From: Verrucomicrobiia bacterium
GTDB lineage: Bacteria > Verrucomicrobiota > Verrucomicrobiia > Limisphaerales > DSYF01
NCBI GenBank assembly: GCA_035765895.1
Contig: DASTWL010000089.1
Coordinates: forward strand, 1 to 64,000
Direction: 5' to 3'
DNA length: 64,000 nucleotides
Within the stretch, counting starts at the first letter, position 1. The number at the start of each line of letters is the position of its first letter. The notes beneath the pieces were generated by a model, which worked only from the letters and a program-made list of their open reading frames with translations, made no database searches and had not been told where the DNA came from. Made by a program: the position numbers and the translations under genes. Of the stretch, positions 1 to 64,000 are shown in pieces.

Positions 1-477
1 GTTTACCAGGTTCCGAGCATCAATAACGCAAACGTGTTGGTGATGGGTGGCTACGCGACCTTCATCGTCACAGGCGATGTCAGCATCAGCGGCCAAAACG
101 GCCTGACCATCGCACCCGACAGCTCACTGAAGATGTATGTCGGCGGCTCGTCCGTCAGCTTGGGCGGCAACGGCGTGATGAATAAAAATGGTTACGCGCG
201 CAATTTCAAATTGCTGTGCGCAGATTCCGTCACGTCCTTGAGCATTGGCGGCAACGGTGAATTCACCGGCTGTGTTTACGCCCCCAATGCGGCGGTGAAA
301 CTCAACGGCGGCGGCAACTCCGATCAGGATTTCGTCGGCGCCCTCGTCGGCAACACCATTACCATGAATGGTCACTATAGTTTTCACTATGATGAGTCGC
401 TCAAGAGCGAAGGTGACAGCAGCCGCTACGTGATGCAGTCCTGGCAGGAAGTCTCTCTGACCCAGGCTGGAAACTGA
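1..477 (+). CDS. PilX/DUF7305-like pilus-associated protein, 3' part only
   Basis: The reading frame is open from base 1, so the start lies outside the window; 158 residues are visible. The visible part is Gly/Asn-rich beta-type sequence with repeated hydrophobic-G-N-G units (GGNGEFTGCVYAPNAAVKL) and a closing motif TMNGHYSFHYDESL. It matches the C-terminal half of the minus-strand protein ending at 965, which has GNGTYTGTIYAPGSDL and TMNGHVNFHFDEAL. That paralogue begins with a PilX-like N-terminal membrane segment, so this protein is probably also a surface or pilus-associated protein. The family resembles what is annotated as DUF7305, from memory of its features. A strong intrinsic terminator follows directly. 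Function is unknown. Confidence 0.7.
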   Translation, partial: VYQVPSINNANVLVMGGYATFIVTGDVSISGQNGLTIAPDSSLKMYVGGSSVSLGGNGVMNKNGYARNFKLLCADSVTSLSIGGNGEFTGCVYAPNAAVKLNGGGNSDQDFVGALVGNTITMNGHYSFHYDESLKSEGDSSRYVMQSWQEVSLTQAGN

Positions 478-495
478 TCGAACACTGCCTTTTTC

Positions 496-531
496 AACCT
501 CCGGGCGAGCCATGCTCACCGGAGGTTTTTA
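496..531 (+). terminator. Rho-independent terminator after the PilX-like gene
   Basis: A perfect 9-bp stem (496-504 with 519-527) encloses an inner 4-bp stem (507-510 with 514-517) and is followed by a run of five T. It starts 19 bases after the stop codon of the upstream gene. Confidence 0.85.
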
Positions 532-964
532 CTTTTAGGGACACGGGATTCAAGAGCAGCGGCACGCAACCGTCACATGGCGGAGCTTTACCCAATTCTG
601 TTGGTTCGATTTGGAGCGGCATCAGAAATCCGGAGAGAGGATCTCCGAATTAGTTCAAAGCTGCCTGACAGCCGTCATTCCGATAAGGGAATCTCTCATA
701 GATTGTGGCCAAGGCCACGTTCTCGTGCCAGCGATCGTTTACACCAGGCCGCACCACGCTTGGCAAGATATCGATTTACTTCGAGAGCACCGACAATGGC
801 CGCGGAAAAACAACATCCGAAGTGGACGTTGGCGAATTCGAAAAGCGGTGGCTGGGACAAATCGCCACCGGCATTTGTCTGGTGGCCAGATTGCATTCCC
901 GAGTTTATCCCGAAGCCTAAGAAATTTATCCTTTGAACACCTGCGAAAGCAGAAGAATCAACTT
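532..964. other. Intergenic stretch with no supported gene
   Basis: This lies between two convergent transcripts. Several short frames are open on both strands, but none has a recognisable domain, a ribosome-binding site or protein-like composition that I trust. The region is less GC-rich than its surroundings. It may hold a decayed gene, but I cannot identify one. Confidence 0.5.
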
Positions 965-2200
965 CTAAAGTTCCTCCCATGCGACGGCATCATAGCCACG
1001 GATGATGGGCACGTTGGGCAGCGCCTCATCGAAGTGAAAATTCACGTGGCCATTCATGGTCGCTGATTTGACTACTACGGCACCTTTGAAATCGATGGTG
1101 TCGGAGCCACCTCCGCCCAAGGTCAAATCGGAGCCCGGTGCATAAATGGTCCCGGTGTAGGTTCCATTGCCCGACATGCTGATGGTTTTATTTCCGTCGA
1201 GTCCCACCAGCATGAAATCCTTTGGCGCCGCAGCTGGATCGGTGTTCAGCGAACCGGCCCCCGACATCGAGAACGTCTGGCCCGCCATGTATATCGTCAG
1301 GCTGCCCCCCTTTTCAATGGTGATGGCCGGTGTGCCGTTCAACTTGACATCACCCGTAATCAGCAGCCGCACATGGCGATTGGTGGTGATGAGCAAACTG
1401 GTGGAAAGGGAGCTGAGCGTGTAATCGCCGTCATATTGGGGAACGTAGTCGTAAGCTGACGCCCCACCGGGTTTTGCCGGCGCCCCAAAGGTATTCCAGT
1501 CGGCCGGCAAGCCCGCCACCGCGACGTCCATGTTGAAATCGTTGGCAATGGTGCCGGAAACCGTGCCGTTCTTCAGAATCGAATTGGTGACGGTCTGCAG
1601 GCTGTTCGTGTTATTTGCCCCGAGCAACAAATCGCCATGCACATTGGCATTTCCCACATCCAACAACCCATAAAGGCTCACCACATCTCCCTGGCTGCCG
1701 ACGTAGCTGGAATTGGTCGAGTTATAGCTGTCCGTGCTGATGTTGTTTCCCTTCATGTCAACGTCGTTTAACGCAACCAGAGCCGCGCCAAACAACGGCG
1801 TGGCGGCGGTTTTAACCCGCACCACCCGCACCAGTGTGGCTCCGAGCGCCGGCACCGTAACCCGGCCCGTGGAATAAAAAATCGGCGCGCTGTCGGCGGC
1901 AAAGGCCGCGTAGTTGACGTCATATTGGCTTCGCCCAATCGTCCGACTGGCCGCCCACGCGGCGCCATTGGTCCGATACTTGGGCATGCCCACGTTAACC
2001 TGGGCAAACGCCTCTTCAACACCCGCCTCCGCCGTAGCCAGTGCCACGTTCCACGCCTGGGACCGGGCCACCGTGGCGTTCTGATGCCGGACGAGCACGA
2101 GATAGCTGGCCAGCACAATACCGATGATGACGCCGGTAACCAGCGTGACCATCAGAACGCTGCCGGCGTTCCGCGAGAGGCGTGTCAAACGGAGCTTCAT
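965..2200 (-). CDS. PilX-like pilus-associated protein with C-terminal DUF7305-type region
   Basis: 411 residues from the ATG at 2200. The frame is open 40 codons further upstream, but that stretch overlaps the preceding gene, whose stop lies 2 bases before this ATG. A single N-terminal membrane helix (about residues 11-35, GSVLMVTLVTGVIIGIVLAS) is followed by an Ala-rich amphipathic helix ending TAEAGVEEAF, typical of PilX-type minor pilins. The remainder is a Gly/Asn/Ser-rich beta region with GNG repeats ending in TMNGHVNFHFDEAL. It is the last gene of a three-gene minor-pilin operon. It probably forms part of a type IV pilus or pseudopilus tip or a surface structure. It is paralogous to the partial gene at the left edge. 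Confidence 0.75.
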   Translation of the reverse strand: MKLRLTRLSRNAGSVLMVTLVTGVIIGIVLASYLVLVRHQNATVARSQAWNVALATAEAGVEEAFAQVNVGMPKYRTNGAAWAASRTIGRSQYDVNYAAFAADSAPIFYSTGRVTVPALGATLVRVVRVKTAATPLFGAALVALNDVDMKGNNISTDSYNSTNSSYVGSQGDVVSLYGLLDVGNANVHGDLLLGANNTNSLQTVTNSILKNGTVSGTIANDFNMDVAVAGLPADWNTFGAPAKPGGASAYDYVPQYDGDYTLSSLSTSLLITTNRHVRLLITGDVKLNGTPAITIEKGGSLTIYMAGQTFSMSGAGSLNTDPAAAPKDFMLVGLDGNKTISMSGNGTYTGTIYAPGSDLTLGGGGSDTIDFKGAVVVKSATMNGHVNFHFDEALPNVPIIRGYDAVAWEEL

Positions 2201-2202
2201 GG

Positions 2203-2787
2203 TCACTTGGATTGTTGGTTGCGGAGCACGATTTGGGCGGTTTGAATCGTTTCGGTGTTCACCAGGTTGGTGCCCATCACAGACCGCGAACATTTCCAGT
2301 TCATGCTCACCAGCTTGCACAATGCCAGCGTATCTGCGGTGTGAAAGGCATTCGTCTGGTTCGCATAGGGCGTGCGCTGCCAGAGGCTGAAGTTCCAGCG
2401 TTCACAGCCGGTCAAAAGAGTCTGTTCCTCGGCTTTGTCCGAATACTTGGCCGTCAATTCCTGGGCCGCCGGATCCCACGCGTATTTGACGGTGATGCCC
2501 TTGGGGGCGTTGGTAATCAGCAGCCAGATGGGCGTCGTGTTGGTTTGCACGCCGATCACGGCGGTCGCCTGCCGGATTTCCCGCGTCATGCGGTCGATTC
2601 CCAGCCGGCTTTGCTGGTCCAGCACGGAGTAATTGCCCAAGGCAATGAAACTGCGCGCGCCAAAAACGATCAGCGTCACCACAATGGCCAGCACCAGCGA
2701 ACCGATAGCCACTGCCACCAGCACTTCCACCAGGGTCATCGCCCGGCGTGCGGCAGTGGATTGGTTTGGGGCGGCGCAGAATTTCAT
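2203..2787 (-). CDS. Prepilin-type protein, PilW/GspJ-like
   Basis: 194 residues from the ATG at 2787, which overlaps the stop of the upstream gene as ATGA and so decides the start over an in-frame Met 12 codons earlier. A short basic leader is followed by the class III prepilin motif, AMTLVEVLVAVAIGSLVLAI, with the conserved Glu at +5 of the methylated N-terminus, then a hydrophobic helix. The remainder is a soluble domain containing RMTREIRQA, a phrase usual in PilW/GspJ proteins. It is expected to be cleaved by the prepilin peptidase and assembled in the inner membrane as a minor pilin. Two Cys pairs in the C-terminal half might form disulphides. Confidence 0.75.
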   Translation of the reverse strand: MKFCAAPNQSTAARRAMTLVEVLVAVAIGSLVLAIVVTLIVFGARSFIALGNYSVLDQQSRLGIDRMTREIRQATAVIGVQTNTTPIWLLITNAPKGITVKYAWDPAAQELTAKYSDKAEEQTLLTGCERWNFSLWQRTPYANQTNAFHTADTLALCKLVSMNWKCSRSVMGTNLVNTETIQTAQIVLRNQQSK

Positions 2788-3284
2788 TGGCGGTAACCGT
2801 AAACGTAGTTTTGCATCCCCCAACGGGCGACCTGAGTCCGCAGTTCACGATAATGCGGCACCGGCGCGCCAATTCCGTTGGTCCAGCGCACTGCAATGGT
2901 CACGGCCTTGATGTCGGCCAGGTAGCCGGGCGACCCGAGATATGTCGGCTGGTTCAGGCTGATGCTGCCGTAGTAGGTCGCGCCCAGCGGGGCGTAATTG
3001 TCGGTGAAATTCGTCTGAAAGTAGGCCGAGTTGGTTAACTGGCTCCACGTGTAGAGCCGAAGGGTTTCGGCCCGCTGCACCAGAATCTGCGTGGCCCGCA
3101 GGTTTTCGCGCGCCACTTGAATCACTGAGAACGCCGCGGAAAACGCCAGATAAAGCGACACGAAGAGCACACCGATCACGCCTACGGCGACCATCACCTC
3201 GACAAACGTGTAGGCTCGTCGTGAACCGCATCCACGCTGTTGGCTGGCGCGCATTTTTGTGCTGTTTTGCTCCCCGATCTGCAT
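2784..3284 (-). CDS. Prepilin-type protein, PilV/GspI-like
   Basis: About 166 residues; an alternative ATG lies at 3254. The N-terminus carries a basic leader and the prepilin cleavage/methylation motif AYTFVEVMVAVGVIGVLFVS with the conserved Glu, then a hydrophobic helix and a small Tyr/Thr-rich soluble domain. First gene of the operon; its stop overlaps the start of the PilW-like gene (ATGA), implying translational coupling. It is probably a minor pilin. The order PilV-, PilW-, PilX-like matches minor pilin operons of other bacteria. No major pilin, ATPase or secretin is present in this window, so the rest of the machine must be elsewhere. Confidence 0.75.
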   Translation of the reverse strand: MQIGEQNSTKMRASQQRGCGSRRAYTFVEVMVAVGVIGVLFVSLYLAFSAAFSVIQVARENLRATQILVQRAETLRLYTWSQLTNSAYFQTNFTDNYAPLGATYYGSISLNQPTYLGSPGYLADIKAVTIAVRWTNGIGAPVPHYRELRTQVARWGMQNYVYGYRQ

Positions 3285-3433
3285 CACGGCTAACCATAAC
3301 CACAGGCAATGTCAAAATTAAACCCGGGAAAAACCCGTAACCTCCGCGTTTGCTGGCCCCGGTGTCTCCCGGGGTGACTCGGCCCATTCACGCGTTCTTG
3401 CACTGCTGTTGAACATCCTCTACACCGTGGGCG

Positions 3434-4279
3434 ATGAGCAGACCATCGCAACCCACGGTCCCTAAATGGCCATTCTTTTTCAGCGACGCCTTCATGTTAG
3501 GACTGGCTTGGTTGATTTATGCCCAGGGCAAGTTTCCGATGGATACCTTTAACACGGCCGCCCTCTGTGCCTGCGTCGCCGTGGGCGCCGCCTTTGCCGT
3601 AACGCCGTTCGTGCTCGATTACCGTCTGATCCTGAAGGCCACCGAAGCCGAGGCCCTGACCACCACAATGGACAAAGTGCAAAATCTGGAGACCGTGGCC
3701 ACGCAAATCGCCCAAGCCACCAGCCAGTGGCAAACTGTGCAGGATCACTGCGCGAAAACCACCACGGCGGCGCGGGAAATCGGCGAACGTATGGCCACCG
3801 AAGGCCGGGCCTTTGCGGAGTTCATGCAAAAGGCCAACGACGCCGAGAAGGCAAATCTGCGGTTGGAAGTCGAAAAACTACGTCGCGTGGAGGCCGACTG
3901 GCTGCAGGTGCTGGTGCGCATGCTGGATCATACCTTTGCCCTGCACAAAGCCGCGTTACGTTCCGGAAAGCCTGCATTGATCGAGCAAATTGCCCAGTTC
4001 CAAGGCGCTCTGCGGGATGCCGCGCGCCGCGTTGGTGTAAACCCGTTTTCCTCCGATGCGGGCGAACCCTTCGACCAGACCAAACATCAGGCCAATCAAC
4101 CCGGACAACCGACAGCCGAAGCCGTCGTGCGGGAAACACTGGCCACCGGTTATACGTTCCGTGGTCAAATGGTCCGCCCCGCCCTGGTCGAACTGACCTC
4201 CCCGGCCGAAGCCGTCGTGGAGCCGGCCGCCTCGACCGCACCGGCAGACGACACCCCGAAGGAGCCAACCCTGTTCTAA
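3434..4279 (+). CDS. Membrane-anchored GrpE-like protein
   Basis: 281 residues. Two hydrophobic helices near the N-terminus (about 14-31 and 40-60) form a membrane hairpin. Then follows a long heptad-rich helix (about 70-150) and a region resembling the GrpE core: LVRMLDHTFAL at about 160, GEPFDQTKHQA at 210-220 (GrpE proteins have GEPFDPxxHEA here) and GYTFRGQMVRPALVEL at 239-254 (GrpE: GYxLxxRVLRPAxVxV). GrpE is the nucleotide exchange factor of DnaK, but normally cytosolic and about 190 residues. A variable Ala/Pro-rich tail ends the protein. The gene is monocistronic, divergent from the pilin operon and convergent with addA. Homology is inferred from motifs; whether it acts on a DnaK is unknown. 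Confidence 0.65.
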   Translation: MSRPSQPTVPKWPFFFSDAFMLGLAWLIYAQGKFPMDTFNTAALCACVAVGAAFAVTPFVLDYRLILKATEAEALTTTMDKVQNLETVATQIAQATSQWQTVQDHCAKTTTAAREIGERMATEGRAFAEFMQKANDAEKANLRLEVEKLRRVEADWLQVLVRMLDHTFALHKAALRSGKPALIEQIAQFQGALRDAARRVGVNPFSSDAGEPFDQTKHQANQPGQPTAEAVVRETLATGYTFRGQMVRPALVELTSPAEAVVEPAASTAPADDTPKEPTLF

Positions 4280-4319
4280 CCGCCGGCCGGTGCACCCCTT
4301 GCCAGCCACGCTGTGAAAA

Positions 4320-7300
4320 TCAGACTGACACTGTGACCCCGGGCGCGAGGAAATACAGCCAGCAGCGGGTAACCGGTTTGCCGTAAATGGCCGCCAACGC
4401 CGCCGCGTAAAGTTTCAACTGGGGGCGATACAACTTCTCTTTCGCCGCCACGTCGGCGGCCGCCACCTGGTCGGTCTTGAAGTCGAGCAGCCATAACTCT
4501 GCGGGCAGCATCACCACCAGATCGGCGACGCCCTGCACCACCACGAATTCTCCGGCCGTGTCCGCCGCCGCCACTCCGGTCATTCGCTCCAATTCGGCCA
4601 TCGTGAAGCGCGCCGTGAAGGGCAGTTCACGCCGGATTGCGGCGGCGTGCACCCGAATTTGCCTCCCCACATCGCCCTGCCAGAAGCGCGCCAACGCCGC
4701 GAGTTCCATCGCCGCCGCCTGCTCTGCACTGAATACACCTCGCGCCACCAGCGCCGCGAGTTGCCGGCGCAAGTCCGCCTCGTCACACGGCTGCTGGAGA
4801 TTCAACCGTTGCAGGAATTGGTGGTGCAACGTGCCGATCTCGGCGGCGCCCCCCGCGCGCGGCGAACGCCGCAGCGGCTCCAACCGGGCCACCCACGGCC
4901 GCGCATCCTCATCCGCCAGTTCCGCAGCCTGCCGCCGCAGCGTCGTGACACTGGTCTTGGCGGCGGTGTTCGTCGCGACGCGATGGGGGTATTGCCAGCG
5001 AATACGCTGTTTAACCTCTTCAATCGCCCGGCCAGTTTCCGCGCTGGCTTCGGTGGCGGGCACGGGTGAATCGGCCGCGGCCGGCAACGGCATCCGTTTT
5101 ACGGCCGCCCAGATGCGCCAACTGAGCAATTCCCCTGCTCCGCCGCTGTCCTGCCAGTCCTCCGCCCGTGTCACAGTCGGCAGCCACAACAACAACCAGT
5201 CGAGCGGCGTGCGCGCCGCGAGAATCTCCCGGTCGGCGGGAATGCGGGGCGGCACGGATTCCCACGCCTCACCATCCCGCCGCGTCGCCGTCGCCGTCAG
5301 CAAGAGACGGTCACGCGCCCGTGTCGCGGCGACGTAGAGCAGACGGAGTTCTTCGCCCAGAAGCTGGTGACGATGTCGCCGCGCCGCGAGCCAGTGCGCC
5401 AGCGATGGATGCTTGGTGCCCGCGGCGGGCAACACCACGCGGGCGCCCAGACCAAACTTTTCATCAAGCAAAATGTCCTGCCGCAAATCGTCGAAGTTGA
5501 ACCGCCCACCGAGGCACGCCACCACCACGACCGGAAATTCGAGGCCCTTGCTTTGATGGATGCTCATCAAGCGGACGGCATTTGGCGTCGGCGCAGCGGC
5601 CGGCTCCAAGTCCTGTCCCGCCGCCTCCAACGATTCCACAAATTTCAAGAAGCGGAACAATCCCTGGCGTTGATACGGATCGTATTGACGGACGGCGGCG
5701 ACGAACTTGCGCACATTGGCCGCCCGTTCCGCACCGCGTTCACCCGCCTTGATGATCGACTCGTAATCCGTCTCTGTCAGCGCCTGCTCCAGACACTGGG
5801 ACAACGATGCGTGCCGGACCCGTTCCCGCCAGACGGCAAATTGGGTCAGAAAGCGATCCACCTTGGGCCAGGCCGTTTGGGCCGCCGCGGGCAGTGTGGT
5901 CCCTTCGGATGGCTGCCGGGCGACGCGATGAAACTCCCGCACGGCCGTCCAGAAACGGCGCGCGCCGTTGACGCTGCGGACGGCCGCCAGTTCATCCAGA
6001 CTGACCGCGACGAGCGGCGAACGCAGCACGGCCAGCAGCGGAATATCCTGCAACGGATTGTCCAGCAGCCGCAGCAGGCTCAGCAAATCCATCACCTCCG
6101 TGCTTTGCAGAAAGCCTTCACGCGCCGCGTGCAATGGCACCCCGCACTTGTGAAACTCCTGCGCAAACGCCTCCACCCGGCTCCGGGGAGACCGCAGCAA
6201 GACAGCCATGTCACGCCATTCCACGCGTCGCAGTCGCTGGAATTCCTTGTCCCAAATCTCGAGCCCGGATTCGTGCAGCTCGCGCAATCGTTGGGCAACC
6301 AGGCACGCCTCGCGTTCCACGGTCAGCAAGTCCTCCGGCTCCGCCGCGCCGTCAGCCGGACCGTTTTCCCCACCTTCTTCCTCACCGGAATCGCGAGGGA
6401 TCAGGTGAAATTCCACCGCCCGCTCCGCCGCGCGCGGCTCGTCCGCCGCCGGTTCCTCACGGCCCGGCACGAGGGGTTCATACGGCACGCCGCCGATGGT
6501 GTCGCGCATCAGGCAGGGAAAGAGCGCGTTCACGAAGCGGATGATGCCCGGCACGCTGCGAAAATTCTCCGCCAGCACCACGCGCCGCCCGCGGATCCCA
6601 TCCTGCCACTGTCGTTCGTAATCACGGAACAGCTCCGGCCGCGCGAGGCGGAATTGATAAATGCTCTGCTTCACGTCACCGACCAGAAAGCGGTTGGCCA
6701 GCATGACGGGTGTTCCAGGAACTGCTTCATCGGACGCTTCGCGGCTGATGGCGGAAAGAATCGCGTCCTGTGCGGCATTGATGTCCTGGCATTCATCCAC
6801 GAACACATATTCCAACGCGGCGCGCCATCGCCGCGCCACCGGCGTCAGCGCGCCCGCATCGTCCCGCAGCAGCCGCAACGCGAACTGCTCGAGATCGGCG
6901 AAGTCGATTCCGCCCGCTTCTCGTTTGGCCGCGGCGAAGGTGGCGGCAAACTCGGTCGTCAGCGACAGCAACGCCTGCAGGCACGGCCGCACCTGTGTCC
7001 AATCCGCATCCAGGCCGTCGCCCGCTTCGGTCGATTCGCACTGACTTGCCAGAAACGCCGCCTCGTCGAAAAAGCCCTGGAAGGGCTTCCGCAGTTTCAG
7101 CTTCATGCGCGGCGGCCAGTCAGCGTCGGCCTCGAGAATGGTCTGAAAATGCGGCCCGCAGGCCGCCGTGCCTTGCCGGGCCGCCACGGCGAGCTGTTGC
7201 ACCGCCAGCGCGCAGCGGGCCATATTCGCCGCTTGCGCGGCCGCCGTGGCCAGTTCCGGCTCCCATTCCTTCGCCCACTCGTGCACCGCGGCGCGGAACC

Positions 7301-7925
7301 AGTCGCGCCATTGCACCGGTTCGGCATCGGCCAGGGCCTGACGTTGCGCGGCAAACCAGCCCGCGGGCGACGGCAGCGTTTGGGTGTAGGTGTGGACCTG
7401 ACGCACCATCGCCCGGATGCCTTCCACGTCACCCTGACCGTAGCGCCGGATCAATTCCCGCACCGCCACAGACAGCTCGCCGGCGCCGGCAAAGCGGGGC
7501 GCGAGACTCGCCTCCAACGCATGTTCGATGAGCGGCCGGGTTTGTTGTTCATCGAGCACCTTCATCGCCGGATCCAGTCCCAGCAGGTGGAAGTTTTCGC
7601 GGACCAATTGAAGGCAGAACCCATGCAGCGTGCAGATGCGGGCCGAATCGAGCAGCGCAAGCTGTTCCTGCCACCAGCGGGACTGCTCCGCTTCCGTGCT
7701 CGCCTCAGCCGCCTGCATCAAGCGCAGACGCAGCCGGTGCCGCATTTCGGCCGCGGCCGCCTCGGTGAAAGTGACCAGCAGCACATTCTCGATCGAGCAA
7801 CCGCCCGCCAGCAATGCGGCGCAGCGCTCCACCAGCGTGCTCGTTTTGCCGGTGCCCGCGCCGGCCACGACAATCACGTTGCCGCGCGCCTGCACGGCGT
7901 CTTGTTGGGATGGCGTCAAGGGCAT
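4320..7925 (-). CDS. addA: AddA-type helicase-nuclease subunit (UvrD superfamily + PD-(D/E)XK)
   Basis: 1201 residues from the ATG at 7925, 13 bases after the addB stop. The frame is open further upstream, but only inside addB. Helicase motifs in order: Walker A GAGTGKTS (22-29), motif II DECQD (377-381), GDVKQSIYQFR (416-426), ENFRS (453-457), SIHQSKGLEFPVV (788-800) and YVAATRARDRLLL (864-876). The C-terminus has a RecB-family nuclease: GTLHH (1031-1035), GVADLV with Asp1135, and LLDFKTD with Asp1148/Lys1150. With AddB it should form the RecBCD-like complex that resects double-strand breaks to a recombination hotspot and loads RecA. DECQD replaces the commoner DEFQD, a mild variation. Confidence 0.92.
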   Translation of the reverse strand: MPLTPSQQDAVQARGNVIVVAGAGTGKTSTLVERCAALLAGGCSIENVLLVTFTEAAAAEMRHRLRLRLMQAAEASTEAEQSRWWQEQLALLDSARICTLHGFCLQLVRENFHLLGLDPAMKVLDEQQTRPLIEHALEASLAPRFAGAGELSVAVRELIRRYGQGDVEGIRAMVRQVHTYTQTLPSPAGWFAAQRQALADAEPVQWRDWFRAAVHEWAKEWEPELATAAAQAANMARCALAVQQLAVAARQGTAACGPHFQTILEADADWPPRMKLKLRKPFQGFFDEAAFLASQCESTEAGDGLDADWTQVRPCLQALLSLTTEFAATFAAAKREAGGIDFADLEQFALRLLRDDAGALTPVARRWRAALEYVFVDECQDINAAQDAILSAISREASDEAVPGTPVMLANRFLVGDVKQSIYQFRLARPELFRDYERQWQDGIRGRRVVLAENFRSVPGIIRFVNALFPCLMRDTIGGVPYEPLVPGREEPAADEPRAAERAVEFHLIPRDSGEEEGGENGPADGAAEPEDLLTVEREACLVAQRLRELHESGLEIWDKEFQRLRRVEWRDMAVLLRSPRSRVEAFAQEFHKCGVPLHAAREGFLQSTEVMDLLSLLRLLDNPLQDIPLLAVLRSPLVAVSLDELAAVRSVNGARRFWTAVREFHRVARQPSEGTTLPAAAQTAWPKVDRFLTQFAVWRERVRHASLSQCLEQALTETDYESIIKAGERGAERAANVRKFVAAVRQYDPYQRQGLFRFLKFVESLEAAGQDLEPAAAPTPNAVRLMSIHQSKGLEFPVVVVACLGGRFNFDDLRQDILLDEKFGLGARVVLPAAGTKHPSLAHWLAARRHRHQLLGEELRLLYVAATRARDRLLLTATATRRDGEAWESVPPRIPADREILAARTPLDWLLLWLPTVTRAEDWQDSGGAGELLSWRIWAAVKRMPLPAAADSPVPATEASAETGRAIEEVKQRIRWQYPHRVATNTAAKTSVTTLRRQAAELADEDARPWVARLEPLRRSPRAGGAAEIGTLHHQFLQRLNLQQPCDEADLRRQLAALVARGVFSAEQAAAMELAALARFWQGDVGRQIRVHAAAIRRELPFTARFTMAELERMTGVAAADTAGEFVVVQGVADLVVMLPAELWLLDFKTDQVAAADVAAKEKLYRPQLKLYAAALAAIYGKPVTRCWLYFLAPGVTVSV

Positions 7926-7938
7926 GCCGAAGGATCGG

Positions 7939-10900
7939 TCAAGGAGTTGAGGGTTTGGGTTTGCGCGCCTCCAACCGGCGGAATGCCATCGTCCACGGAT
8001 CAAACCGGCACACGGCCCGGTAGGCGCAACGGTCGCAGGCCGTTTCCTGCTTGAAGCGATACGGCGAAACCTCCGCGTCGCCGCGAAAAATCGCCCGTCC
8101 AATCTCGCGCAACTTGGCGATGGCGCCGTTGACCAGGCCGGCAAATTCGGCGGAGGTCAGGGCTTCGTTACCCCGCTTTGAAAACGAGTTGTCCCGGTTT
8201 TTGCTGAAACGAAACTGGTCGCCCTTGGATTCCCCACGCGCGTCAAACAGTTCCAGCACGCCGCCGTCGAACCGGCCGCGATGTTGAAAGCCCGCCCGCG
8301 TGTCCACCGCGGAAGCCGCCGCCTCTGCGCGCGTCGCCGCCGTCAACGGGCGCGTTCGCAACGGCACGTAAAAGCCGCCGGCCGCCCGCAGGCGCGGAGC
8401 GCCGAACCACGCCGCCGCCTCGGGCTGATGAGTCAAGGCGGCAAGATACGCGAGCAACTGCAATTCGAGCCCGTGCTCGATTTTGACCGCGTCCATCTGC
8501 TTGCCACCCGATTTGTAATCCAGGATGACCACCAACGTCTCTCCCGTTTCGGTCGGGCAGAGGTCCACGCGATCAACGCGGCCCCGCAGTTTCAGCGAGC
8601 GCCCTTCGCCCAGGTCAATGCCCCAAGCGGGCAGCGCCGCGCCGGGAAGGCCGAAGCTCACCTCCACCGCGGCGGGATCGAAGCCGTATTGCCGGGCCCA
8701 GCCCACCAGCGTTTCAATGAGTTGCTCCAGGTTGTTCAACAGCAGCGACGCCGTAAACCGGGCCGCGTCGTCCACGTTCAGCAGGCCGCCGCGGTATTCC
8801 TGGATCACGGATTGCCCGATTTCCCGAACCCATTGACGCGCCTCCGCCGGCGCCAGGTCGCGCCAGCATTTTCCCGCGTCGCGCACGCGGAGGTGAAATC
8901 GCTGCAACACCTCGTGTTGAAAACTGCCCCGCTCCCGCGCATCGACGACAAATTCCTCCCGCTCCTGCGTGCGCAGTGCCCGCGCCGCGAGGAAGTGGAA
9001 CGGACAGGCGGTAAAATCCTCCAGCGCACTCACCGACGTGGCGAGTTCATTGCCATAGAGGCGGTGCGCGACATCGTCGCCCAGGCGAACCGCCTGCAAG
9101 GCAAGGCGCGCGTTCGCCCAACGTTGCACCACCGGCGCAAATTCCTCGCCGCCGGCCAAAGCGTCCAGGCCGTCAGGAGCGGGCGTGATTTGACCTTCGC
9201 CTTCGTCCGCCACACGGGCCGATTGGCGGCTCAGAATGGGCTCAACCAGTTCCGTCCGATGCCGCGCACCCGTCCAGTCCGGGGCTGTGAAGGTCGTTTC
9301 GCAAACGCCGGGGACAGCGCGTTTGATGGCCGCCACGAACGCGGACGGATTGAGCGTTTCGCCCGCGGCCTTCACGTTGGCCCAGGTGGCGGTCAATTCA
9401 CGGCTGGCGCGCGTGAAGGCGATGTAACCAAAGTAGCGTTCGTGGCCGAGTTGCTGTTTCAGGCCCGCGCCCAAGGCCACGCCGCGCGCCTCCAGTTCCA
9501 GCCGGTCCGAATCCGTCAGCAGCACGCCCGGCGTGGGCGGCGCCGGGAAAACGCCCTCATTCAACCCGAGCACAAAGACCCGTTGCAGATCCGGATTGCG
9601 CGACCGATCCACGCTGCCCACGAGCACCTGGTCGAGCGAGGGCGGAATCACCCCCACGGTCAATCCCGCCAGCCCCGCTTCCACAATCGGCAGCCAGTCG
9701 CGCAACGGCAGGGTGGTCGGCCCGAAGGCGCGCTCCAGATTGTCCAGCCAGTCATTCAACTGCGTCCACACCGTTTCGTGCGCCGCGCTGTTGACGTCCA
9801 GATCGGCCGCCCGTTGGCGCCAGGCGGCGAGCGTTTCTTCCACCGGCAAGTCGCGCCACAACCGCCGGATGGCCGCCGCGAGCAGTGCGCCATCCGGATT
9901 GAATCCGGCCCGCTGGAGCGGCTCTGCAAATCTCGCGAACGGTGGCAGAATGTGCTGCCGCAGGCGTTCCAGCTCTGGTGCCCGCCCGGGTTCATCCGGC
10001 AACGCGAACGGTTCATGCCAGACGCGCCCCACCCAGCCGCGCTTTAACGCCTCGTTTTCCAGCCAGTCCACGTCCTCGTCGGACACGTTCACCAGCCCGG
10101 TCTTCAACGCGCCGAACCAATCCTCCTGTCGCCAGTCGAATGTCACCGTGCGCAACGCATAACGCGTGAGCTCGGCCAGCGGGTGATGTGTCACCACCTC
10201 GCGCCGGTCGAGGAACAACGGAATCTCGTAGCGGCGCAGCACCCGGCGCAACACGTCGTGGTAATCCTCCAACGAACGGACCAGAATGGCGCAATCGCGG
10301 AACCGTCCCCCGCCCTGCACGTGCTGCAAAATTTCCCGCGCGGCAAAGGTTGCCTCGGCTTCGGCATCCGTGCAGGCCACCAGGCGGATGGAAGATGGCG
10401 CGGCAGTGTCCGCAACCGGCGCCGCGCCTGCCCGTTCGTGGCCCGCGGCCCAGACGCGTTCCAACGCGGCCAGTTGCGGCGCGTTCGCAAACCGGCTGTG
10501 CACCGGATCCCGGGTCAACACGGACACCGCCGGACTGGCCCCCAAGGCTTGCGCCACCGCCTCCCGACAGCGGCCGAACGTGCGCCCCACAACCGTCCAG
10601 GGCGAAAGCCACGAGACCTCCGCCAGCGGTTCGCTTTCGAGACAAAAGGCCAGCGTGACGCGTTCCGCATGCGGCACCAGCGCCGCCAGCAAGGCAATTT
10701 CCTGCGGTGTCATTTCGGCGAAACCATCCAGCCACAGTCCCGCGAGCGGGAGCCGCCGGCCTCCCTCAAACCCGCTGCGCAAGGCTTCCGTCGCCAGGTC
10801 GAGCAGCCGGCTGGCATCCTCCAGCTTCCGCCCGTCCGTTTGCGCCTGTTGCAGCCATGCTTCGTAATGCCCCAGCAGCAGGGCGAGATCGTCCAGCTTT

Positions 10901-11364
10901 TCCGCCAGCCGCCCTGATCCGCGCGTCGTCGCTGCCAAGGCCGTCAGCCTCGCAGGCGAAACGCGGTGGCACTGGAATTCCCGCAACAACTGGCTGAGCT
11001 GGGTGGCAAAGCCGGTGAGCCGCGCGCTGGCACGGAAGATTTTCAACCCGGCATGATGCTGCGCGAGCAGGGCGCGAAGCACCATCACCCGCCCCGCCTC
11101 GCTGAGCAGCTCGGGAAACGGCCGCTCAAACTGGTCGAGAACAAACGCGGCGAGACGCTCGAAGGAAAGAATCTGCAGCCGGGAATAGCCCGCCAGCCCG
11201 GTGGTGGACAGCAACTGGCGTTCGATCTGAAACGTCGCCTGCTTCGGCGCAAGAAACACGAGCGGCGGGCCGTCGGGCGCGCGGCAGAGTTCCGCACGCA
11301 CTTCCTCGACACAGCGGAACGTCTTGCCGCTGCCGGCCGGGCCGAGAAGGAATTGCACGTGCAT
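7939..11364 (-). CDS. addB: AddB-type helicase-nuclease subunit with Fe-S nuclease
   Basis: 1141 residues. N-terminal Walker A GPAGSGKT (8-15), a helicase-like body, then a C-terminal RecB-type nuclease with LRGRVDRVDL and VVILDYKSG supplying the catalytic Asp and Asp-x-Lys. Four Cys fit the AddB iron-sulphur staple: one before the nuclease in FTACPFHFLAARAL, and three at the C-terminus in CDRCAYRAVC (residues 1110, 1113 and 1119). It pairs with AddA, immediately downstream. The ATG at 11364 is followed at once by the first beta strand and Walker A, as expected. A 111-base gap separates it from the upstream RNase gene and may hold a promoter. Acts in the cytoplasm on DNA ends. Confidence 0.9.
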   Translation of the reverse strand: MHVQFLLGPAGSGKTFRCVEEVRAELCRAPDGPPLVFLAPKQATFQIERQLLSTTGLAGYSRLQILSFERLAAFVLDQFERPFPELLSEAGRVMVLRALLAQHHAGLKIFRASARLTGFATQLSQLLREFQCHRVSPARLTALAATTRGSGRLAEKLDDLALLLGHYEAWLQQAQTDGRKLEDASRLLDLATEALRSGFEGGRRLPLAGLWLDGFAEMTPQEIALLAALVPHAERVTLAFCLESEPLAEVSWLSPWTVVGRTFGRCREAVAQALGASPAVSVLTRDPVHSRFANAPQLAALERVWAAGHERAGAAPVADTAAPSSIRLVACTDAEAEATFAAREILQHVQGGGRFRDCAILVRSLEDYHDVLRRVLRRYEIPLFLDRREVVTHHPLAELTRYALRTVTFDWRQEDWFGALKTGLVNVSDEDVDWLENEALKRGWVGRVWHEPFALPDEPGRAPELERLRQHILPPFARFAEPLQRAGFNPDGALLAAAIRRLWRDLPVEETLAAWRQRAADLDVNSAAHETVWTQLNDWLDNLERAFGPTTLPLRDWLPIVEAGLAGLTVGVIPPSLDQVLVGSVDRSRNPDLQRVFVLGLNEGVFPAPPTPGVLLTDSDRLELEARGVALGAGLKQQLGHERYFGYIAFTRASRELTATWANVKAAGETLNPSAFVAAIKRAVPGVCETTFTAPDWTGARHRTELVEPILSRQSARVADEGEGQITPAPDGLDALAGGEEFAPVVQRWANARLALQAVRLGDDVAHRLYGNELATSVSALEDFTACPFHFLAARALRTQEREEFVVDARERGSFQHEVLQRFHLRVRDAGKCWRDLAPAEARQWVREIGQSVIQEYRGGLLNVDDAARFTASLLLNNLEQLIETLVGWARQYGFDPAAVEVSFGLPGAALPAWGIDLGEGRSLKLRGRVDRVDLCPTETGETLVVILDYKSGGKQMDAVKIEHGLELQLLAYLAALTHQPEAAAWFGAPRLRAAGGFYVPLRTRPLTAATRAEAAASAVDTRAGFQHRGRFDGGVLELFDARGESKGDQFRFSKNRDNSFSKRGNEALTSAEFAGLVNGAIAKLREIGRAIFRGDAEVSPYRFKQETACDRCAYRAVCRFDPWTMAFRRLEARKPKPSTP

Positions 11365-11475
11365 GCCGCAGCTTTTCTGGAAAGCCGCCGCGCGCCAAGC
11401 AATTTACGGTGTCCGTTGGGAGGAACGAGAGCAGGTGTCCGCAGTCGAGGCGCGTAAACGAGGACCTCGATGATT

Positions 11476-12852
11476 TTACGCCTCAACCCGTTTGCCGGGC
11501 TGCGGGTGAACCACCTTGATTTTGGGATGCCGGGCGCGGATGTGATGCTCAAACCATTTCCGCGCGGCGTCGTCGCCATGTGTGAGCAGCACCACCCGCG
11601 GGTCCACCTTCCCGACGAAATCCAGCAGATCCTGCCGGTTCGCATGGGCAGTCAAATCGAAGTCGAGCAGCTCGCAGCGGCGGACGGCTTCACCCCCGCT
11701 GGGGCTGAACAGGAACTTTTCCCCCGGCCTGGCTGCCTTGAGCCGGCCGCCGGGCGTCTCCGGATCCGCGTAGCCGACAAAGAAAATTCCGTGCCTTTCG
11801 TCAGTCATCATGCGCAGCGCCAGGTCGTGCGCAGCCGTGTGTTCGCTCATCATGCCCGAGGTGATGACAAAAATGCGCCCGCCGCCCAGCTTCATTTTGC
11901 GCATCTGCTCGGGGTCCGCGACGATCAATTCAAGCGTCTCGTGCAACAGCAGGTTGCTGTGCTGGCGATGCGTCCGGTGCGCCTGCAAATCGTAAATTTC
12001 CGAGAACACGCGGCCGAGCCCGCCGATGTAGATGGGCTGGCGCTTGAGGCGCCCCTCGCGCATGAGCAGCGCCAGCAGCGTCAGGATTTCCTGCGTGCGC
12101 CCCAGTGCAAAGGCGGGAATCAGCACGCTGCCCTTCCGCTTGAGCACACGCTGGATGGCCTGGGCCAGCCGTTCGATTTCCGCCTCACGGGTGAAACCCT
12201 TCGGCACCGCGCGGTTGCCCCGCGTCGTTTCGAGGATCAACACATCCGCCTGCACGTCCTCGAAACGCGCGGCCCGCAGGATGGTCTGGTCATGAAAACA
12301 CACGTCGCCCGTGTAGAACATCGTCTCCTTGCGGCCGCGCACCATGACGCCGGCCGAGCCGAGCGTGTGGCCGGCGTCCAGGAATTCCAGCGTGGGCGAG
12401 GGCTGCCCGCTACGCGACTTGTGAAAAGCCGCCCATTCAATCTCGCGGTTGTAGCGGAAGCCCTGAAACAAAGGCGCGATTTCCTCCACTTCACCGTGCG
12501 TGAAAAGCGGGTATTCGCGGATGCCGCGTTCCTCGCGTTCGCGCATCATCACATTGACGGAGTTGTGGAGCACGCGCTCGACAATGAAATAGCTCAGCTC
12601 CGTCATCAGCACGTGCGCCTTGGGGAAGTGGCGGATGGCCACCGGCAGCGAGCCGACATGGTCGAGATGACAGTGCGAGATGGCGATGGCGTCCACCTCC
12701 TGTTCGGCGACCTGTTGATACAGCGGCAGGCTGGCGTTGCCGTCATGACGCGGGTGGGTGCCGGCATCGAGCAGCAGCCGGTGCCCTTCCAACTCCACGA
12801 GCCACGAGCTGGCGCCGATGTTCGAATCTGGATTAAGATTGGTGATGCGCAT
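11476..12852 (-). CDS. Beta-CASP metallo-beta-lactamase RNase (CPSF73/YSH1-like)
   Basis: 458 residues. The metal site SHCHLDHVGSLP has His60, His62, Asp64 and His65; later motifs are AGHTLGSAG and FYTGDVCFHD, followed by a beta-CASP insert containing LIPAFALGRTQEIL. A C-terminal RMMBL-type region ends LTHGDDAARKWFEHHI with its His. This is the arrangement of RNA-processing endo/exonucleases of the CPSF73 class found in bacteria and archaea; substrate is unknown. It lies 10 bases after a secreted LolA-like gene and 111 bases before addB, so may share their transcript. A DNA-directed role is not excluded but is less likely for this subfamily. Confidence 0.85.
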   Translation of the reverse strand: MRITNLNPDSNIGASSWLVELEGHRLLLDAGTHPRHDGNASLPLYQQVAEQEVDAIAISHCHLDHVGSLPVAIRHFPKAHVLMTELSYFIVERVLHNSVNVMMREREERGIREYPLFTHGEVEEIAPLFQGFRYNREIEWAAFHKSRSGQPSPTLEFLDAGHTLGSAGVMVRGRKETMFYTGDVCFHDQTILRAARFEDVQADVLILETTRGNRAVPKGFTREAEIERLAQAIQRVLKRKGSVLIPAFALGRTQEILTLLALLMREGRLKRQPIYIGGLGRVFSEIYDLQAHRTHRQHSNLLLHETLELIVADPEQMRKMKLGGGRIFVITSGMMSEHTAAHDLALRMMTDERHGIFFVGYADPETPGGRLKAARPGEKFLFSPSGGEAVRRCELLDFDLTAHANRQDLLDFVGKVDPRVVLLTHGDDAARKWFEHHIRARHPKIKVVHPQPGKRVEA

Positions 12853-12862
12853 GAGTGAGTTG

Positions 12863-13630
12863 CTATTTGCCGAGCGCCTGGCCGATGAGTTTTTTCATGA
12901 CGGCCTGTGACAGCGCCCGGGCGTCGTCAAATTTTTCCGTGCCCGCGGGCAGGTCGAACAAGGCCGGCTCGGCCCGCTCGAATTTGACCCGCCAGAAATG
13001 CAGGATGACCCGGTTGGTGCCATCGTGCGTCTCGATCTGCAAGGGAAAATCCTTGAGGTCCGCCGCGTTCCAGGTGGTGGCCTCGAACCGCTGGCCATCC
13101 GGCGCCGTCAACACCACCTTCGTTTTGACGCAATGATGGCCGTCCAGTTTTTCCTGGCCCAGCGGCGTCCTTTCGATTTTCGCCGGCCGCTGCAGCACCG
13201 CGAGGTCATCGTCGCCCAAGGGCGCCACAACACACGCCTTGAACGCCGGATACAGGAGGTAGCTTTCCTTCTTGTCCGGCCGGACCAGGGTGACGACACG
13301 GTCCATGCCGACGCTTTGCGCGGCGGCGGCCGCGAGCGCGGGTAATTCCTTCGATTTGAGCCGGGCGACGTCGACATCGCCGCGCATCTTGCCATCCAGC
13401 AGCCGGAACTTCAGCGGCGCATTGAGCGTTTCCTCCCCCTTCTCGTCCAGCATGCGAATTTCCAACTGCGCCGTGAAGGCAGTGATCCCGCCAAAGAGCC
13501 GCACCAGTGCGGTGTTGAGGCCGGGTGACGCACCGGCGGCGACCTGGGCGGACACCGGCACAAGCGCGGTCCACAGGAGCAAACCGGCCAGCGCCAGCGG
13601 CCACCACAACGATCGGGAACGGACAGACAT
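12863..13630 (-). CDS. Secreted LolA-like protein of unknown function
   Basis: 255 residues. A signal peptide is clear: a basic start, a hydrophobic core (about 9-23), then VSAQVAAGA. The body has the alternating strand pattern of LolA/LolB-fold proteins: TAFTAQLEIRMLDEKGEE, MRGDVDVARLKSK, VTLVRPDKKESYLLYP, HHCVKTKVVLTAPDG and FPLQIETHDGTNRVILHF. Several similar periplasmic families (for example DUF4412) use this fold to bind lipid or lipoprotein. Homology is judged by pattern only. It starts the group that continues with the beta-CASP RNase. Confidence 0.55.
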   Translation of the reverse strand: MSVRSRSLWWPLALAGLLLWTALVPVSAQVAAGASPGLNTALVRLFGGITAFTAQLEIRMLDEKGEETLNAPLKFRLLDGKMRGDVDVARLKSKELPALAAAAAQSVGMDRVVTLVRPDKKESYLLYPAFKACVVAPLGDDDLAVLQRPAKIERTPLGQEKLDGHHCVKTKVVLTAPDGQRFEATTWNAADLKDFPLQIETHDGTNRVILHFWRVKFERAEPALFDLPAGTEKFDDARALSQAVMKKLIGQALGK

Positions 13631-13714
13631 CGCGCCGCAACATAAACCCGCCCCCCGCTTAAACCAGCGAAAACTCCGGCCGCCGGCCGGCCTCGTTGAA
13701 GGAATCCACCGGTT

Positions 13715-15619
13715 TTACCTGGCCGTGCGCAGCAGTAATTCCTCGGGCGACTGATTCGTGGCCATTTCCATCAACCGGCGGTCGCACAGCTGAAGGTAAT
13801 TTTCCGCGATGGGATTGTTGACCGATTGCAGGCGCAGCGAACGTTCAAACCACGCGCGGGCGGCGGCGTAATCGCCCGTTTGCACGTAGTGCCAGCCGAT
13901 GTGCGCCACCGTGTAGTAACCATTGGGGTCCAGATCCTCCGCCCGGCTGTAATAGGGCATCGCGGCCTCGTGCTGCCCGAGCCAGTCAAGACACATCGCA
14001 TAACGCAACACACTGTAGGCGTCGTAAGGATTCAGCTCCATGGCGCGCTTGAACCACTGCATCGCCGTCTGCGCCAGTTCCGCGTAATCGTCGCCGCCGT
14101 CCCAGCTTTGCACGCGGTAGCACTCGCCAATTTGATACGCGATCTCGAAGTTCTTCGGCTCGGCGGCAAACGCCCGCTCCAGCGCCGCCGCGCGTCGCGC
14201 CGACAAATCGGGCATGGCTGCGGCCCGCTGCAATTGCACGTATTCGTCCGCCCGCCGGAGGCCCGCGACCGTCAGGACCGTCATGCCCGCGAGCAGCAGC
14301 AGCGTCACCAGCACCACGACGGACCGCCGCACGTTGAACCACCAGCGTTCGGTGGCAAACCGCAGATGCGCGGCCAGCAGCGCCATCAGTGTGACCGCCA
14401 GAATCGCATTGGCCGGAATCTGCATGTTGAAATCCACGAGGCTGTGAATGGCCAGGGCCACCAGCCCGAAGGATGCGCCCAGCACAAACGCGAACCGGTT
14501 GCTGCGACGCTGGCCGAGATCCGCCGCCGTGCCGCCCACGTAACGCCACGTCTTGAGGACGCCCGCCGCCACCAGACCAACGGCGAGCCCCACCAGCGCC
14601 AGCCCGATGATGCCCCAGTCCACAAGCGTGTTGAGGTAATCATTGTGCGCCCGGTCCGGGCGGAGTTGCACATCCTGCGGCCGGACGCTGCGGAAACGGT
14701 AGTCGAAATGGCCGGGCCCGATGCCAAGCCATTTGTCCTCTTCCCACAGCCGCAGCGCGGGCCGCCATAGCTGGTAACGCACGGTTTCCCGGCTCGTCGC
14801 CTCCTCGACGCCCGCGGCAATGCGATGGCGCACCACGGAAAGCTTCGGCGCGTAAAAGCCGGCCCCGACGGCAATCACCAGCAACGCGAGTCCGGCGGGC
14901 CACCGAAATCCGCGATGACACAGCAGCACGAGAAAAAAGAGCACCAGCGCGAACAGCGTGGCCAGCCAGCTTCCGCGCGACAGGCTCACCGCAATCCCCG
15001 CCGCCACCACGCAGGAGGCGTAGCCGAGCAGGATGCGCAACACCGGCTTCATGCGGCCCACAATGGTGTAGGCCAGCCCCAGCGGCAGCAGCATTTCCAA
15101 CAGGCCGGCCATGTGGTTGGGATTGATGTAAGTGCCCGTGCCGCGGCCACGATAGGCGTCGTTCGCAAAATTCCAGACGTGCGCGTTGCCGGTGAAAAAC
15201 TGGTAACACGCGTAAAACGCAATGCCCATCGCGAGAAAAAGCATCACGTAGCCAAACAGGTTGACCGCCTCCTGCCGGTGCAGGTTGTTGATGACGATGA
15301 AGAACAACGCCGTGTAAATGAGGACGCGGAGGACTTCGAGCCGGGCGACATATTCAATGTCCGCCGTGAAGTAGCGCACGACGGCATAAAGCGCGAACGC
15401 CAGCACGGCCCAGCCCAGCGGTGGCATCAAAAACTGCGGCCGGGGCTTGAGCCAGAGCCGCACCAGCCACAACAACATGGCGGCCACCGTCAACCCCTGG
15501 ATGATGAGAAACTCCAACGTCCGCACGGCGCCGGTCGCCAGCGGGCCAAACACCAAAATGCCGAGCACCAGCGCGATGATCCCGCGCTCGCACCAACGGT
15601 CCATTTGTTCACGATCCAT
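13715..15619 (-). CDS. O-antigen ligase (Wzy_C)-like membrane protein with C-terminal TPRs
   Basis: 634 residues. About 12 hydrophobic helices fill residues 12-455, with Wzy_C landmarks: SLSRGSWLATLFAL, a periplasmic loop containing GIGPGHFDYRF, and AHNDYLNTLVDWGIIGL. The last 180 residues form TPR-like helices (FEIAYQIGECYRV, WFKRAMELNPYDAYSVLRYA, YYSRAEDLDPNGYYTVAHIG). Relatives join O-antigen or other polymer chains to lipid A or to proteins; the TPR tail is common in these proteins outside Proteobacteria and probably recruits a partner. No other polysaccharide genes are adjacent, so the substrate cannot be inferred. Confidence 0.8.
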   Translation of the reverse strand: MDREQMDRWCERGIIALVLGILVFGPLATGAVRTLEFLIIQGLTVAAMLLWLVRLWLKPRPQFLMPPLGWAVLAFALYAVVRYFTADIEYVARLEVLRVLIYTALFFIVINNLHRQEAVNLFGYVMLFLAMGIAFYACYQFFTGNAHVWNFANDAYRGRGTGTYINPNHMAGLLEMLLPLGLAYTIVGRMKPVLRILLGYASCVVAAGIAVSLSRGSWLATLFALVLFFLVLLCHRGFRWPAGLALLVIAVGAGFYAPKLSVVRHRIAAGVEEATSRETVRYQLWRPALRLWEEDKWLGIGPGHFDYRFRSVRPQDVQLRPDRAHNDYLNTLVDWGIIGLALVGLAVGLVAAGVLKTWRYVGGTAADLGQRRSNRFAFVLGASFGLVALAIHSLVDFNMQIPANAILAVTLMALLAAHLRFATERWWFNVRRSVVVLVTLLLLAGMTVLTVAGLRRADEYVQLQRAAAMPDLSARRAAALERAFAAEPKNFEIAYQIGECYRVQSWDGGDDYAELAQTAMQWFKRAMELNPYDAYSVLRYAMCLDWLGQHEAAMPYYSRAEDLDPNGYYTVAHIGWHYVQTGDYAAARAWFERSLRLQSVNNPIAENYLQLCDRRLMEMATNQSPEELLLRTAR

Positions 15620-15631
15620 GCAACCCAGAGG

Positions 15632-15674
15632 CTAAAAAACCGCGCGCGACCGGTCACGCGAATTAGCGCGCGCC
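15632..15674 (-). terminator. Rho-independent terminator of the CotH/lamin-tail gene
   Basis: Read on the minus strand, a 7-bp GC stem (15666-15672 with 15641-15647) is followed by GG and six T (15639-15634). It sits about 10 bases after the stop codon of the large secreted protein gene. Confidence 0.75.
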
Positions 15675-15683
15675 GCATCCTGG

Positions 15684-18600
15684 TTACGGCGCGAGGCGCA
15701 CCCGGTAAAAACGGGCCGACGCCGGCGCCGAAACGTCGACTGCGCGCAGGACCGGCCCGGTGGCCACGCCGTTCGTCAGCACCTGCCAGTTCGGCGCCGC
15801 CAAATCATCGGTGTATTGCAGGTCGTAAGTCCGGTTCAGCCGCGTCGTCCAGGCCAGGTTGAATCCGTTCGAACCCGGCGTGGCCGCAAACAATTTGGGT
15901 GCGCGTTCCGCAACAGGAGCGAGGGCCACGCCCCGAAACAATTGCCCGGGGCCCGCCGTGGCCAGGATCACGACGGGCGACAGCGCGCCATTGTCCGTGA
16001 GGGAAATCAACTGGTTGCCGGCATCCTCGGCCGTGGTCGCAAACAGCACCGGCCGCGCGCCCGAGAAATCCACCGCCAGCCCGCGGGCACCCCGGTTCGT
16101 CACGCCGGCGAAGGCATAGCTCAGCGACCAGGCACCATTCGTGAAATCCCATCGTTGAAGGCCGCCCAGATCGCCGACGGTGTCGTCCGCCACATAGGCA
16201 GTCGTGAACTCCTGATTGAAGGCGAATGCATACGGTTTCCCGGTTGGCGAACTGAACAGGAGTTCGGGCGTGGCCGCAACGGTGGGAGCGCCTGAAATGC
16301 GCCACAGCCCCGGCGTCGTTTTGCTGGTGCTGAAATAGAGGTTACCGCCCGACATGTGCACCACGGCCGTGTTTTTTACCGCGGTTTGGATCACGGCCGG
16401 CGGACCGTCACCGAAATAACAGGTGCCGCTGGCCGCACCTGCGCCCCAGTAGTTGCCAAGGCCGTCCGTGGTGCCGGAGCGCATGTTGTTCCCGCCATAT
16501 TGATTGGTGGTGACTCCCACCAGTGCAAAGCCCCCAGCGGCGTCCATGACGCCCAGCGCACGTGGCACGGTGACGGCGTCCGCATTGGCCAATGACGAGG
16601 CAAGCACCGCGGCGTCGGCGAGGTTGAGGTGGTAACCCGCCAGCACCAGCAAACGGCCATCCGCCGAACGCGTGAGTGCGCCTTCGGAGGAGGCGCTGCC
16701 GCTGATGATGAACGCGTTCGTGGCGTTGTTGGGAACGGCATGGGAGTCCACCCGCACGCCGTTGGTGGTGAACTGGTCGATGAAGACGGAATTGCCGTGG
16801 CTGCCGAGCGTTTCGGTGCCGTCGCCCACCCGCAGCACGGCGAGATTACCCGCCTCAAACGGCAACGGCCCGTTGGTGTCGCCCTGATAGGTGGTCGTCA
16901 CCGTCGTCGTGGCGCCCGGAACCTCCGTGTTGCGCAAATCGTAGCCCGTGATGCTGACCTGATTGGTGCCCGGCTGCAACGTGATGGTCGCGGTCCAGTT
17001 TGTCAGGCTGGTCCATGTAACCGGCACGACGGCATCGCCGAACCGGATGGTTGTCACGCCTACGGGCGCCGTGCCGGTGAGGGTTTCGAGATTGTTGGAT
17101 ACCGTGACGGATGGATCGACACCGAACGGCGCCGCCACCCCGGCCAGTTGCGACTGGAGAAAACCACGGCGCTGGCTGAACCAGTGCTTGACCACCGTCG
17201 CGTCCGTCAAAGGTTGTCCATCACACCATTGAATGCCGTTGGCAAACAGCGCCTGCGATTTCGCATCAATGACCGGGTCGCAGTGCTCCGGCGCCAGCGG
17301 ACCGTTCACGGCGTCCTCGATGGCCCGCCAATAGGCCCGGGCAAAGGGCGGAAACGCGTAGAAGCGCGTGAGGGTTGGATCTTCCGAATTGAACAGCGGC
17401 GCGCTATCAGGCGCGTAACCGGCGTTCTGCTGGGCGGCCGCAAGCATGAGCCAGTCGAGATCGAACATGAAGAGCTTCGCCTTCCCGCTGGTGGACTGGA
17501 ATAGATACATGTTCTTGCCGATTTGATGACCCCACGAATCGAAATTCACAATGATGTGCTCGGTGGCAAAGATGCGCATCCATTCCTCCACGTCCACCAG
17601 GCTGGTGACGTCGCTGGTGTAAGGCTCGGGCTGCGCCGCGTTGAAGGCATCGACGAGGTCGAACAGATGCGAAAAGTCATTCACGCGGTCGGCCGCGCGG
17701 AACAGCCAGTTCCAACGGTAACGCGCGGTTTTCTTGAGCCCGCCAGTGGTAAGGTAGGGCTGCAGGCGCGGCTGCGGATCCGCCACGAGATTGCCGGCGT
17801 CGCCGAATTCAAAGGCGCGCTCCACCTTGTAAAAGGCGCCGTCGGTTTCGTCCGGCGACCATTCATCCAGGAAATCGCCGCCCGGCTGCATCACTGCCTC
17901 AAACGTGAGGTGCCGCGCCTCATCCGTCACGCCATTGACATGCAGCCGGATGGTGTGCCGGTGACTGAAGGGCAGGTTCAACTGATCGGCGATCCAGTAG
18001 CCCATTTGCTCCTGTAAGGCCGTGGTTTCGCTGCCGTGACCGCCCGGCCAGTCGAGCACCAGCTCGTTGGCACCGAGGAACAGATCGTCGTCGGGAAATT
18101 CCACGCTGTAACCGCAGGCCTTGCCCGTGGGTGAATCGTAACCGGGCGCGATGTAGGGGCTGCCGGCGTAACGCGCCCCGGTGTTGTAAATCACCCGGCT
18201 GTCATTCAAAACAAACGTCACGTCAAACGGCGTGTTGTCGGCCTTGTTCCGGCTGCTCCAGGCATTGAGCGTCGCCTGCGTCATCCAAATGCGATAGACG
18301 GGCAGATTTCCCGTTGGCTGAACTTCGCCCACGCGCACCAGGCACTCGCGGCTGGGCGCATTCGCGGGAAACCGGGCGGTCACCGGCTGGACTGCGCCAT
18401 CCGTCGCCTCGAGGTAAAAGGCGATCAGGGTTCCCGCGGCCTGGCCCGGGATGATGGCGCGGAAGGTGCCGTCGCCGTTGCTGTCCATGGACACCGTGGA
18501 ATAAACCGCGCCGGGATCGAGCCGATACTTCAGGCTCAAGGTTCCCAAACCATCGACATCGCTGATGCGGGCCGTCACCACAATCGGTTCGCCAGCTTGC

Positions 18601-21600
18601 GGCAGCACGGGCGCGGGGTGGACCTCCGTGATGGCCGGCGGTGCGTTGGTCACGTAGCGGCTGTTCGGCAGCCGCGGCGTGCCCGGCGACGCGGGCAGGT
18701 TCATTTCACCCACGCATTCCAGCCAGTTGCCACGCAATCGCAGCAGCACTTCGGGATGCCCCGTCAGCCAGCGCACTTGGGCCTGGATGGTGGCCAACGA
18801 ATTGGTCGGCAGCGGCGGGTTGACGGCGATGCGAACACGGTTGACCTGGTTGTCACCGCGGTCCACCGCCCGGATGTGATAGGACTGGCTGCTGTGGTAA
18901 CCTTCCCCCGTTTCGAGGCCGGATTGGGATTCGGTGCCTTCCGCGGTCCAACCGCTGGCGCCGGATTCAAACGTCGAGTTGGCAAGGTGATTGGTTCCGC
19001 CCGCGTCCAGCACCTGCACATCGTCCACCAGACACTCGCCGGCGCCTTGCAGGAGAATCTGCAGCTCGTCGGCCGCGGTGCCGTAAGTGGAATTGTCCAG
19101 CACCCCCGTCGCCGTGACGCTGGTCCACGCGGCCTTGTGCGATTCATCGCTATCCTGCCAGTTGGGCGCGAGCGAATTGTCGGCCCGGGGATCAATCAGT
19201 TCCAGACTGCTGCCGTCCTTGTGCGCCCACCGTCCCCAGCGGCCCCCGATGCCGTAGGTCAGTTCGTTTTCGACCGGATAAATCACGTTCGTCACCGCTT
19301 CACCACTGCCGTTGGTGGTGATCAACGTGTCGGTCCGGGCGAGCGCGAGCCGTTCCCCCTTGTGCGCCAGCGAGCCGCTGAAACTGCCGGCCAGCGTGGC
19401 GGTGGTGAGATAGGGATGCGTGGCCTGCAAATGCGCGGCGTTGCGCGCCACGACCAGATAGCCGCCCGCCGGCAGGACGGTGCCATTGGAAAACGCAAAG
19501 CTGATCCCGCTCACAAATCGCCAGCCGCTGAGATCCACCGGATTGAAGCTGCGGTTGCAGAGCTCGATGTATTGGTCGTCGTCATCCAGCGTGATGGGCG
19601 CATACATGATTTCGTTGATGACCACCGGTGCCGCCTGCGGACCGCTGTTGAGCGTGCCCGGAGAGGCCGTCGCCAGCGGGCTGAATCGTTCGACGCCGTC
19701 CGGCTGCCGGCCGGTTGCCACGTCTGTTTGTTGCGCGTCAAAGCGCACCGCGTCAAGCACCCGCGTCCGGCCGGGGTTGTGGAGGTAAATCGTGTCCCCC
19801 GCCGCCGCGAGGGCAAACCCCAGTTGGGCTTCGTTGAAAGACAGCCAGCCGTGGGCCGGAATGATCGTTCCGGAAGGGAGCACCAGCTCATTGGTCTGCG
19901 AGTCGCAACCGAGCGAACACCCGGAAAGGTCGAGCGAAACCGCCCCGCGATTGTAAAGCTCGATGAACTGCGTCTGCGCGACGCCGTGCGCCAGAAATTC
20001 ATTGATGACCACCGGACGCAACGGATCGGGTGTGACGGGATCCAGCCGGCCGGGCGATCCGCCCACGGAATCGCTCGCAGCCCAGGCCTGCGGGTCGTTC
20101 TCGCCATACGACGGCCGCGCCAGCACCAACGAATGCCCCGCACCATCCGCCGCCACCGGCCACGGCGCGCGGTCCGAATATTCCACCTCGAGAAACACGC
20201 CACCCGCTTGATTGAGCAAACGCACCGTGCCTTCGCTGTTGGGAAGGCTGCCCGTGAACGGACCGAACACGTTGCTGAGCCCGTATGCCGCGGCCAGCTC
20301 CGAGGGCGACTTGGCCACGACCAGACAGGCGCCGCCGGCGAGCAGCGTGCCCGGCGGAAACGTGTAATTGAGGTCGCCCGCCAGCGAGTAACCGCCCAGG
20401 CTTTGAGGTTCACCGCGCGTGTTGCACAGTTCCACAAATTCGAGCGCGCTGTTCGTCGGATGATACATGATTTCCGAAATGACCAGCCCCGTGCGCTGGC
20501 TGGACGGACCCGGCACTTCACCCACCACCACGACATTCGGGCCGGCATTCGTCACGGCGGCCAGGTCGCGGAACCGCACCGTCGTTGACGCATTCGTATC
20601 ATCACTGGCCGCGAACAGGCCGAAATAAAGGGTCGCCGGCAGGCTCAAACTGGCGGTGCCGGTTTGGGTCCAGTTCTCGCCATCAAAACCCGCGTAGCCC
20701 GTGAATGTGTCACCGGCGCGTTTCAAACGCAGCCAGGTGTTGGGATAATTGACCGGCACGGAACCCGTCCGCATCGTCGCGCTGTTGCTGGCTGTGCGCG
20801 CCTCAAAAAATGCGCCGCTGATGCTTGGCGTGGCCAGTGCGGCAACAAAACGCGCCCCCGGAGCCAGCGCTTCCCGCGCCATCAAGCCGGCCTCGGACCA
20901 GGCATTGACGAACGCCAACGCATCCAGCCGCACTGCCACGTCGAAATCGCCATTCTTGAACAGGTAACTGAACTGGGCCTGGTCATTGGTGCCGCCCACC
21001 CCGGCACCGCCGGCCGTCAGATCCAAGCCGTTGGTCTGGCCGGATTGAAGTCCCGCCACCACCGGCGCACCGATGGCCTGCGGCTGAAAGACACTCGCGT
21101 TGAAGCCGGCCTGTGAGTTGGGCGCGATCTCGTTGGCCGCCGCCGATTGATCGGTGAGATGATTCACCGTCAGCACGTAGGGCGCCCCGTCGGTCGGGAC
21201 GGCGACACTCAAAACCACATTGCTTTGCGACGCATCCAAGGCCGCTCCGGAAATGGCCACCGCGCCCGCCGGCCCCGCCAACGCAAAGTTTGCCAGTTGC
21301 ATCGCCGTCGCCGGCACGAGGCGTTCCGAAAAACGCGCCTCCACCTGATTCAACCCAAGCGACTGCGCGGCCACGAGCGAAGGCGCACGGGTGTCCGCCA
21401 TGACGAACAACGTGGCCACGTGGCTGGTGGCCGCGTAAGGAAGGTTGCTGACGACATTGGCCGCCACGACGGCAAAGCGCGCGCCGTCGTCGGCCAGCAA
21501 CGCCGCCGGAATCGTGTAATTCAGGTTCGTCGCGCCCGGGAGGAGCGCATCGTTCTTATACCATTGCACGGCGGGCGCCGGGTTGCCGGTCACCGCCACG

Positions 21601-23045
21601 GCAAAGGTTGCGGACGCCAGTTCATCAACGGTCTGGTCGGCTGGCTGCGTCAGGACGAAGGGCGGAAACGCCTGCGCCGGCTGACCGCTGACCGCGTATA
21701 TTCCGGTCGATTGCGCCGATGAGGCCCGACTGAAGGTGAGGCGGGTCAGTGGTTTGTTGGTCGGCCCCAAAAGCGCCGCCAGATTGATCGTGGTCGGATA
21801 GAAGCGCGGATTGTCCGGCGCACCTTGCGTGGCACCGGAGGAAAGCGTGATGCGCTCAACACCACCGAGGGCGTAACCGGAATTATTGAACCAGTCCGGC
21901 GCGCGATAATTGGTCACCACGGTGCTGCCGTCTGCAAAGGTCAGCGTCCAGGTGCCCGCGCTGCTCGATGAAGCGCTGGCTGAATTGGCCAGGACGGAAA
22001 TGCGGTCATAAACCGCCGGCTTGATCAGTTCCAGCGTGCCGCTGGTGCTGCCGGTGGCGCTGCTCAACACCAGCGCGTTGCTCGCGGTGAAGGATGAAAA
22101 TTGAAAAACGGTGTCGTCGCCGGTTGCACTGAGAAAGCTCCCCGAAAGTGGCAGCCCGTAACTCGTCCCAGCCAGTCCCTTCTGGTAAAAGGCCCGCCCT
22201 TCTCCGGGATTCAACTCCATCGCCGCCGCGTCGTAAGGCGGCCCGACCGCGCCCTTCTCCACCACCACATCACGATTGAAGCCGGTGACGGCCACGGGCC
22301 GCTGGTTCGTCGGATTAAACTCCTCCAGCCGGAAACCACCCAACGCGTAGCCGTAAACGCCGTTGGCCACGCCGCCGCCCGGCAGACCATTGGTGTATTG
22401 CCGCGTCGTCACGCTGAACGAACCCGCCGCCGACGGCACAATCTCCTCCCAATCCACCATCGCGCCGTCGGTGTTGACTCCCGTGTTGATGGCCACTTGA
22501 TTCGCGGCCAGCCCTGCCGTAAAGCCGCCTGCGTGGGCACTGACAAACGACGTCGCACCGTCGATTTGAAACAAGGACCAGCGATTGGTATAGGTGGCGC
22601 CGCCGCGCACCACGCCGCCTTTCAAGCTGTAAACTTTTGTCGGGTCCAAGCCCGTAATCGTGTAAGTGACGAAGGCTCCGGCCGGAACCTGGACGATGGC
22701 ATCGGATGCGCCGGCACCCGCAAAGTCCACGTAACCATTGAAGGCGTCATACAAGGGTGTGCCGGGATTCGGATTGGCCGCCGCGGGTGCGCCGCTGACG
22801 CTGCCGGCGCTCGTGATGACGACGCTCACCGGCAGCGCCGCGCCGGAATCGACATCCTTCAACGCACCGCTGCTGCCAGGAGTATTGCCCATGATGTTCC
22901 AAGTGGTCACATTCGTCGCTGTGCCACTTGCGGGCGCATGGTCGTTGAACGCCACAAACTGCGCACGGCAAAGGGGCATTGCGGCAACAAAAGCAATGAG
23001 GCTGAACCAACGCCATCCCCGACGTGAAGAGAGATTCGATTCCAT
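15684..23045 (-). CDS. Giant secreted Ig/lamin-tail/CotH protein
   Basis: 2453 residues from the ATG at 23045, chosen because it begins a signal peptide (WFSLIAFVAAMPLCRAQF). Domains in order: an N-terminal beta region; an Ig-like domain near 640 (PADQTVDELASATFAVAV); a concanavalin-like region; three lamin-tail domains starting at about 850 (VISEIMYHPT), 1010 (VVINEFLAHG) and 1140 (VVINEIMYAP); a carbohydrate-binding-like segment; a CotH-type region from about 1580 (VYRIWMTQATLNAW, then GYSVEFPDDD and WSPDETDGAFYKVE); a beta-propeller-like segment; and a C-terminal module ending ARFYRVRLAP. CotH family members include atypical protein kinases. Such lamin-tail/CotH giants are typical of Verrucomicrobiota and Planctomycetota. 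The gene is monocistronic with its own terminator. Likely a cell-surface or exported protein; function unknown. Confidence 0.8.
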   Translation of the reverse strand: MESNLSSRRGWRWFSLIAFVAAMPLCRAQFVAFNDHAPASGTATNVTTWNIMGNTPGSSGALKDVDSGAALPVSVVITSAGSVSGAPAAANPNPGTPLYDAFNGYVDFAGAGASDAIVQVPAGAFVTYTITGLDPTKVYSLKGGVVRGGATYTNRWSLFQIDGATSFVSAHAGGFTAGLAANQVAINTGVNTDGAMVDWEEIVPSAAGSFSVTTRQYTNGLPGGGVANGVYGYALGGFRLEEFNPTNQRPVAVTGFNRDVVVEKGAVGPPYDAAAMELNPGEGRAFYQKGLAGTSYGLPLSGSFLSATGDDTVFQFSSFTASNALVLSSATGSTSGTLELIKPAVYDRISVLANSASASSSSAGTWTLTFADGSTVVTNYRAPDWFNNSGYALGGVERITLSSGATQGAPDNPRFYPTTINLAALLGPTNKPLTRLTFSRASSAQSTGIYAVSGQPAQAFPPFVLTQPADQTVDELASATFAVAVTGNPAPAVQWYKNDALLPGATNLNYTIPAALLADDGARFAVVAANVVSNLPYAATSHVATLFVMADTRAPSLVAAQSLGLNQVEARFSERLVPATAMQLANFALAGPAGAVAISGAALDASQSNVVLSVAVPTDGAPYVLTVNHLTDQSAAANEIAPNSQAGFNASVFQPQAIGAPVVAGLQSGQTNGLDLTAGGAGVGGTNDQAQFSYLFKNGDFDVAVRLDALAFVNAWSEAGLMAREALAPGARFVAALATPSISGAFFEARTASNSATMRTGSVPVNYPNTWLRLKRAGDTFTGYAGFDGENWTQTGTASLSLPATLYFGLFAASDDTNASTTVRFRDLAAVTNAGPNVVVVGEVPGPSSQRTGLVISEIMYHPTNSALEFVELCNTRGEPQSLGGYSLAGDLNYTFPPGTLLAGGACLVVAKSPSELAAAYGLSNVFGPFTGSLPNSEGTVRLLNQAGGVFLEVEYSDRAPWPVAADGAGHSLVLARPSYGENDPQAWAASDSVGGSPGRLDPVTPDPLRPVVINEFLAHGVAQTQFIELYNRGAVSLDLSGCSLGCDSQTNELVLPSGTIIPAHGWLSFNEAQLGFALAAAGDTIYLHNPGRTRVLDAVRFDAQQTDVATGRQPDGVERFSPLATASPGTLNSGPQAAPVVINEIMYAPITLDDDDQYIELCNRSFNPVDLSGWRFVSGISFAFSNGTVLPAGGYLVVARNAAHLQATHPYLTTATLAGSFSGSLAHKGERLALARTDTLITTNGSGEAVTNVIYPVENELTYGIGGRWGRWAHKDGSSLELIDPRADNSLAPNWQDSDESHKAAWTSVTATGVLDNSTYGTAADELQILLQGAGECLVDDVQVLDAGGTNHLANSTFESGASGWTAEGTESQSGLETGEGYHSSQSYHIRAVDRGDNQVNRVRIAVNPPLPTNSLATIQAQVRWLTGHPEVLLRLRGNWLECVGEMNLPASPGTPRLPNSRYVTNAPPAITEVHPAPVLPQAGEPIVVTARISDVDGLGTLSLKYRLDPGAVYSTVSMDSNGDGTFRAIIPGQAAGTLIAFYLEATDGAVQPVTARFPANAPSRECLVRVGEVQPTGNLPVYRIWMTQATLNAWSSRNKADNTPFDVTFVLNDSRVIYNTGARYAGSPYIAPGYDSPTGKACGYSVEFPDDDLFLGANELVLDWPGGHGSETTALQEQMGYWIADQLNLPFSHRHTIRLHVNGVTDEARHLTFEAVMQPGGDFLDEWSPDETDGAFYKVERAFEFGDAGNLVADPQPRLQPYLTTGGLKKTARYRWNWLFRAADRVNDFSHLFDLVDAFNAAQPEPYTSDVTSLVDVEEWMRIFATEHIIVNFDSWGHQIGKNMYLFQSTSGKAKLFMFDLDWLMLAAAQQNAGYAPDSAPLFNSEDPTLTRFYAFPPFARAYWRAIEDAVNGPLAPEHCDPVIDAKSQALFANGIQWCDGQPLTDATVVKHWFSQRRGFLQSQLAGVAAPFGVDPSVTVSNNLETLTGTAPVGVTTIRFGDAVVPVTWTSLTNWTATITLQPGTNQVSITGYDLRNTEVPGATTTVTTTYQGDTNGPLPFEAGNLAVLRVGDGTETLGSHGNSVFIDQFTTNGVRVDSHAVPNNATNAFIISGSASSEGALTRSADGRLLVLAGYHLNLADAAVLASSLANADAVTVPRALGVMDAAGGFALVGVTTNQYGGNNMRSGTTDGLGNYWGAGAASGTCYFGDGPPAVIQTAVKNTAVVHMSGGNLYFSTSKTTPGLWRISGAPTVAATPELLFSSPTGKPYAFAFNQEFTTAYVADDTVGDLGGLQRWDFTNGAWSLSYAFAGVTNRGARGLAVDFSGARPVLFATTAEDAGNQLISLTDNGALSPVVILATAGPGQLFRGVALAPVAERAPKLFAATPGSNGFNLAWTTRLNRTYDLQYTDDLAAPNWQVLTNGVATGPVLRAVDVSAPASARFYRVRLAP

Positions 23046-23305
23046 GGCGACAATGTTCTGGCGGGGAGGATTCACACTCCCAAGCCCGCCCTCCGCAACC
23101 CCCGTGCGGGCCTGCCCCAGCTTGGACAGCTTCCCCCGCACGCCCGACACGTCGCAACGGCAAAGGACGCATGGGTGGAAGTTTGCAGAATACGTAAGGC
23201 TAAGAATAAACCCACCCCATGCAAGTCGCACAAGAGTGGTAGGCGGGAGTCCGGGCGTTGGATTTATCCGGTTGCCAACTTGGGGACCGGCGCGCAAACA
23301 TCGAT
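23046..23305. other. Leader region of the giant secreted protein gene
   Basis: This is non-coding sequence between the leuC terminator and the ATG at 23045. It should contain the promoter of the minus-strand secreted-protein gene. I see no confident -35/-10 pair, operator or riboswitch fold in it. Confidence 0.4.
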
Positions 23306-23341
23306 AAACAAAAAAGCCCGTCCGGCCGAAGCCGGACGGGC
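23306..23341 (-). terminator. Rho-independent terminator of leuC
   Basis: Read on the minus strand, an 11-bp perfect stem (23331-23341 with 23316-23326) closed by a 4-base loop is followed by a T-rich run (complement of 23307-23315). It begins 18 bases past the leuC stop. Confidence 0.9.
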
Positions 23342-23359
23342 GGATTAAAACATGGCCCT

Positions 23360-24733
23360 TCAGCTCAGGTAGTCGCGCGGATCCACGATCTTGCCCGCGA
23401 TGGCACTGGCGGCCACGGTGGCCGGACTGGCGAGGAACACCTGCGATTCCTTGTCGCCCATGCGGCCGGGGAAGTTGCGGTTGGTGGCGCTGATGCACTT
23501 GAGCCCCGCCTGATTGATGCGGCCGAAGGTGTCCACCGGACCGCCCAGGCACGCGGCACAACCGGCGTTTTCCGTCATGCGCACGCCGGCGTCCTCGAGG
23601 ATTTGCCAGATGGTCTTGTCACCCCAACGCGTGGACTGCAATTCATGCACGATGTCGGGCGTGGCCGGCACCCCGAAGGTGTCGATGCTCACCTTCCGGC
23701 CGCGCAGCACGCGGGCGAATTCGACAAAGTCGCTGGTTTTGCCGCCCGTGCAGGAGCCGACATACGCGCGGTCGAGTTTCATGTGGCCCATCTCTCGGGC
23801 CTTCTTGCGCTGGCCCGGATCAGGATGGCAGGCCACGGTGGGCTCAAGCTTGTCGAGGTCCACCACAAGTTCGTAAACGAACTTCTGGTCGGCGTCGGCC
23901 GCCACGGGTTCATAATTCGCCTTCGTGCCGTTCAACCTGGTCCGCGCATCAACGTATTCCGCCGTGCGCGCGTCGAAGGGGAAGATGCCGTTCTTGCCGC
24001 CCGCCTCGATGGCCATGTTCGCAATCGTCATGCGGTCGTCCATGGAAAGGCTCGCCACGCCCGGACCGTCAAATTGCATCGCGCGATAGGTGGCTCCGTC
24101 AAAACCGATTTCGCCGATGCAATGCAGGATGACATCCTTTGCCATCACGCCCGGCTGCAATTTCCCTTCCAATCGGAAATGCATCGTCTCCGGAACCTTG
24201 ATCAACAGCTTGCCCGTGCCCAGGACAAAGCCGGCGTCCGTGTTCCCGATGCCGGTGGCGAACTGGTTGAACGCGCCCGCCATGCAGGTGTGGGAATCGG
24301 TGCCGAAGAGCACTTCGCCCGGACGCGTGTGGCCCTTGGCCGGCAACGCGGTGTGACAGACGCCCGCGTAGTTCGCGCCGTATTGCCGCTTGAGGTTGCC
24401 CTTGGTGGCATCGAATTTCCAGGTGCCGTTCGGATCGTCAATCACGTCGTAAAAGTAGGGCAGCCCCTGCTCCCGGGCGAACTCGCGCAGGATGTCCACG
24501 TTGCGGTTGGACCGCGAATCGGCCGTGAAAATGTAGTGGTCGGGAATGATGACCACCTTCTGGCGGTCCCAAACCTTGGCGGTCTTGCCGAACTCCCGTT
24601 TGAACACGCCAATGGTGCCGGGGCCGCACACATCGTGCGTCATCAGCACGTCAGCGTTCACCCAGATGTTTTCGCCGGCTTCCACCTTGGCCTTGCCCGC
24701 CGCACGGGCGAGCAACTTTTCAGTCAACGTCAT
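23360..24733 (-). CDS. leuC: 3-isopropylmalate dehydratase large subunit (aconitase family)
   Basis: 457 residues, the usual LeuC length. It would isomerise 2- to 3-isopropylmalate in leucine synthesis, using a 4Fe-4S cluster. Cluster Cys lie in YVGSCTGGKTSDF and ENAGCAACLGGPVDTFG. Other family motifs are VIIPDHYIFTAD, LFGTDSHTCMAGAFNQFATG and SATNRNFPGRMGD. LeuC needs LeuD, which is not adjacent here, so the subunits are split across the genome or the partner lies elsewhere. Homoaconitase and related hydro-lyases share these motifs and cannot be fully excluded. Transcribed alone, with a strong terminator. Confidence 0.82.
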   Translation of the reverse strand: MTLTEKLLARAAGKAKVEAGENIWVNADVLMTHDVCGPGTIGVFKREFGKTAKVWDRQKVVIIPDHYIFTADSRSNRNVDILREFAREQGLPYFYDVIDDPNGTWKFDATKGNLKRQYGANYAGVCHTALPAKGHTRPGEVLFGTDSHTCMAGAFNQFATGIGNTDAGFVLGTGKLLIKVPETMHFRLEGKLQPGVMAKDVILHCIGEIGFDGATYRAMQFDGPGVASLSMDDRMTIANMAIEAGGKNGIFPFDARTAEYVDARTRLNGTKANYEPVAADADQKFVYELVVDLDKLEPTVACHPDPGQRKKAREMGHMKLDRAYVGSCTGGKTSDFVEFARVLRGRKVSIDTFGVPATPDIVHELQSTRWGDKTIWQILEDAGVRMTENAGCAACLGGPVDTFGRINQAGLKCISATNRNFPGRMGDKESQVFLASPATVAASAIAGKIVDPRDYLS

Positions 24734-24767
24734 AGTCCGCAGAACGTATCCGAGGACCGCGCCAAGT

Positions 24768-25832
24768 TCAATACGTGACCGGCAGCCGGTCGAAGGACCG
24801 CAAATCCGGCCAAACCCGCGCCCGACCGGGGATTTGCCGGCGCACGTAGGCCGCCATGCTGGCCAGGATTTGCGGATCCAACGTCACCTTGTGGCCGCGC
24901 GGCTCGCGGTCCAGGTGAAAAATCTCGTCGTTGCCCAAATCCGCCAGGCGCCTCCGGAGCACGGTCATCTGGTGCAACGCATCCGGCGACTCGCTGCAAT
25001 TGATGGTCAGGAACAGCGGCAATGTCGGCCGGGTCAGGTAATCAAGCGCGCCCTCGCGTCGCCAAACATCCAAGTTGGCATCGTGTTCACCCCACGCCGT
25101 CGCATAGCGCGGCAGCATGTGATTATCCGGCAGCAGATCCAGATAGGTGAACCGACCGGACATCACCACGGCCCCCTGCACCGCACTGCTGACGCCCGGA
25201 TGTTCGCCGTGCCCCTCAAACTCCGGCAGGCCCTCCGTGGTCACCAGCATCAACGCCATGCCGCTTCCCCGGGAAAAACCCACCGGCACGATGCGCCCAT
25301 TCAACCCGAGCGACTCACCCTGCGCCCGCAAGGTGCGCACGGCAGCCTTGATCTTCCACGCGCAGTCCGGCATCGGGTCGAGCCCCTTGTAAGGCGGCGG
25401 CACGGGATGATCCGCCATCGCCACCGCGAAGCCCTCCGTCGCAAACGCATCGAGTAGCGTGTCGCTGCACACCGAAAGTGAGAAGTTGCCGAAGCGATCC
25501 TTGTTGTCGCAGGAAAACTCCAGCACCGTTCCCACAGGCTGTCGAGGCCATGACGGATAAATGATGTCCATGGCCAGCGTCCGGCCTGGGTCGCGGTAGA
25601 AAACGACATCGCGCTTCAACCGGCATCCGGCCGGCACCAGGAACACGTGCGCCAGGTCCACGTTGAAATCGCCGAGCAGCTTCTTCGCGAGAACCGCATC
25701 GCGCAGCCTGGCCAGATCGCGATTGATGAAGGGCATCCGGGCGTTTGTGCGCCCGCCAAAGTCCACGGTCACGACCAGATAGCCCGCGTCCCGGAAGTCG
25801 TGCAGGATGCGGGCATCGCTTTCCATTCCCAT
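24768..25832 (-). CDS. Alpha/beta hydrolase, probably missing its lipoprotein leader
   Basis: 354 residues from the ATG at 25832. The nucleophile elbow is GFSRGSG (Ser187); a candidate catalytic His is in EPRGHKVTLD near 313. Before this ATG the frame continues as good hydrolase sequence (RVIFYLQNLATPRMGMESD) back to a TAG at 25979-25977, and across that stop to a lipoprotein-like leader starting at 26042. No ATG lies between the stop and 25832, so the first strand appears to be lost or translated from a non-ATG start. The interruption falls in a palindromic repeat. The gene may be a recent pseudogene, or the leader may be unrelated. The substrate is unknown; the neighbours suggest carbohydrate esters. 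Confidence 0.6.
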   Translation of the reverse strand: MGMESDARILHDFRDAGYLVVTVDFGGRTNARMPFINRDLARLRDAVLAKKLLGDFNVDLAHVFLVPAGCRLKRDVVFYRDPGRTLAMDIIYPSWPRQPVGTVLEFSCDNKDRFGNFSLSVCSDTLLDAFATEGFAVAMADHPVPPPYKGLDPMPDCAWKIKAAVRTLRAQGESLGLNGRIVPVGFSRGSGMALMLVTTEGLPEFEGHGEHPGVSSAVQGAVVMSGRFTYLDLLPDNHMLPRYATAWGEHDANLDVWRREGALDYLTRPTLPLFLTINCSESPDALHQMTVLRRRLADLGNDEIFHLDREPRGHKVTLDPQILASMAAYVRRQIPGRARVWPDLRSFDRLPVTY

Positions 25833-25960
25833 GCGCGGCGTCGCGAGATTCTGGAGATAGAAGATGACCCGCGCCGATGCATTCGTGCTGAGCTTTGCGG
25901 GGCGAAAAACGGTGAGCGCCAGGGATTCATTGGCAACCGCGCCCGCCCAGTGCCGCCGCT

Positions 25961-25990
25961 CCCCTCCTTGGAGGGGCTAGGGGTGGGTTT
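25961..25990 (+). repeat. GC-rich palindromic repeat, copy A
   Basis: A 16-base near-perfect palindrome (25961-25976) is followed by a tail CTAGGGGTGGGTTT. It is the same design as copies at 26128, 51275 and 51396. Its tail supplies the TAG that interrupts the hydrolase reading frame on the minus strand. Confidence 0.65.
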
Positions 25991-26042
25991 CACCGACCAT
26001 GCGACAACCAGCGCAAACCGAAAACACCAGCACTGCAATCAT
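25977..26042 (-). other. Orphan lipoprotein signal peptide in the hydrolase frame
   Basis: From the ATG at 26042 the frame reads MIAVLVFSVCAGCRMVGETH, a short hydrophobic core ending in a lipobox-like CAGC, then stops at TAG 25979-25977. The same frame continues after the stop into the alpha/beta hydrolase. It looks like the export leader of that gene separated from the body by repeat copy A. Confidence 0.5.
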
Positions 26043-26127
26043 CGCAACCGCAAAACGGCCCGGAAAATTATGAAGCGCACCGCGCCAACACCGGCGGCTG
26101 TAATTCACCAGAAGCCGGCGAATGATT

Positions 26128-26161
26128 CCCCCTCTCCTTGGGGAGAGGGGCGGGAGGGAGG
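26128..26161 (+). repeat. GC-rich palindromic repeat, copy B
   Basis: A palindrome of the same family as copy A (CCCCCTCTCCTTGGGGAGAG core) with a G-rich tail on the same side, 167 bases from copy A in direct orientation. It lies between the isomerase fragment and the hydrolase leader. Confidence 0.65.
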
Positions 26162-26200
26162 CCGTTTCACCAATCGCCTTCATTTCCTTCAAGCTCGTCA

Positions 26201-26578
26201 TCATCCCTGGAAAATCTTCTTCAAATATTCCGTGTTCGCGCCGAAGTTGCGTTTCACATTCCGCGGATCGTGCTTGTCGCACGAGCGCTCAGCCACCAGC
26301 CAGCCGCGCCAGCCGAGCGCGTCCAGCGTCTGCTTGATCCTGGGCAAATCGATCTGCGGATCGTTCTCCAGCCACACGCCATCCTCGTTGGTGCAGTGAA
26401 ACTGGCAAATACGGTCCCTGCCCAGCCTGCGCAGTTCGGTCGGAATGTCGCGGCCGAATTTGGCGGCGTTGGCAAAGTTGAAATAGCTTTTCACGCCGGG
26501 CGAACCCACGTCGGCCAGCAGCTTTACTTCGTCGGCAGCGGCGGCAATTTTGCCGGCCACCTGCACTTTAGACGCCAA
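26201..26578 (-). pseudogene. 3' fragment of a sugar phosphate isomerase/epimerase (AP endonuclease-2 fold)
   Basis: At most 125 residues, starting from a TTG with a stop four codons upstream. The sequence is the C-terminal half of a xylose-isomerase-like TIM barrel: GVKSYFNFANA, GRDRICQFHCTNEDGVW (metal-ligand His and Glu region), then LGWRGWLVAERSCDKHD and FGANTEYLKKIF at the end. Full members have about 270-300 residues, so the N-terminal half and its metal ligands are missing. It sits 19 bases after the beta-galactosidase stop, in the same orientation. Probably a remnant left by a deletion. Confidence 0.75.
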
Positions 26579-26597
26579 GCCTGTGATTTATTGCCCA

Positions 26598-29402
26598 TCA
26601 AAAACCGGGCGGACGGCCTCCCGGCAGCCGGCCAAAATAAAAGCTTACCGTGCCGGAATACTCGCCCTGCCCGACGTTCGGCTGGCCTTGAGGCCCCGTC
26701 GTGTCCGCCGGTTTGAACTTGGTGCCAATCGGCGGAATCGCATGCAGGAAACCCAGCCCGCACTGCGGCACGTTAGCGTAGGCGTGGCCGACCAGGTTCT
26801 TGGGCGGAAACTCGGGCGTGAGCACCTGCACGAACGGGATGTTCTCCGGCACCACGGTGATCAGGCCCTCGGTCGTCTCCAATTGCAGCCAGCGCACGTT
26901 GGCGAAGAAGCCCTTGAACTCGGGATACACCCAGCCGCGATAGCCGGTGATGGTGTCGTTGTAATCGTTCTCCCAGACGCCGAGCGTGCCGCCGCCGAGG
27001 CGGTTCTTCCAGACGCGATACGGCCCGTCGCCCAGCCAGCGTTTGCGCTTCACGAGCTGCTCCGGGTAATCGAAAAACACGCCGATGGCGTCGTTCCTGC
27101 CGGTGGCGGTGTATTCATAATCGCAGCACAGCCAACCGTCCCCACGCAATCGCCACGTCACTCTCTTAAGGATGGAACCGGTCGCCGCCACCTGGGGACC
27201 GCTAGAAAGCGTAAACCGCCTCCCACCGCGCTCGACATATACCAACATGCCATTCTCAATGCGCGCTACGATACCGTTTCCCCTCAACTCATTCGTGGCG
27301 CGCAACACACCGTCGAAATCTGTCCGGGCAATGACGGGAACATCCTTCGCCAGCATGTCTCGTCGCTTTAGTGGCCAGACGTAAGTATGCAACTCCCATC
27401 CGTTCGGCCCCACCACTCGCACGGCCAGAAAACCGCCTTCCGTCACGTCTGCTGTGTGCCAGAAATTCTCCGGCAGATCCAAATGCAGCTGGCCGCGACC
27501 ACCTGGTGGAATGCCGGACACTCGCGCGACACCCTCGGCGCTGATCGTTTCCACACTCGAACCCGCAAGTGCCGGCGGAATGAAACGACGCAGCTGCCAG
27601 GTAAACTTGCATTGTTTCGCATCGGTAAAGTCAAAATGGTTTTCCACCGTCAGCGTGCCATCGAAATTTACGGGCAGGTTTGTCTCCAGAATCTGAATCG
27701 GCGACCACAGTTGTTTGATCGCATAGAAGCTCCCCTCGCGTTCGCGATACGGGCCGACGATGCCGTCCGGCGCCTGGTTGCCCGCCGTGTCAATCTCGCC
27801 CGTGTCCGGACGCCGGATGCCCTCGTCGGCAAACGCCCAGATGAAGCCGCCCGCGCAGTTCGGGTGGCTCATCATCATGCTCCAGTAATCCGCCAGCCCC
27901 GCCGCCGCGCCGCCGTCGTAAAGCCCGTGGATGAATTCCGTCGGCAGGTAGATGAGACCGCCGGGATAATTCGTGTTCAACATCTCCAGCTTCTTGCCCA
28001 TGTTGAAATTCATCGGCTCGCCGCGCGCCGCGACCTCGGCTTTGTCGTAAGCGAGGTAATGTGCGGTGTTGAGGCCGCTGAAAATCGCCCACGGATGCAG
28101 CACCCGCCGTTGCTGCGGGTCATACGCCCCAAACAGCCGGTCGAGGTTGGTGTTGAAACCGCCCTCGTTGCCATTGTCCCAGAAAATGATGCTCGGGTGG
28201 TTCACGTCGCGCGTCACCATTTCGCGGACAAGTTTGGGGCCAACCTCGTTGTCGTAGTGATTTTGCCAGCCCGCGAGTTCGTCGAGCACGTAGAGGCCGA
28301 GTTCGTCGCAGAGGTCGAGGAACTCCACGTCCGGCGGATAATGCGACATGCGGACGGCGTTGCCGTTCATGTCCTTGATGGTCTCGATGTCGAGCCGGTG
28401 CACCGCCTCGCTCAGGCAGCGACCCGAGTCCGGCCAGAACGAATGCCGGTTCACGCCCTTGAGGATGATCTTCTTTCCGTTGAGATACAGCCCGTCGCCA
28501 TCGCGCACCTCGAACGTGCGGAAGCCGAAGCGTTGTTTGCAGGTGTGGATCGTCTCGTTGCCACGCTTGAGCCGCACTTCGACCTGATAAAGATTCGGCG
28601 TCTCGGCGGTCCATTGTTTGGGCGATGAAATTTGCGTCGTGAGTTGCGCATAATCGTCGCCCATGCCAGCGGCGGCGATGGGAGCCTCAAAAGGTTCGCC
28701 AACGTCTTTGCCATCGAGCGTCTGGATTTGGGCCTCGGCATTCCAAGCGTTGGTGAGCCCATTGAAGAAAGCTTTGGCCGAAAAACGCCCATCCGCCTTG
28801 GCATCAATCGCCACGCGAGAGATGAACTGCTGTGGCACCGCTTCGAGATACACGGGCCGGTAGATGCCCGCGAACACCCAGTAATCCGCCAGCCGTTCGG
28901 CCTTGTTCACGGATTCGTTCGCCGAATGCCGTGCCACGTCCACCTCCAAATGGTTCGTCGCGCCAGGCTTCACCAGCTTCGTCACCTCGTATTTGAACCG
29001 ATAGAACCCGCCCTGGTGCGTCGGCCCGACGGACTCGCCATTCAGCTTTGCGCTCGTGTCGGTCATCACACCCTCGAACACGAGAAAGACGCGTTTGCCG
29101 GTCCAGCCGGCCGGCACGGTGAAGTCGTGCTCGTATAGTCCGTGTTCATTCCAGGCGTTCGTCGCATCCTTGTGATAGGTCAAGGTGCCGAAACCCTTGA
29201 CGTCCCACTGCGACGGCACGGGCAGATTCGTCCAGACTCCCGAGTGTGCGCCGCTCGTGCACAAGAAGCGCCAGGGGACCGTATTGTCCTTGTCGCGACC
29301 GGAGAGATAAAGGCGCCCGGTCTCGACGGGCGCCGCGTGAAGGGCGTTGGTGGAGGCGGCCAGCAGCACAAGGGTGGCCAGGCGTGAGGGCAACTGGATC
29401 AT
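26598..29402 (-). CDS. Secreted glycoside hydrolase family 2 (beta-galactosidase-like)
   Basis: 934 residues from the ATG at 29402, which starts a signal peptide (LATLVLLAASTNALHAAP). Domains: GH2 sugar-binding jelly roll (about 30-190, with SQWDVKGFG), Ig-like domain (about 195-300), TIM barrel from about 305 with ILKGVNRHSFWPDSG, the acid/base Glu413 in WDNGNEGG and the nucleophile Glu489 in LPTEFIHG, then C-terminal beta domains. It should hydrolyse terminal beta-linked sugars outside the cytoplasm. The specificity (galactoside, glucuronide or mannoside) cannot be assigned. It is the only clearly intact enzyme of a damaged sugar-utilisation region. A 191-base divergent interval separates it from the RuBisCO-like fragment. 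Confidence 0.85.
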   Translation of the reverse strand: MIQLPSRLATLVLLAASTNALHAAPVETGRLYLSGRDKDNTVPWRFLCTSGAHSGVWTNLPVPSQWDVKGFGTLTYHKDATNAWNEHGLYEHDFTVPAGWTGKRVFLVFEGVMTDTSAKLNGESVGPTHQGGFYRFKYEVTKLVKPGATNHLEVDVARHSANESVNKAERLADYWVFAGIYRPVYLEAVPQQFISRVAIDAKADGRFSAKAFFNGLTNAWNAEAQIQTLDGKDVGEPFEAPIAAAGMGDDYAQLTTQISSPKQWTAETPNLYQVEVRLKRGNETIHTCKQRFGFRTFEVRDGDGLYLNGKKIILKGVNRHSFWPDSGRCLSEAVHRLDIETIKDMNGNAVRMSHYPPDVEFLDLCDELGLYVLDELAGWQNHYDNEVGPKLVREMVTRDVNHPSIIFWDNGNEGGFNTNLDRLFGAYDPQQRRVLHPWAIFSGLNTAHYLAYDKAEVAARGEPMNFNMGKKLEMLNTNYPGGLIYLPTEFIHGLYDGGAAAGLADYWSMMMSHPNCAGGFIWAFADEGIRRPDTGEIDTAGNQAPDGIVGPYREREGSFYAIKQLWSPIQILETNLPVNFDGTLTVENHFDFTDAKQCKFTWQLRRFIPPALAGSSVETISAEGVARVSGIPPGGRGQLHLDLPENFWHTADVTEGGFLAVRVVGPNGWELHTYVWPLKRRDMLAKDVPVIARTDFDGVLRATNELRGNGIVARIENGMLVYVERGGRRFTLSSGPQVAATGSILKRVTWRLRGDGWLCCDYEYTATGRNDAIGVFFDYPEQLVKRKRWLGDGPYRVWKNRLGGGTLGVWENDYNDTITGYRGWVYPEFKGFFANVRWLQLETTEGLITVVPENIPFVQVLTPEFPPKNLVGHAYANVPQCGLGFLHAIPPIGTKFKPADTTGPQGQPNVGQGEYSGTVSFYFGRLPGGRPPGF

Positions 29403-29593
29403 GGTGCCGCCATCGTAACCACACCCCGCCCCAGCGACAAACCGCGAAATGGCCGAAAGAAATGCACTTTTATGCTTTCGCACACCCTTCGCCGCCACTT
29501 GACCGTCCGTTCGCGGCCGTTCGAAAACACAAGTTCTGAACCGCTTTTTCCATGGTTGCCCGAAGCCGCGCGCCACTACGCTTGACTGCATCC

Positions 29594-30058
29594 ATGGAAC
29601 GCATCTTCGCCACGTATCGCATTGAGACACCACTGGCCGTCGAGCAGGCCGCCGCGGTGCTCGCGGGCGAACAATCTTCCGGCACGTTCGTGGAAGTGCC
29701 CGGCGAAACCGCAGAACTCAAGCAACGCTTCGCCGCGCGTGTGGAGAAAATCACGCCGCTCGTAAGCGTCACGAGCCCCGCGCTTCCCGGCTGCCGCGGC
29801 GGTTCCGGCAAAATCCAACGCGCCAAGGTCGTCGTTTCCTGGTCGCTGGAAAACATGGGCTACAACCTGCCCACGCTCGTTTCGACGATTCAGGGCAACC
29901 TCTACGAGCTTTCGCAATTCTCCGGGCTCAAGCTGACGGACCTTCAAGTGCCCGCATCGTTTGGGGAGCATTTTCGCGGGCCAAAGTTTGGTATGGCCGG
30001 CTGCCGCGCCTTGACCGGCGTTTACAACCGTCCGCTCGTCGGCACCATCATCATCCCC
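29594..30058 (+). pseudogene. 5' fragment of a RuBisCO-like protein, fused to a symporter fragment
   Basis: From the ATG at 29594 (MERIFATYRIETPLAV) the first ~154 residues match the RuBisCO large-subunit N-terminal domain: AAAVLAGEQSSGTFVEVPGE, QGNLYELSQFSGLKLTDLQV and FRGPKFGMAGCRALTGVYNR followed by PLVGTII. Where RuBisCO would continue with KPN and the catalytic barrel, the sequence passes in frame into a sodium/solute symporter. The whole C-terminal TIM barrel, with all catalytic residues, is absent. The parent was probably a form IV RuBisCO-like protein, some of which act in sugar-acid catabolism. Catalytic function is not possible. Confidence 0.8.
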
Positions 30059-31340
30059 TTCTTCCGGCACGCGGTCGGAATGAGCGCCTACGAATACTTC
30101 GGACACCGCTTCGGCTACGGGGCCCGGGCTTACAGCGCGCTCGCGTTCACAGCAGGACATTTTTCCAAGATGGGTTTCGTGCTTTACCTGATGGCGCTCA
30201 CGATCAACAGCATGACCGGCTGGAACATTTTCGTGGTCATTCTCGTCGTCGGCGTGCTGACGGTGCTCTACACGCTGGTGGGCGGACTGGAGGCGGTGAT
30301 TTGGACGGACGTGGTGCAGGGCATCATCATGGTGGCCGGCCTGGGAGTGGTGATTGGCTTCCTCTGCCATCTGATGCCGGGGGACCTTCCGCGGCGTTTC
30401 ACCTCGCCTGGGAAAAAAGCAAGTTCAGCCTCGGCACGACGGACCTGGACTTCACCCGCAAGAGCAGCATCTGGGTGATGTCGCTCTGCGGATTCTTCTG
30501 GCATCTGCAAAAATACAGCTCCGACCAGACGCTCGTGCAACGCTACCTCGTCGCCAAATCCGACCGCGACGCGCTCAAAGGCGTCGCACTGGGCGCCGCC
30601 TTGTGCGTGCCGGTGTGGACGTTGTTCATGCTGATCGGCAACCTGGTCTGGTGCTATTACCAGTTGTCCGGGGAGGTGTTTCCGGCCTATATCGACAGGG
30701 CCGACAAGGTCTTTCCCTACTTTCTGACCACCAAGATTCCTGCTGGCGTGACGGGTCTGTTCATGGCCGCACTGTTCGCCGCCGGCATGTCCACCCTGTC
30801 CTCGGACCTCAACTGCCTCTCGGCCGTGGGCGTGGAGGATTATTACCGCAAACTGCGGCCCCACGCCCCGGATCGCGAGCACTGAAAGCGGGGAAAATCA
30901 TCGTGGGCGTCTGCGGGCTCACGGCCGTCAGCATTGCGGTGGTCATCGCGTTGCGCGGAGAACGTGTCCTGTCGCTTTACTACGCCGTGTCCTCGATCAT
31001 CTCAGGCGGACTGGCGGGACTGTTCCTGTTGTCCTTCCTCAGCCGGCGGGCCAACCGCCAGGGCCTCTGGATCGGCATCACCGCCAATCTGCTCTTCACG
31101 GCGTGGGCCACGTTGACCAGCGGAAAAAGTCAGATGCTCGACCTGGGCCGCTTCAACTGCAAACTCCCAGGCGTGATGATCGGCGTGGTCGGCCACGTCT
31201 TGGTGCAACTGGTGGGCTACCTCGCCAGCTGGTGCTGCCCGACCGATGAACACGCCAAACGCGAATGGACCATCTGGGGCTGGTTGGAAAAGCGCAAAAC
31301 GCTGTCCGCAACGTCACCCGACGCCGCCCGGTCCGTTTGA
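30059..31340 (+). pseudogene. Sodium/solute symporter (SSS family), 5'-truncated and frameshifted twice
   Basis: Symporter sequence starts at PFFRHAVGMSAYEYFGHRFG and runs through LVGGLEAVIWTDVVQGIIM. The frame breaks in a G run at 30379-30383; the next frame continues FHLAWEKSKFSLGTTDLDF, YSSDQTLVQRYLVAKSDRDA and GMSTLSSDLNCLSAVGVEDY to a stop at 30885. A second break at about 30880 moves to the frame reading LKAGKIIVGVCGLTAV and ending at 31340. Both breaks fit loss of one base. The first few transmembrane helices are missing at the fusion. SSS transporters import sugars or related solutes with sodium. This copy should be non-functional unless both frameshifts are sequencing errors. Confidence 0.82.
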
Positions 31341-31453
31341 ATTCGACCGGCAGCCGCCGTTTCAATCAATCGTCGCTCGCGGGCGGGCGCAGCATCCGCT
31401 TGTGACGTTTGGTGAACCGGCGTAGCTTGAGGCCGGAACGACAAGTTCAAGCC

Positions 31454-31786
31454 ATGATTGACGACACGATTTCCAAACTGGAAGCGCAACTGCGCGATGC
31501 GGGCGCGATTTCGCCGGAGCGCAAGGCCGAACTGCTGACGCTGCTGGGCACGTTGAAGGCGGAAGTTTCGCAGCTTTCCCGCACGCACGCCGAGGACGCC
31601 CAGAGCATCGCCCGCTTCACCGAAGTGTCCACCCTGGAAGCCACCCGGCACGCGCGGAACCAGCAGTTGCAGGATTTGTCGCTGCAGGGCCTGCGCTCGT
31701 CCGTGCAGGGCTTCGAACAATCACATCCCCGGCTGGTGCAGGTGGTCAACGCCATCAGCCAGACGTTGTCGAACCTGGGAATTTGA
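31454..31786 (+). CDS. DUF4404 family small protein
   Basis: 110 residues from the ATG at 31454. It is a predicted all-helical acidic protein: MIDDTISKLEAQLRDAG, PERKAELLTLLGTLKAEV, then a Gln/Ser-rich helix, ending in FEQSHPRLVQVVNAISQTLS followed by NLGI. The C-terminal pattern F-x-x-SHP-x-L-x-x-x-x-x-x-x-x-x-L-x-N-x-GI is what I know as DUF4404. No signal peptide or membrane segment. Role unknown. It stands alone, downstream of the symporter pseudogene and convergent with plsC. Confidence 0.7.
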   Translation: MIDDTISKLEAQLRDAGAISPERKAELLTLLGTLKAEVSQLSRTHAEDAQSIARFTEVSTLEATRHARNQQLQDLSLQGLRSSVQGFEQSHPRLVQVVNAISQTLSNLGI

Positions 31787-31798
31787 GCGATGGCTCAA
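31783..31798. terminator. Short hairpin between convergent genes
   Basis: A 6-bp stem (31783-31788 with 31793-31798) with a 4-base loop overlaps the stop codon of the DUF4404 gene. It has no real T run on either side, so it is at best a weak bidirectional terminator. Confidence 0.25.
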
Positions 31799-31847
31799 TG
31801 AGTGATTGCCTGCCTGGTTGAATCGTTGCCGGACGAATGACACGAGC

Positions 31848-32501
31848 TTACGGAAACCGCTGCTTGTCGCGACACGGCTGCAGCGCCGTAATCGCAGCCA
31901 TGAGTTCATCCGCCACTTCCTGGTAAATCTGCTTCAACCGGTCCTTGGAGCACGTCTTCGCCTCAGCGCGCGCCGCCGCAAACAACATTGGCTCGCCGTA
32001 TTTCACCGCAATCCGGTGCGGGCGCGGAAAACGGACGCTTTTACCATACGCCTCAAAGGTGCCAAACACGCGCACCGGCACCACGGGTGCGGTGGACTTG
32101 ATGATGGCCAGACCGATGCCTGAGCGCGCCGGCTGCAACCGGCCGTCCAGCGAGCGCGTCCCCTCAGGAAACATGATGATGGCGCCACCGCGTTTGAGCC
32201 GGTCGAGAATCTCCTTCAAGCCCGCGGCGCTGCCGCCGTCGCGATCCACCGGAACGGCATTCCACGAACGCAGCAACGCGCCAATGCCCGGGTAGCGGAA
32301 CAACGTTTTGCGGGCCATGTAATTGATGCCGCGCTTCACGCCGGATCCCACAAGTGGCGGGTCGAGAAAGCTGAGATGATTTGAGGCCAGGATCACCGGT
32401 CCGGTGAGCGGCACGCGCTCCGGATGATACACCCGCCAGCGAAAGTAGGTGGCGTAAACGAACCGGAACAGGCACCAGCCGATGAAATAGGACGGGTTCA
32501 T
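31848..32501 (-). CDS. plsC: 1-acyl-sn-glycerol-3-phosphate acyltransferase (PlsC family)
   Basis: 217 residues. The acyltransferase block I motif NHxxxxD is NHLSFLD (41-47), and block III is FPEGTRS (111-117). The first 20 residues form a hydrophobic helix that would anchor it to the cytoplasmic membrane. It would transfer an acyl chain to lysophosphatidate in phospholipid synthesis. The PlsC family is broad, so another acyl acceptor is possible. It follows cmk with a 9-base gap, the last gene of a tyrA-aroA-cmk-plsC operon. Confidence 0.85.
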   Translation of the reverse strand: MNPSYFIGWCLFRFVYATYFRWRVYHPERVPLTGPVILASNHLSFLDPPLVGSGVKRGINYMARKTLFRYPGIGALLRSWNAVPVDRDGGSAAGLKEILDRLKRGGAIIMFPEGTRSLDGRLQPARSGIGLAIIKSTAPVVPVRVFGTFEAYGKSVRFPRPHRIAVKYGEPMLFAAARAEAKTCSKDRLKQIYQEVADELMAAITALQPCRDKQRFP

Positions 32502-32510
32502 GGCCGCCAG

Positions 32511-33215
32511 TCAGCGGATCATCGGCATGATCTCGCGGATCATGCCGATGATCCGGTTGCTCGTCTGTTGCGGCGTTTCGCCGGAGTTGTTGATGATGCG
32601 CGCGCCCAATGCGATCATCAGCGGCGCCGCGGCCCGCTGGCTGTCGCGCTGATCACGCGCCGCCAGATCCTCCTTCACGCCGTCCGCCTCGCGCCGCCGC
32701 GTGCGCTCGGACAGGCTCGCGTCGAGGTAGAACTTGAAATCGGTTTCCGGAAACACGTTCGTGCCGATGTCGCGGCCTTCCATCACCAAGTTGCCGAATT
32801 GGATGCACGCCCGCTGCGTTTTCTTCATCCACTCGCGCACCTTCGGCACGGCGGCCACGTGCGGCACCGCTGCCGCCGTTTCCTTGGTGCGGATTTCCTT
32901 TTCCGGATAGTGACTGTCCACCAGCAGCCGGACGGCCTTGAGGTCGCCGTCAATGCAGCACAACTGGGTCTTCCAGCGCCGGCACGCGTTCGCAACCGCC
33001 TTCGGATCGTGCACGTCCACGCCCTGCTTCAAGCAATGCCACGCCAGCGTGCGATACATTGCGCCGGTGTCGACATAAACGTAGTCGAGCGCTTTGGCGA
33101 TGAGCTTGGCGTTGGTGCTCTTGCCGCTGGCGCTCGTGCCGTCAATGGCAATGACAATGGGTGTTTTCAAAGTGTCAGCTTCTGGGTCCAAGTGTCGGTG
33201 GTCCGGTTCAACCAT
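32511..33215 (-). CDS. cmk: Cytidylate kinase
   Basis: 234 residues from the ATG at 33215. A TTG at 33170, directly before KTPIVIAIDG, would give the more usual N-terminus and may be the true start. The P-loop is GTSASGKST; other CMP kinase motifs are YVDTGAMYRTLAW, GRDIGTNVFPETDFKFYLDA and the lid-type segment RTRRREADG. It phosphorylates CMP/dCMP with ATP in the cytoplasm. Placement next to aroA recurs in many bacteria (aroA-cmk), which supports both assignments. Confidence 0.9.
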   Translation of the reverse strand: MVEPDHRHLDPEADTLKTPIVIAIDGTSASGKSTNAKLIAKALDYVYVDTGAMYRTLAWHCLKQGVDVHDPKAVANACRRWKTQLCCIDGDLKAVRLLVDSHYPEKEIRTKETAAAVPHVAAVPKVREWMKKTQRACIQFGNLVMEGRDIGTNVFPETDFKFYLDASLSERTRRREADGVKEDLAARDQRDSQRAAAPLMIALGARIINNSGETPQQTSNRIIGMIREIMPMIR

Positions 33216-33265
33216 CGTGACGCGGTCAGTTTACAAACCTGCCCGCCGCTTGACCAGTCGCGGTC

Positions 33266-34537
33266 TCAGGCGGCGAACAAATCTTCCGGCGCCAGGGCCC
33301 GGCCGGTCTGCGCATCCAAAATCGTCGCGCCCAAACCGTGTGGCGGCGGGGCGGAGAGCTTCTGGAAAAAATTGGGAAAGGTCTTCTTCACGCAAGCCGG
33401 GTTGCGCAACCGGATGCCCGGCACCCGCAAGCCGAGCACGGCAAAACACATCGCCATCCGGTGGTCGTTGTAGGTTTCAATATCCGCGCCGTGAAATTCC
33501 CCGGGCTTGGCCGGATAAACCGTCAGCGTGTCGCCTTCCTCGACGACCTTGGCACCGCATTTGGTCAGCTCGGTGCGCAAAGCGACGACGCGCTCGCATT
33601 CCTGCACGCGGAGGCGGCCGAGGTCGGTGAACCGCACGGGCCGGTCCGCGAACGGCGCCAGCACAATGGCCGTCATGATGCTGTCGCCCAGTTGCGTCCG
33701 GCGGGAGACGTTTTCCGGCAGCGGCAGGAATTGGGGAAACTCGGCGTCAATCTGCCACCGCGAAACCGGCCAGTGCGCCACCCGGCAACCGGGCACTGCC
33801 CAAAAATAACTTCCGCTCGACGCGTCCGGCTCGATCTGAAATTCGCCGCCACGGCGCGGGAATGTCTTCACAAGTTCGCGGGTCATTTCCACATACGGCA
33901 GCTCATCCGCATTCGCGCCCGTGACTTCGATTTCCCAACCGCCATTTCCGGCCGCCAGCAGGAGTGCCGAGGCGAATTGCGAGCTTTCCGCCACGCTGAC
34001 CCGGCATTGGCGGGGCAACAGACGCGTCTCCTGCTCACCGCCAAAAATCAGCGCCGGCAATTTGTCGTTTGCTGATTCCACGCGGTAGCCGAGTTCACGC
34101 AACGCGGCGAACAACGCCGCCTGCGGCCGTTCGTGCATGCGCGGAACACCGTGCAGGCGATATCCGCCCCGCCCCAGGCAAACGAAGGCCGCCAGGAATC
34201 GCGCGGCTGTGCCGGCATTGCCGACAAACAATTCCACCGGCTGCCCCGGCGCCCCGCCCGGCGGAATCCGGCCGCCCTTGCCATAGACGGCAATCGTCCG
34301 GTTGCAGGAATCGGCCGGGTCCGGCGCCACGTTCACCATGAAACCGAGTTCCTGCAGACACTCGACCATGATCTGTGTGTCTTCGCTCCACAACGCGCCG
34401 CGCAACACCGTCTCGCCATCGGCCAGCGCCGCGAGAATGAGCGCGCGATTGGTGATGCTCTTGGAACCGGGCACGGTGATTTCCGCCCGCGCCGGCCGGG
34501 CGCGGGGCACGATTTCGATGAGGTCAGGCAGCGCCAT
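33266..34537 (-). CDS. aroA: 3-phosphoshikimate 1-carboxyvinyltransferase (EPSP synthase)
   Basis: 423 residues from the ATG at 34537, 9 bases after the tyrA stop (a TTG two codons upstream is possible). EPSP synthase signatures: VPGSKSITNRALILAALADG near the N-terminus, LFVGNAGTAARFLAAF, and YNDHRMAMCFAVLGL near the C-terminus. It joins PEP to shikimate-3-phosphate, the sixth step of the shikimate pathway. Its neighbours tyrA and cmk form a typical aromatic/nucleotide operon. Confidence 0.93.
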   Translation of the reverse strand: MALPDLIEIVPRARPARAEITVPGSKSITNRALILAALADGETVLRGALWSEDTQIMVECLQELGFMVNVAPDPADSCNRTIAVYGKGGRIPPGGAPGQPVELFVGNAGTAARFLAAFVCLGRGGYRLHGVPRMHERPQAALFAALRELGYRVESANDKLPALIFGGEQETRLLPRQCRVSVAESSQFASALLLAAGNGGWEIEVTGANADELPYVEMTRELVKTFPRRGGEFQIEPDASSGSYFWAVPGCRVAHWPVSRWQIDAEFPQFLPLPENVSRRTQLGDSIMTAIVLAPFADRPVRFTDLGRLRVQECERVVALRTELTKCGAKVVEEGDTLTVYPAKPGEFHGADIETYNDHRMAMCFAVLGLRVPGIRLRNPACVKKTFPNFFQKLSAPPPHGLGATILDAQTGRALAPEDLFAA

Positions 34538-34546
34538 GGGCAACGG

Positions 34547-35428
34547 TTACTCGGGCGAAGTGTGGCCGGCCCGGTTGCACCACGCGTCGCGCCGCTGCTT
34601 GGCCAGGTCAAAAAAATCGGCCAGCGCTTTTTCGTCACCGGCCTGAACGGCGCGCTGCAAACGGCGCAGTTCGGTCATGAACTCGCGCAGGCTGCGCGCC
34701 AGATTGGTGCGGTTGGTCACGGCGATGTCGCGCCACATTTCGGGCGAGCCGGACGCGATGCGCGTCGTGTCGCGGAAGCCGGTCGCGCAGAGCAGCGGCT
34801 GCGCCGCGGCACTGTGACCAAGCGTGTAGTTCACCAGCTGGCAGGCCAGCAAATGCGGCAAATGACTGGAACGGGCAACGAGCTGGTCATGCACCGCCGG
34901 CGCCAGTTTCAACACCCGGGCATCGAGACCGGCCCACAGCTCCGTCACAGCCCGCACAGCGCGACGGTTGGATTTGGGCGTTGGCGTCACCACGCAGACC
35001 GCGCCGGAATAAAGATCGGGACGCGCCGCGGACACGCCCATTTTTTCGGAACCGGCCATGGGATGACTCCCCACGAAATGGGCACGCGCCCGGGCCGCAA
35101 TGGGTTCGAGCTGACGAACCACTTCCCCTTTGACACTGCCGACGTCGGTGATGATGGCGCCGGGCCGGAGATGTGGGATGAGCGGCTCCAGAACAAAGGG
35201 CATCTGCGCAATGGGGGTGCACAACACTACCAGATCCGCGCCGGCCACGCCCGCGGCGAAATCCGTGGTTGCTTCGTCCACCGCGCCGACACGGCGGCAC
35301 TCGGCGATGCTTGCCCGCCGGCGCACGCACCCCACTACCCGCTCCGCGAGGCGGCGTTGGCGAAGCGCCTGGCCAAGCGAGCCGCCCAGCAGGCCAACAC
35401 CCACAATGGTGACCTTTTTCCAATGCAC
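34547..35428 (-). CDS. tyrA: Prephenate/arogenate dehydrogenase
   Basis: 293 residues with a GTG start at 35428. An NAD(P)-binding Rossmann motif, VGVGLLGGSLGQAL, begins at residue 9. Further TyrA motifs: ITDVGSVKGEVV, FVGSHPMAGSEKMG (substrate His) and the C-terminal helical domain with SSHLPHLLACQLV and GFRDTTRIASGSPEMWRDI. It oxidatively decarboxylates prephenate (or arogenate) toward tyrosine. First gene of the operon, divergent from the cytochrome lipoprotein with a 106-base interval that should hold both promoters. Confidence 0.9.
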   Translation of the reverse strand: MHWKKVTIVGVGLLGGSLGQALRQRRLAERVVGCVRRRASIAECRRVGAVDEATTDFAAGVAGADLVVLCTPIAQMPFVLEPLIPHLRPGAIITDVGSVKGEVVRQLEPIAARARAHFVGSHPMAGSEKMGVSAARPDLYSGAVCVVTPTPKSNRRAVRAVTELWAGLDARVLKLAPAVHDQLVARSSHLPHLLACQLVNYTLGHSAAAQPLLCATGFRDTTRIASGSPEMWRDIAVTNRTNLARSLREFMTELRRLQRAVQAGDEKALADFFDLAKQRRDAWCNRAGHTSPE

Positions 35429-35534
35429 GCGGGGAAGATAGCGGAGGCTTCAACCCGCCCAAGCGAAAACGCAAACTCTCCTTGTCTGCACGCCGGTCCG
35501 CGTCCAAATTGCCCGGCATTTAAGAAAATTGACC

Positions 35535-35942
35535 ATGCGCATTCTGCTGTTCATTGCCGTCGCCGCCACGGCCATTTTGACCAGCTGCACCCGCCAGTCC
35601 GAAGCTGCCGTCACGCCGGGCACCATTCCGCCGCCCGCTGCCAAGCAGGACGTCACGTTCGCGACCGACATCAAGCCCATTTTCGATGCCGCCTGCATCA
35701 AATGTCACGGTGCCGACAAGCAAAAGGCCGAACTCCGACTCGACAGCCGCGAAGGCGCGCTAAAGGGCAGCGAAGACGGACCGGTGTTCGAAGTGGGCAA
35801 GAGCGCCCTGAGCATCCTCGTCACCAACGTGGCGCGCGTGGGCGACGAAGACGACTGGATGCCGCCCATCGACAAAGGCAAGCCCCTTACCGTGGAACAG
35901 GTGGCCCTGATTCGCGCCTGGATCGATCAAGGCGCCAAGTAA
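35535..35942 (+). CDS. Planctomycete-type cytochrome c lipoprotein
   Basis: 135 residues from the ATG at 35535 (a TTG lies two codons earlier). A lipoprotein signal is seen: MRILLFIAVAATAILTSC with the lipid Cys at 18. Then VTFATDIKPIFDAACIKCHG, with a single CxxCH haem site (Cys54, Cys57, His58), and a distal Met in DDWMPP as likely sixth ligand. It fits the short PSCyt1-type domain that usually leads large PSD1/DUF1553 oxidases or hydrolases, but here it is free-standing. Expected as an outer-face electron carrier. Confidence 0.8.
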   Translation: MRILLFIAVAATAILTSCTRQSEAAVTPGTIPPPAAKQDVTFATDIKPIFDAACIKCHGADKQKAELRLDSREGALKGSEDGPVFEVGKSALSILVTNVARVGDEDDWMPPIDKGKPLTVEQVALIRAWIDQGAK

Positions 35943-35973
35943 GCGGTGCGCGGCGTTCCATCCCGGTTCACGG

Positions 35974-37560
35974 TCAACGGGCCACGTATTTTTCCCACAG
36001 CTGGTGCTCGACGTGCAGTTCCAGGAAGACGCCGGGACGAAGTTGAAAATAGCCAGCCATGACGTGTGATTCTTTGACGTCCTCGGGCAGCTTTAATCCT
36101 GCGGAAGCAATCACCACCGGTGCTGCCAGATTGGCCGGCACCTGCGCCCACCAGCCAACGTGTTGGTAACTGCGCAAATACCAGGGCAACGGCCAGTAGT
36201 CCCCTTCCCGCGCGACCACCCCAATCACCGTGTTCGGGCCCTGCGCCAGCGCCGCCACCGCGTTGACCTGCTCCATGAGTTCCAGCAAATCAGGCGAAGT
36301 CTGCGCATAAACCCACGGATTGGTCCGCTCGGCGCACATGGGAAAACTCGCCCGCCATGCCTCCCAGCCCAAATGCGTCGCCCCCGCGCCGAGCAACAGC
36401 GCCACAGCAACGCGCGACCCGACCCGGCGGCTCACCTGCCACAACGCCGCCGCCCCGGCGCCCGCCAGCATCACCAACCCGTGCAGAAAGCCGAGCGCGC
36501 ACCACGGCGTCTTGTAGGGAATCACCGTGTAGCTGCCGGCCAACAGCACGGTGAAGCCGGCCAAAAAGCGAATCAGTTCCGGCCGGGCTCCGCTCCGCGG
36601 CATGGAACGAAAACCGTCCCACGCCCCAACCAACCCCAGGACCAGCAGCAGCCCTTCGGACCAGAACGGCCCTCCCGCCGGATGAAACCAAAATAGCCGG
36701 GCGAAGTAGAACGACCACGGATGCGCGTGCGGTGATTCACCTTTGGCCTGTTGAAACCAGAGCGCGTAGGTGCGCAGCGAATCCGCCAGGCCGCCGGCGT
36801 GGGAGAAGAAGGACGTAAAAAACACCAGCCAAACCAGCAGCCAGACCCCGACGGCCAGGCTCACATGAGCGAGCGGCAGTGAACATCGCCCCGGCTTGAG
36901 CCCCGTGAACCGCAGCCACAGCCAGTTCAGGAACAGCGCTCCCAACGCGGCAGCCACCGCGAACACAAACGTCTCCTTGGTCGCCTGCATCAACCCCAGC
37001 CCCAACCCCGTCAGCGCGGCCCAGCTCCAGGAGCGGTCGCGCCACCAACGCCACGCCGCCGCGATCGTCAGCAGCGTGAACAGGACGAGCAGTTCCTCGT
37101 GAATCCAGTAACGGCTGTAGAACACGAGCGCAGGGGACAACGCGGTGAAACCCGCCGCGCCCAGCACCGCAGCACGCCCCAATCCGTCCCGCAACAGCGG
37201 CAGGAGCACCACCAACGCCACACCCGCCAGCGCCGTGACGAGGCGCAGGCGGGCAGCGGAGTAATGTTGAAAGTCCGGCGCGGCGGTCAGCCAGCCCAAA
37301 GCCGCCGTGAAATAAGGCAGCGTGGGACCGTGATATTCCTGCGGATCGTAACGGTATTCGCCGTGTTCCCAGAGCGCGCCGAATTTGAGGGCGTTGACGG
37401 CCTCATCGTTGTGCATCGGGCGGAGCCCAAGCTCAGGCAGGCGCAAGGCGGCCGCCAAAGCCACCGTCAGCAGAAATACCAACCACCAAACGCGGGTTTG
37501 GCGCTCCGCGCCAGCGCGGCCCGAACCGGCTGGACCCGAAACGCCAAACGCGCCGTTCAT
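35974..37560 (-). CDS. Agl23-type (TIGR03663-like) GT39-family membrane protein
   Basis: 528 residues with about 11-12 transmembrane helices. The first periplasmic loop has the acidic motif typical of GT-C enzymes, MHNDEAVNALKFG, followed by YDPQEYHGPTLPYFTAALGW. This combination marks the family named flippase activity-associated protein Agl23, related to dolichyl-phosphate-mannose-using glycosyltransferases. It would act at the membrane in protein or lipid glycosylation; no direct enzymology is implied. Its ATG overlaps the upstream secreted gene's stop (ATGA), so the two are translationally coupled. Confidence 0.78.
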   Translation of the reverse strand: MNGAFGVSGPAGSGRAGAERQTRVWWLVFLLTVALAAALRLPELGLRPMHNDEAVNALKFGALWEHGEYRYDPQEYHGPTLPYFTAALGWLTAAPDFQHYSAARLRLVTALAGVALVVLLPLLRDGLGRAAVLGAAGFTALSPALVFYSRYWIHEELLVLFTLLTIAAAWRWWRDRSWSWAALTGLGLGLMQATKETFVFAVAAALGALFLNWLWLRFTGLKPGRCSLPLAHVSLAVGVWLLVWLVFFTSFFSHAGGLADSLRTYALWFQQAKGESPHAHPWSFYFARLFWFHPAGGPFWSEGLLLVLGLVGAWDGFRSMPRSGARPELIRFLAGFTVLLAGSYTVIPYKTPWCALGFLHGLVMLAGAGAAALWQVSRRVGSRVAVALLLGAGATHLGWEAWRASFPMCAERTNPWVYAQTSPDLLELMEQVNAVAALAQGPNTVIGVVAREGDYWPLPWYLRSYQHVGWWAQVPANLAAPVVIASAGLKLPEDVKESHVMAGYFQLRPGVFLELHVEHQLWEKYVAR

Positions 37561-38240
37561 TGAGCGGGTTTGCCCCAGACCTCAACTTCCGTGTATTCGT
37601 TCAGGGCGCTCTCCGTGCTGCCGCGGCTGTAAAGCCGGACGGCCGCCGCCTTCTCGCCCTTGACGGCGATCAATTTGCCTTCGTGGGTTTCAAAATACTG
37701 GCGGTCCTTGCCCGCGCCCAAGCCATCGTTGTTGGCCTTGTCGTTGTTGAAAACCGTGCGGACATTTTTGGTGAAGGCCGCATCATCGGCAATCTGCACC
37801 ACGACGTCGCGATAGACCTTGCTGGAATCGAACGCATGCCAGAGCACGATCGCGTAAACTTCCGACGGCTGCTTCAGGTCGATTTGGACGTATTGCACCC
37901 CTTTGCGCAACAGGACGATTTGTTCCTCGTAGGCTTCCTTGTTGCCATCGGTGATTTTGGCCAGCTTGGCCGCCGAGGCGTTGGCGTCGCTGCTGGTCGG
38001 CTTGATGCCGGCAGCCAGGTTCACGCACCCGGCCGGCACCATCAGGGGCGGGCGCGGCTTGTCCGAAAGCGGCTCGACGTCCATGCCCTCGGGAAGTTCC
38101 TTGGGGGTGCCCTTGAAGGCCGGGGCGGGCAGTTTCAGCGGCAGCGGAACGAGATCCTCCGCGGCGCGGGTGATTTGAGGCAGCGCGGCCACGGCGAGCA
38201 CCGCGGCAGTCATCCAACAGGTTGGTTTCAGCATTTTCAT
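37557..38240 (-). CDS. Secreted discoidin-like (F5/8 type C-like) protein
   Basis: 227 residues. Signal peptide with core MTAAVLAVAALPQITRAAED. A Pro-rich spacer (about 30-70) is followed by a galactose-binding-fold pattern: CVNLAAGIKPTSSDANA, KLAKITDGNKEAYEE, YVQIDLKQPSEVYAIVLWHA and VRLYSRGSTESALNEYTEVE. These phrases resemble discoidin/F5-8C domains that bind glycans. It is coupled by ATGA overlap to the Agl23-type gene, suggesting the two work in one surface process. Binding target unknown. Confidence 0.65.
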   Translation of the reverse strand: MKMLKPTCWMTAAVLAVAALPQITRAAEDLVPLPLKLPAPAFKGTPKELPEGMDVEPLSDKPRPPLMVPAGCVNLAAGIKPTSSDANASAAKLAKITDGNKEAYEEQIVLLRKGVQYVQIDLKQPSEVYAIVLWHAFDSSKVYRDVVVQIADDAAFTKNVRTVFNNDKANNDGLGAGKDRQYFETHEGKLIAVKGEKAAAVRLYSRGSTESALNEYTEVEVWGKPAQ

Positions 38241-38338
38241 GTTCGGTCACGAATGTTTGCCAGCCGGAGCCGGAAAATCAAAGCCCGGTTTGCGAATTTT
38301 GGACGCCCGCCCGGCGGAAATGTTCGAACCTTTTCCTG

Positions 38339-40150
38339 TCAAACGGCCGGCGGCGGAATGGGCGCCTGCTTCAACAGGCGCAATTCATGGTCCTCGCGCA
38401 GCAAATCGGCGCGTGCTGCGTCGGAGGTGTCCGGCGCGTGCAACCGCTGCCGCAGCGTGGCGCGATGCGCGTCGATGTGCAGGTTGCGCAGGCGGGAGGC
38501 GACGTCGGCCAGTTGAATGGCCGGATTCGGGAGGGGCCGCTCCGTTGTGGCCGCTTCGGTGATGAGACTTTTGACCTCCGGCGCCTCGAAGGCATCAAGC
38601 ATCGCAGCCACGCCCTGCCAACGGCCTTCGCGCTCCGCCGCAAACCGCCATTCCACTATGCTCCGGGCCGCGGCATGTTCGATCCATTCCGGGGCCAAAT
38701 GCTCGATGGCCCACGGCACCAGGGCATCGTGCAGCAACAGCAGTTTCAGCAACCACGCCTCGGTCAGCGGTGGTTTGCTGACGACCGCGGCTGACTCGTC
38801 CGTTTCCTCCTCCGGTTCCACCGCGGACGACAGCGAAGTTCGCGCCCGACCGGCCTTCTTGAATTCCGCCCGCACCGCTTCCGGCATGACGCCGAGCCGC
38901 AGCGCCGTTTTTTGCGCAAAGGCATCGATGATCACGGCGTTGCCGGTTTTGTGCAGCGCCTCCGCCATGCTGCGCAAAATGTTCAGCCGCCCCTTGTCGC
39001 TCGTCGCGTCGTTCCCGGCACAAAGCCGGTCGAGATAATAATCAAAGAAGCCGCGGGCGGATTGAATCAGCGTGCGAAAGGCGTCGCCCCCCTGCTCCTT
39101 GATGAAGCTGTCCGGATCGTGCGGCGACGGCACCACCGCCACCCGCACCGCCAGTCCCGATCCCAACAGTGCATCCAGGGAACGCACCGCCGCATTCTGG
39201 CCGGCGTTGTCCGAATCAAAGCACAACACCACCTCGTTCACGTAACGCTTGAGAATCCGGGCGTGCTCCATCGTGAACGCGGTGCCTTGCGGCGCCACGA
39301 TGTTCTGGCCGCCCGCCATGAAGCTGGCGATCAGGTCAAGCTGGCCTTCGCACACAATGGCGTATCCGGCGTCCAGAATCGCCCGCTTGGATTTGTCGAG
39401 CCCGAAGAAGACTTTGCTCTTGGTGAAGATTGGCGTTTCGGGCGAGTTGACGTATTTCGCCGTTTTTTCGTCGCCCGCCAGCACGCGGCCGCTGAAGCCG
39501 ATGACCCGGCCCTGCTCGTCGCAGATGGGAAACATGAGCCGGCCCCGGAAGCGGTCGTAATGGCGGTCGGTTTCCTCCTTGCGGATGACCAGTCCGGCCT
39601 TTTCCACGTCGGCCAGATCATAGCCTTTGCTCTTCGCCCAGTTGACCGTGTCGTCCCAGGCATCCGGCGCGTAGCCGAGCCGGAACAGTTTTATCGCCTC
39701 CGCCGACACGCCGCGTTTGGCGAGGTAGTCCCGGGCGATCTGGCCGTTGGCGTCGTTGGCCAGCGCGGCCTGCCAGCGTTGGGTGATTTGCTCGTGAATC
39801 TGGAGCAGCGTGTCCTTGAGAAGCCGGACCTGCGCGCCCGCGCCGTCCTTTTCGAGTTCGAGCGGAATCTTGGCACGGTCGGCCAGCCGCTTCACGGCCT
39901 CGACGAACGTGATGTTCTCGAACTCCTTGACGAAGGTGAAGACGTCACCACCCTTGTGGCAGCCGAAGCAGTGGAAGATTTGCCGCGAGGGATTGACGTT
40001 GAAGCTGGGCGACTTCTCCTTGTGAAACGGGCAGAGCGCCACGAAGTTCGCGCCGGCCCGCTTGAGCGGAATGTAGGAGCCGATCACGTCCACGATGTCA
40101 CTCGCGGCGCGAATCTGTTCCCGGGTGCTCTCTGCGATGAAGCCAGCCAC
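38339..40150 (-). CDS. dnaG: DNA primase
   Basis: 603 residues with a GTG start at 40150. CHC2 zinc domain: Cys40, His43, Cys61 and Cys64 in LCPFHKEKSPSF and FHCFGCHKGG. The Toprim core has IVCEGQLDLIASF and LCFDSDNAGQNAA. The remaining C-terminal ~170 residues are the DnaB-interacting helical region. It makes RNA primers for replication. It follows cvpA on the same strand and is not in the rpsU-dnaG-rpoD arrangement of Proteobacteria. Confidence 0.93.
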   Translation of the reverse strand: MAGFIAESTREQIRAASDIVDVIGSYIPLKRAGANFVALCPFHKEKSPSFNVNPSRQIFHCFGCHKGGDVFTFVKEFENITFVEAVKRLADRAKIPLELEKDGAGAQVRLLKDTLLQIHEQITQRWQAALANDANGQIARDYLAKRGVSAEAIKLFRLGYAPDAWDDTVNWAKSKGYDLADVEKAGLVIRKEETDRHYDRFRGRLMFPICDEQGRVIGFSGRVLAGDEKTAKYVNSPETPIFTKSKVFFGLDKSKRAILDAGYAIVCEGQLDLIASFMAGGQNIVAPQGTAFTMEHARILKRYVNEVVLCFDSDNAGQNAAVRSLDALLGSGLAVRVAVVPSPHDPDSFIKEQGGDAFRTLIQSARGFFDYYLDRLCAGNDATSDKGRLNILRSMAEALHKTGNAVIIDAFAQKTALRLGVMPEAVRAEFKKAGRARTSLSSAVEPEEETDESAAVVSKPPLTEAWLLKLLLLHDALVPWAIEHLAPEWIEHAAARSIVEWRFAAEREGRWQGVAAMLDAFEAPEVKSLITEAATTERPLPNPAIQLADVASRLRNLHIDAHRATLRQRLHAPDTSDAARADLLREDHELRLLKQAPIPPPAV

Positions 40151-40194
40151 GCCGACACGTTAGCGGCGCGCGCCGGCAATGTCAGCCCACAACC

Positions 40195-40815
40195 TTACAT
40201 CGGCAGGTCAAATTGCTTGCGCTGAAGCTCCTTGGATTGTGCAATCGTCGGCCTGATCAAAATGGCGCCCAAACTGTTGTGGATGACCGGTCCGGAGAAG
40301 GAGTCCTCGAAGACCTGATGCTGGATCGTGTAAAAGGTCGGAAAGAAATTATTGTCAAAGTTCTGCTGTTGAAACTGGTTCATCGAATCAATTTCCTTCT
40401 GCGTGTAAAGCCGCGCATTCAACAGCGACAGCGCAAAAACCAGGATGCAGCCATAGCGGAACATGCCGGCCAGGATGCCGAGATAATACTCCGCCGCTCC
40501 GAAGGTGTCGCTGCCAATGATCTTTCCGCCGAGCCGCCGGCTGATCAACGCAAACACGCTGGCCAGAATCATCGCCATGCCCAGATAGGCAATGAACGAG
40601 GTCGTCAACAAACTGAGCACGGTGGTGTCCGCCATGTATTGGGCCGCCGGCCGGTAGAACATCCCGCACACCACAGCCAGCGTAATCCACTTGAGCAGCG
40701 GAATAAGCTCCTGCGACATGCCCCGCTTGCGGCCGCGCATCGCACCGGCGACAAGCACAATCACCACCAGCACATCGAACCAGTTTACCGGCAGGTTGTG
40801 GGGCACCATGTTCAT
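40195..40815 (-). CDS. CvpA family membrane protein
   Basis: 206 residues from the ATG at 40815, just before the first membrane helix; an upstream ATG at 40890 would add 25 residues without domain sequence. CvpA-like features: an N-terminal NWFDVLVVIVLVAGAMRGRK then RGMSQELIPLLKWITLAVVCG, four hydrophobic helices in total, and a C-terminal soluble tail. CvpA is linked to colicin V production and envelope integrity in Enterobacteria; the molecular role is unsettled. Preceded by a TPR lipoprotein and followed by dnaG. Confidence 0.7.
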   Translation of the reverse strand: MNMVPHNLPVNWFDVLVVIVLVAGAMRGRKRGMSQELIPLLKWITLAVVCGMFYRPAAQYMADTTVLSLLTTSFIAYLGMAMILASVFALISRRLGGKIIGSDTFGAAEYYLGILAGMFRYGCILVFALSLLNARLYTQKEIDSMNQFQQQNFDNNFFPTFYTIQHQVFEDSFSGPVIHNSLGAILIRPTIAQSKELQRKQFDLPM

Positions 40816-40891
40816 TTGGTTGTCATCATTTTGGACGTTTCCCGCGCCTTCCGACGCTGGTGATTTCCAAACGAGCCATATTCGTGCCACG

Positions 40892-42691
40892 TCACTGCGG
40901 GTGTGCCGCCAGCCAGAAACGAATCGCCGTGGCCTGTGGATGGCCTGGGGCCAGCGCCAGGACTTTCTGGTAATGACTCCGGGCCCGGGCCGGATCTGCC
41001 AACGTTCCTGCGTATAAATTGCCCAGGGTCAAATGCGCCCGGACATCGTCCGGATTCGCCTGCAACAACCGCTCCAATTCTCGCGCGGCCTCCTGGTCGC
41101 GATGGCTGCGCTTCAGCGCCAGGGCCAGATTGAAACGCGCTTCCGCTGATGCCGGGTCCAGGGCCAGCGCCGCACGCGCGGCCGTGATGGCCTCGGCAAA
41201 TTCGCCGGCTTCCAGGGCGGCGGCGGCATGGTTCAACTGCGCCTGAAACCAGCCGGGATCGGCAGCCGTGGCGGCGCGAAACGATTCGTTGGCGAGGACG
41301 AATTGCCGGCCCTTCATCGCCTGCAAGCCCCGCTCAAAATGGCGCTGCGCGGCTGCCCGATCGCCGGTTGAAACCGTGGAAATCTGAGCTTCGTCACCGG
41401 CGGCACTTTCGGAAATCGAAGGTTCTTCCGTCGTGGAATTCGTGTTGGGGCCGACGGCAACACGGGAACGCGCCGCGGGCAGCGGCGTCACTGACTCCGC
41501 CCTGGTTTGGGCGTGAAAGAGGTTGAGGGGATTGAGGCTTTGCAGAAAGCCGCGCCGGGCGGGCGGCGCTTCGCTGACGGCCGGAGTGACAGTCGCGGAC
41601 GATGGGACAGAAGCGGTGGCGGGAGCGGCGGCAGCAACCGCCGAAGGGGTCGGTGTCGGTGCGGATTTGATGACCGGTTCGGGCGGCACGGTCACCACGG
41701 TGGGCGGCGAACGCACCGGCTCGCCCGCCACGCGCCGGGTCGGCGACACGGCGGGCGGCGCACGAGGTTCAGGCTCCGGCGTCACCAACTTCGCTCCCGG
41801 CGGCGGCGAACTGGGCGGCACTGATTTGACCACGGGCACGGAACCCGATGGCGCCTGCGCCAACTGCGGCGGCGGCGAAGTCGGACTCGCGGGTGGTTCC
41901 ACGGGTGGTGCCAGGGTTTGCCCGGCCGACCGCGCCGGGGTCAGTTCCAGTTGCAATTGTTTGATCACTTCACGCACGGCCGCCGCGTCGTCCGGCGGGG
42001 GGCGCAGCGAAAGGTAGGCTTCATACCATTTCAAGGCGGCCGCGCGATCGCCCAGATACTGCTGGTTCACGACGGCGAGGTTCAGCAGCGCGGAGGCAAA
42101 ATCACGTCGCGCCTTGACCGCCGCGGCGAAGCTTTGCGCGGCATCCCGGGCACGCCCACGCTGCAATTGCGCCAGCCCCAGGGTGTTCCAGGAGTCCGGC
42201 GATTGGGCATCCAGCTGCACGGCTTTGCGCGCGTGCTGCTCCGCGTTGGCGGTTTCCCGCAGATGCACTTCCGCCAGGGCCAGCCGCTGCAAACCGACCG
42301 GATCATTCGGCTGGCGCAACGCGTAAGTCGTCAGCTCTGATTTCGCGTCATTGATGCGACCAAGCTGGAAAAGCAGCGTGCCGAGGTTCAAATGAATGGC
42401 CAGCAGATCCGGATTGGTCGCCAGCGCCCGGCGGTAGGCACTTTCGGCGTTGGTCATCTGCCCGGCCTGATGATACGCCACGCCAAGGTCATTCCACACC
42501 TGTGCGTTCGTGCCCAGCAACTGCGTCGCCGTTTGCAAGCGCGCAATGGCCCGCGCCGTCTGGCCCGCGTCCAGCAGCCGCCGGCCATCGACCAACGCCT
42601 GCGGACCGGGCGGACGGCAGCCCGCCAAAAAGCCGGCGCACAACAGGCCCGCCAGCAGTTTGAACGCAGTCCGATTTTTTATGGTCAGCAT
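40892..42691 (-). CDS. TPR-repeat lipoprotein
   Basis: 599 residues from the ATG at 42691. Lipoprotein signal FKLLAGLLCAGFLAGC with the lipid Cys at 25. Two TPR blocks: residues about 35-240 (ALVDGRRLLDAGQTARAIAR, WNDLGVAYHQAGQMTNAESA, NLGTLLFQLGRINDAKSE) and about 455-590 (RHFERGLQAMKGRQFVLANE, ARFNLALALKRSHRDQEA). They are joined by a long Pro/Ala/Ser/Thr-rich linker (about 245-400) likely to be disordered. A scaffold or envelope assembly protein is expected. Divergent from DUF362 with only about 50 bases between the starts. Confidence 0.78.
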   Translation of the reverse strand: MLTIKNRTAFKLLAGLLCAGFLAGCRPPGPQALVDGRRLLDAGQTARAIARLQTATQLLGTNAQVWNDLGVAYHQAGQMTNAESAYRRALATNPDLLAIHLNLGTLLFQLGRINDAKSELTTYALRQPNDPVGLQRLALAEVHLRETANAEQHARKAVQLDAQSPDSWNTLGLAQLQRGRARDAAQSFAAAVKARRDFASALLNLAVVNQQYLGDRAAALKWYEAYLSLRPPPDDAAAVREVIKQLQLELTPARSAGQTLAPPVEPPASPTSPPPQLAQAPSGSVPVVKSVPPSSPPPGAKLVTPEPEPRAPPAVSPTRRVAGEPVRSPPTVVTVPPEPVIKSAPTPTPSAVAAAAPATASVPSSATVTPAVSEAPPARRGFLQSLNPLNLFHAQTRAESVTPLPAARSRVAVGPNTNSTTEEPSISESAAGDEAQISTVSTGDRAAAQRHFERGLQAMKGRQFVLANESFRAATAADPGWFQAQLNHAAAALEAGEFAEAITAARAALALDPASAEARFNLALALKRSHRDQEAARELERLLQANPDDVRAHLTLGNLYAGTLADPARARSHYQKVLALAPGHPQATAIRFWLAAHPQ

Positions 42692-42742
42692 GGGCGGGCG
42701 TGGTAGCATCCACGCTCTGACGTGTCAAGGAACGCACCAATC

Positions 42743-43816
42743 ATGTTCGCGATCCGCTCGATTCAACCGGTAATCCTCGCTGCTCTGCTCGGCGGCGCGA
42801 TCCACGCAAAGGCCGATGCGCAAGGCCTCGCGCTGCAACCGCCGACGCCGCACGCCCGCGTCGTCACGGTGCAGGATCCTCGCGCCTCCACCGCATTCAA
42901 ACCCGACGCGCGCGTCGTGCAAGACATGCTAAACCGCGGCCTCACGAATCTGACGGGCCAGGCCTCCGTTGCCGCCGCCTGGGCAGGCTTGATTGGCAGC
43001 AATGAAGTGGTCGGCATCAAGGTCTATTCCGCCCCCGGGCGGGAAACGGGCACACATCCCGAAGTCGTGGCCGCCGTGATCAACGGCCTGCTCTCCGCCG
43101 GCATCCCTGCCCGGCACATCATCGTGTGGGACCATCAGGAGGCGGATTTGCGGCGGGCCGGTTTTTTTGCCCTGACAAACCAGTTCGGCGTGCGCGTGGC
43201 CGGAGCCGCCGAGGCGGGTTACGACGAGAAGACCTTTTACGAAACCGCGCTGATTGGGAACCTGGTCTACGGCGATCTGGAATTCGGCAAACATGGCGAA
43301 GGCGTCGGCCGCAAATCGTTCGTGTCAAAACTGGTCAGCCAGCAAATCACCCGGATCATCAACGTGGCTCCCGTGTTGAATCAGAACGGCGCCGGCGTGG
43401 CGGGCAATCTGTTCAGCCTTGCCTTGGGCAGCGTGGACAACAGCCTGCGTTTCGATTCCGTGGCGCGCCTGAGCGTGGCCGTGCCGGAAATCTACGCCCT
43501 GCCGGCGCTAAGCGACAAGGTGGCCTTGAACATCACGGACGCGTTGATTTGCCAATATGAGGGTGGCGAGCGCGGGTTGCTCCATTACTCGGTCGTGCTG
43601 AATGAAATCCGGCTCAGCCGTGATCCGGTGGCGCTGGACGTGCTGGCGTTGCAGGATTTGGAGCGCAGCCGGCACGCAAACGCGCCCGGCGAACCGCCCG
43701 TGGCCACGGAACTCTACAAAAATGCCGCGCTGCTGGAGCTGGGAACGGCCGATCCTGCCCGCATCGATGTCACGACCCTGCGGCCCCCACCTCACTCCGA
43801 AACGACGACGCGGTAG
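42743..43816 (+). CDS. Secreted DUF362 domain protein
   Basis: 357 residues from the ATG at 42743, preceded by AAGGA about 12 bases upstream. A signal peptide (SIQPVILAALLGGAIHAKAD) precedes a domain with VGIKVYSAPGRETGTHPEVV, HIIVWDHQEADLRRAGF, IINVAPVLNQNGAGVAGN and LNITDALICQYEGG, which fits DUF362 (also seen attached to ferredoxin domains). No CxxC iron-sulphur motif is seen here. Function unknown. The final 25 bases overlap the end of the convergent P-domain gene. Confidence 0.7.
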   Translation: MFAIRSIQPVILAALLGGAIHAKADAQGLALQPPTPHARVVTVQDPRASTAFKPDARVVQDMLNRGLTNLTGQASVAAAWAGLIGSNEVVGIKVYSAPGRETGTHPEVVAAVINGLLSAGIPARHIIVWDHQEADLRRAGFFALTNQFGVRVAGAAEAGYDEKTFYETALIGNLVYGDLEFGKHGEGVGRKSFVSKLVSQQITRIINVAPVLNQNGAGVAGNLFSLALGSVDNSLRFDSVARLSVAVPEIYALPALSDKVALNITDALICQYEGGERGLLHYSVVLNEIRLSRDPVALDVLALQDLERSRHANAPGEPPVATELYKNAALLELGTADPARIDVTTLRPPPHSETTTR

Positions 43817-45012
43817 AAGCGCATCCGGCTGTTCGGTGACGAATCAATGGCGCCCATGACGGTGTTCGTCGCCAACACAGGCGCACCGAGACTCTGCCAC
43901 GCACCCGCGACCAGATTGGTGCGATACTGCACCTGATAATGCGGGCCGGGAATCGCATTCCAGTCAAGGCGGACCACATTGTTTGACCAGCCGGTGCGGG
44001 CCAACGTGGGAGCGGGAAAGGTCGTGCAGCACACCACATTGGACGTGACCAACGTCAGGCTCCAGCCGTTCGTAATCTGGCCGGCGTCTTGGGGGGAGTT
44101 GTCCCAGACGTAGAGTGACCAGGTCCCGTTCGGCTCCGCGGCCAAGGGGGTCAGCATTTCACCGTAAGGCCCCGCCGGCGCCGGCGTCGGCAGCACGTCG
44201 GAGAAGGCGTAATTGTTTGGCTGATACGTGGCGTCCATCAAACTGGCCGTCAGTGGGAGTTGGTTGGTCGCATCGTCATTAAAACGGAGCGTCAAGCCAT
44301 CAACCGGGAAGTCGGCGCCACAATTCGCCATCAACATGACGGTCGGCCCGGTATCACGCACCAGGAGCGCGTCCACATCCTGCGGAAACGAGTGACCAAA
44401 GCCCGCCAATGTGACGGTTACATCAAGCAGCGTTCCCGTAACGCCGGCGACGTTAATTGAGGACGGATACGGATCCGCCGGTGAATCATCCAGGATGTTA
44501 ATAAAGGAGGCATTCGCGAACACCTGGGTCGTAATCACCGGGCTGCCGAGCAGGAAAAGGTTCGTTTGGAAGCCCAGGTTCGCGCCGCCGTCCACCAGCT
44601 GGACCACGCCCGTCACCCAATCACCGCAACGGCCGGCCGGAATGAAGCTGAATGGTCGCACCGCACTGCCGCCCGGAGGTATGGCGCCGTAATCTTGTGC
44701 TCCACTTGGGTAGTAAATGCCATTCGTCGTCAGCAACGTGGCAACGAGATTGGTGGTCGGCGCGGTCCCCGAGTTGGTGATGGCCCAGTTCACGGTGACC
44801 GTTTCGTAGGGGTCCACCGCCCCATTGGCCGGCAGACAAGATTCAGTCAGGAGCGTCGTGGCGGAAAGGAGAACGGGCTGCGCCTGAACCGCGGACCGCG
44901 CACCAAGAAATGCCAGCAGGAAGATCAGCACCGCGGACCGGCCGGGCGATTTCGCCAACAACCGGACACTCAGGTTTGCACCGCCCCAGCGAAAGCAAGC
45001 CGCGCATGGCAT
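43792..45012 (-). CDS. Secreted P-domain protein, tail-only paralogue of the adjacent protease
   Basis: 406 residues from the ATG at 45012. A hydrophobic export signal (SAVLIFLLAFLGARSAVQAQ) lies about 35 residues in. Then a CARDB-like repeat (TVNWAITNSGTAPTTNLVAT), a proprotein-convertase P-domain (DVDALLVRDTGPTVMLMANC, PNGTWSLYVWDNSPQDAG) and the C-terminal module ending RFYRVVVSE. The whole body aligns with the last ~400 residues of the metalloprotease encoded next to it, without any catalytic domain. Likely arose by partial tandem duplication. P-domains usually stabilise or target proteases; here it may be a surface adhesin or decoy. Confidence 0.75.
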   Translation of the reverse strand: MPCAACFRWGGANLSVRLLAKSPGRSAVLIFLLAFLGARSAVQAQPVLLSATTLLTESCLPANGAVDPYETVTVNWAITNSGTAPTTNLVATLLTTNGIYYPSGAQDYGAIPPGGSAVRPFSFIPAGRCGDWVTGVVQLVDGGANLGFQTNLFLLGSPVITTQVFANASFINILDDSPADPYPSSINVAGVTGTLLDVTVTLAGFGHSFPQDVDALLVRDTGPTVMLMANCGADFPVDGLTLRFNDDATNQLPLTASLMDATYQPNNYAFSDVLPTPAPAGPYGEMLTPLAAEPNGTWSLYVWDNSPQDAGQITNGWSLTLVTSNVVCCTTFPAPTLARTGWSNNVVRLDWNAIPGPHYQVQYRTNLVAGAWQSLGAPVLATNTVMGAIDSSPNSRMRFYRVVVSE

Positions 45013-45073
45013 GCGCGCGACAATAATCCGGCGGCAGCCAATTTCCAGCGCCAAATACCTTCCACGCCGGGAA

Positions 45074-48000
45074 TCACTCGGAAACCACCACCCGATAAAA
45101 GCGTATGGGCGCGTTGCTGACGGCGTCCGTGATGCTCATGGCAGTGTTGGTGGCCTGGATGGCGGCCCCCAGATTTTGCCACGCGCCCGTCGCAAGGTTC
45201 GTCCGGTATTGAACCTGATAATGCGGACCGGGGATCGCATTCCAGGCAAACCGCACCACATTGTTGGACCAGGTGGTGCTGGCCAGGGTTGGCGTCGGAA
45301 ATGTCTCAACGCAGGCCGAAGTGGCATTCGAAATCACAAACGTCAGATTCCATCCGCCCGAAATGCTGCCGCTGTCTCCAGCCAGAAAATCAGCAACGAA
45401 GAGGGACCATTGTCCATTGGGATTGGAACCGGCCAACGTCGATAACAGACTGCCATAGGGAGGCTGTGGCGCCGGACTGGGCAGCAGGTCGCTTGGGTAA
45501 TAATCCGTCGGCAGATACGTCCCGGAGGAAAACGGCCCGGTTGCCGGCAGGGAAACCGTTGCCGCATCGTCAAAGGTGAGGTTCACACCGCTAACCGCGC
45601 TCGTGTCACCACAGCCACCAATGAGCTTGACCCCCTGCCCGCCCGGATTCACGAGCAGGACGTCAACATCGCTCACATAAGCGTGAGTCAGGCCGTTGAT
45701 TTTGGCCGTCACTTTACTGACAGTTCCGCTGATGCCGGAAACGTTGATGGTGGACGGATACGGCAGCGCGCTGTTGGTATCGCGAATGGTGATGAAGCTG
45801 GCGTTGTTGAAAGACTGCGTGATGACCTGAACCTGCACTCCGCCCAACGGAAATACTTGCGCCACGGTGCCCATGTTCGCGGTGCCATCCACCAACTGAA
45901 GCAGGCCCGTCACGGAACCGCCGCAGGTCCCGGCCGGCGTGAACGTGAAGGGCCGGGTGACCATGCCACCCGCGGGAATGACCCCGAAGTTTTGGGCGGC
46001 ACTCGGATAATAAACGCCGTTGGACGTCAACAGGGTGGCCGTCAGGTTCGTGGTTGGGGCGCTGCCGACGTTGGACAGCGACCAGTTGACGGTCACGGTT
46101 TCGTAGGGGTCCACCGCGCCGTTGGTGGGCGAACCAGACTCGGCCACCAACACCGCGCCCACCGACTGCACCAAAGGCGTGGGACTGCCTGGACTGATGT
46201 TGAAGTTTGCATCAGACACGTCGTAAAAGATGTTCCCGGTGCCTTTGACCATGATGCGGGCCTGAGTGGAGGTAAGATTCGGGAGGACGACCGGAGCCGA
46301 TCCGGAATTGGCTGCGTTGGAGGCGAGCAGGAAGGTGAAGGTGTTGCCACCGTTGGTGGAAAGATAGATGTCCACGCCGCTGGCATTAATCGGCGCCCCG
46401 GCTGTGCCCGCCACATTCCAGGTCACGGTGCGGCTGCCCGACCAGTTCGTGGCCGTGTTGGGTGCCGTCACCACAAAGGGGCCGGCGCCGCTCGCGACCG
46501 TCACCTGCGTGTCCGCGTCGGCCACGCCGCCGCCGCCCACCCGGTTGTCCCGCGCCGTCACCCGAAAGTTCATCGTCCGCGACGTTGTCGGCAGCACTTC
46601 CTGGTTCCAGTTCGTTCCCACGAGCACGCTGGACAGTTTGGGAAAATACCGCGTCGAACTGTTCACCGGGGAGAGCGACCGGAACAGCGGGCCCGAGCCA
46701 CCGTCCACACCGGTGACGTCAGCGCCCGCGCCCAGATCGCGCTCCTCCCAGCAGTAGCTCAGCGTGTCGCCATTGGGATCGCTGCCCGTCGCGGTCAACA
46801 TGAAAGGCGTTGACGCGGGAATCGTATGGGTGGTGCCGGCACTGACCGTGGGCGGGTTGTTGCCCGTCGCGGTCACCACCGCGCAACCGCCGCCGGCTCC
46901 CGCCAGGTAGGTTTGAATTTCATCCAGACTCGCCGTGTGAAAGTAGGGATCGCTGTGTGGCTGCAGGTCATTCGGCGGGCAGATCCCGGCATAGGCCATG
47001 ATGGTTGAACCGCTGCCTGGCTCGTAGGCGGTGCCGGGGTTGCGATTGCCGGAGCAGCTGCCGGTCTCGCTGTTGAACGTGTGGTTCGCGCCAAATTGAT
47101 GGCCCATTTCGTGGGCGACGTAATCGATCCAAAACGCATCCCCGTTGGGGACCGGCGAACCCGTAACACCCTTGGCCTTGTAACCAGCCACGCAAACGCA
47201 ACCGAGGTTGGCGATGCCGCCGCCGCCGGTGCTGAAGACATGGCCAATGTCGTAGTTTGCACTGCCGATGACAGCATCGACCGTGCTCTGGTTCTGCGAC
47301 AACATCGCCACGCCATCGTTGTTGCTGTAGGGATCGGTGGTGGCATTTGTGTAAACCAGCAGATTATTGTTCGCCACCAGCACCAGGCGCACGGCCAGTT
47401 CGGTTTCGTAAACGCCATCCACGCGGTTTACCGCCGTGATGATGGCGCTCATCGCGTTCGTCACCGTCCCGCCAAAGTAAGCGGCATATTCACCCGTGCA
47501 CGCCACCGCGAGCTGGTATGTCCGCAGCGCCGTGCCCGATTGAATCTTGTTCGCCACCACACCCGATGTTCCCGCGCCCGCGCCGGTTGCCGTCCCGCCG
47601 CGCTCCGCCGTCGTGCATTTCCAGTCATCGAAAGGTTTGACGTAATCGCGCTTGTAATAGCTGACGTGGTCCTCGTCATCGCCCCGGTAAGCGGGGTCCA
47701 CATACACGGCCCCGCGCGGCGACAGAATTTGCGCGTGGAAACCTTGCGGCGAGAGGTCCAGCCGCACGGTTGCCTGTGGATCATCGATCCCTTGCCCCGC
47801 GTAGGTCTTGATCTCGGGGAATTTGGCCGCCAGTTCCGGCGCCATGACCGGCGCATCAACCACCACAAAGCGTGCCGTGGTGCCGTCGGGCATGGGCAAC
47901 TCGACTTCCGTGCCGGCGTTCCGGGCCAGCGCCGGGTCAATCTGGCGGGCCTTGCCAAGCCGGGTGCGCATTACCGTCCGGTTCAGGCGAAACAGCGCCC

Positions 48001-48214
48001 CTTGCAACGGCTGCACCCAGCGCGCGGCGCCGATTTTTCCGGCCGGCGGCGCCGTCAAAGGCGTCCAGCTGTTCGTGTCCGCCGGCAAAGATTGACTCCG
48101 CGCGGCCGTCGCTGTCCCCAGGCAAACCGCCAGGACCAGCGCGACTTTGGGAAGCTGAAAAAAACCAGCAACCGGTGTGGGGAGGAAACGCAAGCGGGGT
48201 GAGGCGATGTGCAT
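45074..48214 (-). CDS. Reprolysin-type zinc metalloprotease with P-domain
   Basis: 1046 residues from the ATG at 48214, which begins the signal peptide (LPKVALVLAVCLGTATAARS). A propeptide-like region (about 45-220) is followed by an M12B-like catalytic domain with HEMGHQFGANH (His368, Glu369, His372, His378) and a Met-turn IMAYAG (405-410). The middle has cadherin/Ig-like repeats, then the CARDB-like, P-domain (DVDVLLVNPGGQGVKLIGGC, PNGQWSLFVADFLAGDSG) and C-terminal RFYRVVVSE module. It should be exported and degrade proteins outside the cell. The frame is open far upstream into nuoN, but that is not coding. Confidence 0.88.
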   Translation of the reverse strand: MHIASPRLRFLPTPVAGFFQLPKVALVLAVCLGTATAARSQSLPADTNSWTPLTAPPAGKIGAARWVQPLQGALFRLNRTVMRTRLGKARQIDPALARNAGTEVELPMPDGTTARFVVVDAPVMAPELAAKFPEIKTYAGQGIDDPQATVRLDLSPQGFHAQILSPRGAVYVDPAYRGDDEDHVSYYKRDYVKPFDDWKCTTAERGGTATGAGAGTSGVVANKIQSGTALRTYQLAVACTGEYAAYFGGTVTNAMSAIITAVNRVDGVYETELAVRLVLVANNNLLVYTNATTDPYSNNDGVAMLSQNQSTVDAVIGSANYDIGHVFSTGGGGIANLGCVCVAGYKAKGVTGSPVPNGDAFWIDYVAHEMGHQFGANHTFNSETGSCSGNRNPGTAYEPGSGSTIMAYAGICPPNDLQPHSDPYFHTASLDEIQTYLAGAGGGCAVVTATGNNPPTVSAGTTHTIPASTPFMLTATGSDPNGDTLSYCWEERDLGAGADVTGVDGGSGPLFRSLSPVNSSTRYFPKLSSVLVGTNWNQEVLPTTSRTMNFRVTARDNRVGGGGVADADTQVTVASGAGPFVVTAPNTATNWSGSRTVTWNVAGTAGAPINASGVDIYLSTNGGNTFTFLLASNAANSGSAPVVLPNLTSTQARIMVKGTGNIFYDVSDANFNISPGSPTPLVQSVGAVLVAESGSPTNGAVDPYETVTVNWSLSNVGSAPTTNLTATLLTSNGVYYPSAAQNFGVIPAGGMVTRPFTFTPAGTCGGSVTGLLQLVDGTANMGTVAQVFPLGGVQVQVITQSFNNASFITIRDTNSALPYPSTINVSGISGTVSKVTAKINGLTHAYVSDVDVLLVNPGGQGVKLIGGCGDTSAVSGVNLTFDDAATVSLPATGPFSSGTYLPTDYYPSDLLPSPAPQPPYGSLLSTLAGSNPNGQWSLFVADFLAGDSGSISGGWNLTFVISNATSACVETFPTPTLASTTWSNNVVRFAWNAIPGPHYQVQYRTNLATGAWQNLGAAIQATNTAMSITDAVSNAPIRFYRVVVSE

Positions 48215-48239
48215 GCCGCGCACGGTAATGACCGCTCCC

Positions 48240-48265
48240 GAAAAAACGAGTCCAAAAACTGGCTC
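48240..48265 (-). terminator. Possible terminator of the complex I operon
   Basis: Read on the minus strand, a 6-bp hairpin with a one-base bulge (48265-48248) is followed by a run of six T (48246-48241). It begins inside the nuoN stop codon, and the protease start codon lies 27 bases beyond the T run. Confidence 0.4.
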
Positions 48266-49749
48266 TACTGAACCGCTTGGGCGGCCGCCGACAGCAGGTG
48301 CCATAAACCCTGCGGCGCGCAGCCGAGCAGCACCACCAGCAGCGCCAGCACAGCCAGCGCGATCTGTGTCGCCACCGGCACGGCGATGCGTTCCACCCCG
48401 GCCGGCGCGTCTGCCACGTAGGCTTGTTTCAAAACCCGCAGGTAGTAGTAAAACGACACCGCGCTCATGAGGATGGCCACGACCACCAGCCACAGCAGCG
48501 TGAGATGGTTTGCCTCGGCGCCCACCACACTGCTGAACACGAAGAATTTTCCGACGAATCCAGCCAGCGGCGGAATGCCGCCCAAGGACAGCAGAAACAC
48601 GAGCAGGCACAGCGACAGCAACGGCGCGCGGCGGCTGAGGCCCGCGAAGTTTTCCAATCCATCGCCGCCCGTCGCGTCTTCCACCACGCCAACCACTCCA
48701 AACGCCCCGAGCGTGGTCAGCGCATACGTAATCACGTAAAAGAGCAGCGCCGTCTGGCCGGATGCCGTGTTTGCCACCACCGCCAGCAACAGGTAACCCG
48801 CGTGCGCAATCGCCGAATATGCGAGCAGCCGTTTCACGCTCGACTGCGCGATGGCCGTGAAATTGCCGAGCACCATCGAAAGCACCGCCACGACCGCCAG
48901 CACGGGCACCCAGCCGGAGTTCATCACGTGCCAGCCGGCGCTGCCTTCGGCCCCTGCAAAGCCGACCATCATCACCTTCGCGAGAATGAAGAAGCTGGCC
49001 ACCTTGGAACCCGACGCGATGAACGCCGCACTCGGCGTGGGCGCGCCTTCGTAGGCATCCGGCGCCCACAAGTGGAACGGCACCGCCGCCACTTTGAAAC
49101 CAAAACCGATCACCACCGTCACGATCGCCACGAGCAGCAACGGGTCGAGCCCTTTGCCCGCCAGCCCGGCGGCGATTTGCGGCAGATTCGTGGAACCCGA
49201 CAGTCCGTAAAGCAGGCTCAGTCCGAAGAGTGTGAACGCCGCCGCCATGCCGCCGAACAGGAAGTATTTCAGTGCCGCCTCGGCCGATTTGAGGTTGCGC
49301 TTGTTGAACGCCGTCAGCACATACAACGAGAGGCTGAGCAGTTCCAGCGAGATGAAAATCATCAACAAATCCTCAGTGCTGACGAGGAACATCATGCCGA
49401 CCGTCGCGAGCAGGATCAGCGCGAGATACTCGCCGACGTGCTCCGTGAACCTGCCTTGCGCCGAAAGCACAACGGTGAAAATCGTCAGCGCCAGGACCGC
49501 CGCCTTCACCAGGCTGGTCAGCGGGTTGACGACGAAAATGCCGTTGAACAGATTGACCTGACCGGACGCGCCCAGCACAAAGAACAAGGCCGCAGCACAC
49601 CCCAGACTCGCGATCAGCGCGCCCAAGCCAAAGCGGATTCGCACCGGCTGCTCGCGCAACACCAGCAGATCCGCCGCCAGCACGACCAGCGCGGTGAGCA
49701 CCACCACAGTTTCGGGCGCGGCCCATTGCAGGATTTCGAGGTAGCTCAC
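48265..49749 (-). CDS. nuoN: NADH-quinone oxidoreductase subunit N
   Basis: 494 residues with a GTG start at 49749 overlapping the nuoM stop (GTGA). It is a proton-channel subunit of complex I related to Mrp antiporters, with about 14 membrane helices. Key motifs: MIFISLELLSLSLYVLTAF (conserved Glu of TM5), FGFKVAAVPFHLWAPDAYEG (conserved Lys of TM7) and SSVKRLLAYSAIAHAGYLLL. Last gene of the nuo operon. A candidate terminator follows. Confidence 0.92.
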   Translation of the reverse strand: MSYLEILQWAAPETVVVLTALVVLAADLLVLREQPVRIRFGLGALIASLGCAAALFFVLGASGQVNLFNGIFVVNPLTSLVKAAVLALTIFTVVLSAQGRFTEHVGEYLALILLATVGMMFLVSTEDLLMIFISLELLSLSLYVLTAFNKRNLKSAEAALKYFLFGGMAAAFTLFGLSLLYGLSGSTNLPQIAAGLAGKGLDPLLLVAIVTVVIGFGFKVAAVPFHLWAPDAYEGAPTPSAAFIASGSKVASFFILAKVMMVGFAGAEGSAGWHVMNSGWVPVLAVVAVLSMVLGNFTAIAQSSVKRLLAYSAIAHAGYLLLAVVANTASGQTALLFYVITYALTTLGAFGVVGVVEDATGGDGLENFAGLSRRAPLLSLCLLVFLLSLGGIPPLAGFVGKFFVFSSVVGAEANHLTLLWLVVVAILMSAVSFYYYLRVLKQAYVADAPAGVERIAVPVATQIALAVLALLVVLLGCAPQGLWHLLSAAAQAVQ

Positions 49750-51254
49750 AGCGCACCTCCCTTCACCAGGTGCTGGAACAGGGGCGAATTCACGCAAGGC
49801 TGAATCCAGTGCAGCAGCAGGTTCGGGAACAAACCGATGGCCAGCGACGTCGCGATGAGCAGCGCCGCACCGAGGCGCTCCGGCACGGAAACCGGCGGCA
49901 ACGGATGATGCGCTTCCACTTCATCGTCCGGGTCAGGCGCCGGTGCGTCCGCATAAAACGCCTTTTGAATCGCGCGCAGCGTGTAGGCCACGCCGACAAT
50001 AATGCCCACGCCGGCCACGATCGCCGCCGTTGGGAACGCCTGCCACGCACCCCAGAGCACCTGCAGTTCGGCCACGAACCCGCTGAAGCCGGGCAGCCCC
50101 ATCGAGGCAATGCCCGCGACCACAAACGTGCCCGCCGCGAAGGGCAGCAGCTTGTTCAGCCCCATCGTTTCAAGGTTATTGAAATCCCGTGTGTGCGTCC
50201 GGTCGTAAACCATCCGCCCCACCACCGCGAACAACAAACCCGCGATGATGCCATGCGAAAACATCTGCAACACCGCGCCGCTCAGGCCAACCGAATTCAA
50301 GGTCGCCAGGCCGAGCAGCACAAAGCCCATGTGGCTCACGCTCGAATAGCCGATGACGAACTTGAAATCCTTCTGCACCAGCGCCACGCCGGCGCCATAA
50401 ACGATGCCGATGACCGCCAGCACGGCGATGGTGGTTTTCCACATCACCACGCCTTCCGGGAACAGCACCATCGCCACCCGCAGGCAGCCGTAAGCGCCGA
50501 GTTTCATCACCACGCCCGCGAGCAACATCGAGCCCGCCGTCGGCGCGGCGACATGGCCCGTCGGCGCCCAGGTGTGAAACGGCCACAAGCCGGCCAGAAT
50601 GCCGAAGCCCACGAACACCAGCGGAAACGCCCAGCGCTGAAAACCGACGGGAAAATGCACCTGCGAAAGCTGCACCAAATCCAGCGTGGCCTGGCCCGTC
50701 TGTGCCCGCGCCACCACCCACGCCGCAATGAGGCCGATCAGCACGAGATGGCTGCCCACGAACGAATACAACGCCAGCTTCATCGCGCCGTATTCCTTCC
50801 GCGTGCTGCCCCAGCGCGCGATGAGGAAATACTTGGGGATGATCGTCAACTCGTAGAACACGAACAGCAGGAGCAGATCGAAGCTCAGGAACACGCCATA
50901 GACGCCGCCAATCAATGCGAGGTAGAACGCAAAGAATTCCTTCGTCCGCTTCTCGATGTTCCAGGAAAACAAAATGCCCGCGATGGCCGCGAGGCCGGTC
51001 AGCACCACCAGCGTCAGGCTGATGCCGTCCGCCGCGAGATGATAATTCGCCCCGAGCGAGGGAATCCAGGCGTGGTTGGTGATGGTGGTGATTTCGCCCG
51101 GGTTGCCCTGCTGCCACGCCCCGATGAGCGCCACGGCCAACCCGGCGATGGCCGTCAGCAGCGCCACCTTGCGCGCCGAGCGGGCGTCATCGCGCGGCAG
51201 GAGCATCAGCACCAGCACGCCGAAAAACGAAATGTAAATGGTCCAGGCTAACAT
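49746..51254 (-). CDS. nuoM: NADH-quinone oxidoreductase subunit M, copy 1
   Basis: 502 residues from the ATG at 51254 (a TTG three codons earlier is less likely). Mrp-type channel subunit. Motifs: LLFVFYELTIIPKYFLIARW (TM5 Glu), FGILAGLWPFHTWAPTGHVA, MLLAGVVMKLGAYGCLR and QKDFKFVIGYSSVSHMGFVL. A hydrophilic insertion DAPAPDPDDEVEAHHPLP lies near residue 445. It is one of two NuoM proteins in this operon, and both keep the pumping residues. Separated from the upstream copy by 281 bases of repeats. Overlaps nuoN by GTGA. Confidence 0.92.
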   Translation of the reverse strand: MLAWTIYISFFGVLVLMLLPRDDARSARKVALLTAIAGLAVALIGAWQQGNPGEITTITNHAWIPSLGANYHLAADGISLTLVVLTGLAAIAGILFSWNIEKRTKEFFAFYLALIGGVYGVFLSFDLLLLFVFYELTIIPKYFLIARWGSTRKEYGAMKLALYSFVGSHLVLIGLIAAWVVARAQTGQATLDLVQLSQVHFPVGFQRWAFPLVFVGFGILAGLWPFHTWAPTGHVAAPTAGSMLLAGVVMKLGAYGCLRVAMVLFPEGVVMWKTTIAVLAVIGIVYGAGVALVQKDFKFVIGYSSVSHMGFVLLGLATLNSVGLSGAVLQMFSHGIIAGLLFAVVGRMVYDRTHTRDFNNLETMGLNKLLPFAAGTFVVAGIASMGLPGFSGFVAELQVLWGAWQAFPTAAIVAGVGIIVGVAYTLRAIQKAFYADAPAPDPDDEVEAHHPLPPVSVPERLGAALLIATSLAIGLFPNLLLHWIQPCVNSPLFQHLVKGGAL

Positions 51255-51274
51255 GCGAAACAAAGTGTCTGACG

Positions 51275-51315
51275 CCCCCCCTCACCCCTGCCCTCTCCCC
51301 AAAGAGAGGGAGAAC
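51275..51315 (-). repeat. GC-rich palindromic repeat, copy C
   Basis: The palindrome CCCTCTCCCCAAAGAGAGGG (51291-51310) has its tail, CCTCACCCCTG, on the left. This is therefore the inverse orientation of copies A, B and D. It lies between the two nuoM genes. Confidence 0.7.
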
Positions 51316-51395
51316 CATCCGCCGTCCCACTCGAATACCAGCGACTGGATTGGCCGGACGAACGACCGAAAAACAAACCATGCGGAAACGCCATT

Positions 51396-51430
51396 CCCTC
51401 TCCCCGGGGGAGAGGGCCAGGGTGAGGGCG
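51396..51430 (+). repeat. GC-rich palindromic repeat, copy D
   Basis: The palindrome at 51396-51416 (CCCTCTCC..GGAGAGGG) is followed by a tail CCAGGGTGAGG. Together with copy C it forms an inverted pair of about 31 bases flanking roughly 80 bases, like the ends of a small non-autonomous element. It lies inside the nuo operon. Confidence 0.7.
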
Positions 51431-51505
51431 AGCGTGAAACCATTCAACTCCCACGGCGAAAATGACGATGCAAAGCGCGGGCATTTGCGCCGCTGCATCA
51501 GTTTC

Positions 51506-51538
51506 AAATCCGTGTCTGTCGGTGTTCATCCGTGGTCA
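51506..51538. repeat. Short repeated element of the ATCCGTG type
   Basis: The stretch contains two spaced copies of ATCCGTG (51508 and 51529) around CTGTCGGTGTTC. Read on the minus strand it is CCACGGATGAACACCGACAG, a phrase I recognise from short repetitive elements scattered in Verrucomicrobiota and Planctomycetota genomes. Its end coincides with the stop codon of the second nuoM. Confidence 0.5.
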
Positions 51539-53101
51539 AAAATTCAGTTGTTGCACCAGCTTCACAACCGTTGCGTCAATCACGCCCAGCACGAGCTGCG
51601 GGTAAAGGCCAAGCACAAACATCAGCCCGATGCCCGGTAACACGAGCAACCCCTCCGCGAAATTCAAATCCGGAAGCTTGAGCCACTTCTCATTCAGCGG
51701 GCCGCAGAACACGCGCTGAATCAGCGTCAGCAGGAAAATCGCGGTCACCAGCAAACCGATCGTCGCAATGGCCGCCGCCCACGGCGCCAGCGGGAACACG
51801 CCCTTGAAGATGAGGAATTCACCGACAAAGCCATTCAGGCCAGGCAGCCCGAGTGACGAGAACAGCGCAATGCCCATCAAGCCCGTGAACACCGGCACCA
51901 CCTTCCGGATGCCGCCGAAATCCTGCAGCCCGCGCAGTCCCCCGCTCCGCCGCTCCAGCAGGCTGATGAACAGGAACAGCGCCGATGCCGTGAGACCGTG
52001 GTTGAACATCTGGAGCAGCACGCCGTCCAGCGCGGCGGCCTTTTGAAGGGCGATCTGATTCACGCCCGCCGGCAGGCCGACCGCCGCAAACATCGCCAGC
52101 AGGCAATAGCCCAGGTGGTTGATGGACGAATACGCCAGCATGCGCTTCAAGTCGCGCTGGGCGAACGCCGCGCACGCCGAGAGCACGATGGTCAGCACCG
52201 CGAGCCAGAGCAGCGGCGTCAGCACGAGCCGGATCTGATCAGGGAAAATCGGCAGCAGGATGCGCAGGAAGCCATACACGCCCATCTTCGACATCACGCC
52301 GGTGAGCAGCATCGTCACCGGGCTGGGCGCCTCCGCATACGCCGACGGCAGCCACGTGTGGAACGGAAACACCGGCACCTTCACGGCAAACCCGAGAAAT
52401 GCGCCGGCGAAAAGAATCAAAGCCAGCGTCTGATTGCTGAGCCCGCTCCAGCCCATCGCGTGCTGGAACGCATCTCCGATCTTGGATGTGAGTTCGCCAC
52501 TCTTCGCCAGTTTCGCCAGCTCAATGAAATCAAAACTGCCGGTCGCCAGCCGCAGCGCGAGGAAGCTCAGCAGCAACGCCACGCTGCCCACCATCGTGTA
52601 AATAAAGAACTGCGTCGCCGCCGGGCCGCGATTGGGCCCGCCCCAGAGCTTGATGAGGAAGAACGCGGGAATCAGCGCCAGTTCCCAGAACAGAAACCAG
52701 TGGAAGAAATTCAACGCCGTGAACGTGCCGAACAGGCCCGCCTGCAACCACAGCACCAGCGCGCCGAAGATGTGCGGCCGGTCTTCATTGCGCCAAAACG
52801 CCATCAACGCCAGCGGCGTCACAATGGCCGTGAGCAGCAGCATCAAAATCCCGAGCCCATCCACGCCGAGGCGATATTGGATGCCGAGCGATTTCACCCA
52901 GTCGAACTGCTCGGCAAATTGCAGTTCGCCGCTCGCCGCATCGAAATTCTTCCATAACAGCAGCGTCAGCCCGAGCGAAAGGAAGCTGAACGTCAGCGTC
53001 AGCTTGCGCGCGAGCTTCTGCTGATCGCGCAAACCAATGGCCACCACCCCGCCGAAGACCGGGAGGAGCGTGAGCGCGGTCAGCCAGGGAAAACTGTTCA
53101 T
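51536..53101 (-). CDS. nuoM: NADH-quinone oxidoreductase subunit M, copy 2
   Basis: 521 residues from the ATG at 53101, overlapping the nuoL stop as ATGA. A second, divergent NuoM. Motifs: FLFWELALIPAFFLIKLWGG (TM5 Glu), FAVKVPVFPFHTWLPSAYAE (TM7 Lys), TMLLTGVMSKMGVYGFLRIL and QRDLKRMLAYSSINHLGYCL. It resembles NuoM rather than NuoL or NuoN in length and in the FPFHTWLP phrase. A second NuoM in the same operon defines the so-called 2M complex I, proposed to pump more protons. Its stop codon is supplied by the repeated element at 51506-51538. Confidence 0.9.
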   Translation of the reverse strand: MNSFPWLTALTLLPVFGGVVAIGLRDQQKLARKLTLTFSFLSLGLTLLLWKNFDAASGELQFAEQFDWVKSLGIQYRLGVDGLGILMLLLTAIVTPLALMAFWRNEDRPHIFGALVLWLQAGLFGTFTALNFFHWFLFWELALIPAFFLIKLWGGPNRGPAATQFFIYTMVGSVALLLSFLALRLATGSFDFIELAKLAKSGELTSKIGDAFQHAMGWSGLSNQTLALILFAGAFLGFAVKVPVFPFHTWLPSAYAEAPSPVTMLLTGVMSKMGVYGFLRILLPIFPDQIRLVLTPLLWLAVLTIVLSACAAFAQRDLKRMLAYSSINHLGYCLLAMFAAVGLPAGVNQIALQKAAALDGVLLQMFNHGLTASALFLFISLLERRSGGLRGLQDFGGIRKVVPVFTGLMGIALFSSLGLPGLNGFVGEFLIFKGVFPLAPWAAAIATIGLLVTAIFLLTLIQRVFCGPLNEKWLKLPDLNFAEGLLVLPGIGLMFVLGLYPQLVLGVIDATVVKLVQQLNF

Positions 53102-55230
53102 GCCTTGCGCCCCCATACGAGAAGGAGAATCAGAACGACCAGCGCCACGCCCAGCACCCGCAGATAGGTTTGCACGCGACCGGTGTGCAGGCGGGACATT
53201 TCACCGCCGCCGCGCCGGATGCCCTCGCACCCCGCATCGAATCCGAGGTTCACCACAAATTCGTCAGTGACGCGGTAAAGCCAGGCCAGACCGATGGTCA
53301 CGCCGGCCACCAGCAACACCACGCCGCCCCACACCCAGCGATCAAAAAAATCGCACGCCGCGGCGAACCACGCGTTGAAGCGGATGACCGTGTGCTCGTA
53401 GAGTTCATCCACGAAATACTTGTTCTTCAGCAGCGCGAAAATGTCAGGCCGCGCGACTTCGAGCACGTCCGGCTCCGCCGCTGTCTTGCGCCGGCGCTTA
53501 CCGTAAAGCCACCAGCCGAGGCCGAGGCCGATGAATACAATGAGCGAGGAGGTCACCATCAACGGCAGGACACTTTCGCTGGTTTCGTGCGCCTGCCCGA
53601 GGAATGTCTGAAACCACGGCCACACCGGCGTGCCGAGGAAGCCCAACAAAACCGCGAACACCGCGAGGATGACCAGCGGCACCGTCATGACGGCGGGACT
53701 TTCGTGCGGAACGCCGCTGCCCCCAGCCGCAGCACTGCTTGAGTGAGAGGATCCGTGGGATGGTTTGTGAGCGGGTTCCGCGTCGTGGCCGCTGCGGCCG
53801 GGAACAGCCGCGCTCCGATACTGGCCAAAGAACACCAGCGCGACCTGGCGCGTCATGTAAAACGCCGTCAACAACGCGCCCGCCGCCCCGAGATAAAAGG
53901 GCCAGTGCGAAATGGGCCAGCCATGCGCCGCGTGCAGAATGGCGTCCTTGCTCCAGAAGCCGGCGAAGAACACCGGGAAACCCGCCAGCGCCAGCATGCC
54001 GACCGCATAAGTCGCGAACGTCACCGGCATGAACTTTTTCAAGCCGCCCATGTGCCGGATGTCCTGTTCCTCGTGGCAGCCGTGAATCACTGACCCGGAG
54101 CCGAGGAACAACAGCGCCTTGAAGAACGCGTGCGTGATGAGATGAAACATGCCAACGGCCACGCCACCCACGCCCAAGCCCATCATCATGTAGCCAAGCT
54201 GCGAAACCGTGGAGTAAGCGAGGATGCGCTTGATGTCGTTTTGGGCGACGGCAATGGTCGCAGCGAAAAAAGCGGTGATTGCGCCAACCCAAGTGATTAC
54301 AAGCGTTGCATCAGGCTCCGCTATCGTAACTAGAGTGTTCGGCCCCGCGATCGCACTCCAATCTGGCTTCATCAGAGCAAACATCCGCGCCACGAGAAAT
54401 ACACCCGCCGCAACCATCGTGGCCGCGTGAATCAATGCGCTCACGGGCGTTGGACCTTCCATTGCATCGGGAAGCCAGACATGCAGCGGAACCTGACCAG
54501 ACTTGCCCATTGCACCGACAAAAATTAGAAGCGCAATCCCAAGCAGAGAGAGCGTTTCAAATGTCGTGACGGGAAAAGACTTTGCCAATGTTGGAATTTC
54601 CAAGCAGCCATTGCCGCCGTCATAGAAATTCAAGGTGCCAGTCTTTGCGTAGAGCCACACCATGCCGATAAGCAATCCAAGGTCGCCGATGCGCGTGGTG
54701 ATGAAGGCCTTCTTCGCCGCCGCCGCCGCGCTGGGCTTGTGATACCAAAAACCGATGAGCAGATAACTGGTCAGGCCGACGATCTCCCACGACATGAACA
54801 GCAGCAGCAGACTGTTGGCGATGACCACGCCGAGCATTCCCGCCGCGAACAGGGACAGGAAGCAGAAGAAGCGTGTGAAGTTCTCATCATGCGCCATGTA
54901 GCCGACGCTGAAGATGAAGATCAACGCGCCGACGAATGTGACCATCACCAGCATCACGGCGGTGAGCGGGTCAAGCACCCAGCCAAGCTGCAGCCATTGT
55001 TCCCCGAACTGGAACCAGTTGAAATTGCACACTTCCCGAAAGCCGCCAGGCGCGTCGTGTTTAAGCGTGGCCGCCAAGGCGCAGAGGGCGAGCAGAAACG
55101 CGAGGCCCATGGACCCGATGGCCAGCGTTGCCGCGCGCTTCCGCTGCGGTTGCGTGCTGACGGCAATGAGCCCCGCCGCCAGCAACGGCAGCACGGGAAT
55201 CAGCCACAGATTTTTGACGATCCAGATCAT
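53098..55230 (-). CDS. nuoL: NADH-quinone oxidoreductase subunit L
   Basis: 710 residues, about 100 longer than E. coli NuoL. ATG overlaps the nuoK stop (ATGA). Motifs: LLFMSWEIVGLTSYLLIGFW (TM5 Glu), AAKKAFITTRIGDLGLLIG, GAMGKSGQVPLHVWLPDAME and QNDIKRILAYSTVSQLGYMM. The C-terminal third has a hydrophilic Ser/His/Gly-rich loop (PAHKPSHGSSHSSSAAAGGS) and a long segment that should contain the lateral helix running along the other antiporter subunits, then a final membrane helix. It is the distal proton pump of the membrane arm. The extra length could matter, because a complex with two NuoM would need a longer lateral helix. Confidence 0.93.
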   Translation of the reverse strand: MIWIVKNLWLIPVLPLLAAGLIAVSTQPQRKRAATLAIGSMGLAFLLALCALAATLKHDAPGGFREVCNFNWFQFGEQWLQLGWVLDPLTAVMLVMVTFVGALIFIFSVGYMAHDENFTRFFCFLSLFAAGMLGVVIANSLLLLFMSWEIVGLTSYLLIGFWYHKPSAAAAAKKAFITTRIGDLGLLIGMVWLYAKTGTLNFYDGGNGCLEIPTLAKSFPVTTFETLSLLGIALLIFVGAMGKSGQVPLHVWLPDAMEGPTPVSALIHAATMVAAGVFLVARMFALMKPDWSAIAGPNTLVTIAEPDATLVITWVGAITAFFAATIAVAQNDIKRILAYSTVSQLGYMMMGLGVGGVAVGMFHLITHAFFKALLFLGSGSVIHGCHEEQDIRHMGGLKKFMPVTFATYAVGMLALAGFPVFFAGFWSKDAILHAAHGWPISHWPFYLGAAGALLTAFYMTRQVALVFFGQYRSAAVPGRSGHDAEPAHKPSHGSSHSSSAAAGGSGVPHESPAVMTVPLVILAVFAVLLGFLGTPVWPWFQTFLGQAHETSESVLPLMVTSSLIVFIGLGLGWWLYGKRRRKTAAEPDVLEVARPDIFALLKNKYFVDELYEHTVIRFNAWFAAACDFFDRWVWGGVVLLVAGVTIGLAWLYRVTDEFVVNLGFDAGCEGIRRGGGEMSRLHTGRVQTYLRVLGVALVVLILLLVWGRKA

Positions 55231-55538
55231 CCCTTGAGATTCCTTACCTCATCCAGATTCGCCGTTTTGTAATGGCGGTAGATGGCGATGATGAGCGCAA
55301 GACCCACCGCCGCTTCCGCCGCCGCAATGGCGATGGAGAAAATCACAAACATCACGCCCGTCAGCGCCTCGGGATGCGGCCCGAAGCGCCAGAACGCGAT
55401 GAAATTCAGGTTCGCCGCGTTCAGCATCAGTTCGATGCCGATGAGCGCGAGGATGGCGTTGCGCCGCGTGACGGCCCCGGCCAGCCCAATGGCGAAAAGC
55501 AGTGCGCTCACGAGCAAGTATGACGCGAGTGGTGTCAT
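55227..55538 (-). CDS. nuoK: NADH-quinone oxidoreductase subunit K
   Basis: 103 residues, usual length, three membrane helices. Motifs: ALIGIELMLNAANLNFIAFW (Glu of TM2) and AIAAAEAAVGLALIIAIYRH (Glu of TM3), which carry the proton path next to the quinone module. Its stop overlaps the nuoL start. Upstream lies a 94-base spacer containing a repeat. Confidence 0.93.
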   Translation of the reverse strand: MTPLASYLLVSALLFAIGLAGAVTRRNAILALIGIELMLNAANLNFIAFWRFGPHPEALTGVMFVIFSIAIAAAEAAVGLALIIAIYRHYKTANLDEVRNLKG

Positions 55539-55547
55539 GCGGCGTGG

Positions 55548-55616
55548 CAGAGGGGAAAAGGAGCAGAGGGGAAAAGGAGACCTCTCCCCTGCTCCTTTTC
55601 TCCTTTTCTCCTTTTC
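55548..55616. repeat. Purine/pyrimidine tract with 16-bp direct repeat between nuoJ and nuoK
   Basis: The 16-base unit CAGAGGGGAAAAGGAG occurs twice in tandem (55548-55563 and 55564-55579). It is followed by a partly complementary pyrimidine half (55581-55616, CCTCTCCCCTGCTCCTTTTC and on). The transcript could fold into a large imperfect hairpin. Similar phrases recur at 58201-58290. Confidence 0.7.
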
Positions 55617-55632
55617 ATGGCAGTAGATGTTG

Positions 55633-56151
55633 TCATTTCGCGTCCGGCCTCTCGTCCTTCATCGCAATGATGACCGCGCCAATCATTGCCGCTGTCAGCA
55701 GCACGCCGACGACTTCGAGCGGCAAAATGTATTTTGTCATCAGCGCGTCGCCGATGTTCTTTACGGTGACCTCCGGCACCTCCGGCGTGGATGCCACCAG
55801 GGCACCGCTGCTCAACACGGCCCAGCCAAGGGCAGCGAAGACGACCGCCGAGATGATGATGCCGGCCATCCAGCCCGGCGCGAGCACCGCCTGGTTTGGC
55901 GTGTCGCCGCTGCGCGTGAGGAGAATCGCAAACACAATCAGGATGGCAACCGCACCAACGTAAACCAGCACCTGTGCAAAACCGACGAATTGCGCGTGGA
56001 GTTGCAGATACAGCGCCGCCAGCCCCGCGAACGTCACCACGAGCGACAGCGCGCAGTGGACGAGGTTGCGCAAACTCATGGCCGCCGCCGCGGAAAGCAG
56101 CGTGGCGAACGCGAGAATGAGGAAGGTCGGGGACACGTTAGGGCGTTGCAT
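55633..56151 (-). CDS. nuoJ: NADH-quinone oxidoreductase subunit J
   Basis: 172 residues from the ATG at 56151 (an upstream ATG at 56175 is possible). Five membrane helices. The core motif is LNAQF-like LHAQFVGFAQVLVYVGAVAI, followed by LIVFAILLTRSG, the pi-bulge helix of complex I. The last ~40 residues form the fifth helix. Between nuoH and nuoK on the minus strand. Confidence 0.9.
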   Translation of the reverse strand: MQRPNVSPTFLILAFATLLSAAAAMSLRNLVHCALSLVVTFAGLAALYLQLHAQFVGFAQVLVYVGAVAILIVFAILLTRSGDTPNQAVLAPGWMAGIIISAVVFAALGWAVLSSGALVASTPEVPEVTVKNIGDALMTKYILPLEVVGVLLTAAMIGAVIIAMKDERPDAK

Positions 56152-56238
56152 TGTTGAACCGTTGCATCGGCCCAAAGGCGTCGCGCAGGCGGCGTTTAAT
56201 CCGCTGCAACGATGTCACGATGTCACGGTTCACGGTCT

Positions 56239-57447
56239 TCATTCCACAAAGCGGTAGGTGCGTTTGCCGAGGTGCTTGCTCTCCATCAGGCCGCGACCCA
56301 GCAGCAGATAAGGCCCCGCCACCAGCACCGCGCTGATAAACCAGCGCGCCAGGCCGGGGCCCATGAAATGCCAGACGCCGGCGGTGAACATGTTGATGAG
56401 CGCCATGGGGATCATGAATTTCCAGGCGAAGTTCATGAGTTGATCCATGCGCAGGCGCGGCAGCGTGCCGCGAATCCAGATGAACGTGAAGATGAGCGCC
56501 AGCAGCTTGGCAAAGAACCACAGGTAGGACGGCACCCACGTCAGGAATGGAAACGGCGCCGTCCACCCGCCGAGGAACAGCGTGATGCCCAGTCCGCTGA
56601 TGGCGAACATGCCGAGGTATTCACCGAGGAAGAACAGTGCGAACTTGAACCCCGAGTATTCCGTGAAGTAGCCGGCGATGATTTCGGATTCGGCCTCGGG
56701 CAAATCGAACGGCGCCCGGTTGGATTCCGCGAGCGATGCGATGAAGAAAATGATGAATCCGGCAAAACCCCACGGGGTGAACACGAACCAGTCTGGCAGC
56801 AGCCCGGTGTAGGTCGATTGCCGCGCCACAATTTCCCCCGTATTGAGCGACCCCACGATCATGATGACCGTGACCGACGACAGGATGAGCGGGATTTCGT
56901 AGCTGATCATCTGGGCGATGCCGCGCATGGCGCCGAGCAGCGAATATTTGTTGCGGCTCGACCAGCCCGCCATGAACACCGACAGCTCCACCGCCGCGCC
57001 GACGGCAAAGAAGAACAGGACGCCCGCGTCGTAATCGGCGACGGTCATGTTGCGCCCGATGGGCAGCACGGCATACGCGAGCAGCACGGGAATCAGCAGC
57101 ACGATCGGTGCGAGGAAATGCACAACCTTGTCCGCCGCGCGCGGCACAACGTCCTCCTTGATAAGCGCCTTGATGCCATCGGGAATGAACTGGCCGAAGC
57201 CCGCAAGCCGGATATCGGTGAACGGAATGCCAACGCGGTTCGGGCCGTAGCGGTTTTGGATGCGGCCGAGTCCTTTGCGCTCGAAGATGGTGACGATGGC
57301 GAACAATCCGCCGAACACAGCCACGAGCGGCGCGATGGACAGGATGGCGGAAACCAGCACCTGCCAGGCGTCGGGGAACAGCCCGACCGCCCAGTGCTTC
57401 AAGTTGACGAAGAGTTGGTCCAGCGATTCGACCATGGTCACTTCCAC
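56239..57447 (-). CDS. nuoH: NADH-quinone oxidoreductase subunit H
   Basis: 402 residues from 57447; an ATG at 57435 is an alternative. It is longer than the ~325 residues of E. coli NuoH. Eight or nine membrane helices. Motifs: FERKGLGRIQNRYGPNRVG, then SLLGAMRGIAQMISYEIPLI and LAESNRAPFDLPEAESEI, which form the quinone channel entrance and the acidic E-channel. It is encoded after nuoI here, whereas the common order has H before I. Confidence 0.93.
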   Translation of the reverse strand: MEVTMVESLDQLFVNLKHWAVGLFPDAWQVLVSAILSIAPLVAVFGGLFAIVTIFERKGLGRIQNRYGPNRVGIPFTDIRLAGFGQFIPDGIKALIKEDVVPRAADKVVHFLAPIVLLIPVLLAYAVLPIGRNMTVADYDAGVLFFFAVGAAVELSVFMAGWSSRNKYSLLGAMRGIAQMISYEIPLILSSVTVIMIVGSLNTGEIVARQSTYTGLLPDWFVFTPWGFAGFIIFFIASLAESNRAPFDLPEAESEIIAGYFTEYSGFKFALFFLGEYLGMFAISGLGITLFLGGWTAPFPFLTWVPSYLWFFAKLLALIFTFIWIRGTLPRLRMDQLMNFAWKFMIPMALINMFTAGVWHFMGPGLARWFISAVLVAGPYLLLGRGLMESKHLGKRTYRFVE

Positions 57448-57556
57448 TGAGATCCGAAAGAGGCCCGCAGGGTCCGCAGATTTGGGCGCCGAATCAAGAT
57501 TCTAAACCCGCGGCGGCGGGCCGCGTCACGGTTTTTACTGTGCCTTACGCCGTGCA

Positions 57557-58159
57557 TTACGCGGTTTTCTGCGCCGGCGCCGGCGCGGCGGCCGCCTTGG
57601 CCTTTGCTTCCGCCGCGGCTTTGGCCTTGGCCTCGGCCTTCGCCTTTTCCCCGGCCAGCACGGCATCGGAGGCCGCCGCGTCCGCCGGATGAATGGCGTG
57701 GTAATGGGCGTTGGACTGGGCGAGCTTGTCCTTCGTGAGCAGCAGCCCGCCGAAGCGGTCATCGGTGCTCAGCTCAAACTCGGTGTCCATCTTGATGGAT
57801 TCAAACGGGCACACCTCGACGCAAATCTGACAGCTCATGCACACCGAAATGTCGATGTCGAACGTGGCCGGATAGAACTGCGGCTGCCCCTTGTAATCGA
57901 GCCGCTTGTCCTTGCTTTTGACGATGTAAATGCACTTGGGCGGGCATTCCTTCTCGCAAATCTGGCACGCCACGCAGCGCAGGCCCTTCTGCCAGTCGTC
58001 GCCGTCGTAAACGAGAAACGGAAACTGCCGCGTATTCTCCTGGGGCGTGAGCCGCTCCTCGGGATACTGCACCGTGGTCAGCCGCTCCTTGGACACGTAG
58101 CTGCCCAGAAAGTTTTTGGCGGTGACCGCCATGCCTTTGATGATGGCTTCGCCTAACAT
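57557..58159 (-). CDS. nuoI: NADH-quinone oxidoreductase subunit I (8Fe ferredoxin)
   Basis: 200 residues from the ATG at 58159; the open frame upstream belongs to spacer sequence. Two 4Fe-4S motifs: CVACQICEKECP (Cys62, 65, 68, 72) and CMSCQICVEVCP (Cys107, 110, 113, 117), holding clusters N6a and N6b that pass electrons to NuoB. The N-terminus is an amphipathic helix lying on the membrane. The C-terminus is an Ala/Lys-rich low-complexity tail (EKAKAEAKAKAAAEAKAKAA), unusual for the subunit. Confidence 0.92.
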   Translation of the reverse strand: MLGEAIIKGMAVTAKNFLGSYVSKERLTTVQYPEERLTPQENTRQFPFLVYDGDDWQKGLRCVACQICEKECPPKCIYIVKSKDKRLDYKGQPQFYPATFDIDISVCMSCQICVEVCPFESIKMDTEFELSTDDRFGGLLLTKDKLAQSNAHYHAIHPADAAASDAVLAGEKAKAEAKAKAAAEAKAKAAAAPAPAQKTA

Positions 58160-58295
58160 ACGAAAGTCTGCTGTGGCTTGAACAACTCCCCGCCATTCGG
58201 CGCAAAAGGGGGAAATGGGGAAAAGGTGAAAGCGGGATGAGCGGATAAGGACGCTCTCCTTTTCTCCCCTGCTCCCTTTCTCTTCCGCCCACCTT
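58160..58295. repeat. Purine/pyrimidine spacer between nuoD and nuoI
   Basis: A purine-rich stretch (58204-58250) faces a pyrimidine-rich stretch (58253-58295). The phrase CTCCTTTTCTCCCCTGCTCC (58256-58275) recalls the tract between nuoJ and nuoK. No start codon with a ribosome site or a convincing peptide is seen. Confidence 0.55.
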
Positions 58296-59459
58296 TCATC
58301 GATCCACCTCCCCCAACACGATGTCCACGCTGCCCAGAATGATGATCGCGTCGGCAATGCGCTGGCCGAGGCACATGTCCTCGAGAATGGTCAGATTGAT
58401 GAAGCTGGGCGGCCGCACACGATAGCGATAGGGATTCGGCGAGCCGTCGCTGATGAGGTAAAAGCCCAGCTCGCCCTTGGGCGCTTCGATGCGCCCGTAG
58501 GCCTCGCCCACCTTCGGACGGAAGCCGCGCAGCTTCGCCTTCGGATCGACAAACGGACCGGCCGGAATGTCGTGCAGGGCCTGTTTCAAAATCTTCACGC
58601 ATTCGCGCATTTCCAGCACGCGAATCATGTAACGGTCGTAAAGGTCGCCGTGTTCGCCAATGGGCACCTTGAATTCAAAACGGTCGTAGATCCCATATTT
58701 GTCCACCTTGCGAATGTCATAATTGACGCCGCTGGCGCGGAGCATCGGACCGGTGATGGACGCATTGACGGCCAGCTCGCGCGGCAGGATCCCAATGCCC
58801 TGCGTGCGCGCGAGAACGATTTCATTCTCGGCAATCAACGCTTCGAACTCATCCAAAAAAGGCTCGTAGTTTTCAACCACCTGGCGCGCCCGTTGCAGCC
58901 AGGAATCCGACACATCGCAGCGAACGCCGCCAAAGCGCAGGTAATTGCACATCATGCGGGCGCCGGTCAGCTCCTCGAAAAGATCGAGGATCTTTTCACG
59001 TTCACGGAAGGCATACATCAACGGCGTGCCCAGCGCGCCCATGTCCTGCACAAAAAAACCGATGAGGCAGGTGTGGTTCAGCAGGCGGGTCAGCTCAGCC
59101 ATGATGACGCGGATGTATTCCGCGCGTTCCGGCACCGACAGGCCCGCCAGCTTCTCGACGGACAACGCGTAGGCCCAGTTGTTCGTCATCGAGCAGAAAT
59201 AATCGAGCCGGTCCGTGTAGGGCATGGACGAGAGATACGTCGTGTTCTCGGCGATCTTCTCGTGATTCCGGTGCAGGTAGCCAAACACCGGTTTGAGCCT
59301 GACCACTTTTTCGCCGTCCAGCACCACGTCCATGCGGAACACGCCGTGCGTGGACGGATGATGCGGTCCGAGCGAGACTTCGAGCAGGTCGCCCTCGGCA
59401 TCGCCATCGCGGGCCCGCAGCTCGTAGTTCATGGCCGGCGCGTTCGGAGCGGCAATCAT
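58296..59459 (-). CDS. nuoD: NADH-quinone oxidoreductase subunit D (49-kDa)
   Basis: 387 residues. ATG overlaps the nuoC stop (ATGA); [10 protein letters not shown] nine codons later is an alternative start. Motifs: [18 protein letters not shown] (quinone-site His), [12 protein letters not shown], then [17 protein letters not shown] and the C-terminal [13 protein letters not shown]. It is related to NiFe-hydrogenase large subunits, without the metal Cys. With NuoB it forms the quinone pocket. Separate from nuoC, not fused. Confidence 0.94.
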
Positions 59460-60091
59460 ACGGACGCCTCCTTCGCCTGGTGCGCCTTCACTTTTTCCAC
59501 CAGTTCATCGTGCGGCGTCGGCTCGTATTCGTAATCGTCCGGCTCCACGTAATCCTTGCGCATCGGATGATCCTTGAATTCGTCCCACATCAGGATGCGG
59601 CGCAGGTCGGGATGGCCGTCGAACACGATGCCGAACAGGTCATACGCCTCACGCTCCTGAAACTCACAGCCGCGCCAGAGCGGGGTCAGCGACGGCAGAT
59701 GATTCTTGTCGGCACGATTTTCCGTCCGGAGGCGCAGAATCACCGGGCCGTGTTTTTTGGCCATCGAATAAAGGTGATACACTGCTTCAAGGCAGCCGGG
59801 GCGGAGCGTTTTCTTCACTTCCTCGACTTCCTTCTCCACGCCGTCCACGACCTGCTTGACCTTGATTTTTTCGGTCAGCTCCGCTTCGGGCCAGTCCACA
59901 CCGGTCATGTTGGAGCAGTAATCGAGCTGGAGTTCCGGATCATCGCGCAGGAATCCAGCCACCGCGACGGCGTGTGCGTTGTCCACCAGCAGGGAGGGCT
60001 GGGCCACCGGGGAATCATTGGGCACCACGGTCAGTTGTGCGCCGGCGACCGCGGCTTCGACGCGGCTTTTGATTTGTTCGAGAGTTTCCAC
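59456..60091 (-). CDS. nuoC: NADH-quinone oxidoreductase subunit C (30-kDa)
   Basis: 211 residues with a GTG start at 60091, 3 bases after the nuoB stop. The family signature is [20 protein letters not shown], followed by [21 protein letters not shown] soluble subunit of the connecting module. The N-terminal half has an insertion ([20 protein letters not shown]) relative to short NuoC proteins. Confidence 0.92.
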
Positions 60092-60094
60092 GGC

Positions 60095-60706
60095 TCAACG
60101 CTGGACCACGGGCGGCTGCCAGATTTGCGGATTCTTCGGCGGCACGAGATCGTGCTCGCCGTAAACGGGCACCGGAAATTCACTCGGTGCGTCGGGGTCC
60201 AGATGCCGCGCCCGGTGGGGACCGGTGAGTTTTTGCTGCTCGATTTTTTCCTGCAACGTCATGAAGGCGTGAATCAACGCCTCGGGCCGCGGCGGACAGC
60301 CGGGAATCACGACGTCCACGGGCACATAACGGTCGATGCCCTTGAGCACGTTGTAGCCCTGTTTGAACGGCCCGCCGGAAATGGCGCAGGCGCCCATGGC
60401 AATGACGTATTTGGGCTCGGGCATCTGGTTGTAGAGGCGCACGACGAGCGGCGCCATCTTCTTGGTGACCGTGCCGGCCACGATCATCAGGTCGGCCTGC
60501 CGGGGCGAAGGCCGGAACACCTCGGCGCCGAAACGGGCCAGGTCGAAACGCGACATCGACGCCGCGATCATTTCAATGGCACAGCAGGCGAGGCCGAAGG
60601 TCAGCGGCCAGACGGAATTGGCGCGCCCCCAGTTGTAAACTTCCTCCAGCGTCGTGGTAAACACGCCCTGCTTCTGAAGCTCACTGCGTAAACCTTGATC
60701 AATCAC
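60095..60706 (-). CDS. nuoB: NADH-quinone oxidoreductase subunit B (PSST)
   Basis: 203 residues with a GTG start at 60706. Cluster N2 ligands: Cys41 and Cys42 ([10 protein letters not shown]), Cys107 (MGACAISGG) and Cys137 ([10 protein letters not shown]). Other motifs: [20 protein letters not shown] and [11 protein letters not shown]. The C-terminal ~45 residues are an extension rich in Pro. It delivers electrons from NuoI to quinone. Confidence 0.94.
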
Positions 60707-60729
60707 AACGTTAAAACCTCAACATCCGG

Positions 60730-61107
60730 TCACTTCCACGTCAACACACCTTTCTGCCAGGCCCACACGAGCCCTTCCACCAGCAACAGCAAAAACACCA
60801 TCATCGCGATGAAAGCCCCGGCGGAGAGCCCGCCAAATGACACCGCGAACGGCAGCAGAAAAATGGTCTCCACGTCGAACACCAGGAAAATGATGCCGTA
60901 AAGATAGTATTCGGCGCGGAACTGAATCCACGCGTCACCCTTGGACTCCAGGCCGCATTCGTAAGTCGCGTTCTTGTCGTGGCCGGGCTTCTTCGGGGAG
61001 AAGAACTTTGCCCACAACCACGCCAGAGTGAGCGGCACTGCGGCAAATCCCACCGCTGCCACCATCAAAACCACCAGCACGAGATAGGAATTTTGCGGCG
61101 TGGGCAT
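60730..61107 (-). CDS. nuoA: NADH-quinone oxidoreductase subunit A
   Basis: 125 residues with three membrane helices. Motifs: KNATYECGLESKGDAWIQFR (the conserved Cys loop) and LYGIIFLVFDVETIFLLPFA (conserved Asp/Glu). First true complex I gene of the operon, 4 bases after a conserved-looking 89-residue gene. Confidence 0.92.
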   Translation of the reverse strand: MPTPQNSYLVLVVLMVAAVGFAAVPLTLAWLWAKFFSPKKPGHDKNATYECGLESKGDAWIQFRAEYYLYGIIFLVFDVETIFLLPFAVSFGGLSAGAFIAMMVFLLLLVEGLVWAWQKGVLTWK

Positions 61108-61111
61108 CGTT

Positions 61112-61381
61112 TCAGTTGGATTCGGGCGAGTGACGTTTCAAACCGACTTCGTGGGCGATGTCGTCAAATTCCTCGCGGCTGACGTTCTCCAGCTGTTTGC
61201 CGCGGATGGAGAGCTTTTCGTTGATTTTGATGACCTTCTCGGTCATCTGCTCGTGCGTGTCCTTGGAACCGCCAGCCAAGAGGAAGTTTTCGCCCCGGGT
61301 CACCCGTTTGTGACCATCTGAGTCGAGCCCGACGCCCAGGATTACGGCTTTCTGGACGCGCTTGGGTTTGCCAATCGCCAT
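61112..61381 (-). CDS. Small protein of unknown function upstream of nuoA
   Basis: 89 residues, basic and soluble: MAIGKPKRVQKAVILGVGLD, then TRGENFLLAGGSKDTHEQMT and two helices to the end. I do not recognise the family. Its stop lies 4 bases before nuoA and nothing but a 95-base gap precedes it, so it is probably the first gene of the nuo transcript. Codon use and the long clean frame support a real gene. Confidence 0.65.
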   Translation of the reverse strand: MAIGKPKRVQKAVILGVGLDSDGHKRVTRGENFLLAGGSKDTHEQMTEKVIKINEKLSIRGKQLENVSREEFDDIAHEVGLKRHSPESN

Positions 61382-61476
61382 TCCCGAAGGCTAAAGCAAT
61401 GACCCGCGAGGTCAAGAAAGTCACGGCGGCCGGACGGGATTCTCAGCCGCGCTTAACCAGCGGTTGAGCCGGGCTG

Positions 61477-62175
61477 TTAATGCCACGACTCCGGAACACT
61501 GAGGGGTTTGCCGTTGTCTTTGGCGCCCAGCTGGGCAAGAAAAGGGACGGCAATCTTCGCCCATTGCGCGGGGAACGGATACGAGCCGGCCGAGGCCCCG
61601 AAACAGCTCTGGAGCATCTCGGTGTTCACGATGCCGGGATTGAACGGCACGGCAGCCATGCCGGACGGCAGTTCCTCGGCCAGCGCGCGCGTCAGCCCTT
61701 CAATGGCCCACTTGGTGGCGCAATAGGGCGCGACTTCGGCGTCGACGGAGCGGCCCCAGCCGGAGCTGAAGTTGACCACCACTCCGCGCTTGCGCCGCAC
61801 CATCTCCGGCACAAAATGACGGATGATGTTGGCCACGCCCTTCAGGTTGATGTTCACGACGGCGTCAAATTCCTGCGCCGGCACATCCCACAACGGGGCA
61901 TTGCGGTTGATGACGCCCGCGTTGTTGATGAGCAGGTCGGGCGGGCCGTAGTGGGTCAGGATCAGACTGGCCCACGACTGGACCTCCTCATCGGAGGAAA
62001 CGTCCACCACGTAAAAATCGTGTGGTTTGTCGAAGTGCTCGCGCAGTTGTTCGACCTCCCGTTCGGAACGACCGCAGCCCAGAACCGTCCAGCCGGCCCG
62101 GCTGAATTCATCCACCATGGCGCGGCCAAGACCGCGGGTGGCGCCGGTAATGATGGTGATCCTCCCTCCGGTCAT
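61477..62175 (-). CDS. SDR family oxidoreductase
   Basis: 232 residues, classical short-chain dehydrogenase. Cofactor motif TGATRGLG (10-17), NNAG (84-87), catalytic Ser in NFSSGWG (137/138), and Tyr151/Lys155 in YCATK. A PG motif follows in FNPGIVNTEM. It uses NAD(P)H on an unknown substrate. An acidic residue at the end of strand 2 is absent (GCGRSERE), which leans toward NADP. It lies between the dnaJ-like gene and the nuo operon, on the same strand. Confidence 0.85.
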   Translation of the reverse strand: MTGGRITIITGATRGLGRAMVDEFSRAGWTVLGCGRSEREVEQLREHFDKPHDFYVVDVSSDEEVQSWASLILTHYGPPDLLINNAGVINRNAPLWDVPAQEFDAVVNINLKGVANIIRHFVPEMVRRKRGVVVNFSSGWGRSVDAEVAPYCATKWAIEGLTRALAEELPSGMAAVPFNPGIVNTEMLQSCFGASAGSYPFPAQWAKIAVPFLAQLGAKDNGKPLSVPESWH

Positions 62176-62218
62176 ACGCGTGGCTTCGGCGGCATGTTGG
62201 CGGGCAGGCCGGTGAATT

Positions 62219-63262
62219 TCAAGTGCGCGGACGGAAATGTGATTCGCGCGCCAGTTGCTCCCACAGTTTCCGCTCGCTGTCGGAAACCTTGGCGGGCACT
62301 TCGATGGACGTGACCACGATCAAATCCCCGCGCCCCCCGCCGCGCTGCGGCAGACCACGCCCCCGCACGCGCAACTTTTGGCCGCCGGGCGTGCCCGGTG
62401 GAATCCGGATGGCCACCTGCCCGTCCAGGGTCGGCACGTCCACGCTCGCTCCAAGCACGGCCTCCCACGGCGCCAGGTCCAGTTCATAAATCAGATTGTG
62501 CCCCTCCACCTCAAAATCCGGATGCCGGGCGAGGCGCACGCGCAGGAATAAATCCCCAGCTCCAGCACCGCCCGAACCCGCTTCGCCGCGCCCGGCGAGG
62601 CGGAGCTTTTGTCCTTCACCGACACCGGCCGGGATTTTGACCTGATGGGTTTCCGTCTGCTGCACCTGGCCGGCACCGGCGCAAACGTGGCACGTTCGCC
62701 CCAGCGTGCGCCCGCTGCCGCCACACTGCTCGCAGGGCACGTTGTGACGCACGGAAACGGAACGAATCGAGCCGCGCATGACTTCATCCAGCGTCACCAT
62801 GAGATCACCCTCGATGTCACGACCGCGTTCGGCCATGCCCTCCGGCGCAAAGCCGCCGCTGTTCGGAAAGCCGCCCCGCCCGGTTCGGCCGAACAATTGT
62901 TCAAAAAAGTCGCTGAAGCCCGTGCCGCCGAAATGAAATTCAAATCCCTCCGTGCCCGTGCGGCGGCCGCCGCGAAAGCCTTGCGCACCAGCGGCGTGTT
63001 CCCAACCGGGCGGCGGCCGAAACTCCGCGCCGGATTGCCAGTTCGCGCCCAGTTCGTCGTAACGTTTACGCTTCGCCGGATCGCCCAGCACCTCGTAGGC
63101 TTCGTTGATTTCCTTGAACTTTTCCTCGGCCCTTTTTTTGTCCTTGGCCACGTCGGGATGATGTTCGCGGGCCAGCTTGCGAAAGGCTTTTTTGATCTCG
63201 GCCTCGCTGGCGGTGCGCGGCACCCCAAGAATCTGGTAGTAGTCTTTGTATTGCACAGCCAT
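62219..63262 (-). CDS. DnaJ-family co-chaperone with half-size zinc region
   Basis: 347 residues from the ATG at 63262 (an ATG at 63274 is possible). J domain 7-70 with HPD (35-37), a Gly/Phe-rich linker (about 85-140), then only two CxxCxGxG-type motifs, CEQCGGSG (177-184) and CHVCAGAG (191-198), where DnaJ has four. The C-terminal substrate-binding domains follow with [20 protein letters not shown] and LVVTS-like ends. It would stimulate a DnaK ATPase and bind clients. The missing zinc centre makes it intermediate between DnaJ and CbpA. Confidence 0.85.
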
Positions 63263-63311
63263 TTTGCGGGGCATGATAGCCCAGCCGCGCCGGTTCTCAA
63301 TGCGAACCGGA

Positions 63312-63348
63312 CAAAAAACCCCGGGGCGACCTGACGGCCGGCCCCGAG
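63312..63348 (-). terminator. Rho-independent terminator of the HtrA-like gene
   Basis: Read on the minus strand, an 8-bp GC stem with one imperfect pair (63348-63341 with 63327-63320) is followed by a run of six T (63318-63313). It lies 40 bases after the protease stop codon. Confidence 0.7.
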
Positions 63349-63387
63349 GCAACCACACCCAACCAACCCAACCAATTTATCAAGCGG

Positions 63388-64000
63388 TCATTGCTTCTTG
63401 TGATTGTCCACGGAGAGGAAACGCGATCCGCTCATGCCGCCTTCCTGGCTCCAGACGCGCAGGAGAATCCGGTCGCCCTTGGCCTCCTCGCTGAGCTTCA
63501 CCGCGGAATCCGCGTCCTTCACCGATTGACGGTCAATTTCCTGAATGACGTCACCGGAACGCAGCCCGGCTTCATACGCGTTGGAATCCTGGTCCACGTT
63601 GCTGACGAGCGCGCCGCGCACGTGGCTCGGGATGTCGAACTGCCGGCGGGCTTGCGCATCCAAATCCGCCACTTCCACGCCGTCCAGCGCGTCAAACTTC
63701 GAATTGCTGCTGCTGGTGGACGAACTGGCGGTCCCTTCGTCTCCGGGCAACGTGCCCAGCTTGACCGACACAGTCCGCGTTTTGCCGTCGCGCACCACCG
63801 TCAACGTGATCTTGGTGCCGGGCGGCTTCTCCGAAATCATCAGCCGCAGGTGCCGGCTGTCGCTGGCTTTTTTGCCGTCAATCGCCGTGATGACGTCACC
63901 GGACTTGATCCCCGCCTCTTCGGCGGGCGTGTTCGGGGACACGCCGCCCACGAGCGCACCCGAGGTGTCCGGCAGGTCGAAGGACTTGGCCAGTTCCGGC
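63388..64000 (-). CDS. HtrA/Deg-type serine protease, C-terminal part with two PDZ domains
   Basis: The frame is open to the window edge, so the protease domain lies outside; about 203 residues are visible. The first PDZ has LVGGVSPNTPAEEAGIKSGD and VITAIDGKKASDSRHL. A Ser-rich linker follows, then a second PDZ (GALVSNVDQDSNAYEAGLRS, GDVIQEIDRQSVKD). This is the domain order of DegP/DegQ periplasmic proteases, which degrade misfolded envelope proteins. The catalytic triad cannot be checked here. Confidence 0.82.
   Translation of the reverse strand, partial: PELAKSFDLPDTSGALVGGVSPNTPAEEAGIKSGDVITAIDGKKASDSRHLRLMISEKPPGTKITLTVVRDGKTRTVSVKLGTLPGDEGTASSSTSSSNSKFDALDGVEVADLDAQARRQFDIPSHVRGALVSNVDQDSNAYEAGLRSGDVIQEIDRQSVKDADSAVKLSEEAKGDRILLRVWSQEGGMSGSRFLSVDNHKKQ

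Follow-up and report, generated by a model that had tools for sequence, protein, structure and literature searches.

An open reading frame that joins part of a RuBisCO-like protein (RLP) to part of a sodium:solute symporter (SSF), found in the draft-quality genome of a Verrucomicrobiia bacterium (4.64 Mb in 96 contigs, 96% complete), is very likely a pseudogene that arose when about 4.6-4.7 kb was deleted from within one catabolic cluster. It is a dead gene, no novel type of protein, and annotating it as a RuBisCO-like transporter would be a mistake. We regard the locus as the decaying remnant of a sugar-acid operon, probably a recent and ordinary deletion pseudogene.

The chimeric frame and its surroundings

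The frame runs from an ATG at 29594 to 30478 on the plus strand of the window (the whole 64,000-nucleotide stretch of DNA that was analysed), and it is open from 29552. A Pfam profile search placed RuBisCO_large_N (PF02788) at residues 4-123 (35.9-38.5 bits, cut-off 20.7) and SSF (PF00474) in frame with it at residues 144-259 (57.3 bits, cut-off 22.8), which confirms the in-frame chimera claimed in a preliminary description of this DNA. Similarity to RLPs spans residues 1-152, ending at GTII, and that to SSF symporters begins at about residue 144. The first part (29594-30049, plus strand) is a 152-residue remnant of a form-IV RLP, consisting of the N-terminal domain with the catalytic barrel missing, as judged from PF02788, the NCBIfam OiaX model and an identity of 74-81% to the intact RLPs of relatives up to GTII at residue 152. 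It accounts for the single PF02788 match in the genome. The RuBisCO catalytic domain (PF00016), which scores 206.9 bits in the intact RLP of one relative (locus L017), was found neither in the chimera nor, by profile search, anywhere else in the 96%-complete genome, so the barrel is missing as first described. The remnant deviates once at the 75 sites that 15 relatives conserve (intact genes, zero to three times), and in the tree it has one of the longer end branches (0.22 versus 0.04-0.12 in neighbours). With so little divergence of the RLP piece at conserved sites, the event, if real, would be recent.

The symporter part is spread over three frames, all on the plus strand. Its first segment (30050-30382; PF00474 at 54.6 bits), in the frame of the chimera and lacking the N-terminal helices, is 66-69% identical to intact SSF genes in three other genomes (G021, G045 and G052). 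The homology leaves this frame at about 30383, with the first frameshift at about 30379-30396, and is taken up in a second frame (30397-30875; 63% identity to the SSF proteins of loci L017 and L026). A further shift at about 30873-30887 leads into the third frame (30887-31340; 56% identity to the same proteins), where similarity ends at the natural C-terminus, 31340. Matches to SSF sodium:solute symporters (PF00474 and TIGR00813) thus take in the C-terminal portion of the chimera and run on through the next two frames; the chimeric frame itself holds positions 50-167 of the 406 in the SSF profile, and no single open frame carries a complete SSF domain. Compared with intact homologues of 528-594 residues, this twice-broken copy has lost its first ~65-115 residues, depending on the start codon taken in relatives, and the absence of the first symporter helices is therefore also borne out. 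Since the barrel and these helices are both absent, the predicted product can retain neither the RLP nor the symporter activity.

Divergent from the RLP remnant lies an apparently intact GH2 glycosidase gene (26598-29414, minus strand), similar to the exo-beta-1,4-galactosidase BT4156 (NF049891, 809 bits, below the cut-off of 1700). Orthologues with 58-63% identity occur at the same place, again divergent from the RLP gene, in loci L015, L019 and L020, and also on contig 22 of G045. Beyond it, at 26201-26578 on the minus strand, a xylose-isomerase-like TIM-barrel protein is reduced to its C-terminal half (PF01261 positions 140-241 of 249), which is 51-58% identical to the gene that precedes the RLP gene in L030, L037, L039, L050 and others. 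In Hymenobacter the orthologue immediately precedes the RLP gene, in agreement with the earlier assignment of the isomerase to the cluster. The neighbouring leuC-like, plsC, cmk, aroA, tyrA and dnaG-like frames are full length, and frameshifts were seen in the symporter only. To the right, G001, G002, G003 and G045 share the flanking genes tyrA-aroA-cmk-plsC, in part only on the short G003 contig. No RLP match was found in the sister species, G001, or in two other members of the family; in the sister species the flank is thus conserved, but the cluster was not found, and it offers no intermediate state. Elsewhere in the window, a 2625-residue frame on the minus strand (15684-23561) looks by eye like a multidomain secreted protein, parts of which recall lamin-tail and CotH sequences.

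The intact operon in relatives

We found 57 genome loci (L013-L069) with a relative of the RLP piece. The RLP gene is followed on the same strand by a DUF1537 kinase (PF07005/PF17042), an Asp/Glu-racemase-like protein (PF01177) and an SBF/BASS transporter (PF01758) in 42 of them, for example L066:10001-14548 and L030:9006-14769, the hosts belonging to Verrucomicrobiota and Bacteroidota. At a minimum, RLP and then kinase are present in 49 of the 57; most of the others are distant or cut by contig ends. Most of these RLPs have 410-445 residues and align to the end. Two loci from Limisphaerales, L017 and L026, carry an SSF symporter directly after the SBF gene, 56-63% identical to the symporter segments of the window, and after it an iron-dependent alcohol dehydrogenase (Fe-ADH) gene, with DHDPS-like and PdxA-like genes further on in L017. 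Automatic clustering had grouped the RLP with SBF genes, and SBF was considered as the partner of the fusion; it was rejected because the symporter belongs to SSF (PF00474) and not to SBF (PF01758). The grouping was probably bridged by a fusion in L015, described below.

The surroundings of the operon vary. In Hymenobacter, the xylose-isomerase-like gene precedes it and genes for DUF6298, SASA esterase and DUF3826 proteins flank it; in Lacibacter it is preceded by a GH127 gene. In L028, L031 and L033 (Flectobacillus and Cellulophaga sp.) no kinase was detected after the RLP gene and before the racemase-like one; proteins of ~616 and ~300 residues stand there instead, possibly as a replacement of the kinase step.

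Among named families, the RLP remnant and its intact relatives match best OiaX (3-oxo-isoapionate-4-phosphate decarboxylase, a form-IV RLP; NF042437), at 136.8 bits over model positions 2-149 for the remnant and 515-524 bits for the intact proteins, which fall short of the cut-off of 700. The copy in the window, restricted to the first 152 residues, cannot be catalytic. For the DUF1537 kinase of the relatives the best named family is OiaK (401 bits, cut-off 700), and in the 49 loci named above it adjoins the RLP gene as in an OiaX/OiaK pair; a profile search for PF07005 found none anywhere in the 96%-complete genome of the window. The closest solved structure, a RuBisCO-like protein (PDB 3nwr) for which the depositors' record states no function, is full length, unlike the fragment, and scores 119.6 bits with it and 430.7 bits with the intact L017 homologue. 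From these matches, the intact operon resembles the OiaX/OiaK part of apiose catabolism, with the Asp/Glu-racemase-like gene and the SBF transporter in addition. In D-apiose catabolism, RLPs have been described that decarboxylate, or transcarboxylate and hydrolyse, 3-oxo-isoapionate-4-phosphate (Carter et al. 2018, cited by the review PMC6302742), and a literature search for 3-oxo-isoapionate returned nothing beyond that review. The suggestion that the locus points to an unexplored form IV RuBisCO sugar pathway in this lineage has to be narrowed accordingly: apiose RLPs are published and OiaX and OiaK are the best matches, even if below their cut-offs, so the pathway is not wholly unexplored, and in this genome it is lost. 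Without a DUF1537 kinase anywhere, it cannot run here as it would in the relatives; what was lost would have been the decarboxylation of a sugar acid after its phosphorylation, in the manner of OiaK and OiaX.

Origin of the junction

The ancestral arrangement was presumably that of L017 and L026 beside the divergent GH2 gene: RLP, DUF1537 kinase, Asp/Glu-racemase-like gene, SBF/BASS transporter and SSF symporter. Set against this order, the part missing from the window extends from RLP residue 153 into the symporter, as far as its second or third helix, and amounts to about 4.6-4.7 kb when measured on L017 and L026. The preliminary description had proposed a deletion joining two neighbouring genes of one cluster, and had suggested searching relatives for an intact symporter beside an intact RLP gene. 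A deletion within one cluster is supported, both genes being intact in L017 and L026 in the same order and on the same strand; immediate adjacency is improbable, as the kinase, racemase-like and SBF genes lie between them there. Both parent genes are truncated compared with intact orthologues, and further disabling changes accompany the truncation. In the proposed course of events, the two symporter frameshifts would have come after the deletion; together with the halved isomerase gene they show that the cluster is being lost.

The junction, at 30032-30061 on the plus strand, was defined by comparing both of its sides with relatives, as DNA and as protein. RLPs have RPLIGTIIKP here (RPL-[VI]-GTIIKP in general), and the symporters have L-[VI]-GT-x-x-I-P/A-FFR, as in LLLGTTLIAFF (G045) and LALIGTVVIPF (G052). 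The lysine of GTIIKP, which follows GTII directly in relatives, is absent from the chimera. Both genes carry L-[VI]-G-T, or something close to it, in the same codon phase at this point, and the exact breakpoint falls at a position that cannot be fixed inside the shared stretch. Recombination or slippage between these short stretches is the probable cause of the deletion. The join is in frame because the two ends share L-[VI]-G-T in equal codon phase; a deletion between such matches is in frame by construction, and the in-frame join is therefore no sign of selection.

A second fusion was found at L015:10001-11200, in Pedosphaera sp. Baikal-deep-G230 (G100), where RLP residues 1-264 continue in frame into the SBF/BASS transporter of the same operon, of which the C-terminal 135 residues are present. 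As in the window, the GH2 gene is divergent, the join falls at a short similar word and the kinase is lost (the racemase-like gene is gone as well, and no PF07005 match was found in that genome). It differs in that the break comes at RLP residue 264 and not 152, the partner is SBF/BASS and not SSF, and no frameshift was seen. Because breakpoints and partners differ, the two are independent events; in the tree they stand apart, on branches that are weak there. The junction of the window itself recurred in none of the relatives and in none of the genomes covered by order and phylum searches, and the loci read among 320 order and 388 phylum genomes, which represent part of the matches, contained no other RLP-transporter fusion of this kind.

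The L015 fusion, the in-frame join and the conservation of the RLP part would fit a functional fusion, maintained by selection, in which the RLP N-terminal domain gives the symporter a sensor or an anchor. We consider this highly improbable: the symporter has lost its first helices, its frame breaks ~110 residues past the junction and then again, neither breakpoint nor transporter family is common to the two fusions, one join in three would be in frame in any case, and the junction is confined to this genome among those searched. An assembly or amplification artefact, in which the contig would unite two pieces from distant places while the organism keeps the genes intact, is unlikely on other grounds. 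The genome is a draft, a join at short homology would also fit chimeric reads, and a single deviation at 75 conserved sites is little decay for a dead gene; yet the shared stretch is far below the usual word length of an assembler, relatives carry the two joined genes within one cluster, and searches of the 96%-complete genome turned up no PF00016 or PF07005. A single wrong join would also leave unexplained the two frameshifts and the cut isomerase gene, three other lesions in the same cluster amid neighbouring frames that are full length.

The symporter could also have come from elsewhere. In G021, G045 and G052 (loci L089, L090 and L091), SSF genes stand in a second sugar-acid-type cluster (SSF - Fe-ADH - DHDPS-like - PdxA-like - DUF1537), and in G045 this operon and the RLP operon are on different contigs, with the orthologue of the GH2 gene beside the SSF operon. 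These observations would fit a rearrangement between two separate loci in place of a deletion within one cluster, a reading to which we give little credence, given that both operons are joined in the required order and strand in L017 and L026 and that L015, L019 and L020 have the same GH2 gene divergent from the RLP gene, as in the window; one deletion therefore suffices. At some sites the symporter of the window resembles those of G021 and G052, whose SSF cluster has no RLP gene, and given this likeness the deleted interval may differ from the exact L017 interval.

Implications for the RuBisCO pathway

On the reading that a deletion inside one cluster produced the chimera, this genome and the Baikal genome of L015 would hold two independent RLP-transporter deletions, showing a stepwise loss of the RuBisCO pathway. 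The intact operon, undescribed so far as our literature searches show, is a more interesting object than the fusion. It may tentatively be taken, beside its polysaccharide-degrading enzymes, for a form-IV RuBisCO pathway that handles a sugar acid, departs from the published apiose routes in its substrate or final step, and is being lost by the lineage of the window; that the substrate differs from isoapionate is a guess. With cultured carriers in Hymenobacter, Flavobacterium, Lacibacter and Runella, the substrate is testable.
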